Source of the DNA: Roseimaritima sediminicola
GTDB taxonomy: Bacteria > Planctomycetota > Planctomycetia > Pirellulales > Pirellulaceae
Direction: 5' to 3'
NCBI RefSeq assembly: GCF_009618275.1
Contig: NZ_WIAD01000003.1
Location: 124,001-188,000 of the forward strand
DNA length: 64,000 nucleotides
Of this stretch, positions 1-64,000 are shown in pieces. The notes under the pieces were generated by a model. That model did not search any database. It had not been told where the DNA came from and saw only the letters and a list, made by a program, of their open reading frames with translations. The stretch's first letter is position 1, and each line of letters opens with the position of its first letter. The translations under genes and the position numbers were made by a program.

Positions 1-1
1 C

Positions 2-3000
2 GGGCAAGCCACCGCCCATGGCGAGCAATGCTTCGGCCCGCTTCTGCAGCGCTGCATCCGGATACGATCGCAGCGACTGTTTCTGTTCAAGGCTCAACTC
101 ATTCAGGTCGAACTCACGCTGCTCCGCCGCAGCCAACAGCGTCCGGGCCCAAGCCGGTTTGCCCAACAACAAACTGATCGCGGTGTTTTTGACGCTGGGG
201 GTAAATCCGGACAGCGCGTCCAGCACGACTTCGCCGGCGGTGGCCGATTCGCTGGCCGCGATCGCGCCGAGCAGTCCCGCCCCGAGTTGAGGCGAAGTTT
301 GCGGCGTGATCACCGCGACGATTTCTTCCACCGCCTCGTCCTCTGCCGCGCGAAAGCCGATCAGGTCGCGAGCCGCGGCGACGCGAGCTTCCGCCGCCGC
401 GTCCTCATTGCCCAGGAGGTCGACCAAGGCATCGACGATCTCGTCGGCGTACGATTCCAGGGCCCGCGTATTGCACTGGGCGGCCACTCGCAGCAATTTG
501 ACTTTGGCTTCGGCGGGCAAGGCATCGAAGGCCGCGACAAAGGCCTGATCCAGCTCGGTGTTCGCGACCACGCGGAAGTCGCTGGGCAATCCTTCGGTCA
601 ATCCATCCAGCGCGGCGACCGCCAGCGGTGCGGGGCTGCGGGCCAAACCATCCAGCAAACGCTGAAGCCGATCGGCGTCGGGGCGACCGCGGGCAACATG
701 CTCGGCCACGCGACCGATCAATTGACGAGAACCCTGCGAGACCACCGGTTCCTGAAGCTCCGCAATCGCCCTCAGGAAACCATCGGCATGCGCCGCTGCC
801 GCGGCGGTGAAGCCATCGAGCAGGATGTCGTCGAGCTCTGGGCGAACCAAAAGCGCGACAAGTCGACCGGCCCGATCCGAGGCCGGCATGTCGGCCAGTG
901 TCAGCAGCGCCTGCAAACGAACCTGGGCGTCTTCGTCGCCAAAGATCGTGGGAGCATTCATCAACACGTCCAGCCCCTGCGGGTGAACGGGCAACAGCGC
1001 CAGCGCCGCGCGGCGGACGCCGGGCGAGCGATGCGCGATGCCGCTGGCGAGCAATTCGGCCGCCTCGGAGGATCCCGCCGCAAACCATCCCAGACCGTCC
1101 AGCGTGTGCAGGGCGTGGATGGCGCCAACGTTTAAACCGAGGGCGTCGACCGATTCGTCTTGGACCAGTGAGACCAACGCAGGAATCGCCTCCCGGGCTT
1201 CGCGTTCGATCAACAGTCGCTGGGCGTGCAGCCGCCACACGAAGGATGGATGCTGCAGTTGTTCGACCAATTGCTCTGCGGACGCCGCGGCCAAAGACGC
1301 GAAGGCATGCAGTTGCTCCTGGTCGTCCTCGGTGGCCACCACGCGATAGATTCGACCGTGTTTCTTGTCACGCAGGTCGCTCTCGTAGGCGGCGCCTTTG
1401 CCGGTTTCAAAGCCCTGGGGCGTGGGGTTGTGCTGGACGATGTAGTTGTACCAGTCGATCACCCAAACCGCCCCGTCGGGACCGACTTCGGCCATCACCG
1501 GGGCGCTCCATTCGTCGTCGCTGGCCAGCAGATTCAGCGGGCTGGTCGAGGAATAATCCGCGCCCTCGCGGCGCAGCACAAAGGTGCCCACCAGGTGACC
1601 GGTCGGCCCGCAGACAAAGGCCGTCCGGTTCCACCACTGCTCCGGGAAGGCCCGCGCGGTGTACAGGGCGTGGCCAGCGGCAGCGGTGTAACCGCCGTGA
1701 TGGTCGACCTGACGAACCTTGTCGGTGATCGGATCGAACCGGTGCGAGTCGGCGATCGTGTGCAGCGTGGACGGGGCCCAGCCGCGAACGCGTTCGTAGT
1801 AGCGATTCGGGATCGGCATGAACATGCTGGGATTGTGATTGGCGGTCGAGCCGAAAATAAGACCTTCCTCGCTGATCCCCAAACCCCACGTGTTGTTATC
1901 GCTGGAACGAATAAATTCCAGGTCGGTCACTCGCGGCGGATCGGTCTGAGACAGCTTGAATCGCCAGAATCCCTGCCGGAAGGATTGGGCCTGATGCATT
2001 TCGCCGTCGGGACCGAGGTAGCGCGGCGAGCTGTTGTTGTAGCCCTGCATGGCCCAGATCCAGTTGTCCAGGCCATAGCGAAAATTACTGACCCCGCCGT
2101 GCGTATCGCCCAGAGCCCAGCCGGTGATCAGGGTCGTCCTCTGGTCGGCCACGTCATCGCCATTGGTATCCTTCAAGTAGATGGTTTCTGGGCCGTTTTG
2201 GACCACCGCGCCGCCACGCACGATCACCAATGTGGTGGGAATGCTAAGGCCTTCCGCGAACACAGTAAATTTGTCCGCGACGTGGTCGCCGTCGGTGTCT
2301 TCGCAGATCCGGATGCGGTCGCGATTCTTGCCCAGTTCGTTCGGGTAGTCGACCGTTTCGCAGACCCACAACCGACCTTGTTCATCCCACGTAAGGGCGA
2401 TGGGTTTGGCCTGGAACGCGCGTTCGTCGGCGTAGCGGCGGACGATCATGTTTTCCGGCGTCACGAACCGCTTGATCGACTCTTCCGGCGACAACGGTTT
2501 TTGCATCAGGGTGATCGGATCGCCCTGGGTGCCCCACTGGCGGCTGGGAGTGTAGTTGGGGATCTTGGGGCCCACATCGACGTACTGGAAGGGTTCCTCG
2601 CCGGAGGGCAAGGCGGTCATCGCAGGCACATCAAACCGCTCGGGATCACGGAAATCGGCCGCTTTGCCGGGATCGCCGCCGCAGGCCCAGCGGATGCCGC
2701 GTTCGACCAGATTCACAAAGCCGGGATTGGTAAATGTCCGGGCGTCGTGCCCCCAAGCGGTGTAGAACACGCGGCCGTTGCCATGCGTGCGAACCCAAGT
2801 CCAAGGCTCCCGCGCTCGATTCTCCGCCTGTTCCCCTTCGCCGCGATACTCCAGCACCGTGCGGTTTTGCTCGTTGTGCAGATGGTGGATGTAGGTTTCG
2901 TCCCAGCTGCTAAACCCGCCAAAGCCCTGCATGACCGGGTGCTCAGGCCGCGCGATTTCGGTCGAGAAGATGCCGGTACCGTGACGCTGGAATTGGCCTC

Positions 3001-3397
3001 CCATCAGCGCCACCATCTCGGGACTATTCCGCCAGCAGTAACTGGCACAGTGCAGCGGTACAAACCCCTTGCCGTCGGCGACGAACTTCAACACCGCGGC
3101 CGCCTGCTCGGGTTCGATGGTATCGATGTTGGCGTACAACACCAATCCATCGTAGGCGGCCAGCGTTTCCCGGTTGAGATCGTCCATGCGTTCGGTGTAC
3201 CGCAGCTCGATCCCGCGCTTCTCGAGCTCCGGTGCAAGCTCCTGGAACCGCCTGGCCGGTTGGTGAGGGCCGTTGTCGCCCATGAACAGCAGCGTGAAAT
3301 CGGCGGCCGACGCGGGGAATCGCGGCATCGCAACCAACCATACAGCGACGGCGGACAAGCACGCCAAGCGGGTCGCCGGAGCAAAACGGGACAGCAT
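2..3397 (-). CDS. PVC-type dehydrogenase with N-terminal ThuA domain (3' end outside window)
   Basis: The gene reads leftwards from ATG at 3395-3397 and is still open at base 2, so its C-terminus lies outside the window (about 1132 codons seen). A signal peptide (hydrophobic stretch ending near PRFPASAA) is followed by a ThuA-like domain (FTLLFMGDNGPHQ, later FVPLHCASYCW), roughly residues 20-280. A sorbosone-dehydrogenase-like beta-propeller of the planctomycete membrane-bound dehydrogenase type follows (LSPEESIKRFVTPENM, LWVCETVDYPNEL, CEDTDGDHVADKF). The last several hundred residues look like HEAT repeats. Family members usually end in a CxxCH cytochrome domain, which would lie past the edge. 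It starts 96 bp after the Gfo/Idh/MocA gene on the same strand, suggesting co-transcription for carbohydrate oxidation. The substrate cannot be read from sequence. Confidence 0.85.
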   Translation of the reverse strand, partial: MLSRFAPATRLACLSAVAVWLVAMPRFPASAADFTLLFMGDNGPHQPARRFQELAPELEKRGIELRYTERMDDLNRETLAAYDGLVLYANIDTIEPEQAAAVLKFVADGKGFVPLHCASYCWRNSPEMVALMGGQFQRHGTGIFSTEIARPEHPVMQGFGGFSSWDETYIHHLHNEQNRTVLEYRGEGEQAENRAREPWTWVRTHGNGRVFYTAWGHDARTFTNPGFVNLVERGIRWACGGDPGKAADFRDPERFDVPAMTALPSGEEPFQYVDVGPKIPNYTPSRQWGTQGDPITLMQKPLSPEESIKRFVTPENMIVRRYADERAFQAKPIALTWDEQGRLWVCETVDYPNELGKNRDRIRICEDTDGDHVADKFTVFAEGLSIPTTLVIVRGGAVVQNGPETIYLKDTNGDDVADQRTTLITGWALGDTHGGVSNFRYGLDNWIWAMQGYNNSSPRYLGPDGEMHQAQSFRQGFWRFKLSQTDPPRVTDLEFIRSSDNNTWGLGISEEGLIFGSTANHNPSMFMPIPNRYYERVRGWAPSTLHTIADSHRFDPITDKVRQVDHHGGYTAAAGHALYTARAFPEQWWNRTAFVCGPTGHLVGTFVLRREGADYSSTSPLNLLASDDEWSAPVMAEVGPDGAVWVIDWYNYIVQHNPTPQGFETGKGAAYESDLRDKKHGRIYRVVATEDDQEQLHAFASLAAASAEQLVEQLQHPSFVWRLHAQRLLIEREAREAIPALVSLVQDESVDALGLNVGAIHALHTLDGLGWFAAGSSEAAELLASGIAHRSPGVRRAALALLPVHPQGLDVLMNAPTIFGDEDAQVRLQALLTLADMPASDRAGRLVALLVRPELDDILLDGFTAAAAAHADGFLRAIAELQEPVVSQGSRQLIGRVAEHVARGRPDADRLQRLLDGLARSPAPLAVAALDGLTEGLPSDFRVVANTELDQAFVAAFDALPAEAKVKLLRVAAQCNTRALESYADEIVDALVDLLGNEDAAAEARVAAARDLIGFRAAEDEAVEEIVAVITPQTSPQLGAGLLGAIAASESATAGEVVLDALSGFTPSVKNTAISLLLGKPAWARTLLAAAEQREFDLNELSLEQKQSLRSYPDAALQKRAEALLAMGGGLP

Positions 3398-3493
3398 GAA
3401 AACGGTTCTCGCACAGGGGGAGCATTCGACCCACCGCCACACGGGTCGAGCAAAAGCAACGGGAGCATCAATGGGCTGCAACGTGGGCGGGAA

Positions 3494-4612
3494 TCAACCC
3501 AGCGTGAATTCGGGCAAGCGCACGATCTCGCCGCCCTTGGTGGCCGACTCGTGCGCGCAGATCCCGACACAGGTCCAGTTCGCACTGGTCACCGCATTGG
3601 GCAGCGGATCGCGATCTTCCAGCAACGACGAAACGAACTCATGCACCAGATGCGGATGCGATCCGCCATGGCCTCCGCCCTGCACAAACGAAAGGTGCTC
3701 GGCATCGTGAATTTCGGCCGGCAGAGTAAATCGGCGGATCTCCTCGGGCAGCCGATGCGCAAAGTCCGGCACCTCGATCTTCTCCGGGATTTCCGGTTCC
3801 GGTTTCTTGGCCGTATGCAGCACGTGCGGTTCGTTCTCGATCAGCGTCCACTCAAAACTCTTCTTCGTGCCATACACGTCAAAGCTCTCGCGGTACTGAC
3901 GGGCGACGTCGTACAGGAATCGCCAGATGTGCGCCGTCAGATCGCTGTCCTTGATCTTGATGTGGCAGGTTTCGACCGCGAACGTGTTGCCGGACTTCTT
4001 GGCGATGTCCTCGCGAACCGTTCCCGAGCCAAAACAGCTAACGTACTCGGCCAACCCGTCGACCAATCCCAGACAGGGGCTGACCACGTGCGTCGCGTAA
4101 TGCATCGGGATCATTTCTTCCCAGTAACTGGGCCAACCGTCCATGTCCTGCGGATGCGATGCGGCCAGGTGCTGGATCTTGCCCAGCTCACCCTTCTCGT
4201 ACAGCTCCTTGATAAACAAGTACTCGCGACTGTAGACGACCGTTTCGGCCATCATGTATTTGAGGCCCGTCTGTTTGACCTTGTCGACGATCTGACGGCA
4301 CTCGTCGATCGTCGTGGCCATCGGCACGGTGCACATCACGTGCTTGCCGGCGTCGAGGGCCTTGAGCGACATCCAGGCGTGGTCGGGAATCGGGCTGTTG
4401 ATATGGACGAAATCGATGTCCGGATCGGCCAACACATCGTCGTAATTGGTGTAGCGTTTCTCGATCCCGAACTGGTCTCCCGACTTATTTAATGCTTCGG
4501 GATTGCGCCGGCAGATGGCCGTGACATTGGCTTGGGGGTGGGCTTGATAGATCGGGATGAACTCGGCACCAAATCCCAATCCGATCATGGCGGCGTTGAC
4601 GGTCTTGCTCAC
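3494..4612 (-). CDS. Gfo/Idh/MocA family oxidoreductase, atypical active-site motif
   Basis: 372 residues, the usual family length. The N-terminal Rossmann fold starts at once (VNAAMIGLGFGAEFIP, a GxGxG-type dinucleotide site), so the protein is cytoplasmic with no signal peptide. The C-terminal half is the alpha/beta substrate domain. The family normally has a conserved EKP motif after the second Rossmann half, with a catalytic lysine. Here the equivalent stretch reads KHVMCTVPMATT, without the lysine. The next gene downstream is the ThuA/propeller dehydrogenase, a pairing typical of sugar-derivative catabolism in planctomycetes. The substrate is unknown. The fold assignment is secure, but catalytic competence is uncertain. 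Confidence 0.88.
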   Translation of the reverse strand: MSKTVNAAMIGLGFGAEFIPIYQAHPQANVTAICRRNPEALNKSGDQFGIEKRYTNYDDVLADPDIDFVHINSPIPDHAWMSLKALDAGKHVMCTVPMATTIDECRQIVDKVKQTGLKYMMAETVVYSREYLFIKELYEKGELGKIQHLAASHPQDMDGWPSYWEEMIPMHYATHVVSPCLGLVDGLAEYVSCFGSGTVREDIAKKSGNTFAVETCHIKIKDSDLTAHIWRFLYDVARQYRESFDVYGTKKSFEWTLIENEPHVLHTAKKPEPEIPEKIEVPDFAHRLPEEIRRFTLPAEIHDAEHLSFVQGGGHGGSHPHLVHEFVSSLLEDRDPLPNAVTSANWTCVGICAHESATKGGEIVRLPEFTLG

Positions 4613-4726
4613 GGGCGGGGCTCACTATCGCAATAGTTGGAAGGGAAGCATCGACGACGTAGAGAGGCATTATGGCCCTTCAGCCCGCCCTGCCAATGAC
4701 ATTTTGCGCATTAATATTGAGATATT

Positions 4727-5692
4727 TCACCCGCGTCGATTTCGCTGCTGCAGGCTCCGGTAGGCGGCCGGGTCCTGCTGCGGATCCAGATCCCAGAGAT
4801 CGGCGGTAACGACGCAGCGGGCCCCGGCGCGGGCCGCTTCGTCTTGCGAGCGGCCAACCGCTTCCAGCAGCGAACCGGTTTGCGGGGGCGAGAACTCGCC
4901 CGCCGCTTGCCGCTGTTCCATCCAGCCGTTGCCGGAGCGGGCCGGGATGATCGTGATATGACGGGCTCCGGCGGCCAGCGCGTGCCGCACCGACAAGACC
5001 GTCCACCGCACCGCTTCGGCTTCCTCAGTCCAGGGCGGTCGCAGCATCAGGAACACGCGCAAATCGATACCGCGCGTCCGGAGGTAACGTGCAAACGCGT
5101 CGAAATCGTCGCGGGTCATGCCCTTGTTCAAGCGCCGCAGCATGCCGGGTTGGACGGTTTCCAGACCGACGGCGATCTCCAGGCGTCCGGCTAGCTGGCT
5201 GGCGAAGCGTTCGATCCGGCTGCGTCCGAAGCGCGGGTGGTTCTCGACGACCACGCGATCGAAGCGGCGCACCGCCCGGGCGATCGCCCCGTAATCCGAA
5301 ACAGGGATGCTGCGGGGGTCGAAGAAACTGCCGCTGTTGTAAAGCTTGATCGTGCCGCCGCCGGCCTGCGCGGGTCCGCCGGTTTGCGGGGGGCCGTCCG
5401 CGTGCGGCCGCCAGTGCTGGGCGATGGCTTGGCGGATCTGGGTGACGATCGCTCCGGGCGGCGTGGCCCCGGGCAGGGTCTGTTGCCAGAGGTCGCACAT
5501 GGCGCATCGCAGCGGGCACTCGGCGGCGGCCAGTAGGATCGTCAGGGTCGGCGTCTGACCGCCCCGGCCGTCGGCTTCCTCTTCCACCAGCACAGCGCCA
5601 GCCCGCTCGGCGGTGACGGGCTGTTTCGCACCGCGAGCCGCCAGCACTTGGCCGGTCAGCGTATTCTTAGCGCGGCCAGCGTCACTCAGCAC
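4727..5692 (-). CDS. Radical SAM protein (COG1244/TIGR01210-like)
   Basis: 321 residues. The radical SAM cluster motif CxxxCxxC is at residues 59, 63 and 66 (AECPLRCAMCDLW) and would bind the 4Fe-4S cluster that cleaves S-adenosylmethionine. Further conserved pieces are IKLYNSGSFFDPRSIP, ENHPRF, VGLETVQPGMLRRLNKGM and FLMLRPPWTEEEA-like segments, which resemble the Elp3-like family that includes archaeosine-type RaSEA proteins. Its start lies inside the end of the asparagine-synthetase-like gene (7-bp overlap), so the two are probably translationally coupled. The reaction is unknown. The coupling and the divergent acyl-AMP-ligase fusion raise the possibility of a joint small-molecule pathway, which is inference. 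Confidence 0.85.
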   Translation of the reverse strand: MLSDAGRAKNTLTGQVLAARGAKQPVTAERAGAVLVEEEADGRGGQTPTLTILLAAAECPLRCAMCDLWQQTLPGATPPGAIVTQIRQAIAQHWRPHADGPPQTGGPAQAGGGTIKLYNSGSFFDPRSIPVSDYGAIARAVRRFDRVVVENHPRFGRSRIERFASQLAGRLEIAVGLETVQPGMLRRLNKGMTRDDFDAFARYLRTRGIDLRVFLMLRPPWTEEAEAVRWTVLSVRHALAAGARHITIIPARSGNGWMEQRQAAGEFSPPQTGSLLEAVGRSQDEAARAGARCVVTADLWDLDPQQDPAAYRSLQQRNRRG

Positions 5693-7044
5693 GCGGTCTT
5701 GGCGGGATCGAGAAACAGTTCCGTAAAGGTGTCGCGGTAGACGAGCGGGTCTTCTGGGAATTGCTCGGCAAAAGTGGCTTCATCGACAGCGCCTCTTTGG
5801 AAACGGCACTTCTCAAAGACCGGCATCTCTAGCCCGGTAACCGCACGCACGCCGGCCGCGACCACCTGGCCTTTTAATTCGTACAGACGCTGGTGGTCCC
5901 AGTCGGTCAGGGCGACAAAGGGAATGGCTTCGGCCGCTTCGATCACATCGGGCAAGGCGTAAGGACTGAAGCCCTCGAACCCAAACCGGCGTGCCGGGGC
6001 GGACGTTCGCACGTGACCGCGACTCTGACCGCCGCTGTAGACCAGCGAGTGCTTGACCGCATCGACGCCCCAGCCTTCCTGATACAGCATGCGATTGCCC
6101 AGCACGCTGCGGATGGTCAGTTCGGGATTGTCTTCGATCGGGTAATCTTTCAGGTTCTCGTCGCCGCCGTCGCCATCGATCAGGTATTTCCAGTCCGGGT
6201 ATCGCTCGCGGATCCCGCGGCACATTGCCAGAGCCATCGTGGCGGACTGGACGTCCAGCGGTTTGTAGTCCTCGATCACGCGGATGGCGTCGCGGTAATT
6301 GATCGCTTCGACCGGAACATCGATCACCTCCAGCAGCATCTCGAGATCCACCTGGCGGAGGAACTGCTGGGCTTGGCGAACGTCGCTGCTTTGTTCCGCC
6401 ACGTTCAGTGTAAAGGCTTTCAGACGCTGAGCCGGTTGGCCTCGCTTGAGCAGCAATTGATGCAGGACCAACAACACCGATCCGCTGTCGATCCCGCCGC
6501 TGAACAGCACCCCGATCGGCTGGCGATCATCGATTTTGTCCAGCCACGCGTTGCAGGCCGCTTCCAGGCGCCCGATGTAGTGGTGTCCGATGGCGTCGAC
6601 ATCGGCCGGCAGGCGATCGCGCTGCGGCGTGAAGAAACGATTCAGCTGGGGGTTGGGATCCGGGCAACCGACCAGTTGCAGTTCCAGCAGGTGGTGGGCG
6701 GGAACCATCCGCGTATAGGAAGGATGGAATTGATCCTGCAGCCCTTCGGCGACCAGTTGGGCATGAATTTCATCGATACGTTCGGCGATGATCAAGCAGG
6801 GGCCGGCGGTCCGCTTGGCCAGAAAGTATCGCATCGGCCGGCCAATCGAACGGGCCATGCGAACGGTTTTTCCCACGCGTTGGCAGATGGCGAACTGGCC
6901 CTGTATCTGGCGTATCCGTTCGGCTTGGCCGCTCCGCACCGCCTCGGCGGCTTCGGCGTCGCTCATGTTCAACAGAACATTGCCACGGGGATCCAGCAGG
7001 TCGACCACACGTTCGACCGGTTTTTGGGGGGGCATCATCGGCAC
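5686..7044 (-). CDS. Asparagine synthetase-like protein lacking the N-terminal catalytic cysteine
   Basis: 452 residues. The C-terminal half has the PP-loop ATP-pyrophosphatase motif of asparagine synthetase B (VLFSGGIDSGSV, residues about 179-190), a later IDGDGGDENL motif and GLEMPVFEKC. The first ~150 residues resemble a reduced glutaminase-type region (ARSIGRPMRYFLA), but the protein begins MPMMPPQ, so the Cys2 nucleophile needed for glutamine hydrolysis is absent. It may therefore use ammonia or a different amine, or act as an amide-forming ligase as in lasso-peptide and beta-lactam enzymes. It is the first gene of a two-gene unit with the overlapping radical SAM gene and is divergent from the fused acyl-AMP ligase gene. 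Its substrate is unknown. Confidence 0.82.
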   Translation of the reverse strand: MPMMPPQKPVERVVDLLDPRGNVLLNMSDAEAAEAVRSGQAERIRQIQGQFAICQRVGKTVRMARSIGRPMRYFLAKRTAGPCLIIAERIDEIHAQLVAEGLQDQFHPSYTRMVPAHHLLELQLVGCPDPNPQLNRFFTPQRDRLPADVDAIGHHYIGRLEAACNAWLDKIDDRQPIGVLFSGGIDSGSVLLVLHQLLLKRGQPAQRLKAFTLNVAEQSSDVRQAQQFLRQVDLEMLLEVIDVPVEAINYRDAIRVIEDYKPLDVQSATMALAMCRGIRERYPDWKYLIDGDGGDENLKDYPIEDNPELTIRSVLGNRMLYQEGWGVDAVKHSLVYSGGQSRGHVRTSAPARRFGFEGFSPYALPDVIEAAEAIPFVALTDWDHQRLYELKGQVVAAGVRAVTGLEMPVFEKCRFQRGAVDEATFAEQFPEDPLVYRDTFTELFLDPAKTAC

Positions 7045-7211
7045 ACCTCAGCGGGATCAGGCCGGCCATTCCGGTTCCGGCAGGTTATTCAGAACACCTA
7101 TCAGCGGTTACACTAGCCTATCGTCGTCGGATTCGGGAAGGCTCGCCCGCATGATTCCGACCACAAAACGTCCCAACCTAAGTGGACCTACCCGTTTGGA
7201 TATTTGACTCG

Positions 7212-10200
7212 ATGGTGAATTTGCAGCGTTATTTTCCAGAAGGCGGACCGCCGCGCACCAACTTTCTTGACATCATCAAACACTGGACGGACATCCACCC
7301 GGACGACTACGCCTTCCACTTCAGCGACGGCGAGCGAGAGGAAGCGGCGCTGACCTACGGTCAACTGTGGGATGAGATCCGGGGCTTGGCCGGCTATCTG
7401 CAGCGGACCGGTGTGCGGCGCGGCGAGCGAGTGCTGTTGATGTACCCTCCGGGCCTGGACTTTGCCGTGGGTTTCTTCGCCTGCCATGCGGCCGGAGCCA
7501 TCGCCGTACCGGCGTTCCCCCCCCGCAAGAATCGCAAAGCCGGACGCATCCGCTCGATCGCCAAAGACGCCGACGCGCGCTTTGCGCTCTCGACCGCCAA
7601 GGTGGCCGAACAGCTCGGCGGCGAGAACCGTCACGAGGACTTGGTCGACATCGAATTGATCGGTACCGACGAGCCGCTGGCGCGAGATGCCTCGGCGTGG
7701 CAACAAGTCGCCATCGATGGCGACGACGTGGCCCTGCTGCAATACACCTCTGGTTCGACCGGTTCGCCCAAGGGCGTGATGCTCTCGCACCGCAATCTGG
7801 TCGCCAACTGCGAACAGATCACCTACGCCTTCGAACCCGAAGGTGCCACGCGCGGGGTGACCTGGTTGCCGACCTATCACGACATGGGGCTGGTCGGCGG
7901 CGTCCTCCAGCCAATCTTTGTCGGCAAGATGAACGTCCTGATGAGCCCGATGACGTTCCTGCAGCACCCGGTGAAGTGGTTGCGGACGGTCTCGCACTAC
8001 CAAGCTCACATCAGCGGCGGACCGAATTTTGCCTACCAGTTGTGCGTGGATAAGATCAGCGAGGACGAACTGCAGGGCCTGGACCTGTCCTCGTGGTTCG
8101 TCGCCTTCAACGGTGCGGAACCGATTCGCACCAGCACGCTGGACGCGTTTGCCGAAAAATTCGCCCCGGTGGGCTTTCGCCGCGAAGCCTTCCTGCCTTG
8201 TTACGGGATGGCCGAAACGACGTTGATCGTCACCGGCGGCCCCCAGGCGACGCGTCCCTTCGCTCGCACCTTCCAACGACACAACCTGGACGCCGGCACC
8301 GCCACGCCGATTCCCAAGGATCGCGAAGATGCCCGCGAAATGGTGGGCTGCGGCGCGGTGATCCCGGGCGAACGGGTGGAGATCGTCGACGCCGAGACCA
8401 ACGAAATCCTGCCTCCCGGCAAAATCGGCGAGATCTGGGTGCAGGGTCCCAGCGTGGGCAAAGGCTACTGGAATGCTCCGGAAGCCACCGCCGAGACCTT
8501 CGATGCCCGCACCAGCGATGGGCAGGGACCGTTCCTGCGAACCGGCGACTTGGGCTTCCTGCACGAGGACCAGTTATTTGTCAGCGGTCGCTTGAAAGAC
8601 TTGATCATCATCCGCGGTGTGAATCGCTATCCGCAGGACATCGAAAAAACCGTCGAAGAAGCCAGCGAAGCGGTTCAGGCCGGAGCCGTCGCCGCGTTTG
8701 CCATGGAACACGAGGGCAGCGAGCGTTTGGTGATCGTGGCCGAAACGGTGCGGAGCCGGAATCTGGATCGCGAGAAACACCTGCAGGCCATCCGCCGCGC
8801 GGTCACCGCCCAGCACGAACTGCCTCCGGACGCGCTGTACCTGGTGCGAAACAGCAGCGTTCCCAAGACCAGCAGCGGCAAGATCCAGCGTCACGCCTGC
8901 GTCGACGCCGTCCGCGATCAAACCCTCAAAGTCGTGGCCAAGTGGGTGCGCTGGGAAGAGGAAGTCGAAGCCTGGCACGATGACCGCCCGATGATGCAGG
9001 CGGCCACCGCGGGCAGCGGCCAGGACCAGGCCAACGGCAACAACCTGGAGGGCGCGACCATCGATGGCCGTCCGCCCAATGCCGACATCGTCGCCGTGGT
9101 TTCGCAACACGTGCGAGCCGTCGCCCAGGAACGCGCCAAACAGCTGGACGTGGATACCAATATCGTCCTGGACCTGGGACTCGATTCGCTGGAACGATTG
9201 CAGATCGCCCATGCCCTGGAGCAGGCGTTCGGCGGCCGGTTTCCCGAAGACGTGCTGGACGAAATCGAAACCATCGGTCAGGTCGCCGTGGCGATCGAGC
9301 GTCACATGGGGCAAGCCGCGATCGCTCGCGCCCAACAACACGGCGGACCGGGCGAAGCGGAATCGGCGGCAGGCGGACCGGCCGAGGGCCAGGCCGCCCC
9401 GCAGCGCGAGATCGACGAAGCGTCCTATCAATTCGATCGCTTTCCCGAGTACCTGCGGCTGAAGCAGACCATGGCTCAGGTGCTGATGACCGGCGTGCCG
9501 AACCCGTACTTCTCGGTGCACGAGTCGGTGGTCCGCGATACGACCGTGGTCGATGGCCGCGAACTGATCAGCTACGCCAGTTTTAATTACATCGGCATGT
9601 CGGGCGATCCCGAAGTGACCCGCGCCAGCATCGAGGCGATCGAGAAGTACGGCACCAGCGTCTCGGCCAGCCGCCTGGTTTCCGGCCAAAAACCGGTGCA
9701 CCTGGAACTGGAAAAGAAGATCGCCGAGTTCTGCGGCGTGGAGGATTCGTTGACGTTTGTCAGCGGTCACGGGACCAACGAATCGGCGATCGGCCAACTG
9801 GTCTCGCCGGGCGATTTGATCCTGCATGACTCGCTGTCGCACAACAGTATCGTCCAGGGTGCGATGCTTTCGGGCGCCCGACGTCGCCCCTTCCGGCACA
9901 ACGATTTCGAAGAGCTCGAGCGCGTCTTGAGCGAAGTCCGGCGGCAGTACCGCCGCGTGTTGGTCGTCGTCGAAGGCGTGTACAGCATGGACGGCGACTA
10001 CTGCGACTTGCCGGCGGCAATGGAGGTTTGCAAACGACACAAAGCGTTGTTGATGATCGACGAAGCCCATTCGCTGGGAACGCTTGGCGCGACCGGCCGC
10101 GGGGTCGCCGAACACTTTGGCATCGATCCCAACGAAGTCGATATCTGGATGGGCACCCTGGGCAAAGCGATCGGTTCCTGCGGCGGGTACATCGCCGGCC

Positions 10201-10652
10201 GCAAGGAACTGGTCGAGCTGCTGCGATACACCGCGCCGGCGTTTGTCTTTGCCACCGGGATGAGTCCCTCGGTGGCCGCCGCCTCGCTGAAGGCCTTTGA
10301 AGTGTTGGAGCGAGAACCGGAGCGACCCCGGCGGTTGCTGGAGAATTCCGCCCTGTTCCTCGGCCTGCTCAAAGACGCGGGGATCGATACCGGACTCAGC
10401 GGTGGCACGCCCGTGGTGCCGGTGATCACCGGCAATTCGCTGGTCGCCCTGCGGTTGTCGCACCGCCTGTTGCTCGACGGCATCAACGCCCCGCCGATCC
10501 TCTACCCGGCCGTGGAAGAAGCCGCCGCGCGGGTGCGTTTCTTCATCACCAGCACGCACAGCGAACAGCAACTGCGCGATACCGCGGCCCTGGTGATCAA
10601 GCACGCCGACGCAATGGGAATCGGCCGGTCAACCGAAGCGGCCGCCAAGTAA
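7212..10652 (+). CDS. Fused fatty-acyl-AMP ligase / acyl carrier protein / alpha-oxoamine synthase
   Basis: About 1146 residues with three domains. Residues 1-600 form a FAAL-type adenylation domain (QYTSGSTGSPKGVMLSHRN, WLPTYHDMGLVGG, KDLIIIRGVNRYPQDIEK). An acyl carrier domain follows, with its phosphopantetheine serine in DLGLDSLERLQ near residue 657. From about 760 comes a PLP-dependent alpha-oxoamine synthase like AONS or serine palmitoyltransferase (FVSGHGTNESAIG, IDEAHSLGTLG, and the PLP lysine in TLGKAIGSCGGY near residue 985). The arrangement implies that a free fatty acid is activated, loaded on the carrier and condensed with an amino acid to give an acyl-aminoketone, as in sphingoid-base or autoinducer-like synthesis. 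A GTG at 7182 would add ten residues. ATG 7212 is preferred because the extra residues match nothing in the family. Confidence 0.9.
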   Translation: MVNLQRYFPEGGPPRTNFLDIIKHWTDIHPDDYAFHFSDGEREEAALTYGQLWDEIRGLAGYLQRTGVRRGERVLLMYPPGLDFAVGFFACHAAGAIAVPAFPPRKNRKAGRIRSIAKDADARFALSTAKVAEQLGGENRHEDLVDIELIGTDEPLARDASAWQQVAIDGDDVALLQYTSGSTGSPKGVMLSHRNLVANCEQITYAFEPEGATRGVTWLPTYHDMGLVGGVLQPIFVGKMNVLMSPMTFLQHPVKWLRTVSHYQAHISGGPNFAYQLCVDKISEDELQGLDLSSWFVAFNGAEPIRTSTLDAFAEKFAPVGFRREAFLPCYGMAETTLIVTGGPQATRPFARTFQRHNLDAGTATPIPKDREDAREMVGCGAVIPGERVEIVDAETNEILPPGKIGEIWVQGPSVGKGYWNAPEATAETFDARTSDGQGPFLRTGDLGFLHEDQLFVSGRLKDLIIIRGVNRYPQDIEKTVEEASEAVQAGAVAAFAMEHEGSERLVIVAETVRSRNLDREKHLQAIRRAVTAQHELPPDALYLVRNSSVPKTSSGKIQRHACVDAVRDQTLKVVAKWVRWEEEVEAWHDDRPMMQAATAGSGQDQANGNNLEGATIDGRPPNADIVAVVSQHVRAVAQERAKQLDVDTNIVLDLGLDSLERLQIAHALEQAFGGRFPEDVLDEIETIGQVAVAIERHMGQAAIARAQQHGGPGEAESAAGGPAEGQAAPQREIDEASYQFDRFPEYLRLKQTMAQVLMTGVPNPYFSVHESVVRDTTVVDGRELISYASFNYIGMSGDPEVTRASIEAIEKYGTSVSASRLVSGQKPVHLELEKKIAEFCGVEDSLTFVSGHGTNESAIGQLVSPGDLILHDSLSHNSIVQGAMLSGARRRPFRHNDFEELERVLSEVRRQYRRVLVVVEGVYSMDGDYCDLPAAMEVCKRHKALLMIDEAHSLGTLGATGRGVAEHFGIDPNEVDIWMGTLGKAIGSCGGYIAGRKELVELLRYTAPAFVFATGMSPSVAAASLKAFEVLEREPERPRRLLENSALFLGLLKDAGIDTGLSGGTPVVPVITGNSLVALRLSHRLLLDGINAPPILYPAVEEAAARVRFFITSTHSEQQLRDTAALVIKHADAMGIGRSTEAAAK

Positions 10653-10685
10653 CCATCAGCCGTAGGGCGCTAGCCCACGGTTCCA

Positions 10686-10750
10686 GTCCAAAGTCTGGCG
10701 ACTTCAGCTACGGAGAGCGAGACGTCCAAAGTCTGGCGACTTCGGCTACG
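10686..10750. repeat. Two copies of a 27-bp hairpin repeat (AAGTC-tggc-GACTT core)
   Basis: Copies at 10686-10712 and 10724-10750 differ by one base. The core AAGTCTGGCGACTT can fold with a 5-bp stem and a TGGC loop. A third copy lies at 11953-11979, after queG. Just upstream, at about 10655-10682, is an element with GGGCGCTAGCCC that recurs inverted three times at 57653-57745. All copies are intergenic. Confidence 0.85.
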
Positions 10751-10785
10751 AGGTCGGCAACGGTCCAAACGGGAGCGCTAGTGTT

Positions 10786-11919
10786 GTGGAGGACGACGCC
10801 GCGGAACTGAAGCGTTGGCTGCGTGAACGTGCCCAGCAGCTGGGGTTTCACCTGTTCGGCGTCGCTCCCGCGGTCACGCCCACCGGGTACCACCGATTGG
10901 TCGAGTGGATCGAGGCCGGTTACGCCGCCGAGATGGATTACATCCCGGCGCGGCTCTCCGCCTACCAACATCCCGACGGCGTGATGGATGGCACGCGGTC
11001 GCTGGTCATGCTGGGGTTTCCCTACCGCACGGTCGAACCGCCACCGGCGGATGCGCTCGAGGGACGCGTGGCACGGTATGCCTGGGGCACGGCGGACTAT
11101 CACGACCTGATCCACCGGCGGCTGAAGCAACTCAAGCGTGAACTGGCCGCTCGCGATGCCTCGATCGGCGTCCGCGGCGTCGTCGATTCGGCTCCCTTGA
11201 TGGAACGCGAATTCGCCCAGTTGGCCGGACTGGGATGGACGGGCAAGAACACGCTGCTGCTGAACAAGCTAGAGGGCAGCTACTTCTTTCTGGCTTGCCT
11301 GCTGCTCGGTGTCGATCTTCCCGCCGATCCCGCCCACCACAGTGACCACTGCGGCACCTGCACCCGCTGTCTGGACGCCTGTCCCACCGACGCCTTCGTC
11401 GCGGCCGGCGTCTTGGACAGCCGCCGCTGCATCAGCTACCTCACGATCGAGCATCGCGGTCCGATCCCTCGCGAGCTGCGTCCCCAGATGCAGGACTGGG
11501 TGTTTGGCTGTGACGTTTGCCAGGACGTCTGTCCCTGGAACCGGCGTGGCAGCGTCGCAAACGACCCGGCCTTGCAGCCGCCGGTGCCCGACCAGCAACT
11601 GGATCTGGTGGGGTTGTTCGACCTGGACGACGACTCCTTTCGCACGCGGTTTCGCAAGACGCCGCTGTGGCGAACCCGGCGCCGCGGCATCTTGCGAAAC
11701 GCCGCCATCGTGCTGGGCAATCAACAAGCCTCAGCGGCGGTTCCCGCCCTTTGCAAAGGGCTGGCCGATTCCGAACCCCTGGTGCGCGGCGCGGCCGCCT
11801 GGGCCCTGGGGAACATTGCTACGGGAGCCGCCTGGGCCGCTTTGCGCGAGCGTTCCGCAATCGAACAGGACCCTACGGTTCGTGCAGAGATCGATGCGGC
11901 ACTATCCTCCTGTAGCTGA
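10786..11919 (+). CDS. queG: Epoxyqueuosine reductase QueG
   Basis: 377 residues, the usual length. The enzyme reduces epoxyqueuosine to queuosine at the tRNA wobble position, using cobalamin and two 4Fe-4S clusters. The catalytic aspartate region is GVVDSAPLMEREFAQLAGLG (D134), followed by WTGKNTLLL. Cluster ligands appear in CGTCTRCLDACP (C189, C192, C195, C199) and CDVCQDVCPWN (C242, C245, C249). The C-terminus (about residues 300-377) is a PBS-lyase/HEAT-like repeat, ALCKGLADSEPLVRGAAAWA, as in many QueG proteins. Translation starts at GTG 10786, the first usable start in frame. The gene is flanked on both sides by the same 27-bp hairpin repeat. No other queuosine gene is nearby. Confidence 0.95.
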   Translation: MEDDAAELKRWLRERAQQLGFHLFGVAPAVTPTGYHRLVEWIEAGYAAEMDYIPARLSAYQHPDGVMDGTRSLVMLGFPYRTVEPPPADALEGRVARYAWGTADYHDLIHRRLKQLKRELAARDASIGVRGVVDSAPLMEREFAQLAGLGWTGKNTLLLNKLEGSYFFLACLLLGVDLPADPAHHSDHCGTCTRCLDACPTDAFVAAGVLDSRRCISYLTIEHRGPIPRELRPQMQDWVFGCDVCQDVCPWNRRGSVANDPALQPPVPDQQLDLVGLFDLDDDSFRTRFRKTPLWRTRRRGILRNAAIVLGNQQASAAVPALCKGLADSEPLVRGAAAWALGNIATGAAWAALRERSAIEQDPTVRAEIDAALSSCS

Positions 11920-11952
11920 TCTCGCCAGAGATTGGATCGTAGCGGCGAGCAG

Positions 11953-11979
11953 GTCCAAAGTCTGGCGACTTCAGCTACG
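11953..11979 (+). repeat. Third copy of the 27-bp AAGTC-tggc-GACTT hairpin repeat
   Basis: It is identical in sequence to the copy at 10686-10712 and lies 33 bp after the queG stop, so queG is bracketed by the family. It may affect the mRNA 3' end, though no U-tract follows. Confidence 0.8.
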
Positions 11980-12081
11980 GCCACGGTCGCCGCGCGTAAG
12001 TGTCGACCCTGCTGCCGGGCCCGGTTATGCTGAACCCTGGAATATCCTTCCCTCAAAATCCTTCCTGCGAGCGCGATCCCG

Positions 12082-12903
12082 ATGCCACTGGTCTGTGTAA
12101 AACGCTTTATCTGCTCGGCCGTCGCCTTTGCCGGTTTGCTAGGCATGACCACCGCGATCGCGTCAGCACAGCCGCCGGGGCCCAGTCCGGACACGCTGGC
12201 TGGATCCGCGGAAGGCTCGCAGCAGGCCGAACGGCCGCGGCCCGACGAGGAGGCGCGGCGGTCGTATCTGGGCCGCGTGATCGCCAAACCGATGTCGCAT
12301 CTGGGCGCCGGTTGGCTGGTGCGGCCGACGCGGCAAGAGGAAGAGCGTCCGGACCAATCGCTGAAGCAGCTCGGTCTCCAAGCCGGCATGACGACCTGCG
12401 ACATGGGCTGCGGGAACGGTTTCTGGACACTGATGATGGCGCGGGTCGTGGGACCACAGGGCCGGGTCCTGGCCGTCGATATCCAGCCGCAAATGCTGAC
12501 CAAACTGCGTCAGCGAGCGGACCGCTTTGAGATCGAAAACGTGGAACCGATCCTGGGTGACGTCGATGACCCGAAGCTGCCGGCTGGCGAAGTCGACTTG
12601 GTGTTGATGGTGGACGTGTACCACGAGTTTTCGCATCCCGAGTCGATGTTGTGGTCGATCCGCCGGTCACTGAAACCCGAAGGCGTCGTCGCTTTGCTGG
12701 AATACCGCGAGGAGGATCCGCGGGTGCCGATCAAACCGCTGCACAAGATGTCCAAACCGCAGATCATGAAGGAGTACAAGCAGAACGGTTTTAAATTGGT
12801 GCGCGAGTACAACGGTCTGCCCTGGCAGCACCTGATGTTCTTCGCCCGCGACGACAGCCCATTGGAAGCGATCGAACCCGAACCGTTCTCCGTCCAGCGA
12901 TAA
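12082..12903 (+). CDS. Exported class I SAM-dependent methyltransferase
   Basis: 273 residues. A signal peptide occupies about residues 1-29 (hydrophobic FICSAVAFAGLLGMTTAIASA, cleavage near ASAQ), so the protein should be exported, which is uncommon for a SAM-dependent enzyme but frequent in planctomycete annotations. The SAM-binding motif I is CDMGCGNGFWTLMMAR. Motif II-like VLAVDIQPQML and the post-motif VDLVLMVDVYHEF follow, giving a methyltransferase 11/25-type Rossmann fold. The substrate is unknown. It is flanked by intergenic hairpin repeats on both sides (11953-11979 and 12921-13080) and has no obvious operon partner. Confidence 0.85.
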   Translation: MPLVCVKRFICSAVAFAGLLGMTTAIASAQPPGPSPDTLAGSAEGSQQAERPRPDEEARRSYLGRVIAKPMSHLGAGWLVRPTRQEEERPDQSLKQLGLQAGMTTCDMGCGNGFWTLMMARVVGPQGRVLAVDIQPQMLTKLRQRADRFEIENVEPILGDVDDPKLPAGEVDLVLMVDVYHEFSHPESMLWSIRRSLKPEGVVALLEYREEDPRVPIKPLHKMSKPQIMKEYKQNGFKLVREYNGLPWQHLMFFARDDSPLEAIEPEPFSVQR

Positions 12904-12920
12904 TGCTGCGGTAGCTCAAG

Positions 12921-13080
12921 CTCCCAGTGTTGCCTTTCGCTCCGCCGAAAGTACCTCCAGTGTCGCCTTTCGCTCCGCCGAAAGTAGCTCCAGTGTCACC
13001 TTTCGCTCCGCCGAAAGTACCTCCAGTGTCGCCTTTCGCTCCGCCGAAAGTAGCTCCAGTGTCACCTTTCGCTCCGCCGA
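12921..13080. repeat. Tandem array of a 33-bp hairpin repeat (TTTCGCTCCGCCGAAA core), about 4.8 copies
   Basis: Copies start at about 12921, 12955, 12988, 13021 and 13054, and the last is truncated. The core CTTTCGCTCCGCCGAAAG folds with a 6-bp stem and 6-base loop. Copies alternate between GTCGCC...GTAG and GTCACC...GTAC versions, so the real period is a 66-bp dimer. The inverse of the same core occurs at 24121-24141 and 24190-24210. The stretch 13081-13431 holds no gene or motif I can support. Confidence 0.9.
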
Positions 13081-13431
13081 TCACGCGAATCGTCGCGGAT
13101 ATGTGAGTGCTGGTTTGGGGGCTCCTCTCCACGGTGCGACACCCTTCTGAACAACCTCAGATAGACGCGGATGAACACAGATTATTCGAACTCCAGTTCG
13201 GTGTTCATTTGAGTTCCTCTGCGACTCTTGCTTGTCCGTCCCTCCGCGGTGGCATTACAATGGGGGGCTCGAGTGCGGTCGTGAACGCTACCTACCGCGC
13301 TGCAGAAGCAATGCACCCGAGGGGCAAGTTCGGTGCGGGCGGAAGCAACAGTTCACACCGCCGCCGCGTAATTTCTACCGTCCAACCGTTTGGTGACGGT
13401 CCATCACAATCGCGTCCAGGGGCAGCAAACA

Positions 13432-15951
13432 ATGCGGAACACGATTCGAACCTTTCTCATAACATCGGTCGTATGTACCGCCGCTGGCGTGACCGCGCTG
13501 ATCGGCCTGTCAGAGGTCGCGAACGAACTGTCAGAGGTCGCGAACGAAACCGTCAGCGAAGAGCAGAGGGCAGAGCTCATCGAACGGGTTCTCAGCGGGG
13601 CATTTAAGTCGGATAGAATTGATTACGGCTTTCACGTGGTGGACGGTCAGGTCGTCTTCGAAGGACGCAATCATGCCAGCAGTCTGGTGCGCAAGAAAGT
13701 ACTGACGCCGGTCGAAGGTGCCGATGCGGCAACCTTCCGCACCCTTAACCAGGTATTTCCCGAGCGAGGTAGCCGCGTGTATTACGGCGTGGACAAGAAC
13801 TATGTGTACGTAGAAGACACCGAAGGAATCAGGAGAATTGACGCCGACCCGACTACGTTTCGGCTGCTGGATCTTGCCGGCAGATTTGCCCGCGACAAAG
13901 ACAGCGTTTACTACCGTGCCGTCAAAATTGAAGGCGCCGATCCCAATTCGTTCCGCCGCCTGCATGGTGATTTTTCGGTTGACGACAACCACGCCTATCT
14001 CGGGCACCTCGTTGTTCCAGCGGACGCCTCAACGTTCGAAGCAACCTCTTCCGGGTACGTCTCCAATGTCTGGCACAATGATCGAGTTACCAAGCGGCCG
14101 AATACAATCGCAGGCTGGAGTCGGGACGCAAAGAATATCTATTATGGTATCGAGCGATTTGACCCTGCCGATCGCGAGACGTTTCAGGATCTGAGTTTTG
14201 CGAGCTACGCCAAAGACGCGTACCACGTTTACTACAAAACGGAGATTGTTCCTGAAGCCGATCCGGAAACCTTTGAGATTCTGGGGACGCAATATCTAGA
14301 CTTCTTTCCGCCGAGTCTAAAGTACCTCAATGTTCACGGCCCACTCGCACGCGACAAGGACCACTTCTATTTCGATGCTGAAATCTACGAACGGGACGGG
14401 CCCTGGTTCCATGAGAACGACGAAAATGACCTAGAACGGGAAAGCGTGAAGCCCGGTACCAGCGTCCACCCTCCGAACGTGCTCAGCGAGTCGCTAGATA
14501 AGATCCTACGCAAGCACGAAGCGCAACTTGCTCGATCAAGCACCCTGCAAGTAGATTGGTCGGTAACGTATCACGAGGACGCTGACAATCCGACCCGCGT
14601 CGAGCACTACCGGACCTCCATCGCTCCCGGTTACGAGAGATCAACCCGGCTAGCTCCGGGAGCGGAAGTCCCGGACCACTATCTGTGGGACGGTGCGTCA
14701 TTTCATCGGATGCCGGGGTACTCACGCGAAGAGTACCTTCGTGAGCCCACGTCGATTACGGCTGTTAACGGTCTGCTGTACCGCGAAGACAGCCCTGTTC
14801 ATCGCCTCTTCCAATGGCGTTCGCTGCGGGCGTATCGGGTATACGCAAATGAGTGCGATTTGAGTCTCCGAGAGCTTTGTGAGCAGTCGCTGGAACAGCC
14901 GGAATTCGACCAAAGCGGCGATTTCGTACAGATCCAAATCGTGCATCCAGGTTCGTTGGCTTTCAACCAACGCGGAAGGCTAGCGATCCCAAAAGGAGCA
15001 CGAGTTTCTTTTGAACTTGACGCGGCGAGAGGGTATCTGGTCACGGGCCATGGGACCACTTTTGCACTCAATAGACATGGCAAACGTTTTTCACAGCAGC
15101 TCAGCGTCCAGACGTATAAGGAGTTCCCCGGAGGTGTTTTTCTTCCGTCTCGCGTGAGCTATTCCGCACAGCGAGGAAGGCATGAGACGCGGCAGACAAT
15201 CGATATCGAGTATTCCGCGGTCAATCAGCCGATCGAGACTGACCAGCCGTTTTTTCCCGAGAATCTGTTGGTAACGGAGTTCAAAACCTGTGACGCCGCG
15301 AACCCGGTCGGCTGTTACGTTGTCCGAGCGGATGGCACTCTGGGCGAGCAGTTCCCGTCCGAGCGGGTGGCGTCTCTGGTGAGAGCGCATCGTATGAACG
15401 ATTCAGAATCCTTGATTGCGCCCCAGATGAAGAAGCTGAGTGCTGCGCCGGATGTAGGAGATGCCGCGCCGCCAATCAGGGCGATGAACATCCTGAGCGG
15501 GCAACCGGAAGCGGTGGAGTTTCAAGGCCGAGTTACCCTGGTAGAGTTCTGGGCGACTTGGTGCGGCCCTTGCCAACCTGCAATGCAGAGAATTAACGAT
15601 CTTGCCAACGAACGAAGTGAACGGTGGGAAGATCGCGTGCAATTCGTCACGATCAGTGTCGATGATGATCACGGTGCGGCTGAGAGACGTTTGCGCACTC
15701 GCGGATGGCTTGGCACCCGAACTCTGGTCGACACGCCGGTAACGGGTCACTCGCTCGAAGACATTGGGTTCCCCTCCGTTGCGGCCCAGGACTACGTGGT
15801 GACCGGCGTCCCGACGAGCTTACTTATTGACGACCACGGAAACATTGTATTCAGAGGTCACCCGGCGTCTGTCGATTTTGCTGAACGGATCGAGCAACTT
15901 CTGGAAAGCCGCCGCGGCAGCGATACGGTACTGGACGATCACCACGAATGA
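13432..15951 (+). CDS. DKNYY-repeat protein with C-terminal TlpA-like thioredoxin domain
   Basis: 839 residues. ATG 13432 is chosen because an AGGGG lies about 8 bases upstream and the protein then begins with a membrane anchor or signal sequence (RTFLITSVVCTAAGVTALIG). Residues about 60-330 hold DKNYY-type repeats (YYGVDKNYVYVED, RDKDSVYYRAVKIEGADP, KDAYHVYYKTEIV). These are common in host-associated and environmental proteins of unknown role. A middle domain of about 300 residues is unrecognised. The last ~160 residues are a thioredoxin fold with an intact WCGPC redox site (VEFWATWCGPCQPAMQ), so a periplasmic or cell-surface thiol-disulfide role is likely. Codons 26-39 are a perfect 21-bp tandem duplication (13507-13548). 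Base composition is slightly lower in GC than the neighbours. Confidence 0.85.
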   Translation: MRNTIRTFLITSVVCTAAGVTALIGLSEVANELSEVANETVSEEQRAELIERVLSGAFKSDRIDYGFHVVDGQVVFEGRNHASSLVRKKVLTPVEGADAATFRTLNQVFPERGSRVYYGVDKNYVYVEDTEGIRRIDADPTTFRLLDLAGRFARDKDSVYYRAVKIEGADPNSFRRLHGDFSVDDNHAYLGHLVVPADASTFEATSSGYVSNVWHNDRVTKRPNTIAGWSRDAKNIYYGIERFDPADRETFQDLSFASYAKDAYHVYYKTEIVPEADPETFEILGTQYLDFFPPSLKYLNVHGPLARDKDHFYFDAEIYERDGPWFHENDENDLERESVKPGTSVHPPNVLSESLDKILRKHEAQLARSSTLQVDWSVTYHEDADNPTRVEHYRTSIAPGYERSTRLAPGAEVPDHYLWDGASFHRMPGYSREEYLREPTSITAVNGLLYREDSPVHRLFQWRSLRAYRVYANECDLSLRELCEQSLEQPEFDQSGDFVQIQIVHPGSLAFNQRGRLAIPKGARVSFELDAARGYLVTGHGTTFALNRHGKRFSQQLSVQTYKEFPGGVFLPSRVSYSAQRGRHETRQTIDIEYSAVNQPIETDQPFFPENLLVTEFKTCDAANPVGCYVVRADGTLGEQFPSERVASLVRAHRMNDSESLIAPQMKKLSAAPDVGDAAPPIRAMNILSGQPEAVEFQGRVTLVEFWATWCGPCQPAMQRINDLANERSERWEDRVQFVTISVDDDHGAAERRLRTRGWLGTRTLVDTPVTGHSLEDIGFPSVAAQDYVVTGVPTSLLIDDHGNIVFRGHPASVDFAERIEQLLESRRGSDTVLDDHHE

Positions 15952-16051
15952 CGAACGTCGACCACCGTGGAGAACGCGGCCGAGGGGCAAGCGTACCCTT
16001 AGAAATCGATACCGCCCCTCCTCAGAACGCGGCAAGCGAGCCGCTAGTGCC

Positions 16052-16450
16052 ATGCCCCGACCATCAAACGAAACTATTGCGGAACAGACTGCATCGCTAG
16101 CTAGCGCGGCGGTCGTGCTGCTAGGGTTGCTTGCAACGGAACCTGGGCTTGTCTTTGCAACGGGGATCGCGATGGTCGCTGCCGGGCTCGTGTCATCGTG
16201 CTTTACCTCGGCGCAAAGAGTCGGCCCAGAAGTTCGACTTCGCTATCTGTTACTTTCCTCGCTCGTATCCCTCCTACTCCTGGGAATGGTGGGTTGTATC
16301 GTCTGGGACTACACGAAGGACGTAATATCGTTCTCCGCTGCGATCATGATGGCATTGGCGGGACATGGCACGGTGTACTTCATAACGCGTTCATGGCTAG
16401 CGCATCGCCGCAAACCCCTCGTTGGCGACGGCGAAAAGAGGCCGTTGTGA
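16052..16450 (+). CDS. Small four-helix membrane protein, unknown
   Basis: 132 residues starting MPRPSNETIAEQ. About four hydrophobic segments are visible: ASAAVVLLGLLA, FATGIAMVAAGLVSSC, LLLSSLVSLLLLGMVGCIV and SFSAAIMMALAGHGTVYFI. The tail is basic (HRRKPLVGDGEKR), consistent with a cytoplasmic C-terminus. I do not recognise a family. It lies about 100 bp after the DKNYY/thioredoxin gene on the same strand and is convergent with the sensor kinase. The stretch between 16451 and 16684 shows no gene and no clear repeat. The call rests on an open frame with a clear membrane pattern. Confidence 0.5.
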   Translation: MPRPSNETIAEQTASLASAAVVLLGLLATEPGLVFATGIAMVAAGLVSSCFTSAQRVGPEVRLRYLLLSSLVSLLLLGMVGCIVWDYTKDVISFSAAIMMALAGHGTVYFITRSWLAHRRKPLVGDGEKRPL

Positions 16451-16684
16451 CCTACTCTCAGCGTTGGACCGCCGCAATGTTGACATCGATTCTCTTTCCT
16501 GGAAGTTTCGCTGTGTGATCGACGCGTTGACTTCACTCGACGCGCGATGTCACGGCGAATACTCTCGATTGTTGATCGCATTTGATACCTGAACGTAGGC
16601 GAGCGAACACTGATCGACGGCTATGCCGGTTTAGCACGAGTTCTGGTCTTGATCAGTTCGAGGTCAAATGACGCCGCACAGAAG

Positions 16685-18949
16685 CTATGCGGTGGGGCTG
16701 ACCAGTTCTCGATGATCACTCAGGACGCGGCCGGCGATGACGCGGGGCCAGTGCAGGATGAAACACGCTCCCTGGCCGGGTGCCGACTCCACTTCGATCG
16801 ATCCGCCGTAGGTTTCGACCGTCTTTTTGATGATCGCCAGCCCAACGCCGCTGCCGGTTCCGCCCGAGTTTTTGGCAGCCAGGGTGTGAAAGATCTTGAA
16901 GATCCGGTCGTGAAACGCAGGGTCGATTCCCGGCCCATCATCGGCGACGTGAAAATGTACGAAGCACTCGTCGACCGTGGCCGAGACCGTCACCCGGCCG
17001 GTCGCCGCGTGGTGGTGCTTGATGGCGTTGGCGATCAGATTGCGCAAGCACGTTTCCAGGGGCGTACGGAGCGTCTCAAAGGTGGGCATGTCATCGGCGA
17101 TTTGGATCGTGAACTCGGCCGGACGGTCCAACAGCGACGCCAACTGCGCGGCCAGCTCGCCGGTGTCGACTTGATCCAATCGGTCGTTCACCTTGCCGGC
17201 TCGTGAATACGCCAGTAGGTCCCGCAGTAATCGGTCCATCAAGGCAATCCGGTCCTGCAGCTTCAGCAGATGCTCGCGACAGTTCGACGGCAAACGGTCG
17301 CCGGCATCCTCCAGCGTCCAATCGGCCAGGTGGGCGATGCCTCGCAGGGGCGAACGCAAGTCGTGGGAAGCGATATTGGCGAAATCATCCAGATCGCGAT
17401 TGCTGCGGCGAAGCTCCGCGACGGTTTGCCGTATCAACGCTTCCTTTTCTTTACGCTCCGAGATGTCGCGCAGAACGATTGCCATAAAGGCTTGCCCCTG
17501 CTCGATCCAGTGTGAAGTTGTCACCTCGACCGGAAATTCTTCGCCGCTCTTGCGTCGCCCACAGCGTTCGCGGCTGTCCGCTCGCTCGCTGGCGAACAAC
17601 GTCTCGGAATTCGCCTTCGAGCCGCCGTGACCGTCCAGATCGTCGCCGCCGAGCAGGAGCTGATAGGGTCGCTCCAACAGTTCCTCGGACGCATAGCCGA
17701 AGGATCGCTCGGCGGCCGGGTTGACGTAGATTAAATTGCCCTGGCCGTCGCTGAGGACGATGGGGTCGTGAGCGGAATCGCATACCGCCTTGAATTGTTG
17801 TTCCTGCCGCCGATATGCCTGGGTCATCGCGTTGGCCAGTGAGGTAGCGCGTCGGTTTTGCCGACCGATCGAACCGATCACTAAAAACAACAGAACGTCG
17901 ACGATCAGACCCACACAGGCCACCAAGAAACTGAGCGACGCCTCGGTTGGGCTGATGAAACCCGGTTGCGATTCAAAGTACAGGGTCCACGTACGACCCC
18001 GCAAATCCAACGCGAGCGTTCGAGCAAACTTGGGCGTTGGGTCCTTGGCGACGTTGTGCAGGCGGCGGTTGCTGTCGTACAGCAGGTGCTGGCTGGTCAG
18101 CACGTCGCCATCGTAGACTTCGAAGTCGATTCCCGCGGTCGGCGAGCCCAGGGTGCCCTCGAACAGATCGCGAGCTCGAAAGGGTGCGTACACGAATCCG
18201 GTTACCGCTTTCGCTTTCTCGGCCAGCGTGTCGCGGGGGGCCGCTCGGTCGAACAAAGGCAAGTAGACCAGGAAGCCTGGCTGCACGTCGGTTTCGGTTT
18301 CCTGCACCAGGGTTACCAACCCCGAGATGGCAGGTTGAGCGGTGGCAATCGCCTCCTGCATCGCTGCCCGGCGCACCGGTTCGGAATACATGTCGTACCC
18401 AAAGGCTCGTTGATTGCGCCAATCAAACGGCTCCAGATGATGCACAACGCCATAGACCGGCCGTTGACCGGGCGGTTTGATTTCAAAGTCCGGAAAGCCC
18501 TCTTCCCGGACTCGCCGGACGTAGTCCTGTTTGTCCGCGTCGCGGACGAACGCAGCAAAGCCGATCCCCTGTATCCCTGGGTAGTATTGCTGCAACCGGG
18601 AATTGTCGATGAAGGTGCGCCACTCTTCCCGCGACACGCTCCGGGAGGAGGCATAGAGTCCGACGCCGCTGCGCAATACCTGCTCGTATTCCAGCATCCG
18701 CCGCTCCACGGCGTCGCGGATCTCACCGGTATGAAACTCGAATCGATCGCGGGCGCGATCTTCCATGTACCGATACGACAGGTACCAAGCCACGGCCGTA
18801 ACGATCAAGGAGATGCCGAGGATACCCCAAGCCGTAACCGAGCTATGAAAGCGGCTCGTCGAGTAGACATCCCCTTCGGACGTGGCCAAGGAGGAAGGGT
18901 CTGAGAGCGGTGTCCCGACGTGCGGGGAAACGTTTTCGGAAGGGGACAC
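16685..18949 (-). CDS. CHASE-PAS sensor histidine kinase
   Basis: 754 residues. The first membrane helix is about 41-60 (GILGISLIVTAVAWYL). A periplasmic CHASE ligand-binding domain follows, about 70-320 (YPGIQGIGFAAFV, GYDMYSEPVRRAAM). The second helix is about 338-361 (LSFLVACVGLIVDVLLFLVI). A PAS domain lies about 385-500 (DPIVLSDGQGNLIYVNPAAE). The HisKA dimerisation and phosphoacceptor site is H529 in NIASHDLRSPLRGIAH. The HATPase domain has an N-box around N641 (NLIANAIKHH), G1 DDGPGID and G2 GTGSGVGLAI. It probably autophosphorylates in response to a small extracellular ligand. No transcription-factor partner is adjacent; the nearest receiver is the CsbD-linked response regulator 1.9 kb away. 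Confidence 0.95.
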   Translation of the reverse strand: MSPSENVSPHVGTPLSDPSSLATSEGDVYSTSRFHSSVTAWGILGISLIVTAVAWYLSYRYMEDRARDRFEFHTGEIRDAVERRMLEYEQVLRSGVGLYASSRSVSREEWRTFIDNSRLQQYYPGIQGIGFAAFVRDADKQDYVRRVREEGFPDFEIKPPGQRPVYGVVHHLEPFDWRNQRAFGYDMYSEPVRRAAMQEAIATAQPAISGLVTLVQETETDVQPGFLVYLPLFDRAAPRDTLAEKAKAVTGFVYAPFRARDLFEGTLGSPTAGIDFEVYDGDVLTSQHLLYDSNRRLHNVAKDPTPKFARTLALDLRGRTWTLYFESQPGFISPTEASLSFLVACVGLIVDVLLFLVIGSIGRQNRRATSLANAMTQAYRRQEQQFKAVCDSAHDPIVLSDGQGNLIYVNPAAERSFGYASEELLERPYQLLLGGDDLDGHGGSKANSETLFASERADSRERCGRRKSGEEFPVEVTTSHWIEQGQAFMAIVLRDISERKEKEALIRQTVAELRRSNRDLDDFANIASHDLRSPLRGIAHLADWTLEDAGDRLPSNCREHLLKLQDRIALMDRLLRDLLAYSRAGKVNDRLDQVDTGELAAQLASLLDRPAEFTIQIADDMPTFETLRTPLETCLRNLIANAIKHHHAATGRVTVSATVDECFVHFHVADDGPGIDPAFHDRIFKIFHTLAAKNSGGTGSGVGLAIIKKTVETYGGSIEVESAPGQGACFILHWPRVIAGRVLSDHRELVSPTA

Positions 18950-19069
18950 GGCGTTCGGCAGAGCAGACTAGGGATGCGGAAGCGTTCGGCGCGGAACGCC
19001 GAGCCTGCTCAATATGCCTTATCCGGTGGCAGCACGCAAAGCCGATTCCCTGGAGCCAAAGCGAATTCG

Positions 19070-19092
19070 TGGCATAGGCTTCCGGCCCGTGA
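19070..19092 (+). repeat. Divergent copy of the GTGGCATAGGCTTCC hairpin repeat
   Basis: This is a degenerate copy of the family seen intact at 49076-49098 and 49105-49127, and inverted at 24153-24175 and 24222-24244. It lies in the gene-free stretch between the sensor kinase start (18949) and the 72-residue gene. I see no gene in 18950-19326. Confidence 0.6.
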
Positions 19093-19229
19093 AAGGTCGA
19101 CGATGACCGGGAAGCTTACGCCACGGCGAACAACGGCAAGGAAATTGAACCGCGGCGAAACGCGAGCGCGGACGGCGGACAACTGGTCGGCTGGTCCACG
19201 ACGGGCAGGCAATTCTTCGCGATCGCGAC

Positions 19230-19333
19230 CGGCTAAGCACGTCGCAACATTTGATTCGGCTTTACCCTCCCGCTGCGCGGGAGGGTGTTGTCGCGGGGTT
19301 TCACCGAAAGATTCATGCCGACGTGCTTAGCCG
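19230..19333. repeat. 104-bp element with 15-bp terminal inverted repeats and an internal hairpin
   Basis: CGGCTAAGCACGTCG at 19230-19244 is perfectly inverted at 19319-19333. Inside, 19264-19286 is a 10-bp perfect stem with a 3-base loop (ACCCTCCCGC/GCGGGAGGGT). The right arm covers the stop codon of the 72-residue gene, so a transcript of that gene would end in a cruciform-like structure. It may act as a terminator, although no U-tract follows on the minus strand. Alternatively it is a MITE-like or REP-like insertion. Confidence 0.75.
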
Positions 19334-19545
19334 CGAAGTTTCCAACCCACGATCAGCCCCAAGCCGAAACACCACATGGCCGCCACATCGGGCTTCTCAT
19401 GCGCGTAATCGCGGAACATAGTCAACACGTCCTTGGCCGGTTCGGAGACGTAGTGCTGGGAGTACTGCTGGGACGATTCGTTGCTGCCGGAACTGGTTTC
19501 ACGATTTTCGGCACGATCGGTGCGGCTGGACGATTGCGTAGACAT
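19327..19545 (-). CDS. Small hypothetical protein with C-terminal membrane segment
   Basis: 72 residues. The N-terminal half is Ser/Gln/Glu-rich and polar. The C-terminal half (VLTMFRDYAHEKPDVAAMWC, then FGLGLIVGWKLRG) has one hydrophobic glycine-containing segment, resembling small planctomycete proteins and the tail of the neighbouring CsbD/DUF883-like protein. It lies 54 bp after that gene on the same strand, so it probably shares its transcript and its stress role. The function is unknown. The stop codon is embedded in the terminal inverted repeat at 19319-19333. Confidence 0.7.
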   Translation of the reverse strand: MSTQSSSRTDRAENRETSSGSNESSQQYSQHYVSEPAKDVLTMFRDYAHEKPDVAAMWCFGLGLIVGWKLRG

Positions 19546-19599
19546 GGATGGACAAACCTCGCTTGGAAAATGGGGAAGAAAACAAAACGCAATGGGGCT

Positions 19600-20046
19600 T
19601 TAGCGGCTGAGCCGCTGGTACCAAGACGGTTCGGGGCGTCGCGGTGCTCCCAACGATAATCCCATCAGAATGCCGACAACCAGCCCCAACCCCAGAGCCG
19701 CCGTGGTCGATTCCAGCGGATGCTGGCTGATCGTCCGCACGGTCGAATCGTAACCGCGACGAGCCTGTTGGGCGGCTTGAGCGTAGCCTTGACGCAGCGA
19801 CTCGCCGGCGTCGCCCGCGATCTGCGCCGCTTGGTCGGTGATCGTAGCGTCGCCGGCACAGCACTCATCAAAGAAAGCTTCGATCTGTTCGCGGGACTGC
19901 CCCGTTTTACGCTGGATCAAGCCGGCCAACTGGTTCAGGTCGCCCTCGGCCCGGCGGAGATCATCGTCGGTGATCGCGCCGTACTTCTTCTTGACCTCAC
20001 CGGAGATCGAATTCCACTTTCCACTGAATTCTTGTTTGGTAACCAT
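19600..20046 (-). CDS. CsbD-like stress protein with DUF883-like membrane tail
   Basis: 148 residues from ATG 20044-20046. The N-terminal CsbD domain (KWNSISGEVKKKYGAITDDD, GLIQRKTGQSREQIEAFFDE) is typical of general-stress proteins. The C-terminus (HPLESTTAALGLGLVVGILM) is a glycine-rich single membrane helix like that of ElaB/YqjD/DUF883 ribosome- or membrane-associated proteins. A separate gene is likely because the 45 codons upstream look untranslated in character. However, the frame is open without a stop all the way back into the response regulator gene, so a natural fusion cannot be excluded. Confidence 0.85.
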   Translation of the reverse strand: MVTKQEFSGKWNSISGEVKKKYGAITDDDLRRAEGDLNQLAGLIQRKTGQSREQIEAFFDECCAGDATITDQAAQIAGDAGESLRQGYAQAAQQARRGYDSTVRTISQHPLESTTAALGLGLVVGILMGLSLGAPRRPEPSWYQRLSR

Positions 20047-20832
20047 GTTCGTCCCAGTAAAGGATGGTGAAAGCAAAAGCCCAACGGCCTCCGAGCTGAA
20101 CGGACGCTCGAAAGACATCGCGGGCGATGGGAAACATTGTTGAATGCAAATTTGATGCCGAGATCTTTGAAACCGCTCGCACCCAGCGGAGCAGGGGCTC
20201 GGCCAGCGGAGCAGGGGCTCGGCCAGCGGAGCAGGGGCTCGGCCAGCGGAGCAGGGGCTCGGCCAGCGGAGCAGGGGGCCCTCGTGCCGGACCTGTTGAA
20301 CCAGACGCCGCAGCGTCGGAGAGACCCGCGTCGCAGCCCGCGCGCCGGCCGGTCGCGGAGGCGCCGCAGCCGGCGGATCAGGGGCCGTTCTGCCAGCGGC
20401 CGGTCGCTGGGCGATCGAGGCCACGGCGCGATCAAAGGCGGCACGATCCAGGGGCTTGGGCAAGAAAAAGGTCCCGCCAAAGTGGGCGACGATGGCGTAG
20501 ATCTCGGCGTCCCGCAGGCTGCTCATCACAATCACCGGCAACTTTCGCAGCGCCGGAGAGGCGTGGTTTCGCAGCGAATGCAGCAGCGTCAGGCCACTGT
20601 ACACCGGCATATCGATATCGGTGACCACCAGAGCCGCACGGTATTCGGTGAGCAGTTGCCAAGCTTGCTTTCCATCGCCTGCGGTTCGGCAAGTGTATCC
20701 CAGACGCTGGATCCAGTTGGCCACCAGAGTCCGATTCGCTTTGACGTCGTCGGCGACCACGGCGATCGGCCGGAGCGATGCCGCCTGAGGATCTGCTTTG
20801 GCCGGGGGACCGGCTTCCGCGGGAGGATTCAT
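19600..20832 (-). CDS. Receiver-domain response regulator, reading frame continuous with CsbD gene
   Basis: From ATG 20830-20832 the protein has a receiver domain (residues about 20-145): acidic VVADDV, phosphoacceptor in VVTDIDMP, and the conserved lysine in FLPKPLDRA. A Pro/Ala-rich linker follows. No DNA-binding output domain is seen. The frame then runs through the 20-bp repeat array (20185-20280) and about 45 codons of non-coding-looking sequence straight into the CsbD protein, with the first stop at 19600 (410 residues in total). Either the regulator lost its own stop through repeat insertion or expansion, or the product is a receiver/CsbD fusion. If separate, the regulator should end near 20280. 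The receiver assignment is firm and the 3' end is not. Confidence 0.7.
   Translation of the reverse strand: MNPPAEAGPPAKADPQAASLRPIAVVADDVKANRTLVANWIQRLGYTCRTAGDGKQAWQLLTEYRAALVVTDIDMPVYSGLTLLHSLRNHASPALRKLPVIVMSSLRDAEIYAIVAHFGGTFFLPKPLDRAAFDRAVASIAQRPAAGRTAPDPPAAAPPRPAGARAATRVSPTLRRLVQQVRHEGPLLRWPSPCSAGRAPAPLAEPLLRWPSPCSAGCERFQRSRHQICIQQCFPSPAMSFERPFSSEAVGLLLSPSFTGTNMVTKQEFSGKWNSISGEVKKKYGAITDDDLRRAEGDLNQLAGLIQRKTGQSREQIEAFFDECCAGDATITDQAAQIAGDAGESLRQGYAQAAQQARRGYDSTVRTISQHPLESTTAALGLGLVVGILMGLSLGAPRRPEPSWYQRLSR
20185..20280. repeat. 20-bp tandem repeat array, four full copies plus a variant end
   Basis: The unit AGCGGAGCAGGGGCTCGGCC starts at 20185, 20205, 20225 and 20245. A fifth, truncated copy ends in GGGGGCCCTC instead of GGGGCTCGG. 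The left flank is GCTCGCACCC. It lies inside the reading frame of the response regulator. Because 20 is not a multiple of three, each copy shifts the phase, yet the minus-strand frame stays open. The array at 49283-49367 has the same architecture. Confidence 0.9.
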
Positions 20833-21065
20833 GTTCAGACCTTTGTAACCAAACGGGGAGGCCCGCGTACGCAGGGCTGCGCGAGCGTTTACGTATGCAA
20901 AGCCCGGGCCAAGGCGCGCAAACACGTTCGTCCACAAAACGGTGGACGGGCGTTTTCTGTTCGTAGGGGAACCTGCGGCGCTCAACCGCAGACTGCTCGA
21001 CCCAGTAGAATACGGAACCACGAACGCGAATCATTTTGCCGCCCGAAGGAAGAGAGGCCACGGTG

Positions 21066-21962
21066 ATGGACAAACAACCAACTTTGGATGTCGCTGGTCG
21101 GTCGGACATCGGTCGCCGCCGAGCCGAAAACCAGGACCACTTCCTGATCGCCGACCTCCATCGCCAATTAGAAGTCGTCCAGACGGACATCCCCCTGGAG
21201 AAATGCAACGAGCTGTACGGAAACTGTCTGGGCCGCTTGATGGTCATCGCCGACGGCATGGGTGGACATGCCGATGGAGCGTTGGCCAGCGGTACCGCGG
21301 TGCGGGCTTGCGCACGCTACGTCCTGGACATGACCAACTGGTTCTTAAAACTATCTTCCTCTAACGAAGACGACTTCAAACGCGAATTAGAAGATTCGCT
21401 GGCGGTGGTCCAGCAGTCGCTGTACGACAGAGCGGTGCCTCACGACCGTCAAATGGGCACCACCGTCACGATGGCTTATGTGGTTTGGCCGCGGCTGTAC
21501 GTGGTGCATGCCGGGGACAGCCGCTGTTATCTGTTTCGCGACAATCAACTGGTTCAGTTGACGACCGATCACACGTTGGCTCAAAAGCTGTTGGAGGACC
21601 GTGCGATTACGCCGGAAGAAGCGGCGACGTCGCGGTGGCGACACGTGCTTTGGAATTGCGTGGGCGGCAGCCGGGAACAGGTCGAGACGGAGGTCAGCAA
21701 GATCGTGCTCGCCCCCCGCGACAAATTGCTGCTGTGCAGCGACGGTCTGTCCGGCATGCTGGACGACAAACAACTCAGCGAAGCGCTTCGCGAAGAAGCC
21801 TCCAGCGGCAAAACCGTCGACCGCCTGATCGAAGCGGCGAATCAAGCCGGCGGCACTGACAACATATCGGTCATCGTCGCCGCCTACGGAGAGGAGGGAG
21901 CGGAGGACGCCGAGGATGTTCGGGCGGTGGACGCCTCGCTGGCTGACACCCGGCCTGAGTGA
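21066..21962 (+). CDS. PP2C-family serine/threonine protein phosphatase
   Basis: 298 residues. ATG 21066 is preferred over an in-frame start 30 bases earlier because a GGAAGAGAGG stretch lies about 9 bases upstream. The PP2C motifs are complete: RRRAENQDHF, VIADGMGGHADG, GTTVTMAYV, VHAGDSRCYLF, LLLCSDGLSGML and GTDNISVIVA. The aspartates would bind the two catalytic metal ions. The protein is cytoplasmic and probably reverses Ser/Thr kinase signalling, or acts as an SpoIIE/Stp1-type regulator. It diverges from the response regulator gene and precedes the branching enzyme gene on the same strand (164 bp gap). No cognate kinase is in the window. Confidence 0.95.
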   Translation: MDKQPTLDVAGRSDIGRRRAENQDHFLIADLHRQLEVVQTDIPLEKCNELYGNCLGRLMVIADGMGGHADGALASGTAVRACARYVLDMTNWFLKLSSSNEDDFKRELEDSLAVVQQSLYDRAVPHDRQMGTTVTMAYVVWPRLYVVHAGDSRCYLFRDNQLVQLTTDHTLAQKLLEDRAITPEEAATSRWRHVLWNCVGGSREQVETEVSKIVLAPRDKLLLCSDGLSGMLDDKQLSEALREEASSGKTVDRLIEAANQAGGTDNISVIVAAYGEEGAEDAEDVRAVDASLADTRPE

Positions 21963-22126
21963 CGCGACAACGCCGAGCCCGCTGCGGCCGCCTTCGTGAT
22001 ACCGACCCAGCCCTTGCTATTTTGCTACCGATTCGGCTCAGCGTTTGCTACGTCTCTACGGAGCGGCTTGGCTACAGAGTCGCTTGGCTGCGGAGCGGTC
22101 GGCTGAGGAAAACCGCCGGGTGTTCG

Positions 22127-24022
22127 ATGCGGAAACCGGTTCTCGTTCAAAACATTTCACAAGAAAGACAGGCCGTGGGTACGACCCTAGAAAACCAGCG
22201 ATCCGAAGAACCCAGGGACCGCAATCGCAGCGATGAACAAAGTCGCGGCGCAGCAAAGCATTCGGGAATGGGACCTATGCCGCACGACAGCGGGGTCGCC
22301 TTTCGCGTCTGGGCCCCTAATGCAGACAGGGTCAGCGTGGTCGGGGACTTCAATGACTGGGATGCCGGCAACGGAGCGATGGAGGCGGAACCGGGCGGTT
22401 GCTGGTACCGCGATTGTGCCGAGGCGGTGATCGGCGACCAGTACAAGTACGAAATCGTAAACGGCGATCAGGTGCTGCGACGGGTGGATCCGCGGGTGCG
22501 CGAAGTGGTCAACAGCGTGGGCAACGGGATCGTACACGATCCCGATTTCGACTGGCAGGACGATGACTTCGAAATCGCCAACTGGAACGAACTGGTCATC
22601 TATGAAACGCACGTGGGTACGTTTCGCCGCAGCGACGACGATTCCCCGGGCGATTTCGAAGACTTGATCGCCGGCCTGGACCACCTGAAAAAGCTGGGGG
22701 TCAACGCACTGCAGATCATGCCAATCGCTGAATTCGCCGGGGATCTTTCCTGGGGCTATAACCCGGCACATATCTACGCAATCGAGAGCGCCTACGGCGG
22801 ACCGCGGCAGTTCAAACGTCTGGTTCGTGAAGCCCACCGGCGCGGATTCGCCGTCATTCTGGACGTGGTCTACAACCACTTTGGCCCTTCGGATCTGGAT
22901 CTCTGGCAATTCGACGGTTGGCACGAAAACGACAAAGGCGGGATCTATTTCTACAACGACCAGCGTTCGACCACGCCGTGGGGCGACACCCGGCCCGATT
23001 ACGGACGCGGCGAAGTGCGTGCGTTCATCCGCGACAACGCCATGATGTGGTTCGACGATTACCACGTGGACGGCCTCCGCTACGACATGACGCTGTACAT
23101 CCGCAGCGTGGACGGTGCGCAAGACATCCCCGATGGCTGGGGACTGACGCAGTGGGTCAACCGCGAAATCTACGAGAAGTACCCCAAAGCCATTACGATC
23201 GCCGAAGACCTGCAGAACAACGACTACCTGACCAAACCTCAGGAGGACGGCGGCGCAGGTTTCTCCACTCAGTGGGATGCCGGGTTTGTGCATCCGGTGC
23301 GCGACGTTCTGATTGCGCCCGATGACGGAGCTCGCGACTTGCACAAAATTATCGGAGCGCTGGAGCACCAGTACAACGGCCGCCCCTTCCAACGTGTCGT
23401 CTACACCGAGTCCCATGACGAGGTCGCCAACGGCAAGTCACGAGTTCCCAGCGAAATCGACGAAGCCGATCCGGATGGCCGGTTTGCCAAAAAGCGATCG
23501 GTGCTGGGCGCCGCCCTGACGTTGACCGCCCCCGGCATTCCGATGCTGTTCCAGGGCCAGGAACTGCTGCAAGACGGATGGTTCCAGGACACCGAAGAAT
23601 TGGACTGGGAGAACCGTGAAAAGTATCCGGGCATCCTGCGGCTGTATCGCGATTTGATCGCCCTGCGACGGAATCGAGAAGGCCAAACGCGGGGCTTGAC
23701 CGGCGAACGGCTGCAGATCCTACACGCTAATCATCACGACAAAGTGCTGGCATTCCGTCGCTGGGACCAGGGCGGAAGCGACGACGATACGGTCGTGCTG
23801 ATGAACTTCAGCCACACCGCGTTCGAAGCGTATCGGTTCGGTCTCCCGGCCGATGGCAAGTGGACGCTGCGGTTCAACAGCGATGCGGAAACGTACAGCG
23901 ACCATTTCGATGGGCATCCCGTCGGTGATATCGCGGCCGAAGAGCATCGCTACGACGGCCTCGAGTTCTCCGGCGTGAGCAACCTGGGTGCCTACGCCGC
24001 GCTGATCTTTTCCAAGGCGTGA
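22127..24022 (+). CDS. glgB: 1,4-alpha-glucan branching enzyme-like GH13 protein
   Basis: About 631 residues from ATG 22127. ATG 22268 is an alternative that removes a polar leader. An N-terminal CBM48 domain (FRVWAPNADRVSVVGDFNDW) precedes the GH13 barrel: VILDVVYNHFG (region I), VDGLRYDMTLYI with the nucleophile aspartate (region II), ITIAEDLQNND with the acid/base glutamate (region III) and VYTESHDEVANG (region IV). SHDEV in region IV favours a glycogen branching enzyme over trehalose-forming relatives. The C-terminal beta domain is present (VLMNFSHTAFEAYRFGLP). The role is alpha-1,6 branch formation in storage glucan. It follows the PP2C gene on the same strand and is convergent with the BrkB gene. 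Confidence 0.88.
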   Translation: MRKPVLVQNISQERQAVGTTLENQRSEEPRDRNRSDEQSRGAAKHSGMGPMPHDSGVAFRVWAPNADRVSVVGDFNDWDAGNGAMEAEPGGCWYRDCAEAVIGDQYKYEIVNGDQVLRRVDPRVREVVNSVGNGIVHDPDFDWQDDDFEIANWNELVIYETHVGTFRRSDDDSPGDFEDLIAGLDHLKKLGVNALQIMPIAEFAGDLSWGYNPAHIYAIESAYGGPRQFKRLVREAHRRGFAVILDVVYNHFGPSDLDLWQFDGWHENDKGGIYFYNDQRSTTPWGDTRPDYGRGEVRAFIRDNAMMWFDDYHVDGLRYDMTLYIRSVDGAQDIPDGWGLTQWVNREIYEKYPKAITIAEDLQNNDYLTKPQEDGGAGFSTQWDAGFVHPVRDVLIAPDDGARDLHKIIGALEHQYNGRPFQRVVYTESHDEVANGKSRVPSEIDEADPDGRFAKKRSVLGAALTLTAPGIPMLFQGQELLQDGWFQDTEELDWENREKYPGILRLYRDLIALRRNREGQTRGLTGERLQILHANHHDKVLAFRRWDQGGSDDDTVVLMNFSHTAFEAYRFGLPADGKWTLRFNSDAETYSDHFDGHPVGDIAAEEHRYDGLEFSGVSNLGAYAALIFSKA

Positions 24023-24083
24023 GCGTCGGCCCGAACCGGGGCGATCGCCCAAACGGCTCAGGGGCGCGTGGCGGGAGTGCATT

Positions 24084-24244
24084 CACAGGCGGCAAGCCTA
24101 TGCCACTGCGGTACCTCGGCTACTTTCGGCGGAGCGAAAGGCGACACTCGTTCACAGGCTGGAAGCCTATGCCACGGCGGTACCCTAGCTACTTTCGGCG
24201 GAGCGAAAGGCGACACTCGTTCACAGGCTGGAAGCCTATGCCAC
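24084..24244. repeat. Composite tandem repeat (69-bp period) made of two hairpin families
   Basis: Family B (CACAGGCTGGAAGCCTATGC, AGGCT-gga-AGCCT hairpin) is at 24084-24106 (variant), 24153-24175 and 24222-24244. Family A (TTTCGGCGGAGCGAAA hairpin) is at 24121-24141 and 24190-24210, giving B-A-B-A-B order. It sits between convergent glgB and BrkB genes. The preceding bases 24039-24062 (GGCGATCGCCCAAACGGCTC) match the right arm of the long hairpin at 56857-56920. Confidence 0.9.
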
Positions 24245-24246
24245 AG

Positions 24247-25155
24247 TTAGGGGCGTTTGATTTCTTTGACGACGCGGACGGCGTTGGGTTCGGGCTTGAT
24301 TCCCTGGCCGTATCGAACCGCGTACACCTGCGTCGCTTCGGCGCCGAGCAATACGATCATCGCGGTGTAGTAAACCCAGACCAACAGCACCGCCAGCGAA
24401 GCCGCGGCCGCCCCCAGCTGGGCTCCGGGTTCGCTGTAACTGAAGTACACCTGCATCAGGGAACGGCCCACCAAGAACAACACCGTGGTGATCGCGGCGC
24501 CGACCACGACGTCACGCCAACGCACCTCCGCGTCCGGCATGAACTTAAAGATCGCCGCGAACACGACGAAGACCACCAGGGCCTGAACCGTAAAATGAGT
24601 GACCGCGGCAGTGGTTTCAGACATTCCGATCAAACCGCCCAGCCGATCGCCCAGGCTGGTCAGCACCGAGGAGATCACCAGCGAGACCAGCAACAAAAAT
24701 CCCAGTCCCAGGATCATCGCAAAGGACAGGATGCGTTTCATAAGAAAACTCTTCCAAGCGGTATTCTCCGGGTCCGGCTGGACCTCCCAGACCTGATTCA
24801 ACGAAGCCTGTAAGGCGGCCACAACGCCCGTCGCACCGACTACGATCCCGACAAAGCTGAGCAAGGTTTTCCACCATTTGCCCTGAGTCTGCTGATGGTT
24901 TTCGATAATCGTCGAGATCTGATCGGTGGCGGCCTCATTGCCCAACATCTGAGCGGCTTGACTGGTCAGGATCCCTTGGGCCTTTTGTTCGGCCTGTTCG
25001 CTCTCGTACATCACCGACAGCGCGAACGTCAGCACGGTCATCAACAGATACAACAACGGCGGCAGGGCGAAAGCCGTGTAATACGCCAGCGATGCGGCCA
25101 GCGTCGTGCAGTTGTTCTTGGAAAACTCGCTGAACGTTTGCTTCAGAAAATTCAT
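24247..25155 (-). CDS. YihY/BrkB family inner-membrane protein
   Basis: 302 residues from ATG 25153-25155 (MNFLKQTFSEFSKNNCTTLA). A longer in-frame start would add residues encoded by the 13-bp repeat array and is rejected. Six membrane helices are visible: YYTAFALPPLLYLLMTVLTF, LSFVGIVVGATGVVAALQ, LSFAMILGLGFLLLVSLVI, VTHFTVQALVVFVVFAAIF, VVVGAAITTVLFLVG and AAASLAVLLVWVYYTAMIVL. GAAASLAVLLVWVYYTAMI-LLGAE is the family hallmark. The family was once called RNase BN in error, and its true role is unclear (possibly transport or envelope). The gene ends immediately beside the composite repeat. Confidence 0.93.
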   Translation of the reverse strand: MNFLKQTFSEFSKNNCTTLAASLAYYTAFALPPLLYLLMTVLTFALSVMYESEQAEQKAQGILTSQAAQMLGNEAATDQISTIIENHQQTQGKWWKTLLSFVGIVVGATGVVAALQASLNQVWEVQPDPENTAWKSFLMKRILSFAMILGLGFLLLVSLVISSVLTSLGDRLGGLIGMSETTAAVTHFTVQALVVFVVFAAIFKFMPDAEVRWRDVVVGAAITTVLFLVGRSLMQVYFSYSEPGAQLGAAAASLAVLLVWVYYTAMIVLLGAEATQVYAVRYGQGIKPEPNAVRVVKEIKRP

Positions 25156-25211
25156 GGTCCTGTCGGATGCAAGATGGAGCCTACCCGCGGTGGTGCCGGA
25201 GACCTTCACTC

Positions 25212-25289
25212 GAATGGCAAATGCGAATGCCAAATGCGAATGCCAAATGCGAATGCCAAATGCGAATTCCAAATGCTAGTGGCAAATGG
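25212..25289. repeat. 13-bp tandem repeat array, about six copies
   Basis: The unit GAATGCCAAATGC starts at 25212, 25225, 25238, 25251 and 25264, with a degenerate sixth at 25277. The outer copies carry single substitutions (GAATGGC, GAATTCC). It lies in the 312-bp divergent gap between the BrkB gene and the manganese catalase gene, so it could affect either promoter. The rest of the gap shows nothing I can name. Confidence 0.92.
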
Positions 25290-25467
25290 CGTGCCGGCAT
25301 GGGAACCACCCTCGGCCTCGACAGCTTCTTCGCCGCGCCGGGCAGGACGTTTGCGGTATCCAGCTTTCTGCTTCCTTGGCGCATCCTTTGCACCGCGGGG
25401 GGCCACCACCAGCCTATGTTGGGCTGGTGTCAAGCGTGTTCTCCCAGCAACAGAAATGGAGCGAAGG

Positions 25468-26298
25468 ATGTTTTATCACGATGGCGGAAAGCTGCAGTAC
25501 CCGGTGCGTGTTGAGAAGCCCAGTCCCATCTTTGCCAAAGCGTTACAGCAAGCAATCGGTGGCATCCAAGGGGAAATCCGCGTGTGCCTACAGTATCTGT
25601 TCCAAGCCTGGGGAGCGCGCGGACCGGTGAAGTACCGCGACATGCTGCTGGAAACCGGCACCGAGGAGATGGCTCATATTGAAATGCTGGCGACGGCCGT
25701 CGCGCTGAATCTGGAAGGGGCTCCGCTGGAACAGGAAGAGGCGGCCAAGGACCCGGTGGTGTACGCAGCGCTCGGTGGCATGAACATTCAACACGTTATC
25801 GGCACGTGCATGGCCGCCATGCCGGTGGACAGTGAAGGAGTGCCTTTCAACTGCAGCCATGTCTATGCCTCGGGAAACACGGCTGCCGATATGTTGGCCA
25901 ACGCAACAGCAGAATCGACCGGTCGCATGCTGGCGGTTCAGCTTTGGAGGATGACCGATGACCCTGGCATGAAGGACATGCTCAGTTACATGATCGCCCG
26001 CGACACCATGCATCAAAACCAATGGATGGCGGCCTGGGAAGAACTCGGCGGACGCGAAAACCATCCGATTCCAAACTCGTTCCCGCAGGAACAAGAAAAC
26101 GAAGATTACAACTACGCCTTCCTGTCCTTCGGCGTCGGCGACGACTTCCAAGTGCCAGAGGGAGCCTGGACCGAAGGTCAATCGTTCGATCACAAAGGAT
26201 CGAACTCGACCGTCCAAATGCGTCCGCTGGGCGACAAACCGCAATTGGGTGCCGCGCCGCCCAAGGCGGCGGTGCAGAAAGCCCAACTGAAGAAGTAG
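25468..26298 (+). CDS. Manganese (non-haem) catalase
   Basis: 276 residues. ATG 25468 is chosen because a GGAG lies 6 bases upstream; ATG 25456 is possible. The protein is a ferritin-like four-helix bundle with dimanganese ligands in the expected order: a glutamate in GGIQGEIRVCLQYLFQAWG, E and H in GTEEMAHIEML, a glutamate in NATAESTGRML, and a histidine in MIARDTMHQNQW. It converts hydrogen peroxide to water and oxygen. The C-terminus (VPEGAWTEGQSFDHKG) matches the family's lid and tail. The following Tat-type small protein gene starts 47 bp downstream on the same strand, suggesting an oxidative-stress unit. Confidence 0.95.
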   Translation: MFYHDGGKLQYPVRVEKPSPIFAKALQQAIGGIQGEIRVCLQYLFQAWGARGPVKYRDMLLETGTEEMAHIEMLATAVALNLEGAPLEQEEAAKDPVVYAALGGMNIQHVIGTCMAAMPVDSEGVPFNCSHVYASGNTAADMLANATAESTGRMLAVQLWRMTDDPGMKDMLSYMIARDTMHQNQWMAAWEELGGRENHPIPNSFPQEQENEDYNYAFLSFGVGDDFQVPEGAWTEGQSFDHKGSNSTVQMRPLGDKPQLGAAPPKAAVQKAQLKK

Positions 26299-26344
26299 TC
26301 ATCCGTGCCATGCATGCAGTTCGAACTAACGAGAGGAACGTGAT

Positions 26345-26776
26345 ATGGAACGTGAAATCAAGCGACGGGACGTCATGGGGTCCATGCTGGGGCTGGGTGC
26401 CGGTGGTCTGGCCGGGGCTGTGATGGCTCAAACCGCCCAGGCCGCCGACCGCGGCGGCGGAGCATCAGTGCCCAGTGAGGGCAGTACACCCAACGTCTAC
26501 TGTGGCGAGTTGCGGCTGAGCCCCGGCGGGACGCGAACGCACCAGTTACGGCAGTTCGTCCGCACCAATGTCTGCGATGGCCACGTGTTGTGCACGCTGA
26601 CCGAACAGGATCCCAATAATCCGGCTATCACCGCAGTGTTCGCTGCGGCGGCTCGGCGGGATGGTGTTTGGGGCGCGGAGATCACCGTGCATTTACTGGC
26701 ACCGCCCCGCGGGGATGTACAGTTGAGCCTCTTGCACATCGGCGCCGCTGCCCCCGCGCGTTCCGCGATCGGCTAG
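26345..26776 (+). CDS. Small Tat-type exported protein, unknown
   Basis: 143 residues with a good ribosome site (GAGAGGAA about 6 bases before ATG). The N-terminus has a twin arginine (EIKRRDVMGSMLGLGAGGLA) followed by a hydrophobic Gly/Ala segment and a possible AQAADR cleavage, so Tat export in a folded state is likely. The mature part is about 105 residues and predicted beta-rich (HQLRQFVRTNVCDGHVLCTL, VWGAEITVHLLAPP). I do not recognise a family. It sits 47 bp behind manganese catalase and 60 bp ahead of a serine hydrolase, all on the plus strand. Confidence 0.75.
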   Translation: MEREIKRRDVMGSMLGLGAGGLAGAVMAQTAQAADRGGGASVPSEGSTPNVYCGELRLSPGGTRTHQLRQFVRTNVCDGHVLCTLTEQDPNNPAITAVFAAAARRDGVWGAEITVHLLAPPRGDVQLSLLHIGAAAPARSAIG

Positions 26777-26835
26777 ACTGTAGCGATCTGGGAATGCGGT
26801 GAGGTAATTGCGGAATCATTGCGTCTGAAAGGCAA

Positions 26836-28056
26836 ATGAGCGGATCACGACGGTCTTTTTTATCGGTGGCGGCTGGTTGTCTGGCCGTGCCGATGTGCTG
26901 CCATGGGCACGAAGAGGGTTTGTCAAAAGCGAGTTCGGCGCCGCGGCTGCCCAGTGTCGATCACTTGCTGAACCGCTTTATGGAGTCGCACAACGTTCTT
27001 GGTGCAGCGGTCGCGGTCGCGCGGCGAGGTCGTCTGGTTCATGCCGCCGGCTACGGCAGGACCAGCGAGGCGGGCGGACGGCCGGTCGTCGCCACCGACC
27101 GCTTTCGCATCGCCAGCGTCTCCAAACCGGTCACGGCGATCGCGATCCTTCGGCTGTGGCAAGAGGATCGCTTACGGCTGGACGACGCGGTGGCCGACAT
27201 TCTGGAACTGGAGCCGGTAGACCCTCGGTTTCGTTCGATCACGGTCGAGCACCTTTTGCATCACACCGCCGGCTTTGATTCGGCGAAGAGTCTCGACCCG
27301 ATGTTCGCGGACGTCCGCATCGCCGGCGAACAGAATGTTCCGCTGCCCATCGACCAGCCGACCATCGTTCGTTTTATGTTGCGGCAGCCCTTGGATTTCG
27401 CCCCCGGCACCCGCTATGCCTATTCCAATTTCGGCTACCTGCTGTTGGGTCAGGTCATCCAACGGGTCACGGACATGGCTTACGACGATTATGTTCGGCA
27501 ACACATCCTGGCTCCGCTGGGCATCGAGTCGATGCAGCTGGGGCGAACCGCCCGGGAACACGCCGCTCGGGACGAGGTGCGTTATCTGGCGGATCACCCC
27601 GAGCGGCGTTATCCATCGGTGCTGAGTCCCCGGCGGCAACAGGTGCAAGGTCCTTACGGCAACTTTCATCTGGAGCCGATGGCGGCGCACGGCGGCTGGA
27701 TCGCCTCGGCACCCGATCTGGTACGCTTGGCGACCGCGTTAGAGGGCCACTCGCCAACCGAACTGCTTTCGCCCGCGGCGCTCGAGCGGTTGCGGCGACG
27801 GCCGGCCTGCAGCCGCGAGGGCCAACCTGTGTACTATGGCGCCGGAGTGCAAGTACGCGTTGTGGCACCGGGCACCTACAATCTGTGGCATAACGGATCC
27901 TTGGATGGCACCAACAGCCTGTGGGTCCTTCGGCATGACGACATGGCGTGGACGGTCCTGTTCAACCAACGCTACGGGCGAAATCGCAAACCGTTGTCCG
28001 GCTTGATCGACGGGCCCCTGCACGGGGCTGTGGATCAAGCTGCCGTGGCGAACTGA
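26836..28056 (+). CDS. Class C beta-lactamase-like serine hydrolase
   Basis: 406 residues. An N-terminal export signal is likely (SRRSFLSVAAGCLAVPMC, with a twin arginine before the hydrophobic run). Catalytic motifs of the beta-lactamase/penicillin-binding fold are present: SVSK (RIASVSKPVTAI, nucleophile serine), YSN (YAYSNFGYLL) and HNG (NLWHNGSLDG) in place of KTG. This set is typical of class C-like esterases and D-aminopeptidases as well as AmpC, so antibiotic hydrolysis should not be assumed. It is probably periplasmic. It follows the Tat-type small protein gene on the same strand. Confidence 0.92.
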   Translation: MSGSRRSFLSVAAGCLAVPMCCHGHEEGLSKASSAPRLPSVDHLLNRFMESHNVLGAAVAVARRGRLVHAAGYGRTSEAGGRPVVATDRFRIASVSKPVTAIAILRLWQEDRLRLDDAVADILELEPVDPRFRSITVEHLLHHTAGFDSAKSLDPMFADVRIAGEQNVPLPIDQPTIVRFMLRQPLDFAPGTRYAYSNFGYLLLGQVIQRVTDMAYDDYVRQHILAPLGIESMQLGRTAREHAARDEVRYLADHPERRYPSVLSPRRQQVQGPYGNFHLEPMAAHGGWIASAPDLVRLATALEGHSPTELLSPAALERLRRRPACSREGQPVYYGAGVQVRVVAPGTYNLWHNGSLDGTNSLWVLRHDDMAWTVLFNQRYGRNRKPLSGLIDGPLHGAVDQAAVAN

Positions 28057-28099
28057 GCAGATCGGCAGGAGTCTTTCGGCAACCCTCTTGCCGGGATCA

Positions 28100-28129
28100 A
28101 GCCCCCGACTCTCTCGACGAGAGCGGGCT
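28100..28129. repeat. Intergenic hairpin (AGCCC...GGGCT with CTCTCG/CGAGAG inner stem)
   Basis: An outer 5-bp and an inner 6-bp stem enclose a one-base loop region, 44 bp after the serine hydrolase stop. No T-run follows, so it is a structured repeat or weak terminator rather than a classic intrinsic terminator. Confidence 0.5.
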
Positions 28130-28205
28130 ACTTAAACACGCTGTGCGACGTGCACACATTAATTCGATTCACAACGTTCTCCCTGAGATTGCGGCCTGCC
28201 TGCTG

Positions 28206-29723
28206 ATGACGCATTACGATGTCGCGATTGTCGGGTCGGGTTACGCAGGGGCCACGCTGGGCTGGATCTTGGCCGCCCAAGGACGCTCCGTACTGTTGAT
28301 CGATCGTGCGGCGCACCCGCGCTTCGCGATCGGCGAATCTTCGACACCGCTGGCGGACCTGATCCTCGACCGCCTGGCCGATCGCTACGGCTTGCCCGGC
28401 CTGGGCTCTTTGGCTCGCTACGGTCGCTGGAAACGGGATCTATCGCAGCTGGAGTGCGGCCTGAAACGAGGCTTCAGTTATTTCCAGCACGCTTCTGGCC
28501 GTCCCTATCACGATACCGCCGATCACCGGCGGAGCTTGCTGGTAACGGCAAGCGCTGACACCACGCTAGCCGATACGCACTGGTTGCGAGCAGACGTCGA
28601 CCATTATCTGACGCAGGGGGCATCAGCCGCCGGCGCGGATCTTTGCGAACACACACACGTCCAGTCAGCCGTATGGGACCAGCATTGGCGGATCAAGCTG
28701 CGGGACGCCACGGCGACAGCTTCCGCGGCGACCAAGAACGTCACAGCGGGCTTCTTAGTCGACGCCACCGGCAGCAGCGGGTTCGCAAACCGGTTCCTGG
28801 GAACGCGCGACGTCACCGCTCGTTTGCAAACCCGAACGGCGGCCGTCTATGGCCACTTCGACGGCGTCGGTTCATGGTCGCAAGCCTTGAAACAACAGGG
28901 TTTCGGCACCGCCGACGATCCCTTTGATGCAGACCATGCCGCCCAGCATCATCTGCTGGAGGATGGATGGGTGTGGATGTTGCGTTTCGACGGTGGCCGA
29001 ACCAGCGTGGGACGCGTATTCGCGTCCGACGCCGCCCCCCGACCGTGCCCCTGGCGAGCGATCGCGGACCGCGATACCGCGCCCGGCGAGCCGGCGGTCG
29101 ACGCCTTGGGACTGCGGGCGTACCCGAGTCTGGCAGCGGTCCTGGAAGACGCTCGGCACGTCGCGCCTGGCTCGGGCGTCGTCTGCCAACCTCGCCTGCA
29201 ACAAGCACAAACACCCGTCGTTGGCCCCGCCTGGGCCCTACTGCCCACGGCGGCCGCCACGATCGATCCGCTTCATAGCACCGGCATCGCGCACGGTTTG
29301 TGGGGCGTTGAGCAATTGGCCGGCATCCTCTTGGATTCGCCGGCCGGCTCTCCGCGGCGGCTGGCTCGGTACGCGGAAATGCTGGAGCGGGAGATCGATT
29401 GGCTGGACCGCATCGTCGCCGTTTCGTATGCGAACCTGGGGTGTTTTTCTCGCTTTGCCATCTCCACGATGCTGTACTTTATCGCTGCGATCGATTGTGA
29501 AGAGCGTTACGGGGCGGGCGAATCGGTCTCGGCCCTGTGGTCGGTGGACCGTCCGGAATTGATGGCCGCAATCGATGACTGTACGGCGTGGCTGCAACCG
29601 CCGGGCGGCTCGCTCGAACAACTGGCCCGGCGCGTCCGAGCGCGGCTGCAGCCGTGGAATACGGCGGGTTTGCTGGACGCATCGGCAAAGAATCGTTATC
29701 GCTATACTGCAGCACCGAAGTAG
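28206..29723 (+). CDS. Halogenase-like FAD-dependent oxidoreductase
   Basis: 505 residues from ATG 28206. The N-terminus is a FAD-binding Rossmann fold (YDVAIVGSGYAGATLGWILA, GxGxxG) with a following LLIDRAAHPRFAIGESSTP. GESSTP resembles the GEST(I/T)P lysine-loop region of flavin-dependent halogenases. However, the halogenase WxWxIP motif is replaced by GWVWMLRF, so chlorination is doubtful, and the protein may be a monooxygenase or reductase of the same superfamily. The C-terminal half is alpha-helical (LARYAEMLEREIDWLDRIV). No signal peptide is seen. It precedes polX by 34 bp on the same strand, and the two have no obvious functional link. Confidence 0.85.
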   Translation: MTHYDVAIVGSGYAGATLGWILAAQGRSVLLIDRAAHPRFAIGESSTPLADLILDRLADRYGLPGLGSLARYGRWKRDLSQLECGLKRGFSYFQHASGRPYHDTADHRRSLLVTASADTTLADTHWLRADVDHYLTQGASAAGADLCEHTHVQSAVWDQHWRIKLRDATATASAATKNVTAGFLVDATGSSGFANRFLGTRDVTARLQTRTAAVYGHFDGVGSWSQALKQQGFGTADDPFDADHAAQHHLLEDGWVWMLRFDGGRTSVGRVFASDAAPRPCPWRAIADRDTAPGEPAVDALGLRAYPSLAAVLEDARHVAPGSGVVCQPRLQQAQTPVVGPAWALLPTAAATIDPLHSTGIAHGLWGVEQLAGILLDSPAGSPRRLARYAEMLEREIDWLDRIVAVSYANLGCFSRFAISTMLYFIAAIDCEERYGAGESVSALWSVDRPELMAAIDDCTAWLQPPGGSLEQLARRVRARLQPWNTAGLLDASAKNRYRYTAAPK

Positions 29724-29757
29724 TCGCTTGCTCACCAACACCGCCTCCTGCCGACTT

Positions 29758-31479
29758 ATGAACAACGCAAAGATCGCCGACGTATTCGACGAACTGGCCG
29801 ACCTGCTGGAACTGAAGGGCGAAAACCCGTTCCGGATCCGTGCTTATCGCAACGGCGCCAAGGCCGTCCGCGAACTGGACGAATCGATCGCCTCGATCCT
29901 GGCCGACTCGTCCCGCAAATTGGAAGATGTCCCGGGTATCGGCAAGACGATGGCCGAAAAGTCACAGGTGCTGCTGGATACCGGCAGCCTCCCGCAACTG
30001 GAAGACCTGCGCGAAGCCTACCCCGCCGGCGTGCTGCAGATGGTTCGAGTACCGGGCCTGGGCGCCAAGAAAGCGGCTGCGCTGCATCGCGAACTGGGGG
30101 TCGAAACCCTGGACCAATTACGCGATGCCTGTAACCGCCAGCAGGTGCGGAAGTTGAAAGGTTTCGGTGCCAAAACCGAACAGACGATTCTGGAAGGACT
30201 GGAAATCGCGCAAGCCGCAAACGAACGCCTGCGATGGGTCGAAGCCGACCGGATCGTGCATGCCTTGCTGGAACACATGCAGGCCTTGACCGGACTCGAA
30301 CAGATCCAACCGGCGGGCAGCTACCGCCGCGGCCGAGAGACGGTCGGGGACGTGGACCTGTTGGTCGTCGCTCAGGATCGCACCGCCGCGATGGATCACT
30401 TCGAAGCGTTTCCTGGGCGAGCCGATACGATCGCTCGCGGCGATACCAAGGTTTCGATTCGCGTCGGCGAATCGTTTCAGGTGGACATGCGAGTGGTCGA
30501 AGCGGAGCAGTTCGGCGCGGCCCTGCAGTACTTTACCGGATCCAAAGAACACAATGTACGCCTCCGAGGAATCGCCAAGAAACGCGGCTTGAAGATCAAC
30601 GAGTACGGCGTGTTCAAAGACGACGACGAGGCGTCGATCGCGGGCAAGACGGAAGCCGAAGTCTATGAAGTGCTGGGGATGCCGTGTTTTCCGCCGGAGA
30701 TCCGCGAAGATCGTTTTGAGTTCGGCTGGGCCGAATCCGGAACGTTGCCGGAGTTGATTTCGATCGATCAGATCCGGGGTGACCTGCACATGCACACCAC
30801 GGCCACCGATGGCCAAGCGACGATTCGTGAAATGGCCGACGCCGCCATCGAACGAGGACTGGGTTACATCGCCATCACCGACCACTCCAAACGTGTGGCC
30901 ATGGCCGGTGGCCTGGACGCGGAGGCCCTGCGTGAGCAGTGGAAGATGATCGACCAGATCCGGCCGGAATACGAAGGTCGACTGCAAATCCTGAAAGGGA
31001 TCGAATGCGACATCCTGGAAAACGGCGAGATGGACCTGGACGAAGCGGTCCTGATGGAGGGCGACTGGATCATCGCCAGCGTCCACTACGGCCAGAAACA
31101 GTCACGCCAACAGCTGACCGATCGCATCTGCGGCGCCCTAGAGCATCCGGCCGTCAGCATCGTTGCCCACCCCACGGGCCGGCTGATCAACCGACGAGCG
31201 GCTTATGACGTGGATATCGAAGCGGTGGTGCAAGCGGCGGCCCAGCACGGCAAGTGCCTGGAACTAAATGCCAACCCAGCGCGTTTGGATTTGAACGACC
31301 TGCACCTGATGCTGGCCAAACGTCACGGCGTCCCGATCGTGATCAGCACCGACGCTCATTCGACCGAAGGACTGGACGTCATGCGGCACGGGATCCAACA
31401 AGCCCGCCGCGGCGGGCTGACAGCCGCCGACGTGGCGAACACCCGAGCGTGGGCAGAGATGGATCCACGCGGCCGCTAG
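29758..31479 (+). CDS. polX: Family X DNA polymerase with PHP domain (PolX)
   Basis: 573 residues, the normal bacterial PolX length. The N-terminal 8-kDa and helix-hairpin-helix parts contain [12 protein letters not shown] and [13 protein letters not shown]. The nucleotidyltransferase site has [17 protein letters not shown], with two metal-binding aspartates, and a third in FQVDMRVVE. The C-terminal PHP domain (about residues 340-573) carries [29 protein letters not shown] and STDAHS metal ligands and gives the 3'-5' exonuclease/AP endonuclease activity. It is a base-excision and gap-filling repair enzyme. The gene ends 20 bp from the convergent SHD1 gene. Confidence 0.96.
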
Positions 31480-31499
31480 AGTTGTCTCCGTCGTGATAT

Positions 31500-32693
31500 T
31501 TACTGCGGGAATACCGGTTCGGCGTTGTCGCCGGTCGCTTCCGACTCGATCGCTTCGACCTCGACCTGCATGTCGCCCATCATGCCGGCGACCGTCTGGG
31601 CCAGCGAGTCGATTACCTGGTCGAATTCCGCTTGCGTTTTGGCACTCAACAACGCGTTGACCGGCGCGCCGACCATCATCAAACCCAGCTGCATCTGCAT
31701 CATATTCTGTTGCCCTTCGGGCGTTTTCATCTGCGCGATCTGGGCACGCTGTTCCGCGATCGTTTCGTCCCACTCGGCGACCATATCGGCTGGCAACCAA
31801 CGGTTGTCGACTTTGACGAATTTCTGTTCGGTGGTTTCGTCGCCAAAGGTGATTCGAAACGTCGCTTCCTGGTCGGACTCGTCCAGCGTTTCGATCGTCG
31901 GGGTCTCGGCCACCTGTCCGAAGGGGCTCTGCGGAACCGAGCTGGCATTCTCGGCCAGCTTCATAAACGCCTCGCGGATGTCCCGCGCGTCCTGGGCAAT
32001 GAACTGGTCGACATCCAATTGCTTCATCGCGTCTTGATCGGTCAATCGACTGTTGACGATCGCAGCGAGCAGACCGGCCGCTGCGTCCCAAGCCGCCTGG
32101 GCGTCTTCCTCGCCGCCCAACAGCGGTCCCAGCTGGGGGTTTTGGAAGAACATCTCTCGTTTGGTCTGAACCAGTTCGGCAGCGTTCTTCAGCAAGCCCA
32201 CGACACCGTTCCAGGTTGCCGCTGGGATCGCGTCGGCTTGCATCCGAAGGTTCTGCTGGACGTCGGCCTGATAGCGCGGCGGCAGCGCATCCCAGAGCGT
32301 GGGAAGATGAAAGCGTGCCATTGCCTGGGTCAGTACCCGCGCGGTTTCACGAGCCGTCGGTTCGGGTCCCAGCAGACTTTGCGGCGAGTCCCCGGCGCCG
32401 GCCGCGAGGTCGCCGGCCGGCGGGCTCTGGGGGTTGTTGCCCGACGGCTGCGAAGCCTCGTACAAGCGTTTGGCCTGGGCGACGCTCTCGGCGTTCAATC
32501 GCTGCAGCGGAACGGCGATCACACTGCCGTCGTCTTTCTTCAGGTACAGCAGGCCACGTTCGACGCGTTCAAACGACGCTTCGATCTGAAACTTGCCGGT
32601 ACTGTCGGTCCAGGTTTCCGCCGAAACCGCGGGCACGATCCCCAGTCCGGAGGTCAACAGAATAACAAGCGTAGCGAGCGATAAACGAGACAT
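31500..32693 (-). CDS. Secreted SHD1-domain protein, unknown
   Basis: 397 residues. A signal peptide (LATLVILLTSGLGIVPAVSA) is followed by an SHD1-type small beta domain at about 26-80 (TWTDSTGKFQIEASFERVER, GSVIAVPLQRLNAES). This domain is typical of planctomycete exported proteins. The remaining ~300 residues are helical and acidic, and the C-terminus is Met/Gln-rich (QQNMMQMQLGLMMVGAP). No enzyme motif is seen. It follows rpoN by 34 bp on the same strand and may be the last gene of the dnaX-ybaB-recR-rpoN run, though its role is probably unrelated. Confidence 0.82.
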   Translation of the reverse strand: MSRLSLATLVILLTSGLGIVPAVSAETWTDSTGKFQIEASFERVERGLLYLKKDDGSVIAVPLQRLNAESVAQAKRLYEASQPSGNNPQSPPAGDLAAGAGDSPQSLLGPEPTARETARVLTQAMARFHLPTLWDALPPRYQADVQQNLRMQADAIPAATWNGVVGLLKNAAELVQTKREMFFQNPQLGPLLGGEEDAQAAWDAAAGLLAAIVNSRLTDQDAMKQLDVDQFIAQDARDIREAFMKLAENASSVPQSPFGQVAETPTIETLDESDQEATFRITFGDETTEQKFVKVDNRWLPADMVAEWDETIAEQRAQIAQMKTPEGQQNMMQMQLGLMMVGAPVNALLSAKTQAEFDQVIDSLAQTVAGMMGDMQVEVEAIESEATGDNAEPVFPQ

Positions 32694-32727
32694 AGCGGTT
32701 TCACCGTTGGAGAGCTGAGACGTTGAA

Positions 32728-34227
32728 CTATTTCTTAACCAGCGACCAATCGCGTCGCTGGCGACTGGACGGAATGCCCATTTTCTTACGGTACTTGGTC
32801 ACGGTCCGTCGCGCGACGGTCATCCCGACTTTCTTCAACTCGTCGACCAAGTCCTCGTCGCTGTGGGGGCTGCTCTTGTCTTCCTTGTCGATCAACTCCT
32901 GCAGCTTCAACCGGATCGTATCCCAGGCAACATCTTCGCCGTCACCGGTTTGGGTGCCGCCGACGAAGAAGCGTTTCATGGGCAGGATTCCCCGCGGGGT
33001 CTGCATCCATTTATCATCGACCGCTCGGCTGACCGTGGTGACGTGCACGCCGACGCGGTCGGCAATCTGCTGCATCTTCAGCGGCTCGATCGCTTCGGGA
33101 CCTTCGTCCAGAAACCGGGCCTGATGTTCGACGATGGCCTGCGCCACTTTGGTCAGGGTGCTGCGTCGTTGTTCGATCGAATCGATCAACCACTGGGCGC
33201 CGTTGATCTTCTTTTTGATGAATTCGCGTTCTTCGTCGGTGCTGGTCGGATCCTGCAACCGGGTTCGGTAGTACTCGCTGATGTACAGCCGCGGCACGCG
33301 ATCGTCATCGAGGGTGACTTTGTACTTGCCGTTTTCGTCTTGCTCGACGATCACGTCCGGGGTCACGGTGGGCACGTACGTTTTGGTAAACGCGTTGCCG
33401 GGTTTGGGATTCAGTTTGTGCATCGCATCGCGGGCGGCCTGGATCGTTTCGATACTGAACCCGGTTTTTCGCTGGATCGCGGGCATTCGGTTTTCGGCCA
33501 GATCCTGCAGGTGATGACTGATCAGGGTTTTCATTTCGTCGTACAGCGGCACATCGCCGGTCAACTGCAACAGCAAGCACTCGCGGAGGTCGCGGGCCGC
33601 GATGCCGACCGGTTCGAGCGACTGGACGACCGCCAAGGCTTCCTTGGCAATCTCCAGATCCTCTTTGCTGTGGTTCGACGGCAGCAGATCGCCCAGCGGC
33701 ATCCGCAGGTAACCGCCATCGCGGGCATCCAGCGTACTGATGATCCGTTCGGCCATCGCCTCGACCCGATCATCGATGTCCATTTCGGACAACTGATGCA
33801 GCAGGTAATCGTTCAACGACTCGGGACGGGTTTCCGTATTGGCCATCAGATCGTGACGGCGATCGGCTTCCTCCTGCATGCGGTTGGCCGAGCGGCGGAA
33901 CGAATCGTCGAACGTATTGGGCAGTTCGCTGTCCATGTTCAGCAAACGTTCGAAGTCGTCCTTGTTGTCGTGGTCGTTGTCGACGACCAGCTCTTTCTCG
34001 GTCTCCGCTCGCGTATCCTTCGAGGGCACCTCCGACTCGTCGCTTTCGTCGGGAGCCAGCGGATCGGTTTCGGATTGTTCCAGCAAAGGGTTTTCGTTCA
34101 TCTCTCGCTCGATGCGTTCCTGCAGTGCCAGCACGGGCAACTGCAGGATCTCCATCGATTGAATCATACGCGGGGCAATTTTCTGAACTTGCAACTGCCT
34201 GGCATCAAGGCCCATCGACATGCGCAT
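32728..34227 (-). CDS. rpoN: RNA polymerase sigma-54 factor RpoN
   Basis: 499 residues from ATG 34225-34227 with GGAG 9 bases upstream. An in-frame TTG at 34257 is rejected. Region I is QLQVQKIAPRMIQSMEILQL, rich in Gln and Leu, which contacts activators and silences the enzyme. Region II is acidic (DESDESE, DNDHDNKDD). The core-binding and HTH regions follow, and the C-terminal RpoN box is ARRTVTKYRKKMGIPSS (consensus ARRTVAKYRE), which reads the -24 element. The gene follows recR by 104 bp on the same strand, which is not its usual neighbourhood. No sigma-54 activator (AAA+) gene is in the window. Confidence 0.97.
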   Translation of the reverse strand: MRMSMGLDARQLQVQKIAPRMIQSMEILQLPVLALQERIEREMNENPLLEQSETDPLAPDESDESEVPSKDTRAETEKELVVDNDHDNKDDFERLLNMDSELPNTFDDSFRRSANRMQEEADRRHDLMANTETRPESLNDYLLHQLSEMDIDDRVEAMAERIISTLDARDGGYLRMPLGDLLPSNHSKEDLEIAKEALAVVQSLEPVGIAARDLRECLLLQLTGDVPLYDEMKTLISHHLQDLAENRMPAIQRKTGFSIETIQAARDAMHKLNPKPGNAFTKTYVPTVTPDVIVEQDENGKYKVTLDDDRVPRLYISEYYRTRLQDPTSTDEEREFIKKKINGAQWLIDSIEQRRSTLTKVAQAIVEHQARFLDEGPEAIEPLKMQQIADRVGVHVTTVSRAVDDKWMQTPRGILPMKRFFVGGTQTGDGEDVAWDTIRLKLQELIDKEDKSSPHSDEDLVDELKKVGMTVARRTVTKYRKKMGIPSSRQRRDWSLVKK

Positions 34228-34331
34228 CAGAGGGTACTCCACTGGAGGTGTTTTCAAGGAATATTTCGTCTCAGCCTGGCCTGGACCTGCGACAGCGATC
34301 TGCCGTGCCCCGAGCCACCCCTGCCGAAGGT

Positions 34332-34934
34332 TTACAGTTTCTGGCGTCCGGTCAGGGCATCTGCCAGGATTTCTTTGTTGGCGTATTCCAACACGCTGCC
34401 GGCGGTGATGCCACGCGCCAACCGCGTCACGTTCACCGGAAATTCAGCCAGCAGGTTCGAGATGAACAACGACGTCCCATCGCCCTCGAGCGTTGGATTG
34501 GTCGCCATGATCACCTCCTCAAAATTCCCCGTCCGGACCCGATCGACCAGCGGATCGATGGTCAATTGGTCCGGACCAATTCCGTCGAGCGGAGCGATCC
34601 GCCCCAGCAGTACATGATACAGGCCGCGGTACACGCCGGCCTGTTCCAAAGACATTAAATCACGCGGCTGTTCGACGATGCACAGCCGCGTCGTGTCCCG
34701 CTGGGGGTCGGAGCAGATATTGCATCGCTCGCCCTCGGACAGGTTGTAACAAATACTGCAGTAATGAACGTTCTCGCGAACGCGCGTGATCGCGTCGGCC
34801 AACTGCAGTGCCTCGGCCTTGGGGACCCGCAACAGATGGTACGCCAGTCGTTCGGCGCTCTTGCGACCGATGCCGGGCAGACGGCCCAGTTGCTGGACCA
34901 AATCGTCGACCGATCCGGATTCTGATGACAACAC
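34332..34934 (-). CDS. recR: Recombination mediator RecR
   Basis: 200 residues, the standard length. An N-terminal helix-hairpin-helix (LGRLPGIGRKSAERLAYHLL) precedes the zinc finger CSICYNLSEGERCNIC and the Toprim domain (LCIVEQPRDLMSLEQAG). The C-terminal Walker-B-like region is ATNPTLEGDGT. RecR forms a clamp with RecO for RecFOR-dependent loading of RecA at gaps. Translation starts at GTG 34932-34934. It lies 6 bp after ybaB and is part of the conserved dnaX-ybaB-recR operon. Confidence 0.98.
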   Translation of the reverse strand: MLSSESGSVDDLVQQLGRLPGIGRKSAERLAYHLLRVPKAEALQLADAITRVRENVHYCSICYNLSEGERCNICSDPQRDTTRLCIVEQPRDLMSLEQAGVYRGLYHVLLGRIAPLDGIGPDQLTIDPLVDRVRTGNFEEVIMATNPTLEGDGTSLFISNLLAEFPVNVTRLARGITAGSVLEYANKEILADALTGRQKL

Positions 34935-34940
34935 CGCTGG

Positions 34941-35288
34941 CTAACCACCCGTCAGGGAAGCCATCGCGCCGTCCATCCCCGGCAGTCCCCCGATGTTCAG
35001 CTCTTCGGTCAATCGCTGCATCGACTCGGCGAACATCTGTTTTGCCTGGGCGTGGCCGCGATTGGTCGCCTCGCAGATCCACTGCTGCAGGACCGAGTCC
35101 TCGTGGTCGGCGGCAGCGAATTCGATCCGCTGCATCTCGCCGAGACCGTTGAAGTGAGCCACGACCGCGCGGTCGCCGGCTTCGACCGTAAACGTCTCTT
35201 GACGGAGCTGGTCATTCATCTCCGCGATCGCTTCGGGCAGTTTTTGTAAACCGCTCATCATCGAAGCAATATTTCCAAATTTGAACAT
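34941..35288 (-). CDS. ybaB: YbaB/EbfC family nucleoid-associated protein
   Basis: 115 residues (family about 100-110). The sequence begins MFKFGNIASMMSGLQKLPEA, with the typical N-terminal helix, central beta sheet (TFTVEAGDRAVVAHFNGLGE) and C-terminal helix (AKQMFAESMQRLTEELNIGG) ending in a Gly/Pro-rich tail. It is a homodimeric DNA-binding protein that often sits between dnaX and recR, as here: 24 bp after dnaX and 6 bp before recR. Its exact role is unclear, with nucleoid and recombination links. Confidence 0.95.
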   Translation of the reverse strand: MFKFGNIASMMSGLQKLPEAIAEMNDQLRQETFTVEAGDRAVVAHFNGLGEMQRIEFAAADHEDSVLQQWICEATNRGHAQAKQMFAESMQRLTEELNIGGLPGMDGAMASLTGG

Positions 35289-35312
35289 CGATATCCTGGG
35301 TCTAGTCCACGA

Positions 35313-37262
35313 TCACGATCGGGGTTCGTCGACGCGGACCACTTCCGCGTCGAATATTTCCATGCACTTCTGCACCCAAGGATGGTTTTGCAATTCCCGT
35401 TGCCGCTGCCGACGTTCACTGGTCGTGCTCGGCGGCGGAGCCAATGGTTTGCTGACCGCCTTGGGGTCGAACCCCAATTCTATCAGCACACGGCGTGCCG
35501 CGGTGCCACAAACGGCTTCGTCAATTTTATTTTTCTGTTCAGGTTTTTCGCAGCGGCTCTTGGTAAGCGTTAAATCCTTGGGAAACAGCAGGCGAATCTT
35601 GCCCGCTTCGAGGCATTCCACCCGGCTGACCTGTTGAGCCAAACCGGCGGTCAGCTCGTCCATCTGAGCCAGAGCCTCACGCCACAGCCGCCCGACCCCC
35701 TGTTCGGTCCACTGCACGGGCGTTCCGGGCCGAATCGTCGCGGCCGCGGCCGGGTGACCAGCCGGCGCCGTATTACCCGCCGCCGGCGAAGCATTGCCCG
35801 CCGCCGGCGAAGCATGACCCGCCGCCGGCGAAGCATTGCCCGGGGCGGGCGAAACCGCCGCGGTTGGCACGGCAACTGCCCCGCTGGCGGACGAACGTCC
35901 ACTTTCCGGATTCGCCCCGGCGGCCGGATTTGCCGCAGGCGGCACAGAGCCCGGGGCCGCGGCACCGCTTGCCGGCGTCCTATCGGCCTGCGGGACGCTG
36001 GCCGGGGCCGCGGTGGGCGGCCCCGTCGTCCGCCCCGCCGCGGCATCGGGACCTACGAGGTTGGCTTTAACGTTTTTTTTTTCCGGGTCGCCGCCGGCCG
36101 CTTCCAAAGCCGCCATCGCGTCGGCGATTCGCTGCAGGTCGGGCAACTGGCAGATCTGGATCAAAGTCGTTTCCAGCAGCACGCGGCCGTGCACGCTTTG
36201 CCGGATCCGGACCAGGGCCTGATCCAACAGCGACACCACGGCCAGGACGGTCGACACGCCCCACTTCTGGCCCCGCTCGCGCAGCTCCTCGTGCATCGAT
36301 TCGCTGCAGAACCGCAGCATTGTCGGCGAGCAGCCGACCGTGGCGACCATCAGATCGCGAAAGTGCCCCAGCAGCTGCTCGCCCAGCTGGCCCGCATCGA
36401 CGCCGGCCAGGATGGCCGCATCGGCTTGCTGGAGCGCGGCGGCGGAATCACGAGCGATCAGGGCCGACGTCAATTCGCTCAGACGTTCGTCGTCGGCGGT
36501 GCCAAGCATGTTGTGGACCGCTTCGACCGTCAATCCTTCGCTGCTGAAGCTGAGCACCTGTTCCAGCAGGGACTGGCTGTCGCGCATCGAACCCGCCGCG
36601 CGGCGAGCGATCAAGCGCAGGGCTTCGTCTTCGGCGTGGGCGTTCTCGGCATCGACGATCTCGCGCAGCCGAGCCATGATCTGGTCGGTGTGGACCGGCG
36701 CAAAGTCGAAGCGTTGACAGCGGCTGAGCACGGTGATCGGGATCTTTTCCGGATCGGTCGTGCAGAAGATGAACTTGACGTGCGGCGGCGGCTCTTCCAG
36801 CGTTTTCAGCAGGGCGTTGAAGGCCGCCTGCGTCAGCATGTGGACTTCGTCGATGATGTAGATCTTGTATCGAGCCCGACTGGGGCGCACGCCGACGCCC
36901 GCGCGGAGGCTGCGGATTTCATCGATCCCGCGGTTGCTGGCACCGTCGATTTCCAACACGTCGACGTCTTCCCCCGCATCGATCGACTGGCAGATATCGC
37001 TGTCGTTGTCGGGCGTGGCCGTCGGGCCTTCGGGGGCGTTGAGCGCTTTGGCAAAGATCCGCGCCGTGCTGGTCTTGCCGACTCCGCGAGCCCCGGTGAA
37101 GAGGTACGCGTGGCCGACGCGGTTGGTTTCGATGGCGTTCTTCAGGGCTTGGCCCACGTGGCCCTGGCCGACCAATTCGCCGAAATTCTTGGGGCGATAA
37201 CGCCGGGCGACGACAACGTATTTGTCGGAGGACGTTTCCTGAGGGGCAGGGGATTCGGCCAT
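35313..37262 (-). CDS. dnaX: DNA polymerase III subunit tau (and probably gamma), DnaX
   Basis: 649 residues. It is the AAA+ clamp-loader ATPase: Walker A GARGVGKTST (about 58-67), Walker B YIIDEVHML, sensor TTDPEKIP and the SRC motif LSRCQRFDF. The zinc module normally has four cysteines, but here the stretch reads LNAPEGPTATPDNDSDIC, so only one cysteine remains. After the collar region comes an Ala/Pro/Gly-rich linker with tandem ASPAAGN-like repeats (35750-35845), then a tau C-terminal part. A run of ten A residues in the mRNA falls at codons 394-397, where a one-base slip would give a 398-residue gamma. First gene of the dnaX-ybaB-recR run, just downstream of the SRP RNA. Confidence 0.97.
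   Translation of the reverse strand: MAESPAPQETSSDKYVVVARRYRPKNFGELVGQGHVGQALKNAIETNRVGHAYLFTGARGVGKTSTARIFAKALNAPEGPTATPDNDSDICQSIDAGEDVDVLEIDGASNRGIDEIRSLRAGVGVRPSRARYKIYIIDEVHMLTQAAFNALLKTLEEPPPHVKFIFCTTDPEKIPITVLSRCQRFDFAPVHTDQIMARLREIVDAENAHAEDEALRLIARRAAGSMRDSQSLLEQVLSFSSEGLTVEAVHNMLGTADDERLSELTSALIARDSAAALQQADAAILAGVDAGQLGEQLLGHFRDLMVATVGCSPTMLRFCSESMHEELRERGQKWGVSTVLAVVSLLDQALVRIRQSVHGRVLLETTLIQICQLPDLQRIADAMAALEAAGGDPEKKNVKANLVGPDAAAGRTTGPPTAAPASVPQADRTPASGAAAPGSVPPAANPAAGANPESGRSSASGAVAVPTAAVSPAPGNASPAAGHASPAAGNASPAAGNTAPAGHPAAAATIRPGTPVQWTEQGVGRLWREALAQMDELTAGLAQQVSRVECLEAGKIRLLFPKDLTLTKSRCEKPEQKNKIDEAVCGTAARRVLIELGFDPKAVSKPLAPPPSTTSERRQRQRELQNHPWVQKCMEIFDAEVVRVDEPRS
36073..36082 (-). 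promoter_or_regulatory. dnaX: A10 slippery site in dnaX (predicted gamma/tau switch)
   Basis: The coding strand reads GAA AAA AAA AAC GTT AAA. Adding one A, or a -1 ribosomal slip, gives GAA AAA AAA AAA CGT TAA, a stop two codons later. Losing one A gives ACG TTA AAG CCA ACC TCG TAG, also a quick stop. A hairpin with a 7-bp outer stem (36038-36044 with 36007-36013) and a 6-bp inner stem (36030-36035 with 36015-36020) lies 28 bases downstream. Homopolymers of this length are rare in such GC-rich DNA. Thermus thermophilus dnaX uses an A9 run in a similar place for transcriptional slippage. Confidence 0.7.
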
Positions 37263-37291
37263 CGTTTTCTAAGCAGAGTCCAACAAGAGAT

Positions 37292-37407
37292 GAATTGCCC
37301 GCCGGAGGCGACCCCCACACAAAGGTACCCCGCTTATGGCTGCTCCAGTTAAGGCCTGACCAGGTTCACGGCTCCCCATCGCGAGGGCCGCCACCGGCGG
37401 GCAATTC
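37292..37407 (-). ncRNA. ffs: Small bacterial SRP RNA (4.5S type)
   Basis: The minus strand contains the conserved apical core GGTCAGGCC...GGAGCAGCC around 37340-37365, matching the Ffh-binding domain of 4.5S RNA. The ends form a perfect 14-bp stem, GAATTGCCCGCCGG paired with CCGGCGGGCAATTC, giving a ~116-nt hairpin RNA. The apical loop reads CC-UUAACU-GG, which fits a URRC-type (UAAC) loop rather than the GGAA loop of E. coli. It lies 29 bp upstream of dnaX on the same strand, the same order as scr-dnaX in Bacillus subtilis. The exact ends are inferred from the stem. Confidence 0.93.
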
Positions 37408-37681
37408 GATTGGCTCGATAGGCCACCCGGACACAGATGGTGTCGGTCACGGGCGAAGGGCTAGATTCTGATGCGCTCCGCCCTCCCTGTCAACGCGGTG
37501 CGAACCGGCGGCGGGCAGATTTGCGGCCGCCCGCATTGATCTTGCTGGCGGTCGATGGGTTTTCCTAGGATCGAGGGCCGCGACCAATCGGTGTTCTGGC
37601 GAAAACACATGCCCGGTGAACGTGCGATGGTCCGGTCTGTCCGCTTCTTTCCAAAATCACGGTAGCAAGGATTTATCCGCG

Positions 37682-38311
37682 ATGACGGCCCCCAAGCAAC
37701 GCCTCGACATCGACGCCCACACTATTGTTCGACACCAACAGGAACTGGTGGCCCGTTGGCACGAGCAGGACATCGACAATCCGTACACCGGATTCCTGCA
37801 ACTGGTTTGCCAGCAGCATGAATTCAATTTCCGTCTGTGGCACGAGGAAGACATCGCTCGCAGCCCCACGGCCAGCGACACCGAAATCGCCCAGGTCAAA
37901 CGCAACATCGATGGGCTGAACCAGAAGCGTAACGACATGATCGAACGCCTCGACGACGCGATCACCGAACGGCTGCAGAGCGAAGGTGTGGTGGTCGCCG
38001 CCGAGGCCCCGATCAACACCGAAACGGCCGGCAGCACGATCGATCGCCTCTCGATCATGTCGCTGCGTCTGTATCACTACGAGGAACAGCTGCACCGCGG
38101 CGACGCCGACCAGGCCCACAAAGCCAAGGTCACGCAGCGGATCGAAATCTGCCGCTTGCAGCACAGCGACTTGACCGACGCCTTGGCCACGCTGCTGGAC
38201 GACCTGTTCGCCGGCCGCAAACTGCACAAGACCTATCGTCAGTTCAAGATGTACAACGACCCTTCGTTGAACCCCTCGATCTACCAGGCTTCCCAGCGTC
38301 GCGCTGGTTAA
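37682..38311 (+). CDS. DUF4254 family protein
   Basis: 209 residues from ATG 37682, with AAGGA about 11 bases upstream. It is mostly helical. Family features are QQHEFNFRLWHEEDIARSP, KRNIDGLNQKRNDMIERLDD and IDRLSIMSLRLYHYEEQL. The family has no assigned activity and occurs in planctomycetes and some other bacteria, sometimes near LPS or sugar genes. No signal peptide or membrane helix is seen. The next gene (HEAT membrane protein) starts 16 bp later on the same strand, so the two are likely co-transcribed. Confidence 0.82.
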   Translation: MTAPKQRLDIDAHTIVRHQQELVARWHEQDIDNPYTGFLQLVCQQHEFNFRLWHEEDIARSPTASDTEIAQVKRNIDGLNQKRNDMIERLDDAITERLQSEGVVVAAEAPINTETAGSTIDRLSIMSLRLYHYEEQLHRGDADQAHKAKVTQRIEICRLQHSDLTDALATLLDDLFAGRKLHKTYRQFKMYNDPSLNPSIYQASQRRAG

Positions 38312-38327
38312 ACGGACGCCCCCTTCG

Positions 38328-39557
38328 ATGGACAACCCGTTTGCAGTCGATCGACGTCCGCGCGCTCCACTGCGGACCGTGCGGACATTGGCCGTGGTGG
38401 TGGTCGCCTTGGTGGGCGTGCTGGGTATCCAGTGGGGCTCCCAAAGATGGCTACTGACGCGTCTGTCGACGGGTCTGAACGAACAACCGATCGACGTGCG
38501 GATCCAGCGGCTGCAGCAAATCGCCCAGCTCGGTTCGATCGGCATGCCGGTCCTGACCGAGCAGCTGGCCTCGCCCGAGGAGGCCGTTGCCCGCACCGCT
38601 TTCGATCTGCTCCGCGAAGACCAACGCGGCTGGGTCGAATTGACCGACCGGCGGGCCGACGACCGGCATCATCGCCTGGTACAGGAATTGACCGAGGTCG
38701 CGCCGCGGCTGCCTCGCTCGCGCAGCGGCTGGCTGGCGATGCTGCTGAACCGCACCATCGTCGAAACCGTCGAACATGCTTCCAGCGACGCGTCGCTGGC
38801 CTACCGACAAGCGACCGAGCTGTTGGCCAGCTTTTCCGCGGGCGATGGCGTCGACGACCTGCCCGATACCAGCGAACGGCTTGCTTCGAGTGATCCGGAT
38901 GCGGCGACGCCGCGGGTCGCCCTGCGAACCCAACCATTACCGCTCGAGGACACGGCTCCGGCCTCGTCGCCGCCACCGCCGGCCGCAGCGCAAGGCCCCG
39001 AGACGGAATCGTCTGCAGGCCAGGAGCGATCCTCTGCGAGCGAATCCCAGGAAGCTTTGCTGCAGCCGCTGGAAACCAGCAACCAAGTCCCCCAGTTATC
39101 GCCGGTCCGCGTTCAATCGGGACGGGGACGGGAGGCCGTCGTGGTTCCCGTGGAATACTTGAGCGGCGGTCCTTTCGAAGCCTACACGACGCGCAGCGTG
39201 ATCGCAGGCCTGCGCAGCGTTCAGCCGCAGCTGAGAGACGCGGCCCATCGCGAACTGCAGCGCCGCGGCTTTGACCAAACGGCTTTGCTGCTAGCCGAAC
39301 GTTTGGCCGATCCGGACATCCGTGTACGCTTGGCACTGCTGTCGGAACTAGCCCGGCACGACGAACTGGACCCTCGCCAGTGGCTGCAGTGGTTGGGCGA
39401 AGACGCCGAACCCGAGGTCCGGCGTCAGGCGATTGCCGCGTTGGGAACGATGGACCAAGCCGAGACGGTCCAGTGGCTGCGTGAGCGGCTGGCGGTCGAG
39501 CGGGATCCGGCGGTCGCGGACCTGATTCGTCGCATCCTCCAGCAGCGCAAAAAATAA
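38328..39557 (+). CDS. Membrane-anchored HEAT-repeat protein
   Basis: 409 residues. One N-terminal membrane helix (LAVVVVALVGVLGIQWG, about 21-38) is followed by a first HEAT-like unit (QRLQQIAQLGSIGMPVLTEQ). A Pro/Ala/Ser-rich low-complexity linker comes next (about 200-260, ASSPPPPAAAQ). A C-terminal block of HEAT/PBS-lyase repeats closes the protein (RSVQPQLRDAAHRELQRRG, DPDIRVRLALLSELARHD, DAEPEVRRQAIAALGTMDQA). It is probably a protein-protein scaffold on the periplasmic face. The final Lys-Lys codons and stop overlap the terminator of the convergent oxidoreductase gene. Confidence 0.82.
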   Translation: MDNPFAVDRRPRAPLRTVRTLAVVVVALVGVLGIQWGSQRWLLTRLSTGLNEQPIDVRIQRLQQIAQLGSIGMPVLTEQLASPEEAVARTAFDLLREDQRGWVELTDRRADDRHHRLVQELTEVAPRLPRSRSGWLAMLLNRTIVETVEHASSDASLAYRQATELLASFSAGDGVDDLPDTSERLASSDPDAATPRVALRTQPLPLEDTAPASSPPPPAAAQGPETESSAGQERSSASESQEALLQPLETSNQVPQLSPVRVQSGRGREAVVVPVEYLSGGPFEAYTTRSVIAGLRSVQPQLRDAAHRELQRRGFDQTALLLAERLADPDIRVRLALLSELARHDELDPRQWLQWLGEDAEPEVRRQAIAALGTMDQAETVQWLRERLAVERDPAVADLIRRILQQRKK

Positions 39558-39587
39558 GCTCGCAGCACCGGCGGCGCTGCGAGCTTA
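39549..39587 (-). terminator. Intrinsic terminator of the Gfo/Idh/MocA gene, overlapping the convergent gene end
   Basis: A perfect 12-bp stem (TAAGCTCGCAGC at 39555-39566 with GCTGCGAGCTTA at 39576-39587, 9-base loop) lies 25 bp after the oxidoreductase stop. On the minus strand it is followed directly by six T residues (39549-39554). Those six bases are also the last two Lys codons of the convergent HEAT gene, and the stem contains its TAA stop. Confidence 0.88.
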
Positions 39588-39612
39588 CGAATCACTTCAG
39601 CGCTGCGGCACG

Positions 39613-41040
39613 CTACATTTCCCAGCCGTCGCGGTATTCGCGGCTGACGAATTCGTTGACCGCTTCGACGTTGGGGCTGCGCATCGCCTTGGCATCCCAC
39701 TTGACGCGCTGACCTTCTCCGGCTCGCATCGCCAGGTTGCCGACCAGGATGGTTTCGGTCAGGCGGCCAGCGTAGTCGAAGTTGGCCATCGTGCCGGGTT
39801 CGTATTCGCCTTTGACGGTCGACACGAACTCCCACTTCTGCCGTTCATCACCGCTGGCGTTGTACGGAATCCGCGGCAAGGTCTGCTCGGGCTTTTTGTA
39901 GTCCGTGAACCTGTCTTCGGGCAGCAGGATCGCCCGCGCACCGTAATCATCCGGCGAGAACAAGATGCCCTTGGTGCCGATCAGCACGGCACCGCTGGTC
40001 TTGCGACCATTGCCACTGCGTTGGGCTTCGACGCGGCGTTGGAACGAGGCCGGCAACTGCGAGATCACCGATTCGTCGGGCAGGTTGCCGCCGTCGTACC
40101 AGTGGAACTTGCAGGGCTTGAAGTTCCCGCGTTCCGGGAACTCGAACAACAGCGTGGAGCTGCCGGGGAAGGTTTCGCCTTCGACGATTCCCGGGTTCTT
40201 CACGGCGGTCACCGCGACCGGGTCCCACAGATCCAGGGCCATCACCGGCATGTTGGTCGTGTGGCACGCCATGTCGCCCAGAGCGCCGGTGCCGAAGTCG
40301 ACCCAGCCGCGCCAGTTGAACGAGTGGTAAACGCCTTTCTTGAAGGGCCGCATGGGAGCCGGTCCGATCCAGGCGTCCCAGTTCAGGCCTTCGGGAATCG
40401 GATCTTCGCCTTCGGGACGTCCGAGGCCCTGCGGCCAGACCGGACGGTTGGTCCAGACGTGCACGTCGGTCACATCGCCGATCACGCCGTCGCGGACCAT
40501 TTCGACCGCTTCGCGAAGCCCGTCTTCGGAGGTGCCTTGGTTGCCCATCTGCGTCACCACGCCGGTTTCGGCCGCCGTTTCGCGCAAAGCCCGTGCTTCG
40601 GCGATCGACCAGGTCAGCGGTTTCTGACAGTACACGTGCTTCTTCATCCGCATCGCCTTCAAGGCGGCGGTGGCGTGGGTGTGGTCGGGCGTGCTGACGG
40701 TAACGATGTCGACCTTGTCGCCCAGTTGGTCCAGCATTTCGCGGAAGTCGGAGAACTGCTTGGCGTCGGGGAACTCGCGTCCCTTCTTGGTCAGGGTGCC
40801 AGCATCGACGTCGCACAAGCCGACGATTTTGACGCCCAGGTCGCCGATGTGACTGCAGTCGCTGCTGCCCTTGCCGCCAACGCCGATGCAGGCTGCGGTC
40901 AAGGCGTTCTGTGCCGATTCCTGACCGACCGCTTGGGACAGACCTTGGCTGCCGAGCCACAGGCCGGTTCCCAGTGCCGCGGATTGTTTGACGAAGGTTC
41001 GACGCGTCGAACCACGCTGGACAGATTTAGATTGGGCCAT
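39613..41040 (-). CDS. Tat-exported Gfo/Idh/MocA family oxidoreductase
   Basis: 475 residues. The N-terminus is a twin-arginine signal (GSTRRTFVKQSAALGTGLWL, cleavage near AVGQES), so the enzyme is exported folded with its cofactor. The Rossmann fold follows (TAACIGVGGKGSSDCSHIGD, IVGLCDVDA). The EKP-type active site is QKP with the lysine kept (HVYCQKPLTWSIAEA). The C-terminal substrate domain includes HVWTNRPVWPQG and the GALGDMACHTTNM motif typical of large planctomycete paralogues. It is probably a glycoside or inositol-like NAD(P)-dependent oxidoreductase of unknown substrate. The gene stands alone with its own terminator. Confidence 0.93.
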   Translation of the reverse strand: MAQSKSVQRGSTRRTFVKQSAALGTGLWLGSQGLSQAVGQESAQNALTAACIGVGGKGSSDCSHIGDLGVKIVGLCDVDAGTLTKKGREFPDAKQFSDFREMLDQLGDKVDIVTVSTPDHTHATAALKAMRMKKHVYCQKPLTWSIAEARALRETAAETGVVTQMGNQGTSEDGLREAVEMVRDGVIGDVTDVHVWTNRPVWPQGLGRPEGEDPIPEGLNWDAWIGPAPMRPFKKGVYHSFNWRGWVDFGTGALGDMACHTTNMPVMALDLWDPVAVTAVKNPGIVEGETFPGSSTLLFEFPERGNFKPCKFHWYDGGNLPDESVISQLPASFQRRVEAQRSGNGRKTSGAVLIGTKGILFSPDDYGARAILLPEDRFTDYKKPEQTLPRIPYNASGDERQKWEFVSTVKGEYEPGTMANFDYAGRLTETILVGNLAMRAGEGQRVKWDAKAMRSPNVEAVNEFVSREYRDGWEM

Positions 41041-41389
41041 TCAATAAACTCCGAACAAGAAAATTGCATCCAGCCGTGGCGCATTACCATGCTTGCCCCG
41101 GTGGATAGAACACGATTGAGGAAACGAGGTGGGGTAAGGATTGGGGTAGGCAAACACGTGGGTGGGACGGACACCCCGGGGGGTGGCAGACGCATTCCCG
41201 GGGGTGCGATCGACATCCTGAAGGTACCGCCCGTAGGGCGACGCTCGCTCTACAATAGCAGCTGGGCGGCCAACAAACAATCAATTGCGTTCCTCTGCTC
41301 GCCCTAAACACCGCCTTTGGACTAAACTGCTGCTTCCGATACAGCTTTCCCTCCCTTTCACCCAAAACGCCCCAGTGACGGAGTCCTTT

Positions 41390-42826
41390 GTGAGCCGATT
41401 CATGTTTCGTTTACCTCGCCTGTCCGCCTGCCTGCCGTTTGCGGCCGTCCTGGTCGTCTGCACCAGTGCCGGTTGCCAGGAAAACCAGCCGCTGGAACCC
41501 ACTCAGACCACGCGTGCAGAGCTGGAGCAGACCCCGAACCCGGTGACGCCCAAACCCTATCCTTTGACCAACGCGGATTCGGTCCAGCGGCCCCAGCCTG
41601 TGGCCCAGCCCAGCCCTCCCGTCCAACAAGCCCCACAGCAGTCCGACGATGCGGTCGCGGCGCTGGAGGCGGCCGGGTACGCCCTGACGACCAACAGCCA
41701 GGGACACGTCGTCGAGTTGGCCGTGGGTACGGATGATTCGATTGCCGATACGTTTCAGCATTTTGCTGGTTTGCCGCACGTCAAAATCGCTCGGCTCTCC
41801 GGACCCGGCATCCATGACGAAGGCCTCGAGGCGTTGGCGGAACTGGAAAACCTCCAGCGGCTGGACCTGACCGATGCGGCGATCACCGACGAAGCGATGA
41901 AAACGGTCGGCAAACTGGACAAGCTGGTCGCGCTGTTCCTCCGCCGCACCGGCATTTCCAACGATGGTCTGGCACATCTGACCGACCTGCCCAAGTTGCG
42001 GGCGATCGACGTGCGCAACAGCAATATCTCCGATCCCGGCATGGATCACCTGGCCAAGATCACGACCCTGGAAGACATCCAGCTGGAAAAATCCAACGTG
42101 ACCGACGCCGGAATCGAAAAACTGGCCGACCTGAAACTGAAGAGCATCAACGTGAACTACTGCACGTCGATCAGCGATGCGTCGCTGCAGGTGTTCGGCC
42201 AAATGCCGACGCTGCAGTACATTCAGATGGACGCCAGCAAGATCAGCGACGAAGGCATGCCGGCGGTCGCCAATTTGAAGAAGCTGAAGCGGCTGCGAAT
42301 TCGCGAGACCGACATCACCGGCGAAGGGTTCAAGCACGTCGCCGGCCTGGACCAATTGGACCGCTTGGAACTGCGCGGCACGTCGATCGACAACCAGGGC
42401 GTGGCGATCATCGCCGACCTGCCCAACGTCACCTATCTGGACCTCAGCGAATGCCGCTTGATCGACTCCGAAGGTTTTGCGCCGCTGAACCAGCTGAAGA
42501 AACTGCGACTGCTGGGCCTGTGGGAAACCAAGCTCGATGACGAAGCGCTGGCCCAGCTGGGTGATTTGACCGAACTGGAAGACCTGGACCTGAAGTCCAC
42601 GTCGATCACCGACGAAGCCACGCCGACGCTGCTGAAGTTTAAAAAGTTGAAGCGTCTGAACGTGGCTGGCACCCAGCTGGCCGATGAAAGCATCCGCAAG
42701 CTGGCCGCTCTGCCGAACCTGGTCTACTTGAACATCGCCAACAACTCGAACATCGGCTTTGATGTCATCGACGAATTGATCGAGAAGTACGAAGACCTGA
42801 ACCTGGTCGAATACGAGAGCGGCTGA
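41390..42826 (+). CDS. Leucine-rich-repeat lipoprotein
   Basis: 478 residues from GTG 41390, with a GGAG 6 bases upstream; ATG 41402 is also possible. The signal peptide is of lipoprotein type (LSACLPFAAVLVVCTSAGC), with the lipobox Cys near residue 29. After a Pro/Gln-rich spacer, about fourteen 23-24-residue LRR units follow (LENLQRLDLTDAAITDEAMK, LKRLRIRETDITGEGFKHVA, LEDLDLKSTSITDEATPTLL). This gives a curved surface for protein or glycan binding outside the cytoplasm. It is related to the many LRR lipoproteins of planctomycetes. It ends 8 bp from the convergent vWA gene. Confidence 0.88.
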   Translation: MSRFMFRLPRLSACLPFAAVLVVCTSAGCQENQPLEPTQTTRAELEQTPNPVTPKPYPLTNADSVQRPQPVAQPSPPVQQAPQQSDDAVAALEAAGYALTTNSQGHVVELAVGTDDSIADTFQHFAGLPHVKIARLSGPGIHDEGLEALAELENLQRLDLTDAAITDEAMKTVGKLDKLVALFLRRTGISNDGLAHLTDLPKLRAIDVRNSNISDPGMDHLAKITTLEDIQLEKSNVTDAGIEKLADLKLKSINVNYCTSISDASLQVFGQMPTLQYIQMDASKISDEGMPAVANLKKLKRLRIRETDITGEGFKHVAGLDQLDRLELRGTSIDNQGVAIIADLPNVTYLDLSECRLIDSEGFAPLNQLKKLRLLGLWETKLDDEALAQLGDLTELEDLDLKSTSITDEATPTLLKFKKLKRLNVAGTQLADESIRKLAALPNLVYLNIANNSNIGFDVIDELIEKYEDLNLVEYESG

Positions 42827-42834
42827 GCTCCGCG

Positions 42835-45048
42835 TTACATCAGCCGCCGCGTGTACAGAACCCACTCGGCCGTCAGCAGGCCGACGGCGATCAATAATAG
42901 CCACCGCCACAGTTCGCCTCTGGCGGCGACGGTGGCGGCGCCCTCTTCGGCTCGCAGAATCGCGTTCTCGCGATCCAGATCGATGATCGTGATCCGGTCG
43001 CCACTGCGGACCGTGGCGTCGGGGTCGATCGGGGCGTCGTTGCGTCGGACCACGCCATCGTCCAGCCAGGCCTGGATCTGCGGTTCGGTCCCCGCCTCCA
43101 GAGCCAGCATGGCTTCGGCAATCCTCGCCCCGTCTTCGGCTTCGCCGACCACGTACTCGGTGTCGAACTGGGCGACCGGTCCGATCAACCGCACCGCGGG
43201 ACGTTGCAGACGGCTTTCCTGCAGGTCAAACAGGTTGACGGTGAACACGCCCAGCGGCAGTTCCTGTTTGGACAACAGATACAGGCCCGGTTGATCCGTG
43301 TCGGTGATCGATACGGTTCCGCCGGCGGCCACCTGCAGGGTGCGTTTGCGGCCGCTCGGGTCGGTCAGGTCGACGGTCTTCAGACGGTTGTCGACCCGCA
43401 TCGTGACGGTCTCACCCGGCGGGTACGAAGGCGACGAACTGGAATCGATCGCGCCGCCCAGGTGCCGCAGGACGTTCAGTACGAACACCGGCCAGCTGCG
43501 CTGCACCGGCCAGTCACTGTTAAAAACCATGCCCTCTTCGGTGTCGGACAGGATGTCAAAGCCGACGACCAGGTCCTGATAACCCTCGCGCGGCGAAACG
43601 GCCATCACCGCGCCGCTGTCGGCGGTCAACAGATCGACACTGCCCTGGGGCGGCGTCAGCGGACGGCCTTCGACGATCTGCAGGGAGTACAGCTCCAGGA
43701 AACGCATCAAGGGATGCGTGCGATCGATGTCGATCAACAGCACCGGCGAGGTTGGTTCGCCCCACTGCCAACCGGCCGGGGGCAGCGAACCGATAAACAT
43801 CGTGTTGGAAACCGGCATCTGCTGCGGTGCACAGCGATCGTAGATAATCAAATCGTCCAGGCCGCCGGTGGCCCGTTCTTGATAAGCGTCGCTTTGCAGA
43901 TAGGCCGGTGAAACGGTTTCCAGCAAACACAACCGCCTGGCTTCGGGCGTCTGCAGCGCCAGCTCCAGCGGGTGGTTACCTTCGCTGACCAACAGCACCG
44001 AAACGGTACGCATGGGGGCGATTGCCGCGTAAGCCGTGTTGTCCAGGGCCAGCTCGTCGCGTGCTACCGGGCGGCCGTTGTCGTCGACGATATTCAGGAC
44101 CAGCTTCAATTCGGCGGCCGCCGCGTTGCTCAACTGAAACGGCGCGCCGGCTTCTTCACCGGCCGGAATGTCCAGTTCGATCGCGTCCAGGAACTGGTCG
44201 TCCATGAACAATGTTGCGTCGAGCCGTTGGCGCTCGGTGCCGGTATTGGCCACGCGAGCGAAGGCTTCGACTTGTTCGGGCGTTTCGGGATTTCGCTGGG
44301 CGCTGAAGGCCACGATCGCCAGATTCGCTGCGTCCTCGGTGCCGACGGGAATGTAGGTGGCTTGCAGGTTTTCTAAATCGAAATCGGTGACATTGGGAAA
44401 ACCGCCATCGGAATAGATCAACAGCTGGGCCGGCTGGGCGTCGGCCACTTGGTAGTCCTGGGCATCGCCGGCTTCGCTGGTTCGATTCGGGTTGGCCAGC
44501 CCGGCCGCGGCTTTGAGCGCATCGAGCACATCGGTCGGGCGGTCGCTCTGGCGGGCCCGCTCGAGGGCCTCGCGCAGGCGGTTGCGATCCGACGTGAAGG
44601 ACTGCAGCACTTCGGCGCGATCGTTAAAGGCGATCAGCATCGCGACGTCGGTATCGTCCATCCTGTCGATCCGCTCGCGAACCTTCTTCTTGGCCGCTTC
44701 GAAACGACTTTCCTCCTCATCCACGTCGGTCGCTCGCATACTGGCCGAGGTGTCCAGCAGCAGGACCAGCCGTTCGTTCTGCTGATTGCTGCTCTGCCAG
44801 CCGGGCCGCAACAGGGCCAACGCGGCCATCGCGATGACCAACAACTGCAGCAACAACAACAGACTGCGGCGCAGCCGCTGCAGCAGACTGTTGACGTGCA
44901 GGTCTTCGATCGTCCGCGACCACAGGAACGTGCTGGGCACCACCATCGGCTGGCGCCGCAGTTTCAGGAAGTACAACAGCACGATGCCGATGGGCACCAC
45001 CGCCAGCAGCGCCCATTGCCACGCCGCCAAGGCCGGCAGATAACTCAT
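42835..45048 (-). CDS. BatA-like vWA membrane protein
   Basis: 737 residues. An N-terminal BatA-type double membrane segment (WQWALLAVVPIGIVLLYFL, then LLLLLQLLVIAMAALALL) precedes a von Willebrand A domain from about residue 93, with the MIDAS motif VLLLDTSASM. The central part holds beta-rich extracytoplasmic regions. A last helix lies near the C-terminus (LWRWLLLIAVGLLTAEWVLY). Such proteins assemble or sense envelope stress, with DUF58 and MoxR partners in other bacteria. Its ATG overlaps the stop of the DUF58 gene (ATGA, 45045-45048), so translation is coupled. No MoxR ATPase is nearby. Confidence 0.9.
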   Translation of the reverse strand: MSYLPALAAWQWALLAVVPIGIVLLYFLKLRRQPMVVPSTFLWSRTIEDLHVNSLLQRLRRSLLLLLQLLVIAMAALALLRPGWQSSNQQNERLVLLLDTSASMRATDVDEEESRFEAAKKKVRERIDRMDDTDVAMLIAFNDRAEVLQSFTSDRNRLREALERARQSDRPTDVLDALKAAAGLANPNRTSEAGDAQDYQVADAQPAQLLIYSDGGFPNVTDFDLENLQATYIPVGTEDAANLAIVAFSAQRNPETPEQVEAFARVANTGTERQRLDATLFMDDQFLDAIELDIPAGEEAGAPFQLSNAAAAELKLVLNIVDDNGRPVARDELALDNTAYAAIAPMRTVSVLLVSEGNHPLELALQTPEARRLCLLETVSPAYLQSDAYQERATGGLDDLIIYDRCAPQQMPVSNTMFIGSLPPAGWQWGEPTSPVLLIDIDRTHPLMRFLELYSLQIVEGRPLTPPQGSVDLLTADSGAVMAVSPREGYQDLVVGFDILSDTEEGMVFNSDWPVQRSWPVFVLNVLRHLGGAIDSSSSPSYPPGETVTMRVDNRLKTVDLTDPSGRKRTLQVAAGGTVSITDTDQPGLYLLSKQELPLGVFTVNLFDLQESRLQRPAVRLIGPVAQFDTEYVVGEAEDGARIAEAMLALEAGTEPQIQAWLDDGVVRRNDAPIDPDATVRSGDRITIIDLDRENAILRAEEGAATVAARGELWRWLLLIAVGLLTAEWVLYTRRLM

Positions 45049-45932
45049 CGCACCACCCCACGTTCACGTAAGTATCGAGTGACCAGTTGGTCGACCGGCA
45101 TATCGGTGCGGGCCAACAGGTAAGTGATCGAGCGTCGGCTGCAGAACGTTCGCGCGGTGTCGATAAAGGCGTTGACGGTGCGTTGGTAGCGTTCCAACAG
45201 GATACGGTTGACGGTGACTTCGGCCTGGTCGCCGTCTTCGCTATCGACCAGCCGCAGGTCGCCCTGCAGCGGCGGTTCCAATTCTTCCGGGGCCAGCAGG
45301 TGAACGACGTACACGTCCATGCGGCGGCCCAGCAACATCCGCAGCGCTTGTTCATAGCCCTGCTTGTCCAACAGATCGGTGATCAGGACGACGATTCCGG
45401 TTCCGGTGTTGCGATGCGAGAAACGCTTGACATCCTCGTACAACGAACCGTTATCGCCGGGGCGAATCCCATCGAGGTATTCCAGCATTCGCCACAGGTT
45501 GGACTTGCCCCGCAGGACCGGTGCCCGGTCGCCCTGGGGACCGAGCGCGGCCAGTTTGACGCGGTCGGCACGGCACAGGCCCACGTACCCCAGGCAGGCG
45601 GCCAATTGCTTGGCGACGTGCAGCTTGGTCGGATCGCCAAAGTTCATCGACTCGCTGGAATCGATCAGGGCGTAAAAGTGCAGGTCTTCCTCTTCCAGAA
45701 ACAGTTTCAAAAACAACTGGTCCAGACGTGCATACAGGTTCCAGTCGATCTGTCGCAGGTCGTCGCCGGCGACGTAGTTTCGGAAGTCAGCGAATTCGAC
45801 GCTTTGTCCCTTGCGGCGACTGCGGCGTTCGCCCTTCATACGTCCGCGAAAGACACGACGAGAAACCAATTCCAGTCGCTCCAGACGAGCGATCAGATCG
45901 GCGGGCAGCAGCTCGGTTGCGGCGGCAGGCAT
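45045..45932 (-). CDS. DUF58 domain protein
   Basis: 295 residues from ATG 45930-45932. DUF58 signature elements are KGQSVEFADFRNYVAGDDLR and QIDWNLYARLDQLFLKLFLE. The rest is a vWA-like fold (LIDSSESMNFGDP, VVLITDLLDKQGYEQALRML). It is cytoplasmic. The family is usually encoded beside MoxR ATPases and BatA/BatB-type proteins, and here its stop overlaps the BatA-like gene. An upstream in-frame extension to 46082 is rejected because it runs through non-coding-looking sequence. Confidence 0.92.
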   Translation of the reverse strand: MPAAATELLPADLIARLERLELVSRRVFRGRMKGERRSRRKGQSVEFADFRNYVAGDDLRQIDWNLYARLDQLFLKLFLEEEDLHFYALIDSSESMNFGDPTKLHVAKQLAACLGYVGLCRADRVKLAALGPQGDRAPVLRGKSNLWRMLEYLDGIRPGDNGSLYEDVKRFSHRNTGTGIVVLITDLLDKQGYEQALRMLLGRRMDVYVVHLLAPEELEPPLQGDLRLVDSEDGDQAEVTVNRILLERYQRTVNAFIDTARTFCSRRSITYLLARTDMPVDQLVTRYLRERGVVR

Positions 45933-46014
45933 AAGCGGTTTTCGAAGACGGTTGCAGCGATCAGGAACAAACACGCAAACCAGCATCTTACCGGCTGCGC
46001 CAACCAATTCCCAG

Positions 46015-49000
46015 CTACGGCGCTCCGGGCAATTTCTTGGCCTCGGGATCGCGCGGTGGTTTGTCCAGGGCCAGGAACGCAAACAGGTCGGCGATCTCTT
46101 TTGGCGTCAACTGCTTCTCCAGCTCCTCGGGCATCATCGAAACCTCGTTGATCTTGAAAACTTCGATCTCGTCTCGAGGAATCGATTCCACTTTGCCGCC
46201 CTGCAGCTTCAACACCACTCGCTGGTCCGATTCCTCCACCGCCAACCCAGTCAGGACGCGTCCGTCGGCGGTGACCACGGTGCGTGCTTGATAGCCCGGG
46301 CCGATTACGGCCGAGGGATCCAAGACGTTGTGGAGCAATTGATTCCAGTCGTTGCGGCCGTTGCGGGTGATATCGGGACCGACGGCGGCTCCTTTGCCGT
46401 AGATCTGATGGCATTGACCGCAGACCTTCATGAACGACGCTTCACCGGCGATGGGATCGCCGTCGGCCGAAGCCAAACGCTCGCGGTAATGCTGGATGAT
46501 CTTGCTGCGGTCGCTGCGTCGGTCGGTGCGAACCTGACCATAGACCTCGGCCACCGCCCGCTGGACCGCGGGTTCGGTCGCCGAGGCCAAGCGTCGCAGT
46601 TGGTTCAGGTTCAACGCCTCGCGGGGGACGCGTTCGGCGGCGATCGCTTGCAACAATTCCTCGGACCAACCGCTGCGTTGGGTCAGCAATTCGATGACTT
46701 TGGGTTTCACGTCGCCGGGCAACTGAGGATACAGCTGCAGCGCCAGATCGGCGATCTCGGGATGGCTCGCCCGGCCCAGTTGATCGAGCACCGCGGCCCG
46801 CAGCTCCGGCGATGTCTGCTGCTTTAGTAAAACCCCACGCAGGCTTTCCAGCAGGTTGGGGCTGTTGGAATAAATCAGGGTTTCGAGCGCCGCGACGCGC
46901 TGGGACGTTGGCCGCAGGGCGTTTTGAAAGACCGTCGCGGCGTGGCGTTGGCCCGCGGCATCGCCCCACATGGCCGCCAGCATCAAAGCCGAAATCTGGT
47001 TTTGGTCGATCAAGTGTCGCAGCTGTGGAGCGATCGCGCGGGCCAGACGTTGTCGCTGGGCGGCGCTGAAGCGGCCCTGCTGGGTCTGAGAAATCACAGC
47101 TTCGAGGATGGCCGTGGTCAGAGGGGAGGGCATCTGCGCGTCCAGCGACTCCGTCAAAATCTGCTGGACAAGCGGCAGATTTTGTTCGGCTGAATCGCAC
47201 AGCACGGGCAACAAACGTGGCAGCAACTGCTGCACGTTCTCGTCCGCCTTGGCGACCAGCAATCCCTCGACCGTCGTTGCTGGCGACTTACGAACCCACG
47301 GCAGAACGGCGTTCCAAGCGAGGTGCGTGATCGTCGGGTCGTTGCTGTGCAGCAAGCAATCCCGTACCACGGCGGTCTTGTCTTCGGGCGCCAGCGAAGC
47401 CTTTCCGGCTGCGACAATTAATTGCACCCGAGTGCGTGGATGTGTCGTTTCGGCGGCGGCCATCTGCCGCAGTTTGCGGCCGACCGCGTCGTCGTCGGCA
47501 TGGTGATCACCCAGCCCGCGAACGCTCCAGGCGGCGATGACCGGATCGCTGTGATCGCACAACCGCAACAGGTCCTCGGCGCGATGCTGCGTCCCGGACA
47601 GCAGCGTCCAAAGAGCGTGTCGACGAGCGGTTTGCGGCGTGTCGGCGTCGTTGACCATGTCCAGCAACCGGCGAGCCGTGGTGGCGTCGCTCCGCTCGGC
47701 CAGGATCCGCTGGGCACGCTCGCGCCAATAGATATTGGGCGAAGCCAAACGCCGCAGCAACTGCTCGTCGGTTTCCGCTTGCAGATCGAATGCTTCGGCG
47801 GCCGGCGTGTTTTGATAACGAACGCGATACAGCCTTCCATGTCCACGGTCCACGCCTTCGGGATCCGCGTTGGCATCCTGATAACAGTGGTACCGGTCGT
47901 ACCAATCCAGCACATACAGGCACCCGTCGGGGCCGACTTGCTGGGACACCGGCATGAACCACACGTCGTTGGCAGTGAGGAAGTCTTCACGCGGTTTGCC
48001 GAAGTAGCTGGCACCACGCGGCTCGAGCACATCGGCGTTCAAACAACCCGCGTGGACGTTGCCCATGTACAACGTGTTGCGATACTCCGGCGGGTAGGCA
48101 TCGCTGTCGAAGTGCACGATCCCACAGTAGGCCGCCTTTTGATGTTTGTGCTGGACGATTGAAGGCATGGGCCAAGTGTACGCGGGATAGGGCCCGCCCT
48201 GGCGGATGTAGTAGCCGGTTTCGGCCACGTGCCAGAGGTGGTCGATCACACAGGCCGAGAGAAAGAAGTCGCCGGCCGGATTGATGGCGATGCCCCACGG
48301 GTTGCTGGTCCCTTCGGCAAAGATTTCGAACTCCCAAGTGCGCGGGTCCAGCCGCCAAACGGCACAGGTAAATCGCCATGGCTCCTGACCGCTTTGGTAG
48401 TTGGGATTCTGCGGGGTGTAGCGGACGCGGCAATGGTTGAAGACGCCGTTCAGGCCGTACAGGTATCCATCGGGGCCCCAGGTAAACGCGTTGGGCAACT
48501 CGTGCGTATCGGTGCGGCCGAAACCGGTCAACACCTTCGTCGTCTTGTCGGCTCGCAGGTCGCCGTCGGTATCCTCCAGGAACAGCAGGTCCGGAGCGTT
48601 GGCGACCCACACGCCGCCGTGGCCGACCTGGATGCCCGAGGGAATGTTCAGGCCTTCGGCAAAGACGGTGACCTTGTCGACCACGCCGTCGCGATCGGTA
48701 TCCTCCAGAACCTTGATCCGGTCGCGTCCCGGACCGGGCTGGCGACGCGGGTACTCAAAGCTTTCCGTCACCCAGAAACGGCCCGCGTCGTCGATGCACA
48801 TCGCCACGGGATTCATCAGTTGGGGTTCCGAAGCGACCAACTGGACCGAAAAGCCCTCGGGCACCTCCATCTTGTCCAGCGCCGCCTGCGGCGACAGCGG
48901 CGGACCGGGCGGCGCGTCCTGACGGCGGGGAATGCGAAGCTCTTCGCCGGAGGTCACGTGCGGAGCCAACACCGCGGCCACCAAGACCAGCCACAGGATG

Positions 49001-49038
49001 GGATGGCCAGCGCCGGTGGGGAAAGACAGCATGCTCAT
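46015..49038 (-). CDS. PVC-type dehydrogenase with HEAT repeats and haem-binding C-terminus
   Basis: 1007 residues from ATG 49036-49038 (MSMLSF also possible from 49032). A signal peptide (PILWLVLVAAVLAPHVTSG) precedes the propeller domain of the membrane-bound dehydrogenase family, about residues 60-440 (VPEGFSVQLVASEPQLMNPV, FWVTESFEYPRR, VLEDTDRDGVVDKVTVFA). HEAT repeats span about 450-820. The C-terminal cytochrome c-like domain has CxxCH (CGQCHQIYGKGAAVGPD) near residue 873 and distal VTADGRVLTGL and MMPEELEKQLT segments. It is probably a periplasmic sugar or alcohol dehydrogenase passing electrons to a haem. The gene ends 82 bp from the DUF58 gene on the same strand. Confidence 0.93.
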   Translation of the reverse strand: MSMLSFPTGAGHPILWLVLVAAVLAPHVTSGEELRIPRRQDAPPGPPLSPQAALDKMEVPEGFSVQLVASEPQLMNPVAMCIDDAGRFWVTESFEYPRRQPGPGRDRIKVLEDTDRDGVVDKVTVFAEGLNIPSGIQVGHGGVWVANAPDLLFLEDTDGDLRADKTTKVLTGFGRTDTHELPNAFTWGPDGYLYGLNGVFNHCRVRYTPQNPNYQSGQEPWRFTCAVWRLDPRTWEFEIFAEGTSNPWGIAINPAGDFFLSACVIDHLWHVAETGYYIRQGGPYPAYTWPMPSIVQHKHQKAAYCGIVHFDSDAYPPEYRNTLYMGNVHAGCLNADVLEPRGASYFGKPREDFLTANDVWFMPVSQQVGPDGCLYVLDWYDRYHCYQDANADPEGVDRGHGRLYRVRYQNTPAAEAFDLQAETDEQLLRRLASPNIYWRERAQRILAERSDATTARRLLDMVNDADTPQTARRHALWTLLSGTQHRAEDLLRLCDHSDPVIAAWSVRGLGDHHADDDAVGRKLRQMAAAETTHPRTRVQLIVAAGKASLAPEDKTAVVRDCLLHSNDPTITHLAWNAVLPWVRKSPATTVEGLLVAKADENVQQLLPRLLPVLCDSAEQNLPLVQQILTESLDAQMPSPLTTAILEAVISQTQQGRFSAAQRQRLARAIAPQLRHLIDQNQISALMLAAMWGDAAGQRHAATVFQNALRPTSQRVAALETLIYSNSPNLLESLRGVLLKQQTSPELRAAVLDQLGRASHPEIADLALQLYPQLPGDVKPKVIELLTQRSGWSEELLQAIAAERVPREALNLNQLRRLASATEPAVQRAVAEVYGQVRTDRRSDRSKIIQHYRERLASADGDPIAGEASFMKVCGQCHQIYGKGAAVGPDITRNGRNDWNQLLHNVLDPSAVIGPGYQARTVVTADGRVLTGLAVEESDQRVVLKLQGGKVESIPRDEIEVFKINEVSMMPEELEKQLTPKEIADLFAFLALDKPPRDPEAKKLPGAP

Positions 49039-49075
49039 AACGAAACGTCGACTGCGATGGAGGAGGGAAACAGGT

Positions 49076-49127
49076 GTGGCATAGGCTTCCAGCCTGTGAT
49101 CTGCGTGGCATAGGCTTCCAGCCTGTG
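49076..49127 (+). repeat. Two tandem copies of the 23-bp GTGGCATAGGCTTCC hairpin repeat
   Basis: Identical copies at 49076-49098 and 49105-49127 (29-bp period). AGGCT-tcc-AGCCT forms a small hairpin. They lie in the divergent gap between the PVC dehydrogenase and folK, inverse in orientation to the copies at 24.1-24.2 kb. Confidence 0.88.
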
Positions 49128-49282
49128 AATACCGAACGTGGCCCCAGTTTAATCGATTGCCGCGGCGGCCGGCGGAGCGGGGCATTGCTCTGCGGCGATC
49201 CGCTCCGGCCATGGGACATGCGGGGCCGACCGGTTATAACAACCGGTCTGAACTCTCCTGGCGCCGTCCAGGCAGCTCGCGT

Positions 49283-49367
49283 CCGCCGCACTGGGGTCTC
49301 CGCCGCACTGGGGTCTCCGCCGCACTGGGGTCTCCGCCGCACTGGGGTCTCCGCCGCACTGGGCCCT
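49283..49367. repeat. 17-bp tandem repeat array with variant end unit
   Basis: The unit CCGCCGCACTGGGGTCT starts at 49283, 49300, 49317 and 49334; the fifth, at 49351, ends in GGGCCCT. The left flank is GCTCGCGT and the right flank CCTGGACGCGG, and GTCCAGG/CCTGGAC are inverted around the array. It lies 39 bp upstream of the folK start. The rest of 49128-49405 shows nothing else I can name. Confidence 0.92.
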
Positions 49368-49405
49368 CCTGGACGCGGTTGGCAAGCGTTGTATACGGTG
49401 AATTG

Positions 49406-50389
49406 ATGTCCGAGCGTGCTGAACCCAATGAACGTTTCGAATGCCTGGTCAGCCTGGGATCGAACCTGGGCCAGCGGCAGGGCCTCCTGACCGAGGCGGC
49501 TCGCCGATTGGCCGTGCATCCGCTGGTGCGCGAGTTTCGCACCAGCCGCTTGTTCACAACGCCGCCGATCGGTGGTCCCGGCGGCCAGGAACCGTTTCTC
49601 AACGCGGTCGCAGCCTTTCGCACCGCGGCGCCGGCTCGTGAAATCCTGCTTTGGCTGCAGGCGATCGAACAACAACTGGGCCGCGAGCGAAAGATTCGCT
49701 GGGACGCACGATCGATCGACCTGGATGTCGTGCTGTACGGCGACTTGACCGGCGGCGGGTCGGACCTGATCGTCCCCCACCCCCGCTACACCGCGCGTCT
49801 GTTCGTCTTGCTGCCGGCCTGCGACATCGTTCCCACCTGGTGCGACCCGCGGTTTGGCTGGACGATCCAGCGGTTGACCGATCACCTGTTGGCCGCGCCG
49901 CCGTCTCTGGCCCTGGTCGGTGGCGACGCCGATTGCCGCAACCGCTTCTGTGAACAGGTCGCTCGGCGGCTGGACATCCCCTGGTTTGCCGCTCCGCCGC
50001 TGCCGGCCGCACCGGCGGTGGCCGCCAACGCGCCGGCCGATGCGGCCTCCTACGGGACGAACATCAGCGGTCAGGTACAAATCGAAGCGGACCCGGGACA
50101 AGCTTGGATCGCCGCCGCACCGCCGGTCCTGCCCACCGTGGCGGAAGAGGCCACCTGGTCGGCGAACCATCGTCTGCCGCGGTTGTTGGTTCGCCTGCAA
50201 CAGACCGACGCCCTGCATCGCTGGCCCGCGCCGCATCAGATCTGGCCGCGAGGCGGTCGCTGGCCGGAGTATCGGCTGGAGATCGGCGACCCGCAGTGGG
50301 CGGTGGAGGAACTGGTTTCCGCATTCGATTCGCTGCGGTGCCCGGTTACCGCCGCCAGCGACGACGGCGACTGGTGGAAACCATCGTAG
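49406..50389 (+). CDS. folK: HPPK (FolK) with unusual C-terminal extension
   Basis: 327 residues from ATG 49406, about twice the normal HPPK length. Residues 1-165 are 2-amino-4-hydroxy-6-hydroxymethyldihydropteridine pyrophosphokinase: CLVSLGSNLGQR, SRLFTTPPIGGPGGQEPFLN and the ATP/metal signature RKIRWDARSIDLDVVLYG, then IVPHPRYTARLFVLLP. It transfers pyrophosphate to the pterin in folate synthesis. The extra C-terminal ~160 residues begin ALVGGDADCRNRFCEQVARR, resembling a P-loop-kinase fold without the GK(S/T) lysine, and end in a Trp-rich stretch. The extension's role is unknown. No other folate gene is adjacent. Confidence 0.92.
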   Translation: MSERAEPNERFECLVSLGSNLGQRQGLLTEAARRLAVHPLVREFRTSRLFTTPPIGGPGGQEPFLNAVAAFRTAAPAREILLWLQAIEQQLGRERKIRWDARSIDLDVVLYGDLTGGGSDLIVPHPRYTARLFVLLPACDIVPTWCDPRFGWTIQRLTDHLLAAPPSLALVGGDADCRNRFCEQVARRLDIPWFAAPPLPAAPAVAANAPADAASYGTNISGQVQIEADPGQAWIAAAPPVLPTVAEEATWSANHRLPRLLVRLQQTDALHRWPAPHQIWPRGGRWPEYRLEIGDPQWAVEELVSAFDSLRCPVTAASDDGDWWKPS

Positions 50390-50398
50390 CAGGGTCGC

Positions 50399-50532
50399 CA
50401 TAGTAGCTCGGCTGTCCTCAGCCGAGGCAGGTCAGCATTCTCGGCTGTCCTCAGCCGAAGCAGGTCAGCATTCTCGGCTGTTCTCAGCCGAGGCAGGTCA
50501 GCATTCTCGGCTGGGACAGCCGAGCTACTATG
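50399..50532. repeat. Palindromic element: 19-bp terminal inverted repeats around three 33-bp units
   Basis: CATAGTAGCTCGGCTGTCC at 50399-50417 is perfectly inverted at 50514-50532. Between them are three 33-bp units starting 50408, 50441 and 50474, each with a TCGGCTG/CAGCCGA hairpin and a GCAGGTCAGCATTC spacer. The element fills the gap between convergent folK and flippase genes, and its right arm holds the flippase stop codon. It could act as a bidirectional terminator or mRNA end-stabiliser. Confidence 0.93.
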
Positions 50533-52000
50533 ACCACAGGCGACTCTTGGTTCGCAGTTGCCGGTAGGCTTCGTGCAGCCAACGCCGCGCCTGCGGGCTG
50601 GCCACACACACGCCCAGCGTACAGACCACGGCGGCCAGCGGACCGGCCAACAAGGTCGCCGGCAGCAGGGTTACCCAGACCAGCGTGACGTCCGAACGAT
50701 ACCCGCTGTGCTGCATCGCCAGATAGATGCCCAACAGGACCACCAGGTGCGAGAACGCGGTGGCCGCGACGGCGCCACCGAGCCCGAAGCGGGGCAGCAA
50801 CCAGGCGTTCAACCCCAGGTTGACCGCCAAGCCCACCGCCAAGGCCCACCCGACCAGTTTGCCGCGCTCGGCGACCCATAAATAATTCTGGGCCAGCGCG
50901 ATCAAGCCGGCCCAAATGCTGAACGTGAACGCCAGCGGCATCACGGCCAAACCGTCTTCGTACCGGCCGCCAAGCAGTTTTTCGAACATCCAGGGGGCGA
51001 GCGTCAGCGCTGCGGCGGCTCCCACGGTGAAAACGACCGACACGGCCAACAGCACGCGCCGCAGGGAAGCTCGCATTTGACGATGCCTCCCGCCTTCCCA
51101 GTCGGCCGTCATGTAGGGCAACAGGACCCCGCTGCCCATCACCGCGACCGATACGAGCAGGGCGGGAATGATCCGCGCACTGTGGTACTGCCCGACCAGC
51201 GATTGCCCCAGATCGGCGGACTGGCTGACATGCAGGATCATGTAACGGTCGGACAACTCAAAGGCGTTGGACAACAGGTTCATCACCCACAGAGCCGCCG
51301 CGTAGGGCAACACGCGCTGCCACATCGATCCGCTGCACAGCGGCTCCGGTGCCCGCGGCACCAGGTGCCAGTTCCGCAGCAACACCCACCATGCCGGCAA
51401 ACTGCCCAGCCAGCAAGCGGCGGCAAAACTGTAAATCAAACCGGTCAACTGGCCTCCGCCCATCAAGACGGCCATCGCGAGAACCGTAAACCCAACGCTC
51501 TGGGTGAACTGCATCCAGGACACCACGCGAACTTGACGCAGCGCGGCGACCAATTCATTCAGGCTGTTGAACAGCACGATCGAAACCACCGCCACAGCCA
51601 GGGCCAGGATCGGAGAAAACCCCGCGGGCGCACGAAAAACCAGCCGGCCGAAAGCCTCGGGAAACACCAGCATGCCCGCGGCCGCCGCGCCCGACAGCGC
51701 GAACGTCAACCAGGCGATCCGACCCAGGAAACTCCGCAGATGGCCTCGCTGGCGATAGGTTTCCACATAGCGAGGCAGCGAACCGGGCAGGCCCAGCAAC
51801 AACATCGGCGTGACCATCGTGACGAAGCCAAAGGCCATCGCCCACTGGCCCAGTACCTGGTCGTCCAGCACTCGGCAGAACCAGATGCCGCGGCCAAACC
51901 CGATGCCTCGCTGGATCACCGTCATCAGCAGCATTACCGACATGCCGAGCGCCAGCGAATCGGCCTGGAACGAACGATCGGACGATTCGGCAGCGGACAT
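50528..52000 (-). CDS. Polysaccharide flippase (Wzx/MOP superfamily)
   Basis: 490 residues, about 14 hydrophobic helices in two halves, typical of oligosaccharide/polysaccharide flippases (for example ALGMSVMLLMTVIQRGIGF, MLLLGLPGSLPRYVETYRQR, LALAVAVVSIVLFNSLNELV, VAVMGSGVLLPYMTADWEGG). The family flips lipid-linked glycans across the inner membrane for capsule, O-antigen or exopolysaccharide. No glycosyltransferase or polymerase genes are adjacent, so the pathway cannot be named. The start is ATG 51998-52000. The stop codon sits in the arm of the palindromic repeat element. Confidence 0.9.
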   Translation of the reverse strand: MSAAESSDRSFQADSLALGMSVMLLMTVIQRGIGFGRGIWFCRVLDDQVLGQWAMAFGFVTMVTPMLLLGLPGSLPRYVETYRQRGHLRSFLGRIAWLTFALSGAAAAGMLVFPEAFGRLVFRAPAGFSPILALAVAVVSIVLFNSLNELVAALRQVRVVSWMQFTQSVGFTVLAMAVLMGGGQLTGLIYSFAAACWLGSLPAWWVLLRNWHLVPRAPEPLCSGSMWQRVLPYAAALWVMNLLSNAFELSDRYMILHVSQSADLGQSLVGQYHSARIIPALLVSVAVMGSGVLLPYMTADWEGGRHRQMRASLRRVLLAVSVVFTVGAAAALTLAPWMFEKLLGGRYEDGLAVMPLAFTFSIWAGLIALAQNYLWVAERGKLVGWALAVGLAVNLGLNAWLLPRFGLGGAVAATAFSHLVVLLGIYLAMQHSGYRSDVTLVWVTLLPATLLAGPLAAVVCTLGVCVASPQARRWLHEAYRQLRTKSRLWS

Positions 52001-52198
52001 ACAGCGAGGGGATTCAGCGACGGCGGCGAAAAAACGACGGCGTTAAACTGTTCGTCGAAGCTACCACAGTGCACCGCCGTGGCGATAAAATAGCCGCACT
52101 TCCCGTGCTCGTCTCGAGCGATTATTCCGGTTTTGTCGGTGGCATGTCTCCGCCCCGATTCCGATTGCCCACCGTGTTCAATAGAGAGCTGCTCTGAA

Positions 52199-53527
52199 AT
52201 GCTGTCACGATTTCGTTGCTGGTCGTCGCCGGGATGTTGGTTGCCGCTGTGGATTTTGATGGTTGCGACGGCAACCCTGGACGTGTGTCCGGCGGCCGGC
52301 GCGGAACGCGACCGAGCGGCAGAGTGGCCGCGGTTTCGCGGTCCCGGTGGCGACGGCGTGGCCGCGGCCGATCCGGCCCAGGTGCCGCTGCGCTGGGGCC
52401 CGGATCAGAATGTGCAGTGGCGCTGCGAAACGCCGGGCGAAGGCTGGTCCTCGCCGGTCGTGGGTCGCGGCAAAGTTTTTCTCAGCGCGGCGATCAAACG
52501 GCCCGAGGATGCGGAATCGTCACGGGATTCCGAACAGCTGGATTTGTCGGTCGTCATCATCGATGCGAAAAGCGGCGACATCCAGCGGGTGGCAACGCTG
52601 TTCAGCCAGGACCTGAGCGATGCCCCGGGGATCCACAGCAAGAACTCCCACGCCAGCCCGACGCCGATCCTTGACGGCGACCGGTTGTACGTGCACTTCG
52701 GGCATTTGGGCACGGCCTGCTGTGATCTCGAGGGCAACGTGATCTGGACGCAGCGCAGCCTGCGTTTTCCGCCCACCCACGGCAACGGTGGTTCGCCGGT
52801 CCTGGTGGATGGAAAATTAATTTTCACCTGTGACGGCAGCCGCGATCCCTACGTCGCCGCCCTCAACGCCGCCGACGGTTCGGTGGCCTGGCGGACGCCG
52901 CGCCCGGTCGACGCCGAAAGAAAATTCTCTTTCGCCACCCCCACGCTGATCACCGTCGATGGCCAGCAACAGGTCATCGCACCGGGCAGTGACTGTGTCT
53001 TGGCTCTGGAGCCGTCGTCGGGACGCATCCTTTGGCAGGTTCGCTACGACGGGTATTCGGTGGTGCCCAAACCGCTGTTTGCCGGCGGGCTGATCTACCT
53101 GAGCACCGGGTACAATCGCGCCAGCCTGCTGGCGATTCGTCCCGACGGAAGCGGGGACGTGACCGACACGCACGTCGTGTGGCGAGTCGACAAGAGCGTC
53201 TCGAAAACGCCTTCGCCAACCGCGGCCGAAGATCTGCTGTTCCTGATCAGTGATGACGGAATTGCCGTTTGTATCGAACAGGCCAGTGGCGACGTGGTGT
53301 GGAGGCAGCGGCTGGGCGGCAACTTTTCCGCTTCTCCCGTACGGATTGGCGACCGGCTGTACGCCACCGACGAATCCGGCGTCACCAGCGTCATTGGCGC
53401 CGGTCGCGAGTACCGATTGTTGGCGGAAAACGATTTGCAGGAGCGCGTCCTGGCTTCGATGGCCGTCGCCGCCCCAGCCCTCTATCTGCGGACCGACAAG
53501 GCGCTTTACCGGTTGCAAAAACCCTGA
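52199..53527 (+). CDS. Secreted PQQ-like beta-propeller protein
   Basis: 442 residues from ATG 52199. A signal peptide (CWLPLWILMVATATLDVCPA, cleavage near AAGA) precedes PQQ-binding-like repeat blades (WPRFRGPGGDGVAAADPAQV, VPLRWGPDQNVQWRCETPGE, GKVFLSAAIKRPE, YVAALNAADGSVAWRTPRPV, VVWRVDKSVSKTPSPTAAED). Such WD40/BamB-like propellers are widespread in planctomycete periplasms and often lack PQQ and activity, serving as scaffolds or sugar-binding proteins. No catalytic or quinone-binding residues are evident. The gene stands between the flippase and the ABC transporter genes with ~150-200-bp gaps. Confidence 0.9.
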   Translation: MLSRFRCWSSPGCWLPLWILMVATATLDVCPAAGAERDRAAEWPRFRGPGGDGVAAADPAQVPLRWGPDQNVQWRCETPGEGWSSPVVGRGKVFLSAAIKRPEDAESSRDSEQLDLSVVIIDAKSGDIQRVATLFSQDLSDAPGIHSKNSHASPTPILDGDRLYVHFGHLGTACCDLEGNVIWTQRSLRFPPTHGNGGSPVLVDGKLIFTCDGSRDPYVAALNAADGSVAWRTPRPVDAERKFSFATPTLITVDGQQQVIAPGSDCVLALEPSSGRILWQVRYDGYSVVPKPLFAGGLIYLSTGYNRASLLAIRPDGSGDVTDTHVVWRVDKSVSKTPSPTAAEDLLFLISDDGIAVCIEQASGDVVWRQRLGGNFSASPVRIGDRLYATDESGVTSVIGAGREYRLLAENDLQERVLASMAVAAPALYLRTDKALYRLQKP

Positions 53528-53680
53528 CCCTTGCGGCGCTTCTACGGGTCTGAGAAAGCCCCGCAGCGGCGCCGGTCGCAGGACCCGCCCTGGCACGATT
53601 CGCCGCGGAATTGTCTGGGAATCTGTGGCGGTCTCGCCCTGGTAACCTAAGCTGTACCAACAGGAGCACTGCCAGGAACC

Positions 53681-54442
53681 ATGATTTACGTTCAAGATCT
53701 GACAAAAACCTACGACGACCTGCAGCGGGGGCGGTTTGTCGCTGTGGATCGGGTCACGTTCAACGTGTCGCGCGGCGAGATATTCGGCTTGCTGGGTCCC
53801 AACGGTGCGGGCAAAACCACCGTCCTGCGGATCCTGAGCACGGTCTTGCGGCCGACCAGCGGGACGGCGCGCATCGGCGGCTACGACGTCGATAGCGATC
53901 CGGCGGACGTGCGAGGCATGATCGGGTTTGTCAGCAATAACACGGCCCTCTACGACCGCATGACCGCCTGGGAAACCGTGCAGTACTTTGGACGGCTGCA
54001 CGGGATGAGCAAAGCGAAGCTGGCCGAGCGTCTGGAAGGATTGTTCGACCAGCTGCGGATGAACGATTTTCGCGACGTCCCAGCCGGCAAAATGTCTACC
54101 GGGATGAAACAAAAGGTGTCCATCGCCCGGGCCCTGGTTCATGATCCGCCCGTCTTGATCTTCGATGAAGCGACCCTGGGGCTGGACGTGATGGTCGCTC
54201 GGAATTTGCTGCAGGTCGTACGCAGCCTGCGCGACGCCGGCAAATGCCTGATCTTCTCGACGCATATCATGCGCGAGGTCGAACGGTTGTGCGACCGCGT
54301 CGCAATCATGCACCGCGGACGCATCCTCGATACCGGGACGCTGGACGACCTCCGCCATCGGCACCAGGAACAGGACGTGGAAGATCTGTTCTTTGGATTG
54401 CTGTCGCGTCACGAACAACAAGCTTTGTCGGAGGCCGTGTAA
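53681..54442 (+). CDS. ABC transporter ATP-binding protein (NatA-like)
   Basis: 253 residues. It is a complete ABC ATPase: Walker [17 protein letters not shown] (about 38-53), Q-loop region [14 protein letters not shown], a weak LSGGQ signature read as [16 protein letters not shown], Walker [13 protein letters not shown] and H-loop FSTHIMRE. The substitution of S(T/G)GMKQ for LSGGQ is usual in NatA/CcmA-type exporters. Its partner permease starts 1 bp after its stop. With the CPBP-fused permease it forms a Na+- or drug-export-like system of unknown substrate. Confidence 0.95.
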
Positions 54443-54443
54443 G

Positions 54444-56672
54444 GTGCGAGGTTCGGAACATAATCGCCCGCGACCACGTACGGTCGCGATGATCTATCTT
54501 CGCGAAATGCGGGATCAGCTGCGCGATCGCCGCACGATCTTTACAATCGTCGTGCTGCCGATGGTGCTGTATCCGTTGGTCGGCACGCTGCTGCTGCAGA
54601 TCGCCCAGTTCACGCAACAACACGCTCCGCGGATCGGCGTGGTGGGCGTGGAACACCTTCCGGCCCGGCCCGCTCTGGCCGATGGCGAAACGCTGGCCGA
54701 GGCTTACGAAGCGACGCAGGGCAATGCCACGTTTGAGTTTCATCAGTGGCAACAGTTGGCCCGCGACGGCGACGTTCCCTCAATCGCTCAGGCATTCGTC
54801 AACCGCGAGGACTACGACGCGGTTCTGCTGGTGCCGCCGGAGTTTTCCCTTCGGCAAAATCAGGCTCGCGACGGCACCCCGGCCGGGATCCACGGTCTGC
54901 GGATCGTGGTCAACCCTCGCTCCGATGCCGCGGGAATTGCCAGCGATCGGCTGTACTCGGTCCTGGGCCAGTGGCGTGATGACATCGTCGGCGATTCGCT
55001 GGACGACCGCGGTATCGATCGCGCCGTATTGCAGCCGTTCGAGGTCGAAAAAACCGCGACCAAAACCGCCGGCGGGCGGTCGATGTTGTGGAGCAAACTG
55101 TTGCCGTTTGTGATGCTGATCTGGGCGATGACCGGCGCGTTCTATCCGGCCATCGACCTGGTCGCCGGCGAGAAAGAACGCGGCACCTTGGAAACCTTAT
55201 TGTGCAGCCCGGCGCTGCGCAGCGAGATCGTGTGGGGCAAGCTGGGTGCAGTGACCACGTTCAGCACACTGACCGCCCTGTTGAACGTGTTCAGCATGAT
55301 GGTGACCAGCACGTTCATCTTTCGGCAGATGGGACTGGGCATCGGCGACGCCAGTTTCGGACCGCCCCCGGTCACCGCGATGCTGTGGTTGCTGTTGGCC
55401 CTGTTGCCGTTGTCGGCCCTGTTCAGCGCCCTGGCGCTGGCCGTCGCCGCGATGGCTCGCAGCAGCAAAGAAGGGCAGTACTACCTGATGCCCCTGATGA
55501 TGCTGTCGCTGCCGCTGGTGCTGTTGCCGATGATGCCCGGAATGGGGTTGAACGTCGGCACGGCACTGATCCCCGTCTCGGGCATGTTCCTGTTGGTGCG
55601 GGCTCTGGTCGAAGCCCAGTACGTGGCGGCCCTGATGCATTTTCCGATGGTCGCCGGCGTGACGTTTGGTTGCCTGTGGCTGGCCACACGCTGGGCCCAG
55701 CGCCAGTTCGAAGACGAAGCGGTCCTGTTTGGCGGCGGCGAACAATGGGAACTGCGGTCCTGGATGCGGCATCTGTGGCGAGACCGCCAGGCGGTGCCCA
55801 CGCCGGTTCAAGCCTTCGCCTGCGGGGCGATCATCCTGGTCGGATTGTTCTTCGGCAAATTGATGGTCAGCGAAATGCCCAGCGGTCTGGGCGCGTTGAC
55901 GCGTTTGATCCTCACGCCGCAGATCGGACTGATCCTGGCTCCCGCGCTGTTGATGGCGATCATCCTGACGACCTCCTTGAGGCAAACGTTTCGGTTCCGG
56001 ATGCCGCCGCTGGCCTCGCTGCCGGTGGCCGTGTTGCTGGGCGTCAGTCTGCATCCCTCCTACGTCACGCTGGGGCACTGGATCAGCGACATCTATCCGA
56101 TCAGCGAGCAGACTCAGGCGGCGCTGAAACCGATGAGCGAGATGATCGCGTCGGCTCCGCTGTGGAACGTGGTGCTGCTGTTGGCGCTCGTTCCGGCGGT
56201 GTGCGAAGAACTGGCCTTCCGCGGATTCATGTTCAGCGGGCTGGTTCGCGGCGGCGGACGGATGCGAGCCGTGGTCGTTACGGCCGTCCTGTTCGGTGCC
56301 TCCCACGGCCTGTTGCAGCAGTCGCTGGCCGCCACGGTAATGGGATTGATGCTGGGCTGGGTCGCGCTTCGCAGCGGCAGCGTGATCCCCTGCCTGTTGA
56401 TTCACTTCACCAACAACGCCCTGTCGGTTTCGATGGCGCGGATTCCCCAGATGAACCTGCCGGGGTCGGATCTCCTGATCACCGTCGCCGCCGACGGCAG
56501 TGCGAGTTACCAGCCGATGTGGGTGCTGATGGCATCGGGGCTGGCGTTCGCCTGCTTGACGTATTTCTATACCCTGCAGTCCACGGCCGACGAAGACGCC
56601 GCGGAACTGGAAGTCCAACCCAACCGCCTGGCCGACCCCGGCTTGCAGCCGGTATTGTCGGGGCAGTTGTAG
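54444..56672 (+). CDS. ABC-2 permease fused to a CPBP intramembrane protease (NatB-CPBP)
   Basis: 742 residues from GTG 54444, one base after the ATPase stop; ATG 54489 is the alternative. The first ~420 residues are an ABC-2 permease (LREMRDQLRDRRTIFTIVVL, AGEKERGTLETLLCSPALRS, several helices). The rest is a CPBP-family domain with EELAFRGFMFSGL, FGASHGLLQQSL and the HFTNN motif, the metal-binding glutamate and histidine set of Rce1/ABI proteases. Such NatB-CPBP fusions are frequent in planctomycetes. Together with the ATPase gene it is one transcription unit. The C-terminal tail is polar (EDAAELEVQPNR). The substrate is unknown. Confidence 0.93.
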   Translation: MRGSEHNRPRPRTVAMIYLREMRDQLRDRRTIFTIVVLPMVLYPLVGTLLLQIAQFTQQHAPRIGVVGVEHLPARPALADGETLAEAYEATQGNATFEFHQWQQLARDGDVPSIAQAFVNREDYDAVLLVPPEFSLRQNQARDGTPAGIHGLRIVVNPRSDAAGIASDRLYSVLGQWRDDIVGDSLDDRGIDRAVLQPFEVEKTATKTAGGRSMLWSKLLPFVMLIWAMTGAFYPAIDLVAGEKERGTLETLLCSPALRSEIVWGKLGAVTTFSTLTALLNVFSMMVTSTFIFRQMGLGIGDASFGPPPVTAMLWLLLALLPLSALFSALALAVAAMARSSKEGQYYLMPLMMLSLPLVLLPMMPGMGLNVGTALIPVSGMFLLVRALVEAQYVAALMHFPMVAGVTFGCLWLATRWAQRQFEDEAVLFGGGEQWELRSWMRHLWRDRQAVPTPVQAFACGAIILVGLFFGKLMVSEMPSGLGALTRLILTPQIGLILAPALLMAIILTTSLRQTFRFRMPPLASLPVAVLLGVSLHPSYVTLGHWISDIYPISEQTQAALKPMSEMIASAPLWNVVLLLALVPAVCEELAFRGFMFSGLVRGGGRMRAVVVTAVLFGASHGLLQQSLAATVMGLMLGWVALRSGSVIPCLLIHFTNNALSVSMARIPQMNLPGSDLLITVAADGSASYQPMWVLMASGLAFACLTYFYTLQSTADEDAAELEVQPNRLADPGLQPVLSGQL

Positions 56673-56689
56673 GAAAGCGCAACATTCAC

Positions 56690-57630
56690 CGCGATCGCAG
56701 AACCAGCCCGCAGGACGACTCCAATGAGACCGCAGCGGCTCCAAACAGACCACGCCGCAACATTCACCGCGACCGCAGAACCAGCCCGCAGGGCGGCATA
56801 GCCCTTGCCGGCCGTGTCACGGCCTGTCGGTTAATCCGAAAACGCGTTGCTTATGTGAGCCGTTTGGGCGATAGCCCCGGTTTTGCGGTGACGAAACCGA
56901 GGCTATCGCCTAAACGGCTCAATAATTCGACAGACCGGTCAACCGCCGGGTCACGCCACCCCAAACAAACCAAAGCCCCGGAGGGGCGACACAGCCGGTC
57001 TGCATCTGTGCCGCCCTTCGGGCTAAGAGTGTTTTGCTGCCCCGGCAAGGGCTGTGCCGTCCTTCGGACTAGGAGCAGGCTTGTCGACAAGCAAGTTAGG
57101 TTGCACATGCAGCGGCTCCAAACAGACCATGCCGCAACAATCACCCCGACCGCAGAACCAGCCCGCAGGGCGGCATAGCCCTTGCCGGCCGTGTCAACCG
57201 CCGGGTCGCGCCCCCCCCAAACAAACCAAAGCCCCGGAGGGCCGGCACAGCCGGTCTGCACCTGTGCCACCCTTCGGGCTAAGAGTGTTTTGATGGCCCG
57301 GACCCGGGGACTCACGTCCCCGGCAAGGGCTGTGCCGTCCTTCGGACTAGGAGCAGACTTGTTCACAAGCAAGTTAGGTTGGACATGCAGCGGCACCAAA
57401 CAAACCACGCCGCAACAATCGCCGCGACCGCAGAACCAGCCCGAAGGGCGGCATAGCCCCTGCCGGCGGTGTCAACCGTCGGGTCGCGTCACCCCAAACA
57501 AACCAAAGCCCCGGAGGGGCGGCACAGCCGGTCTGCATCTGTGCCGCCCTTCGGGCTACGAGTGTTTTGATGGCCCGGACCCGGGGACTCACGTCCCCGG
57601 CAGGGGCTGTGCCGCCCTTCGGGCTAGTGA
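56690..57630. repeat. Dispersed long repeat region: about three imperfect copies of a ~285-bp unit
   Basis: The units share an opening CGCAGAACCAGCCCG segment, a GGTCTGCATCTGTGCCG segment, CCCCGGAGGGG and CCCTTCGGGCTA hairpins, and a CATGCAGCGGC closing segment. Copies run at about 56756-57129 (with a 110-bp insertion), 57130-57413 and 57414-57630. The insertion contains a 64-bp near-perfect hairpin at 56857-56920. No coding sequence is supported in 56673-57769, although long spurious frames exist in the repeats. Confidence 0.85.
56857..56920. repeat. 64-bp hairpin with GAGCCGTTT/AAACGGCTC ends
   Basis: The two 28-base arms pair with only a few mismatches around GCGGTGAC, giving a very stable stem. 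The right arm (GGCTATCGCCTAAACGGCTC) matches sequence at 24039-24062, so this is a dispersed family. Confidence 0.85.
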
Positions 57631-57652
57631 CGTCGGAGGGCGAAAAGGAACG

Positions 57653-57745
57653 GAACCGTGGGCTAGCGCCCTGCGGCTGATGTGGAAACCGTGGGCTAGT
57701 GCCCTGCGGCCGATGTGGAAACCGTGGGCTAGCGCCCTGCGGCTG
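57653..57745. repeat. Three tandem copies of the GGGCTAGCGCCC hairpin repeat
   Basis: Three units of about 37 bp carry GGGCTAGCGCCC or GGGCTAGTGCCC (GGGC/GCCC stem). The inverse copy lies at about 10655-10682. They abut the smc stop region and fill the remaining gap after the long repeat. Confidence 0.8.
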
Positions 57746-57769
57746 ATGTGGGCACCGCGGGCCTTAAAC

Positions 57770-60700
57770 TTATGCCGCGTCGGTGTTTTTGATTTCGCCT
57801 TTTTCGTTGACGTCTTCGAAGCGGACCGAGACTCGCTTGCTGACGCCCGACTCCTGCATCGTCACGCCGTACAGCGTCGTCGCGGCGGTCATGGTTTTCT
57901 TGCTGTGCGTGACGACCACGAACTTGGACTGATCCAGGAACTCTTTCAGCACGGTCACAAAGCGGCCGATGTTGGCTTCGTCGAACGGTGCGTCGACTTC
58001 GTCCAGCACACAAAACGGACTGGGGCGATACTGGAAGATCGACATCAATAACGCCACGGCCGTGAGCGCCTTTTCGCCCCCGGATAGCAAGGAGTTTGAG
58101 AAGGACGGTTTGCCCGGCGGCGTGGCGACGATCTCCACGCCGGCTTCCAGGGGATCGTCGGACTCTTCGAGGATCAGGTCGGCCTGCCCGCCGCCGAAGG
58201 ACTTGCGGTACAGCCGCTGGAAGTTCTGGCGGATCGCTTCGAGCGTATCCATGAACAATCGCCGGCTGTCGGTGTTGATGCGCTGGATCACGCGCTGCAG
58301 CGAATCCTTGGCGGCCGTGAGGTCCTGGTACTGGCCGTGCAGCTCGTCGTAGCGTTGCTGCAGGCCTTCCAACTCGTCCAGGGCTTCCATGTTGACCGAA
58401 CCGACCCGCTGCAGCTGTTCACGCAGGCGGGTGATCTCTGCTTCGGCCGCGGCACGGTCCTCGGGCGGCTGGTGATCCTCGGGCGGCTCTCCCCCGCGAA
58501 GATCGATCTCATAGTCTTCCAACAGCCGGTCCGCCAAAGTCTCTCGCTTCAACTTGACCGTATCGCGGCGGCTGGTCAGGGCATGCAGCTGCTGGGAGGC
58601 CTTGTTGGCCGCTTCGCTGGCGGCATCGAGGTCGCGTTGCAACTGCCGCTGGCTGGCGCGCACCTCGGACGCTTCGGCGGCCAACGACTTCATCTGCCGT
58701 TCGGTTTCTTCCAGTCGCAGGTACTCGCGCGACAGCGTGTCGCCGGCTTGCAGCTGTTTCAGTCGCAGTTGATCGCGGCGGGCGTCGTCGCTGCGCAGCT
58801 GGACGCGGACCTCTTCGACCGCCGCTTCACGCTGCGATTGATCGCGACGCTGTTGCTCGAGCGTCGCCGTCAGGGCTTCGACCTTTTGTTCGGCGCGAGC
58901 GACGTCGACCGACAGGGCCATAACGTGATCGGTCGCGGCCCGCAATTCACTTTCTTTGGCTTCCAGCCGCCGGTCGCTGGCGGCGGCCTCGCTTTCCAGC
59001 GAGCCGATTCGTTGGCGGCAATCGGCCAGTTGTTGTTCGATGTGCTGCTTGCGCCCGGCCGCTTCCTCGTGCGACCGCGTGGTGGCCTGGATCTCGGCTT
59101 CGATCTCGGCGAGGCTGGCGGCTTGGGCGTGAAGCCGTTCTTCGGCGTGCCGCAAACTGGCGTCGGCCGCGGCCCGGCGTGTGATCGATTCGCGGTGCGC
59201 ATCCTCGACACGTCCGACCTCGGCCGCCTGTTGGTCGACGCGCCCGTTCAGACGCTCGGCTTCTTCGCTGGCCTCGGTCAATTGATACTGGTAGTGCTGG
59301 ATGTCTTTGGCCGTCGCGGCCAGTTCGCTGTGGCGGCTGACCAGGCCGGCTGCGGCGGTCGCGGGCCCGACGATGATCGAACCATCGCGGTCCAACAGTT
59401 CGCAGTTGCTGGTCACAAATCGCAGGCCGGCCCCGCTGAGCTTTCGCAGGCCCAGGGCGGTTTGCAAGGTATCGACGATCCAGGTCGTTCCCAGCAGGTG
59501 ACGGATCAGCGGTTCGAAAGGCGGTTCGGTGCGGACCATTCGATCGGCCCGTCCCAGCACGCCGCCGAGGCCGTCCAGCCGAATCTTGTCGCCGGGCCGA
59601 CGCGGCGGCAGCTCGTCGATCCGCAGCAGGCCGACGCGGCCGGTGACTTCGATCTGTCCCGACAGGATCGCCTGTTGGACGCGGTCGCCGCGAACGATCG
59701 CGTACTGGGCCAGCGGTCCCAGCGTGGCGTCGATCAACGGCGCCACCTCGGGGTCGGTTTCCAAATGATCGGCGACGATTCCCTGTACGTCGCGGAGCAC
59801 ATCGCTGCCGCCGGTGCGGACCTGGTCCAGCAGCGAACGCACGCCCACGTGGACGCCCTCTTGTCGCTTCTGCAGATCCTGGAGCACTTTCTGTCGCTCG
59901 CTGAGTCCCTGCAGACGCACTCGCAGGGCCGCGATCTCTTCACGGCGTCGCGACAGCAAGCGGCGTTTCTCGTTCAGCTCCGCCAGCGTCAGTTCAATCT
60001 GCTTTTCGGACGCCGCGATCGCCGTGTTCAATTGATGCAGGGTCTGACGCCGCGTCTTTAGTTCTGCCTGGGCGTCGCGGACCGCCTGGCGGCCGGACTG
60101 TTGGCGGGCAGCCAGACTCTCGCCGGCCCTGGCCGACTGGCTGAGCTGTTGTTCCAGACGCTGGGCTTGGCCTTCCAGATCGGCCACGGTGCGCAGCGCC
60201 GCGAGGTGCTGGGCCTGCAGCTCGGCGCGTTGTTGCCGCGTCTGTTCGGTTTGCTCGGCGGCCTCGCTGCGAACCGTCTCGGCCGCATCGACCGCCGCGG
60301 CGGCATCGGCGTGCTCTTGTTCGTACACCGCCAGCCGGCTTCGCAGACCGCGGAATTCGGCGGCGGCCGAACCGGCTTGGGATTGCAGCAGACGCACCCG
60401 CCGGCGGCTCTTGGCCAGCGTCTGTTCCAGTTCGGCAAGCGAAACCGCATCGGCGTCGCGACGACCGGCCACGCCCGCGATCTCGCGACTGATTTCGCTG
60501 CGGGTCGCTTCGACACTGCGAGCCCGTTCGGCCAGGTCCTGCAGCGCGACCTCGAACTGCTGTCGCTGCTGAGCGATCTGGTCACGCCGGGCCTGTTGAT
60601 CGGCGGCCTGGCCGGTCACCTCCGCCAGTTCCGTTTCGGCTCGGCTCAGTTGCTCGGACATCTCCGACCAATCGGTCCAGGCCAGTTCGGTACGCAATTG

Positions 60701-61366
60701 CCGCAGCCGCTCGGACGCCTGGCGATAGCGTTCGGCCTTGGACGCCTGGGATTTCAAACTCTGCAGCCGGCTGGCCACTTCGTCGACGATATCGCCCAGG
60801 CGGACCAGGTTCTGGTCAACGCGAGCGAGTCGCCGTTCCGCTTCGACCTTCTTGGCTTTAAAGCGACTGATCCCCGCGGCTTCTTCAAAGATGATCCGGC
60901 GGTCTTTGGCATTGGCCTGCAGCATGCGATCGACTTTGCCCTGTTCGATCAAGCTGTAGGCATCGATCCCGATCCCGGTACCGGCGATCAGAGATTTAAT
61001 ATCTTTCAGGCGGCAGGACTGGCCGTTGATCAGGTACTCGCCTTCGCCGCTGCGAAAGACGCGGCGGGTGACGTGCACCTCGGGAGCCTCGATCGGCAGG
61101 TTGCCATCGCTGTTGTCAAAGATGATCGTCGCTTCGGCCGACCCAGCCGGTCCGCGACTCTGCGAGCCCTTGAAAATGACGTCCGCCATTTCCTTGCCAC
61201 GCAGGCTCTTGGCACTCTGCGAACCCAGCACCCATTTGATCGCATCGACGATATTGCTCTTGCCCGAACCGTTGGGTCCGACCACGACGGTGATCCCGTC
61301 GGGAAAATCGAACCGAGTGCGGTCGGCAAAGCTTTTGAAGCCGGCGAGTTCGAGAGCTTTCAGCAT
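57770..61366 (-). CDS. smc: Chromosome segregation ATPase SMC
   Basis: 1198 residues from ATG 61364-61366. The N-terminal ATPase half has Walker A VVVGPNGSGKSNIVDAIKWV (about 29-48). Long coiled coils (many Q/E/R/A heptads) surround a hinge at roughly 520-640 (IVADHLETDPEVAPLIDATL). The C-terminal half has the ABC signature SNSLLSGGEKALTAVALLM, Walker B FCVLDEVDAPFDEAN and D/H-loop KFVVVTHSKKTM. This is a normal full-length SMC that loads on chromosomes with ScpA/ScpB (not in the window). It follows the diadenylate cyclase gene by 204 bp on the same strand. Confidence 0.97.
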   Translation of the reverse strand: MLKALELAGFKSFADRTRFDFPDGITVVVGPNGSGKSNIVDAIKWVLGSQSAKSLRGKEMADVIFKGSQSRGPAGSAEATIIFDNSDGNLPIEAPEVHVTRRVFRSGEGEYLINGQSCRLKDIKSLIAGTGIGIDAYSLIEQGKVDRMLQANAKDRRIIFEEAAGISRFKAKKVEAERRLARVDQNLVRLGDIVDEVASRLQSLKSQASKAERYRQASERLRQLRTELAWTDWSEMSEQLSRAETELAEVTGQAADQQARRDQIAQQRQQFEVALQDLAERARSVEATRSEISREIAGVAGRRDADAVSLAELEQTLAKSRRRVRLLQSQAGSAAAEFRGLRSRLAVYEQEHADAAAAVDAAETVRSEAAEQTEQTRQQRAELQAQHLAALRTVADLEGQAQRLEQQLSQSARAGESLAARQQSGRQAVRDAQAELKTRRQTLHQLNTAIAASEKQIELTLAELNEKRRLLSRRREEIAALRVRLQGLSERQKVLQDLQKRQEGVHVGVRSLLDQVRTGGSDVLRDVQGIVADHLETDPEVAPLIDATLGPLAQYAIVRGDRVQQAILSGQIEVTGRVGLLRIDELPPRRPGDKIRLDGLGGVLGRADRMVRTEPPFEPLIRHLLGTTWIVDTLQTALGLRKLSGAGLRFVTSNCELLDRDGSIIVGPATAAAGLVSRHSELAATAKDIQHYQYQLTEASEEAERLNGRVDQQAAEVGRVEDAHRESITRRAAADASLRHAEERLHAQAASLAEIEAEIQATTRSHEEAAGRKQHIEQQLADCRQRIGSLESEAAASDRRLEAKESELRAATDHVMALSVDVARAEQKVEALTATLEQQRRDQSQREAAVEEVRVQLRSDDARRDQLRLKQLQAGDTLSREYLRLEETERQMKSLAAEASEVRASQRQLQRDLDAASEAANKASQQLHALTSRRDTVKLKRETLADRLLEDYEIDLRGGEPPEDHQPPEDRAAAEAEITRLREQLQRVGSVNMEALDELEGLQQRYDELHGQYQDLTAAKDSLQRVIQRINTDSRRLFMDTLEAIRQNFQRLYRKSFGGGQADLILEESDDPLEAGVEIVATPPGKPSFSNSLLSGGEKALTAVALLMSIFQYRPSPFCVLDEVDAPFDEANIGRFVTVLKEFLDQSKFVVVTHSKKTMTAATTLYGVTMQESGVSKRVSVRFEDVNEKGEIKNTDAA

Positions 61367-61570
61367 GCCAGCGGCGGACGCAACGCAAAGGAGACAGGAG
61401 GGGGGGCCTGACCAAACCGACGGGTCAGGACGGCCAGGAAGACCAAGCATGGCCGGAAAGACCAAACCGTGCCACTCCGAAAGGGGGCGAGCACCCAGGC
61501 GGATGCTTCCCTAAAGCCTAACTTATTGCGCCAAGCCGGAATAGAGTAAAACCCGGTGCGAGGGGTCGCC

Positions 61571-62509
61571 TTATTCAGCACCGGTCGGGGGCGGATCGTA
61601 GTTGAATTCCTGCCATTTGACAGCCTTGTCCATGGGTTCAATCCGCATCACCAGGTCGCCGTTTTGATACAGGCGTACGGTTCCGGTCGATTGACTGACG
61701 ACCACCGAGACGGCTTTGGTCTTGCGGGTGATCGCCGCCCCGGCCCAGTGCCGCGCCCCCAGGCCTTTGGACATCTGCAGGTCCTCGTGGGCGACTTCCA
61801 GCATCTGCCGGCTGCGTTCGATGAAGCCGTCGGGCGTGATGACGAAGGCGCCGTCGAGTTGGGAGATTTCTTTGGCATCCTCCGAGACCCGGGGATCCAT
61901 CAGGTTGCGGTGTTTTTTGTTGTAACCGCGGAAGGGATCGGCGCCGCTGTCCTTGGCGTGTTCGATCACACGGCGGGTGTCGCCGACGACGAACATCGCC
62001 CCGACGGGCTTGCCCTCGCGGCCTTCGCGACCGATCTGAACGGCCAGGTCGACGACGGCCTTGAGCGTCTTCAGCGGCACGCTGCTCTCCAGCCGCTGCA
62101 GGTCGCGGACACTCAACCGCCGCATCCGTTCGTCCAGCTGCATGTGGCTGATCGAATCGAAGCGGCCCTGTTGGAAACCGCTGTAGACGGTTACGACTTC
62201 GCCGTTGGGACGAATTAATTCGTCCGCAGCCGCTTCCAACAGGGCGTGCTGCAGCCGTTCCAGCAGGGGCGCTTTTTCCTTGTTCAGGGCCAGCGGTTTC
62301 AGGCCGGCCTCGGCTGCGCCCTCGAGGTCGCTTTCTGAATCCACTGCGACGATCAACGTCAGCTTGGAATCGGCCGTGTCTCGAACCCGCTTCCAGTCGG
62401 TGGCCCCGTCGAGCAACAACAACAGGGCGTCGGCGCCGAGCGTTTCGGCCGTATGGACGCCCAGTCGGACCATGGCGGCGTTGTGTTTGGTCAGACGTTG
62501 CGTTGCCAT
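61571..62509 (-). CDS. Diadenylate cyclase (PK-like N-terminus plus DAC domain)
   Basis: 312 residues from ATG 62507-62509. The N-terminal ~110 residues resemble a pyruvate-kinase-type alpha/beta domain (NAAMVRLGVHTAETLGADAL, LTLIVAVDSESD), and the C-terminal half is a DAC (DisA_N) domain, an arrangement matching archaeal DacZ/CdaZ-type enzymes. The nucleotide motif DGA is present at 219-221 (QLDGAFVITPDGF). The second motif, usually RHR, reads GARHWAGAAIT (W255), and the usual SE(S) is SQS (Q273). It would condense two ATP to cyclic di-AMP, an osmotic and DNA-integrity signal. Catalytic status needs testing because of the substitutions. Confidence 0.85.
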   Translation of the reverse strand: MATQRLTKHNAAMVRLGVHTAETLGADALLLLLDGATDWKRVRDTADSKLTLIVAVDSESDLEGAAEAGLKPLALNKEKAPLLERLQHALLEAAADELIRPNGEVVTVYSGFQQGRFDSISHMQLDERMRRLSVRDLQRLESSVPLKTLKAVVDLAVQIGREGREGKPVGAMFVVGDTRRVIEHAKDSGADPFRGYNKKHRNLMDPRVSEDAKEISQLDGAFVITPDGFIERSRQMLEVAHEDLQMSKGLGARHWAGAAITRKTKAVSVVVSQSTGTVRLYQNGDLVMRIEPMDKAVKWQEFNYDPPPTGAE

Positions 62510-62625
62510 CTTCGCTACACGGGATCGGGGGAAGGCGAAAGTTCTCACGTCGCAAAAGGACGACGCAAAAACTTTACCTTGCAATCCCGGAGCCGGCAAT
62601 TGTGGGCACCCGGGCCCGCGCGGCG

Positions 62626-64000
62626 CTAGCGCGCGTGGCCGCCGCTCTGCCGGTTCGCCACCGCCATCGCTCGCCACGGCGGCGTGTCGCTGATCACTCG
62701 CTGGTGATACAGCGCCAACGACCGCAGGGCGTGCCCCTTGGGACCGATCTCCCATTCCTTGCCGCGGTGCCGCGCCATGGTACTGGCCAGGAAGCCCACG
62801 GCGCGAACCATTCGCGGGTCCTGCAACTGGTCATCGGGCAACACCCCGATCAACCATTCGACGATGTGCCCGGTGGTCTGAATCTTGCGATCGACATCGT
62901 TGCGATTGCCGCGGCCTTCAAACCATTCGGTGCTCATCGATCCGTCGGGGTTCTGCAGTTTCCAGGCGTAGTCGACGAAGTCGTTGATGAAACGATCGGC
63001 CCGGGCCCACTGGCCGGTGATCGGCAAACCCTGCTGGCGGCGAATCCGCAGGGCGTGGCTGAGGCCCATCAAGCGATGCGTCCCCCCGCAGGCGGCGCCG
63101 ATCACTTGCTGGCTCAATTCTTCCTGGATCAAGCGTTCGAAATCCCAGTGTTGGCCATCGCTGGAGGTCCAGCTGGCGTCGGTGTCCAGGTAGTGGGCCA
63201 GACCGATCAGGGTAAACGTCAGCTCCACGCCCGGCCGGCAATCGGCCTGCTCTCGAGCGACCAGGTCGGCCACCGAAAAACGCTGCTTGCCGACGTACAA
63301 CGGATACGATTCGGGAACGCCGATCAAACCAAAGATCGCCAGAAACTGGCCTTGGTGCCCCTGCAGTCCGACGCCCGAGCGCGGGGCAATTCCGGCGCGA
63401 TCGACGCTGAAGATGCGTTTGCCGCGGCAGATATTATTGCCGGCCATCCAGGCCACCGCATTGAACCGCTTGCGTCCGTTCAGGACCTGCGTCTCGACGC
63501 CATAGACCATGATCGAATGCAACATGCCCCAGGAGCTGCGTTGCTGGGCATTTTCGGGCCGCTGGTAGTGATACCGCAGGACCGATTCCAGCGGTCCTTG
63601 CAGGCGGCGAACCGCGGCGGAAACTTCCGGCCGCGGAGGCTGGACTTCGTCGCCGATCGAACGAGTGCGAGTCGAAGCGGTGGCTTCGGAGGGATCCAAA
63701 TCGCCAACATACCGCTGATCGGCTTGGTCGCCGGAGGAACGAGCGTCCGCAGACTCGGTCGCTTGCCCGGGTGCTTCGAGCAGCGGCAGCGGTTCCGCAT
63801 CGCCCGCATCCGGCGACGTCGGCGAGGGACGGAAGTACTCGCGCAGTCTCGCGGTACGTTCCCCTCGGGGTGCCTCCGAGCGGGACTCGTCGACCGCCGA
63901 CGGGTCATCCGTCGCGGGAGCGTCCTTCGCGGGGACATCCTTCGCGGGAGCCGCTTCCGAAGGGTCGACGGAGCGCATCAGGTCGGGCCGCCGCACCGGA
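62626..64000 (-). CDS. Unrecognised protein, possible terpenoid-cyclase-like toroid (5' end outside window)
   Basis: The stop is at 62626 and the frame is still open at the right edge, so the start is probably outside the window (about 456 residues from GTG 63996). The N-terminal ~120 residues are Ala/Asp/Pro-rich, with PAKD repeats and little structure. The remaining ~330 residues are helical with repeated aromatic/His/Gly patterns (YHYQRPENAQQRSSWGML, LTFTLIGLAHYLDTDASW, LQNPDGSMSTEWF). LQNPDGSMSTEWF resembles the QxxDGxW-like repeats of alpha/alpha-toroid cyclases and prenyltransferases. I cannot assign a function. Confidence 0.65.
   Translation of the reverse strand, partial: PVRRPDLMRSVDPSEAAPAKDVPAKDAPATDDPSAVDESRSEAPRGERTARLREYFRPSPTSPDAGDAEPLPLLEAPGQATESADARSSGDQADQRYVGDLDPSEATASTRTRSIGDEVQPPRPEVSAAVRRLQGPLESVLRYHYQRPENAQQRSSWGMLHSIMVYGVETQVLNGRKRFNAVAWMAGNNICRGKRIFSVDRAGIAPRSGVGLQGHQGQFLAIFGLIGVPESYPLYVGKQRFSVADLVAREQADCRPGVELTFTLIGLAHYLDTDASWTSSDGQHWDFERLIQEELSQQVIGAACGGTHRLMGLSHALRIRRQQGLPITGQWARADRFINDFVDYAWKLQNPDGSMSTEWFEGRGNRNDVDRKIQTTGHIVEWLIGVLPDDQLQDPRMVRAVGFLASTMARHRGKEWEIGPKGHALRSLALYHQRVISDTPPWRAMAVANRQSGGHAR

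Follow-up and report, generated by a model that had tools for sequence, protein, structure and literature searches.

Gamma, the shorter product of dnaX, is made beside full-length tau in different ways in the closest described systems. In Thermus thermophilus, dnaX undergoes transcriptional slippage at a run of nine A's (PMC1088944, excerpt), and stops are present in both non-zero frames (PMC5009743, excerpt). In Escherichia coli, a -1 ribosomal frameshift takes place at A_AAA_AAG. In the GeneTack study, whose genome set included two planctomycete species, a dnaX cluster with two ORFs was reported in which tau needs the shift, with nine genes carrying 10 A's and slippage proposed as the mechanism (PMC3711429, excerpt). 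Genes in which slippage yields a shorter product have been described as hard to recognise by comparison (PMC1088944, excerpt).

Slippage in dnaX is already known from Thermus, and the case here is a probable further example with unusually strong comparative support. A search of titles and abstract openings in the open-licence literature returned no description of slippage in dnaX for planctomycetes or Rhodopirellula.

The dnaX gene and its A10 run

The window (the whole stretch of 64,000 nucleotides analysed here) contains dnaX on the minus strand, followed by two smaller genes. The features are as follows.

36117-36530, minus strand: DnaX domain III (PF12169, residues 245-382), final domain of the predicted gamma
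36073-36082, minus strand: A10 run, codons 394-397 (GAA AAA AAA AAC), shortly 3' of domain III
36067-36069, minus strand: TAA in the frame with one A more or after a -1 shift, predicted product of 398 aa ending EKKKR
36053-36055, minus strand: TAG in the frame with one A fewer, predicted product of 402 aa ending EKKTLKPTS
35990-36038, minus strand: predicted RNA hairpin about 34 nt 3' of the run, judged to lie outside the device
35313-36071, minus strand: region found only in tau, Pro/Ala-rich linker and C-terminal domain
35313-37262, minus strand: full-length (tau) ORF of dnaX, 649 codons plus stop (Pfam PF13177, PF22608 and PF12169; NCBIfam TIGR02397)
34941-35288, minus strand: gene of the ybaB/ebfC family adjoining dnaX (PF02575)
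34332-34934, minus strand: recR (PF13662, PF21176, PF02132)

The gene matches TIGR02397 (dnaX_nterm) with 434.5 bits against a cut-off of 250, and its G+C content is 65.5%. The original prediction had placed ten A's in codons 394-397 of 649, with EKKKR and then TAA following one extra A and a short tail and then TAG following the loss of one, and all three statements agree with the sequence. The shifted-frame stops lie 3 and 17 nt 3' of the run. In silico, 10 A's give a product of 649 aa, 11 give 398, 9 give 402, 8 give 397 and 12 give 403. The C-terminal part of tau was in some relatives matched again as a separate stretch. Further into the tau linker, at about 35755-35845 of the window, a short tandem repeat of NASPAAG-like units was seen by eye.

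The A10 run of this gene is probably a programmed transcriptional slippage site by which gamma is made beside tau. During transcription of the run, the short hybrid of RNA and DNA, made up of A over T throughout, could realign, and part of the dnaX mRNA would then have 9, 11 or another number of A's. Messages with 10 (or 10 ± 3) A's would be translated into the 649-residue tau, and the other messages would lead to either of the two nearby stops and to a gamma of about 397-403 residues, which would comprise domains I-III and lack both the linker and the C-terminal domain of tau. Tau and gamma would both be able to enter the clamp loader. From the sequences we infer that RNA polymerase slips here and that gamma accumulates, in some ratio to tau.

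The dnaX run is the only run of at least nine A's on either strand of the window. Dinucleotide shuffles of the window contained 0.25 A9 matches on average, and the observed two overlapping matches were reached in 9 of 100, so the mere presence of such a run in 64 kb is unremarkable, and it is the place and the conservation of the run that are striking. The genome (6,245,843 bases) has three A10 places and 15 overlapping A9 matches, the latter corresponding to 12 distinct runs of at least nine A's. By arithmetic from this density, such a run is expected about twice in 10,000 for a given one-strand stretch of 180 bases. One of the three A10 places (L083, G000:C147:22532-22541) lies inside no obvious sense reading frame; no blastn match to it was found among the A10 loci of two relatives, and tblastx gave short scattered stretches only.

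Conservation of the run in relatives

DnaX was matched in 238 of 241 Pirellulaceae genomes searched, and 110 dnaX loci were read, including that of the window. One locus of this family, L091, agrees base for base over 4902 bases with Aporhodopirellula aestuarii (L001; Pirellulaceae, Pirellulales, Planctomycetia). In the other families of the order, 85 genomes had a match and 60 loci were read. Because loci were mostly picked by rank, the counts that follow under-represent fragmented assemblies and weaker matches. A run of A9-A11 was found at the gamma/tau boundary in 106 of the 110 Pirellulaceae loci (83 A10, 22 A9 and 1 A11) and in 50 of the 60 loci of the other families (31 A9 and 19 A10, with 10 loci without it). 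For both samples pooled this is 156 of 170 loci (53 A9, 102 A10 and 1 A11), counts that are not independent because the loci are related. Conservation of the run in close relatives, which had been put forward as a check, was thereby confirmed.

Four of the 110 Pirellulaceae loci are without the run, one of which (L195) is cut by a contig end. Among all 169 judgeable loci the run is missing in 13, indicating that it is dispensable for the group. A longest run of exactly eight A's was found in none of the 170 loci; in the run-less loci the longest run is 3-6 and in one case 7. The dnaX loci of the order in which no run of at least eight A's stands at the boundary are L180, L184, L207, L209, L222, L230, L232, L250, L258, L262, L263, L266 and L268.

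The linker around the run is poorly conserved. Over ten codons on each side, the mean pairwise amino-acid identity is 9-18% in 71 genes (Pirellulaceae genes with A10 in phase 1, compared ungapped and anchored on the run), indicating that the run persists as a feature of the DNA rather than through conservation of the protein, and protein-level conservation was rejected as its cause on this ground. The original prediction had also held that such a run was unlikely to persist by chance, and the persistence of the run in nearly all loci read, amid a near-random linker, bears this out. It is accordingly hardly credible that the run is a mere Lys-rich stretch of the linker, kept by protein sequence or by chance. 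Basic linkers are common, and at least two Lys codons lie within the run in all 156 carriers, but from one species to another the flanking residues are close to random. Outside the run, Lys is encoded more often by AAG than by AAA (1532 versus 1261 codons), and yet the A's are unbroken in the carriers. The confinement of the run length to 9-11 and the strong enrichment of stops in both shifted frames (see below) also speak against a mere Lys-rich stretch.

The run occurs in all three codon phases (95, 57 and 8 rows). On a DnaX tree of 173 rows, from which L195 was left out and to which L006-L009 were added, the minimum number of changes is 11 for presence of the run, 24 for its length among carriers and 12 for its codon phase. 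The run starts at a median of 24 codons 3' of the end of domain III (range 8-70, 156 genes), this end being estimated in the relatives from the end of the tblastn match.

Two Pirellulaceae loci, L149 (G160) and L157 (G153), have A9, whereas the 11 other members of the genus examined have A10 and an in-frame tau. In these two genes the zero frame ends at codon 396 or 403, with the C-terminal part of tau in the -1 frame (blastp E values of 1e-22 and 5e-29 to residues 501-649). They may represent a genuine reverse layout or a homopolymer sequencing error. The missing A in these two genes is also what could be expected of a DNA-level contingency run, in which replication slippage would alter the number of A's and toggle tau between cells. 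However, the run length is nearly constant between species, and loss of tau is probably lethal, given the need for clamp loaders, making a contingency run very improbable.

A search at the level of the phylum covered 49 genomes and 30 loci, with a run of at least nine A's in 5 loci and no run of eight or more in the stretch examined in the other 25. The carriers are the window gene itself (L280), the two loci of the same class outside the order (L270 and L271), L278 (33% G+C, A11) and L289. In a separate sample of 80 loci, some of which are cut by contig ends or frame-broken (e.g., L037 and L074), 60 were without a run of at least eight A's, 5 had A8, 9 had A9 and 6 had A10; the planctomycete loci L002 and L003 were among those without the run. 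The run is therefore dense in the order sampled and scattered elsewhere.

Seven loci from scattered taxa (L011, L022, L029, L030, L044, L052 and L065) have A9 or A10 near the same dnaX boundary and a nearby stop in at least one shifted frame. They belong to Ignavibacteria, Bacteroidetes, Verrucomicrobia, Phycisphaerae and one more planctomycete MAG. In L289 (G331), a planctomycete outside the class, the zero frame stops 11 nt 3' of an A10 run and both other frames are open for more than 300 nt, and a reverse layout is possible there.

Shifted-frame stops and stimulator signals

RNA-polymerase slippage and ribosomal frameshifting differ in what they predict. If the ribosome shifts by -1, one frame should be closed, at least 7-8 A's should be needed and stimulators may be present. 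If RNA polymerase slips, both frames should be closed, the run should need about nine A's in whatever codon phase, and stimulators should be lacking. Stops 3' of the run were therefore compared with codon shuffles of the linker, with 8 Pirellulaceae and 11 other-family rows omitted that have no run or no sequence 3' of it. In Pirellulaceae, 90 of 102 genes have a stop in each of the two shifted frames within 30 nt of the run, versus 5.7% in the shuffles (largest of 200 sets, 12), and the -1 and the +1 frame are each closed within this distance in 96 of the 102. In the other families, both frames stop within 30 nt in 36 of 49 genes, versus 5.2% in the shuffles (largest of 200 sets, 8), with the -1 frame closed in 45 and the +1 frame in 38; of the two stops, that of the -1 frame comes first in 32 of these genes and that of the +1 frame in 17.

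Stimulator signals were absent from the genes examined. Folding of the 60 nt downstream of the run showed no excess stability relative to codon shuffles (mean z of -0.06, n = 151, 10 genes below -1.65), and a conserved downstream hairpin was rejected as part of the device. Shine-Dalgarno (SD)-like tetramers upstream of the run were not enriched (11 of 151 genes versus 9.8% in shuffles), and an SD stimulator was likewise rejected. For the window itself, a hairpin 28 bases downstream had been claimed. A helix is indeed predicted and is kept in the centroid structure, but it starts about 34 nt 3' of the run and its stability is ordinary: 13 of 200 shuffles fold as well over 104 nt and 143 of 200 over 74 nt, and z is +0.4 relative to codon-shuffled linkers.

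The main alternative in which gamma is still made is that the ribosome makes it, by a -1 slip on A_AAA_AAA or A_AAA_AAC or by sliding along the A run with no downstream structure. The -1 frame of the window gene stops two codons past the last all-A codon (CGT TAA), slippery heptamers are present in the run, and every A9 run contains A_AAA_AAA. Sliding on A runs also occurs in vitro, and in a stalled reconstituted system it was seen even on a message with two lysine codons (PMC4363877, excerpt). In the E. coli PURE system, however, sliding needed at least 11 A's (PMC4363877, excerpt), and A_AAA_AAC and A_AAA_AAA are much less prone to shifting than A_AAA_AAG in E. coli (PMC5009743, excerpt). 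A heptamer would require only 7-8 A's, yet the longest run is eight in no locus and seven in one, and in Pirellulaceae the +1 frame is as strictly closed as the -1 frame. With the lack of any SD or hairpin signal across the 151 genes, the ribosomal origin of gamma is considered unlikely.

The stops in both frames, the runs from nine A's upwards in any phase and the lack of hairpin or SD signals favour slippage by RNA polymerase, in line with the mechanism that the original prediction had preferred. Avoidance of A/T runs in bacteria begins at length nine in many genomes, according to the same source in which eight A's seem productive in the IS elements of some bacteria (PMC1088944, excerpt), so a lack of runs of eight, as seen here, does not mark slippage universally. 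Outside Pirellulaceae, the -1 stop is more often the nearer one and the -1 frame is more often closed, and some ribosomal -1 contribution may exist there. What the sequences show directly is the run with its two stops, the conservation of these features and the lack of stimulator signals.

Further genes with A runs and comparison with known systems

The second A10 place of the genome (L081/L299, G000:C66:47724-47733) separates the class-III aminotransferase domain from the thioesterase domain in an open frame of 1072 codons, which encodes a hybrid synthetase with an aminotransferase domain. This gene was matched in 43 of 240 Pirellulaceae genomes, and 32 loci were read (L299-L330). Exactly ten A's were present shortly past the aminotransferase part in 12 of the 32, and 20 had no run of at least seven A's. 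In the A10 carriers, both shifted frames close within 48 nt in 12 of 12 (16% in codon shuffles) and within 33 nt in 11 of 12 (8% in shuffles), with the limits chosen after the values had been seen and with 3 of the 12 loci near-identical. In the relative L311, a condensation and adenylation pair is the module past the run. No description of slippage in polyketide or nonribosomal peptide genes was found in titles and abstract openings of the open-licence literature, and the polyketide and aminotransferase rows in the table excerpt of PMC3711429 refer to translational coupling and phase variation, not to slippage.

In a third gene, an A9 run (L372, G000:C102:31569-31577) stands at the joint of two frames. 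The first half encodes 3-keto-disaccharide hydrolase and ThuA domains and the second half NPCBM and DUF7133, as assigned by Pfam on the relative L334. Matches were obtained in 174 of 240 genomes, and the best 30 loci were read (L358-L387). Among these best 30 of 174, four are split, namely L372 from the source genome, L358/L334, L359/L339 and L378; in all four, the joint has A9 or A10 and the second half is encoded in the -1 frame. The gene is fused in 24 of the best 30 (20 without a run of at least seven A's, one with A7 and three with A9-A11), and in L368 and L369 it ends with neither a run nor a comparable second half. Many of the unread matches have short frames of about 530-600 aa, so first halves that stand alone and lack a run may be common. 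Restoration of the frame by slippage would account for the splits at A9/A10, as it would for the tau of L149 and L157 in the -1 frame.

These two genes seem to use the same device as dnaX. In the source genome, 2 of the 3 A10 places lie in the dnaX, second or third gene, and in the complete relative G165 all 3 of 3 do, one being dnaX and the others the two further genes. In G163, only 2 of 5 distinct A10 runs lie in them. In the draft genome G164 the overlapping A10 matches number 44, many of them coming from runs of far more than ten A's; the other three genomes of its genus have 3-6 A10 matches each. It is conceivable, though somewhat doubtful, that A9-A10 runs are a general device in Pirellulaceae, with slippage at domain borders giving two forms per gene in several genes.

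The role of gamma has long been debated, and its origin by unrelated means argues that gamma matters. The retention of the run through extensive divergence of the linker, together with stops in both frames, argues strongly, on comparative grounds, for selection of gamma, here in a clade with unusual cell biology. It also provides a testable signature for slippage genes with a shorter product, namely 9-11 A's in any phase with closure of both shifted frames. Judging by the second and third genes, these bacteria may also use slippage outside dnaX.

Compared with Thermus, the window gene has in common an A run of at least nine on the sense strand at the gamma/tau boundary (A10 after a domain III ending at residue 382), a tau whose single open frame of 649 codons continues across the run, and stops at 3 and 17 nt past the run that soon close both non-zero frames. 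A run kept by selection in homologues, as in systems of the Thermus type, was also found, with 156 of 170 loci carrying it. The differences are that the run is A10 and not A9 and that it stands 61% of the way through dnaX (codon 394 of 649), unlike in Thermus.

With E. coli dnaX, the window gene shares a gamma ending just past domain III and a -1 frame that stops very soon. However, it lacks A_AAA_AAG and has A_AAA_AAA and A_AAA_AAC only, SD-like tetramers are not enriched in the genes examined here (11 of 151 versus 9.8% in shuffles), there is no close stem-loop (the window helix being about 34 nt away and the mean z of the 151 genes -0.06), and the +1 frame is closed too. With the two-ORF dnaX of the GeneTack study, the window gene shares an A10 run, and L149 and L157 share the layout if their A9 is real. 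In the window, in contrast to that layout, tau is encoded in the zero frame and gamma would be the product of slippage.
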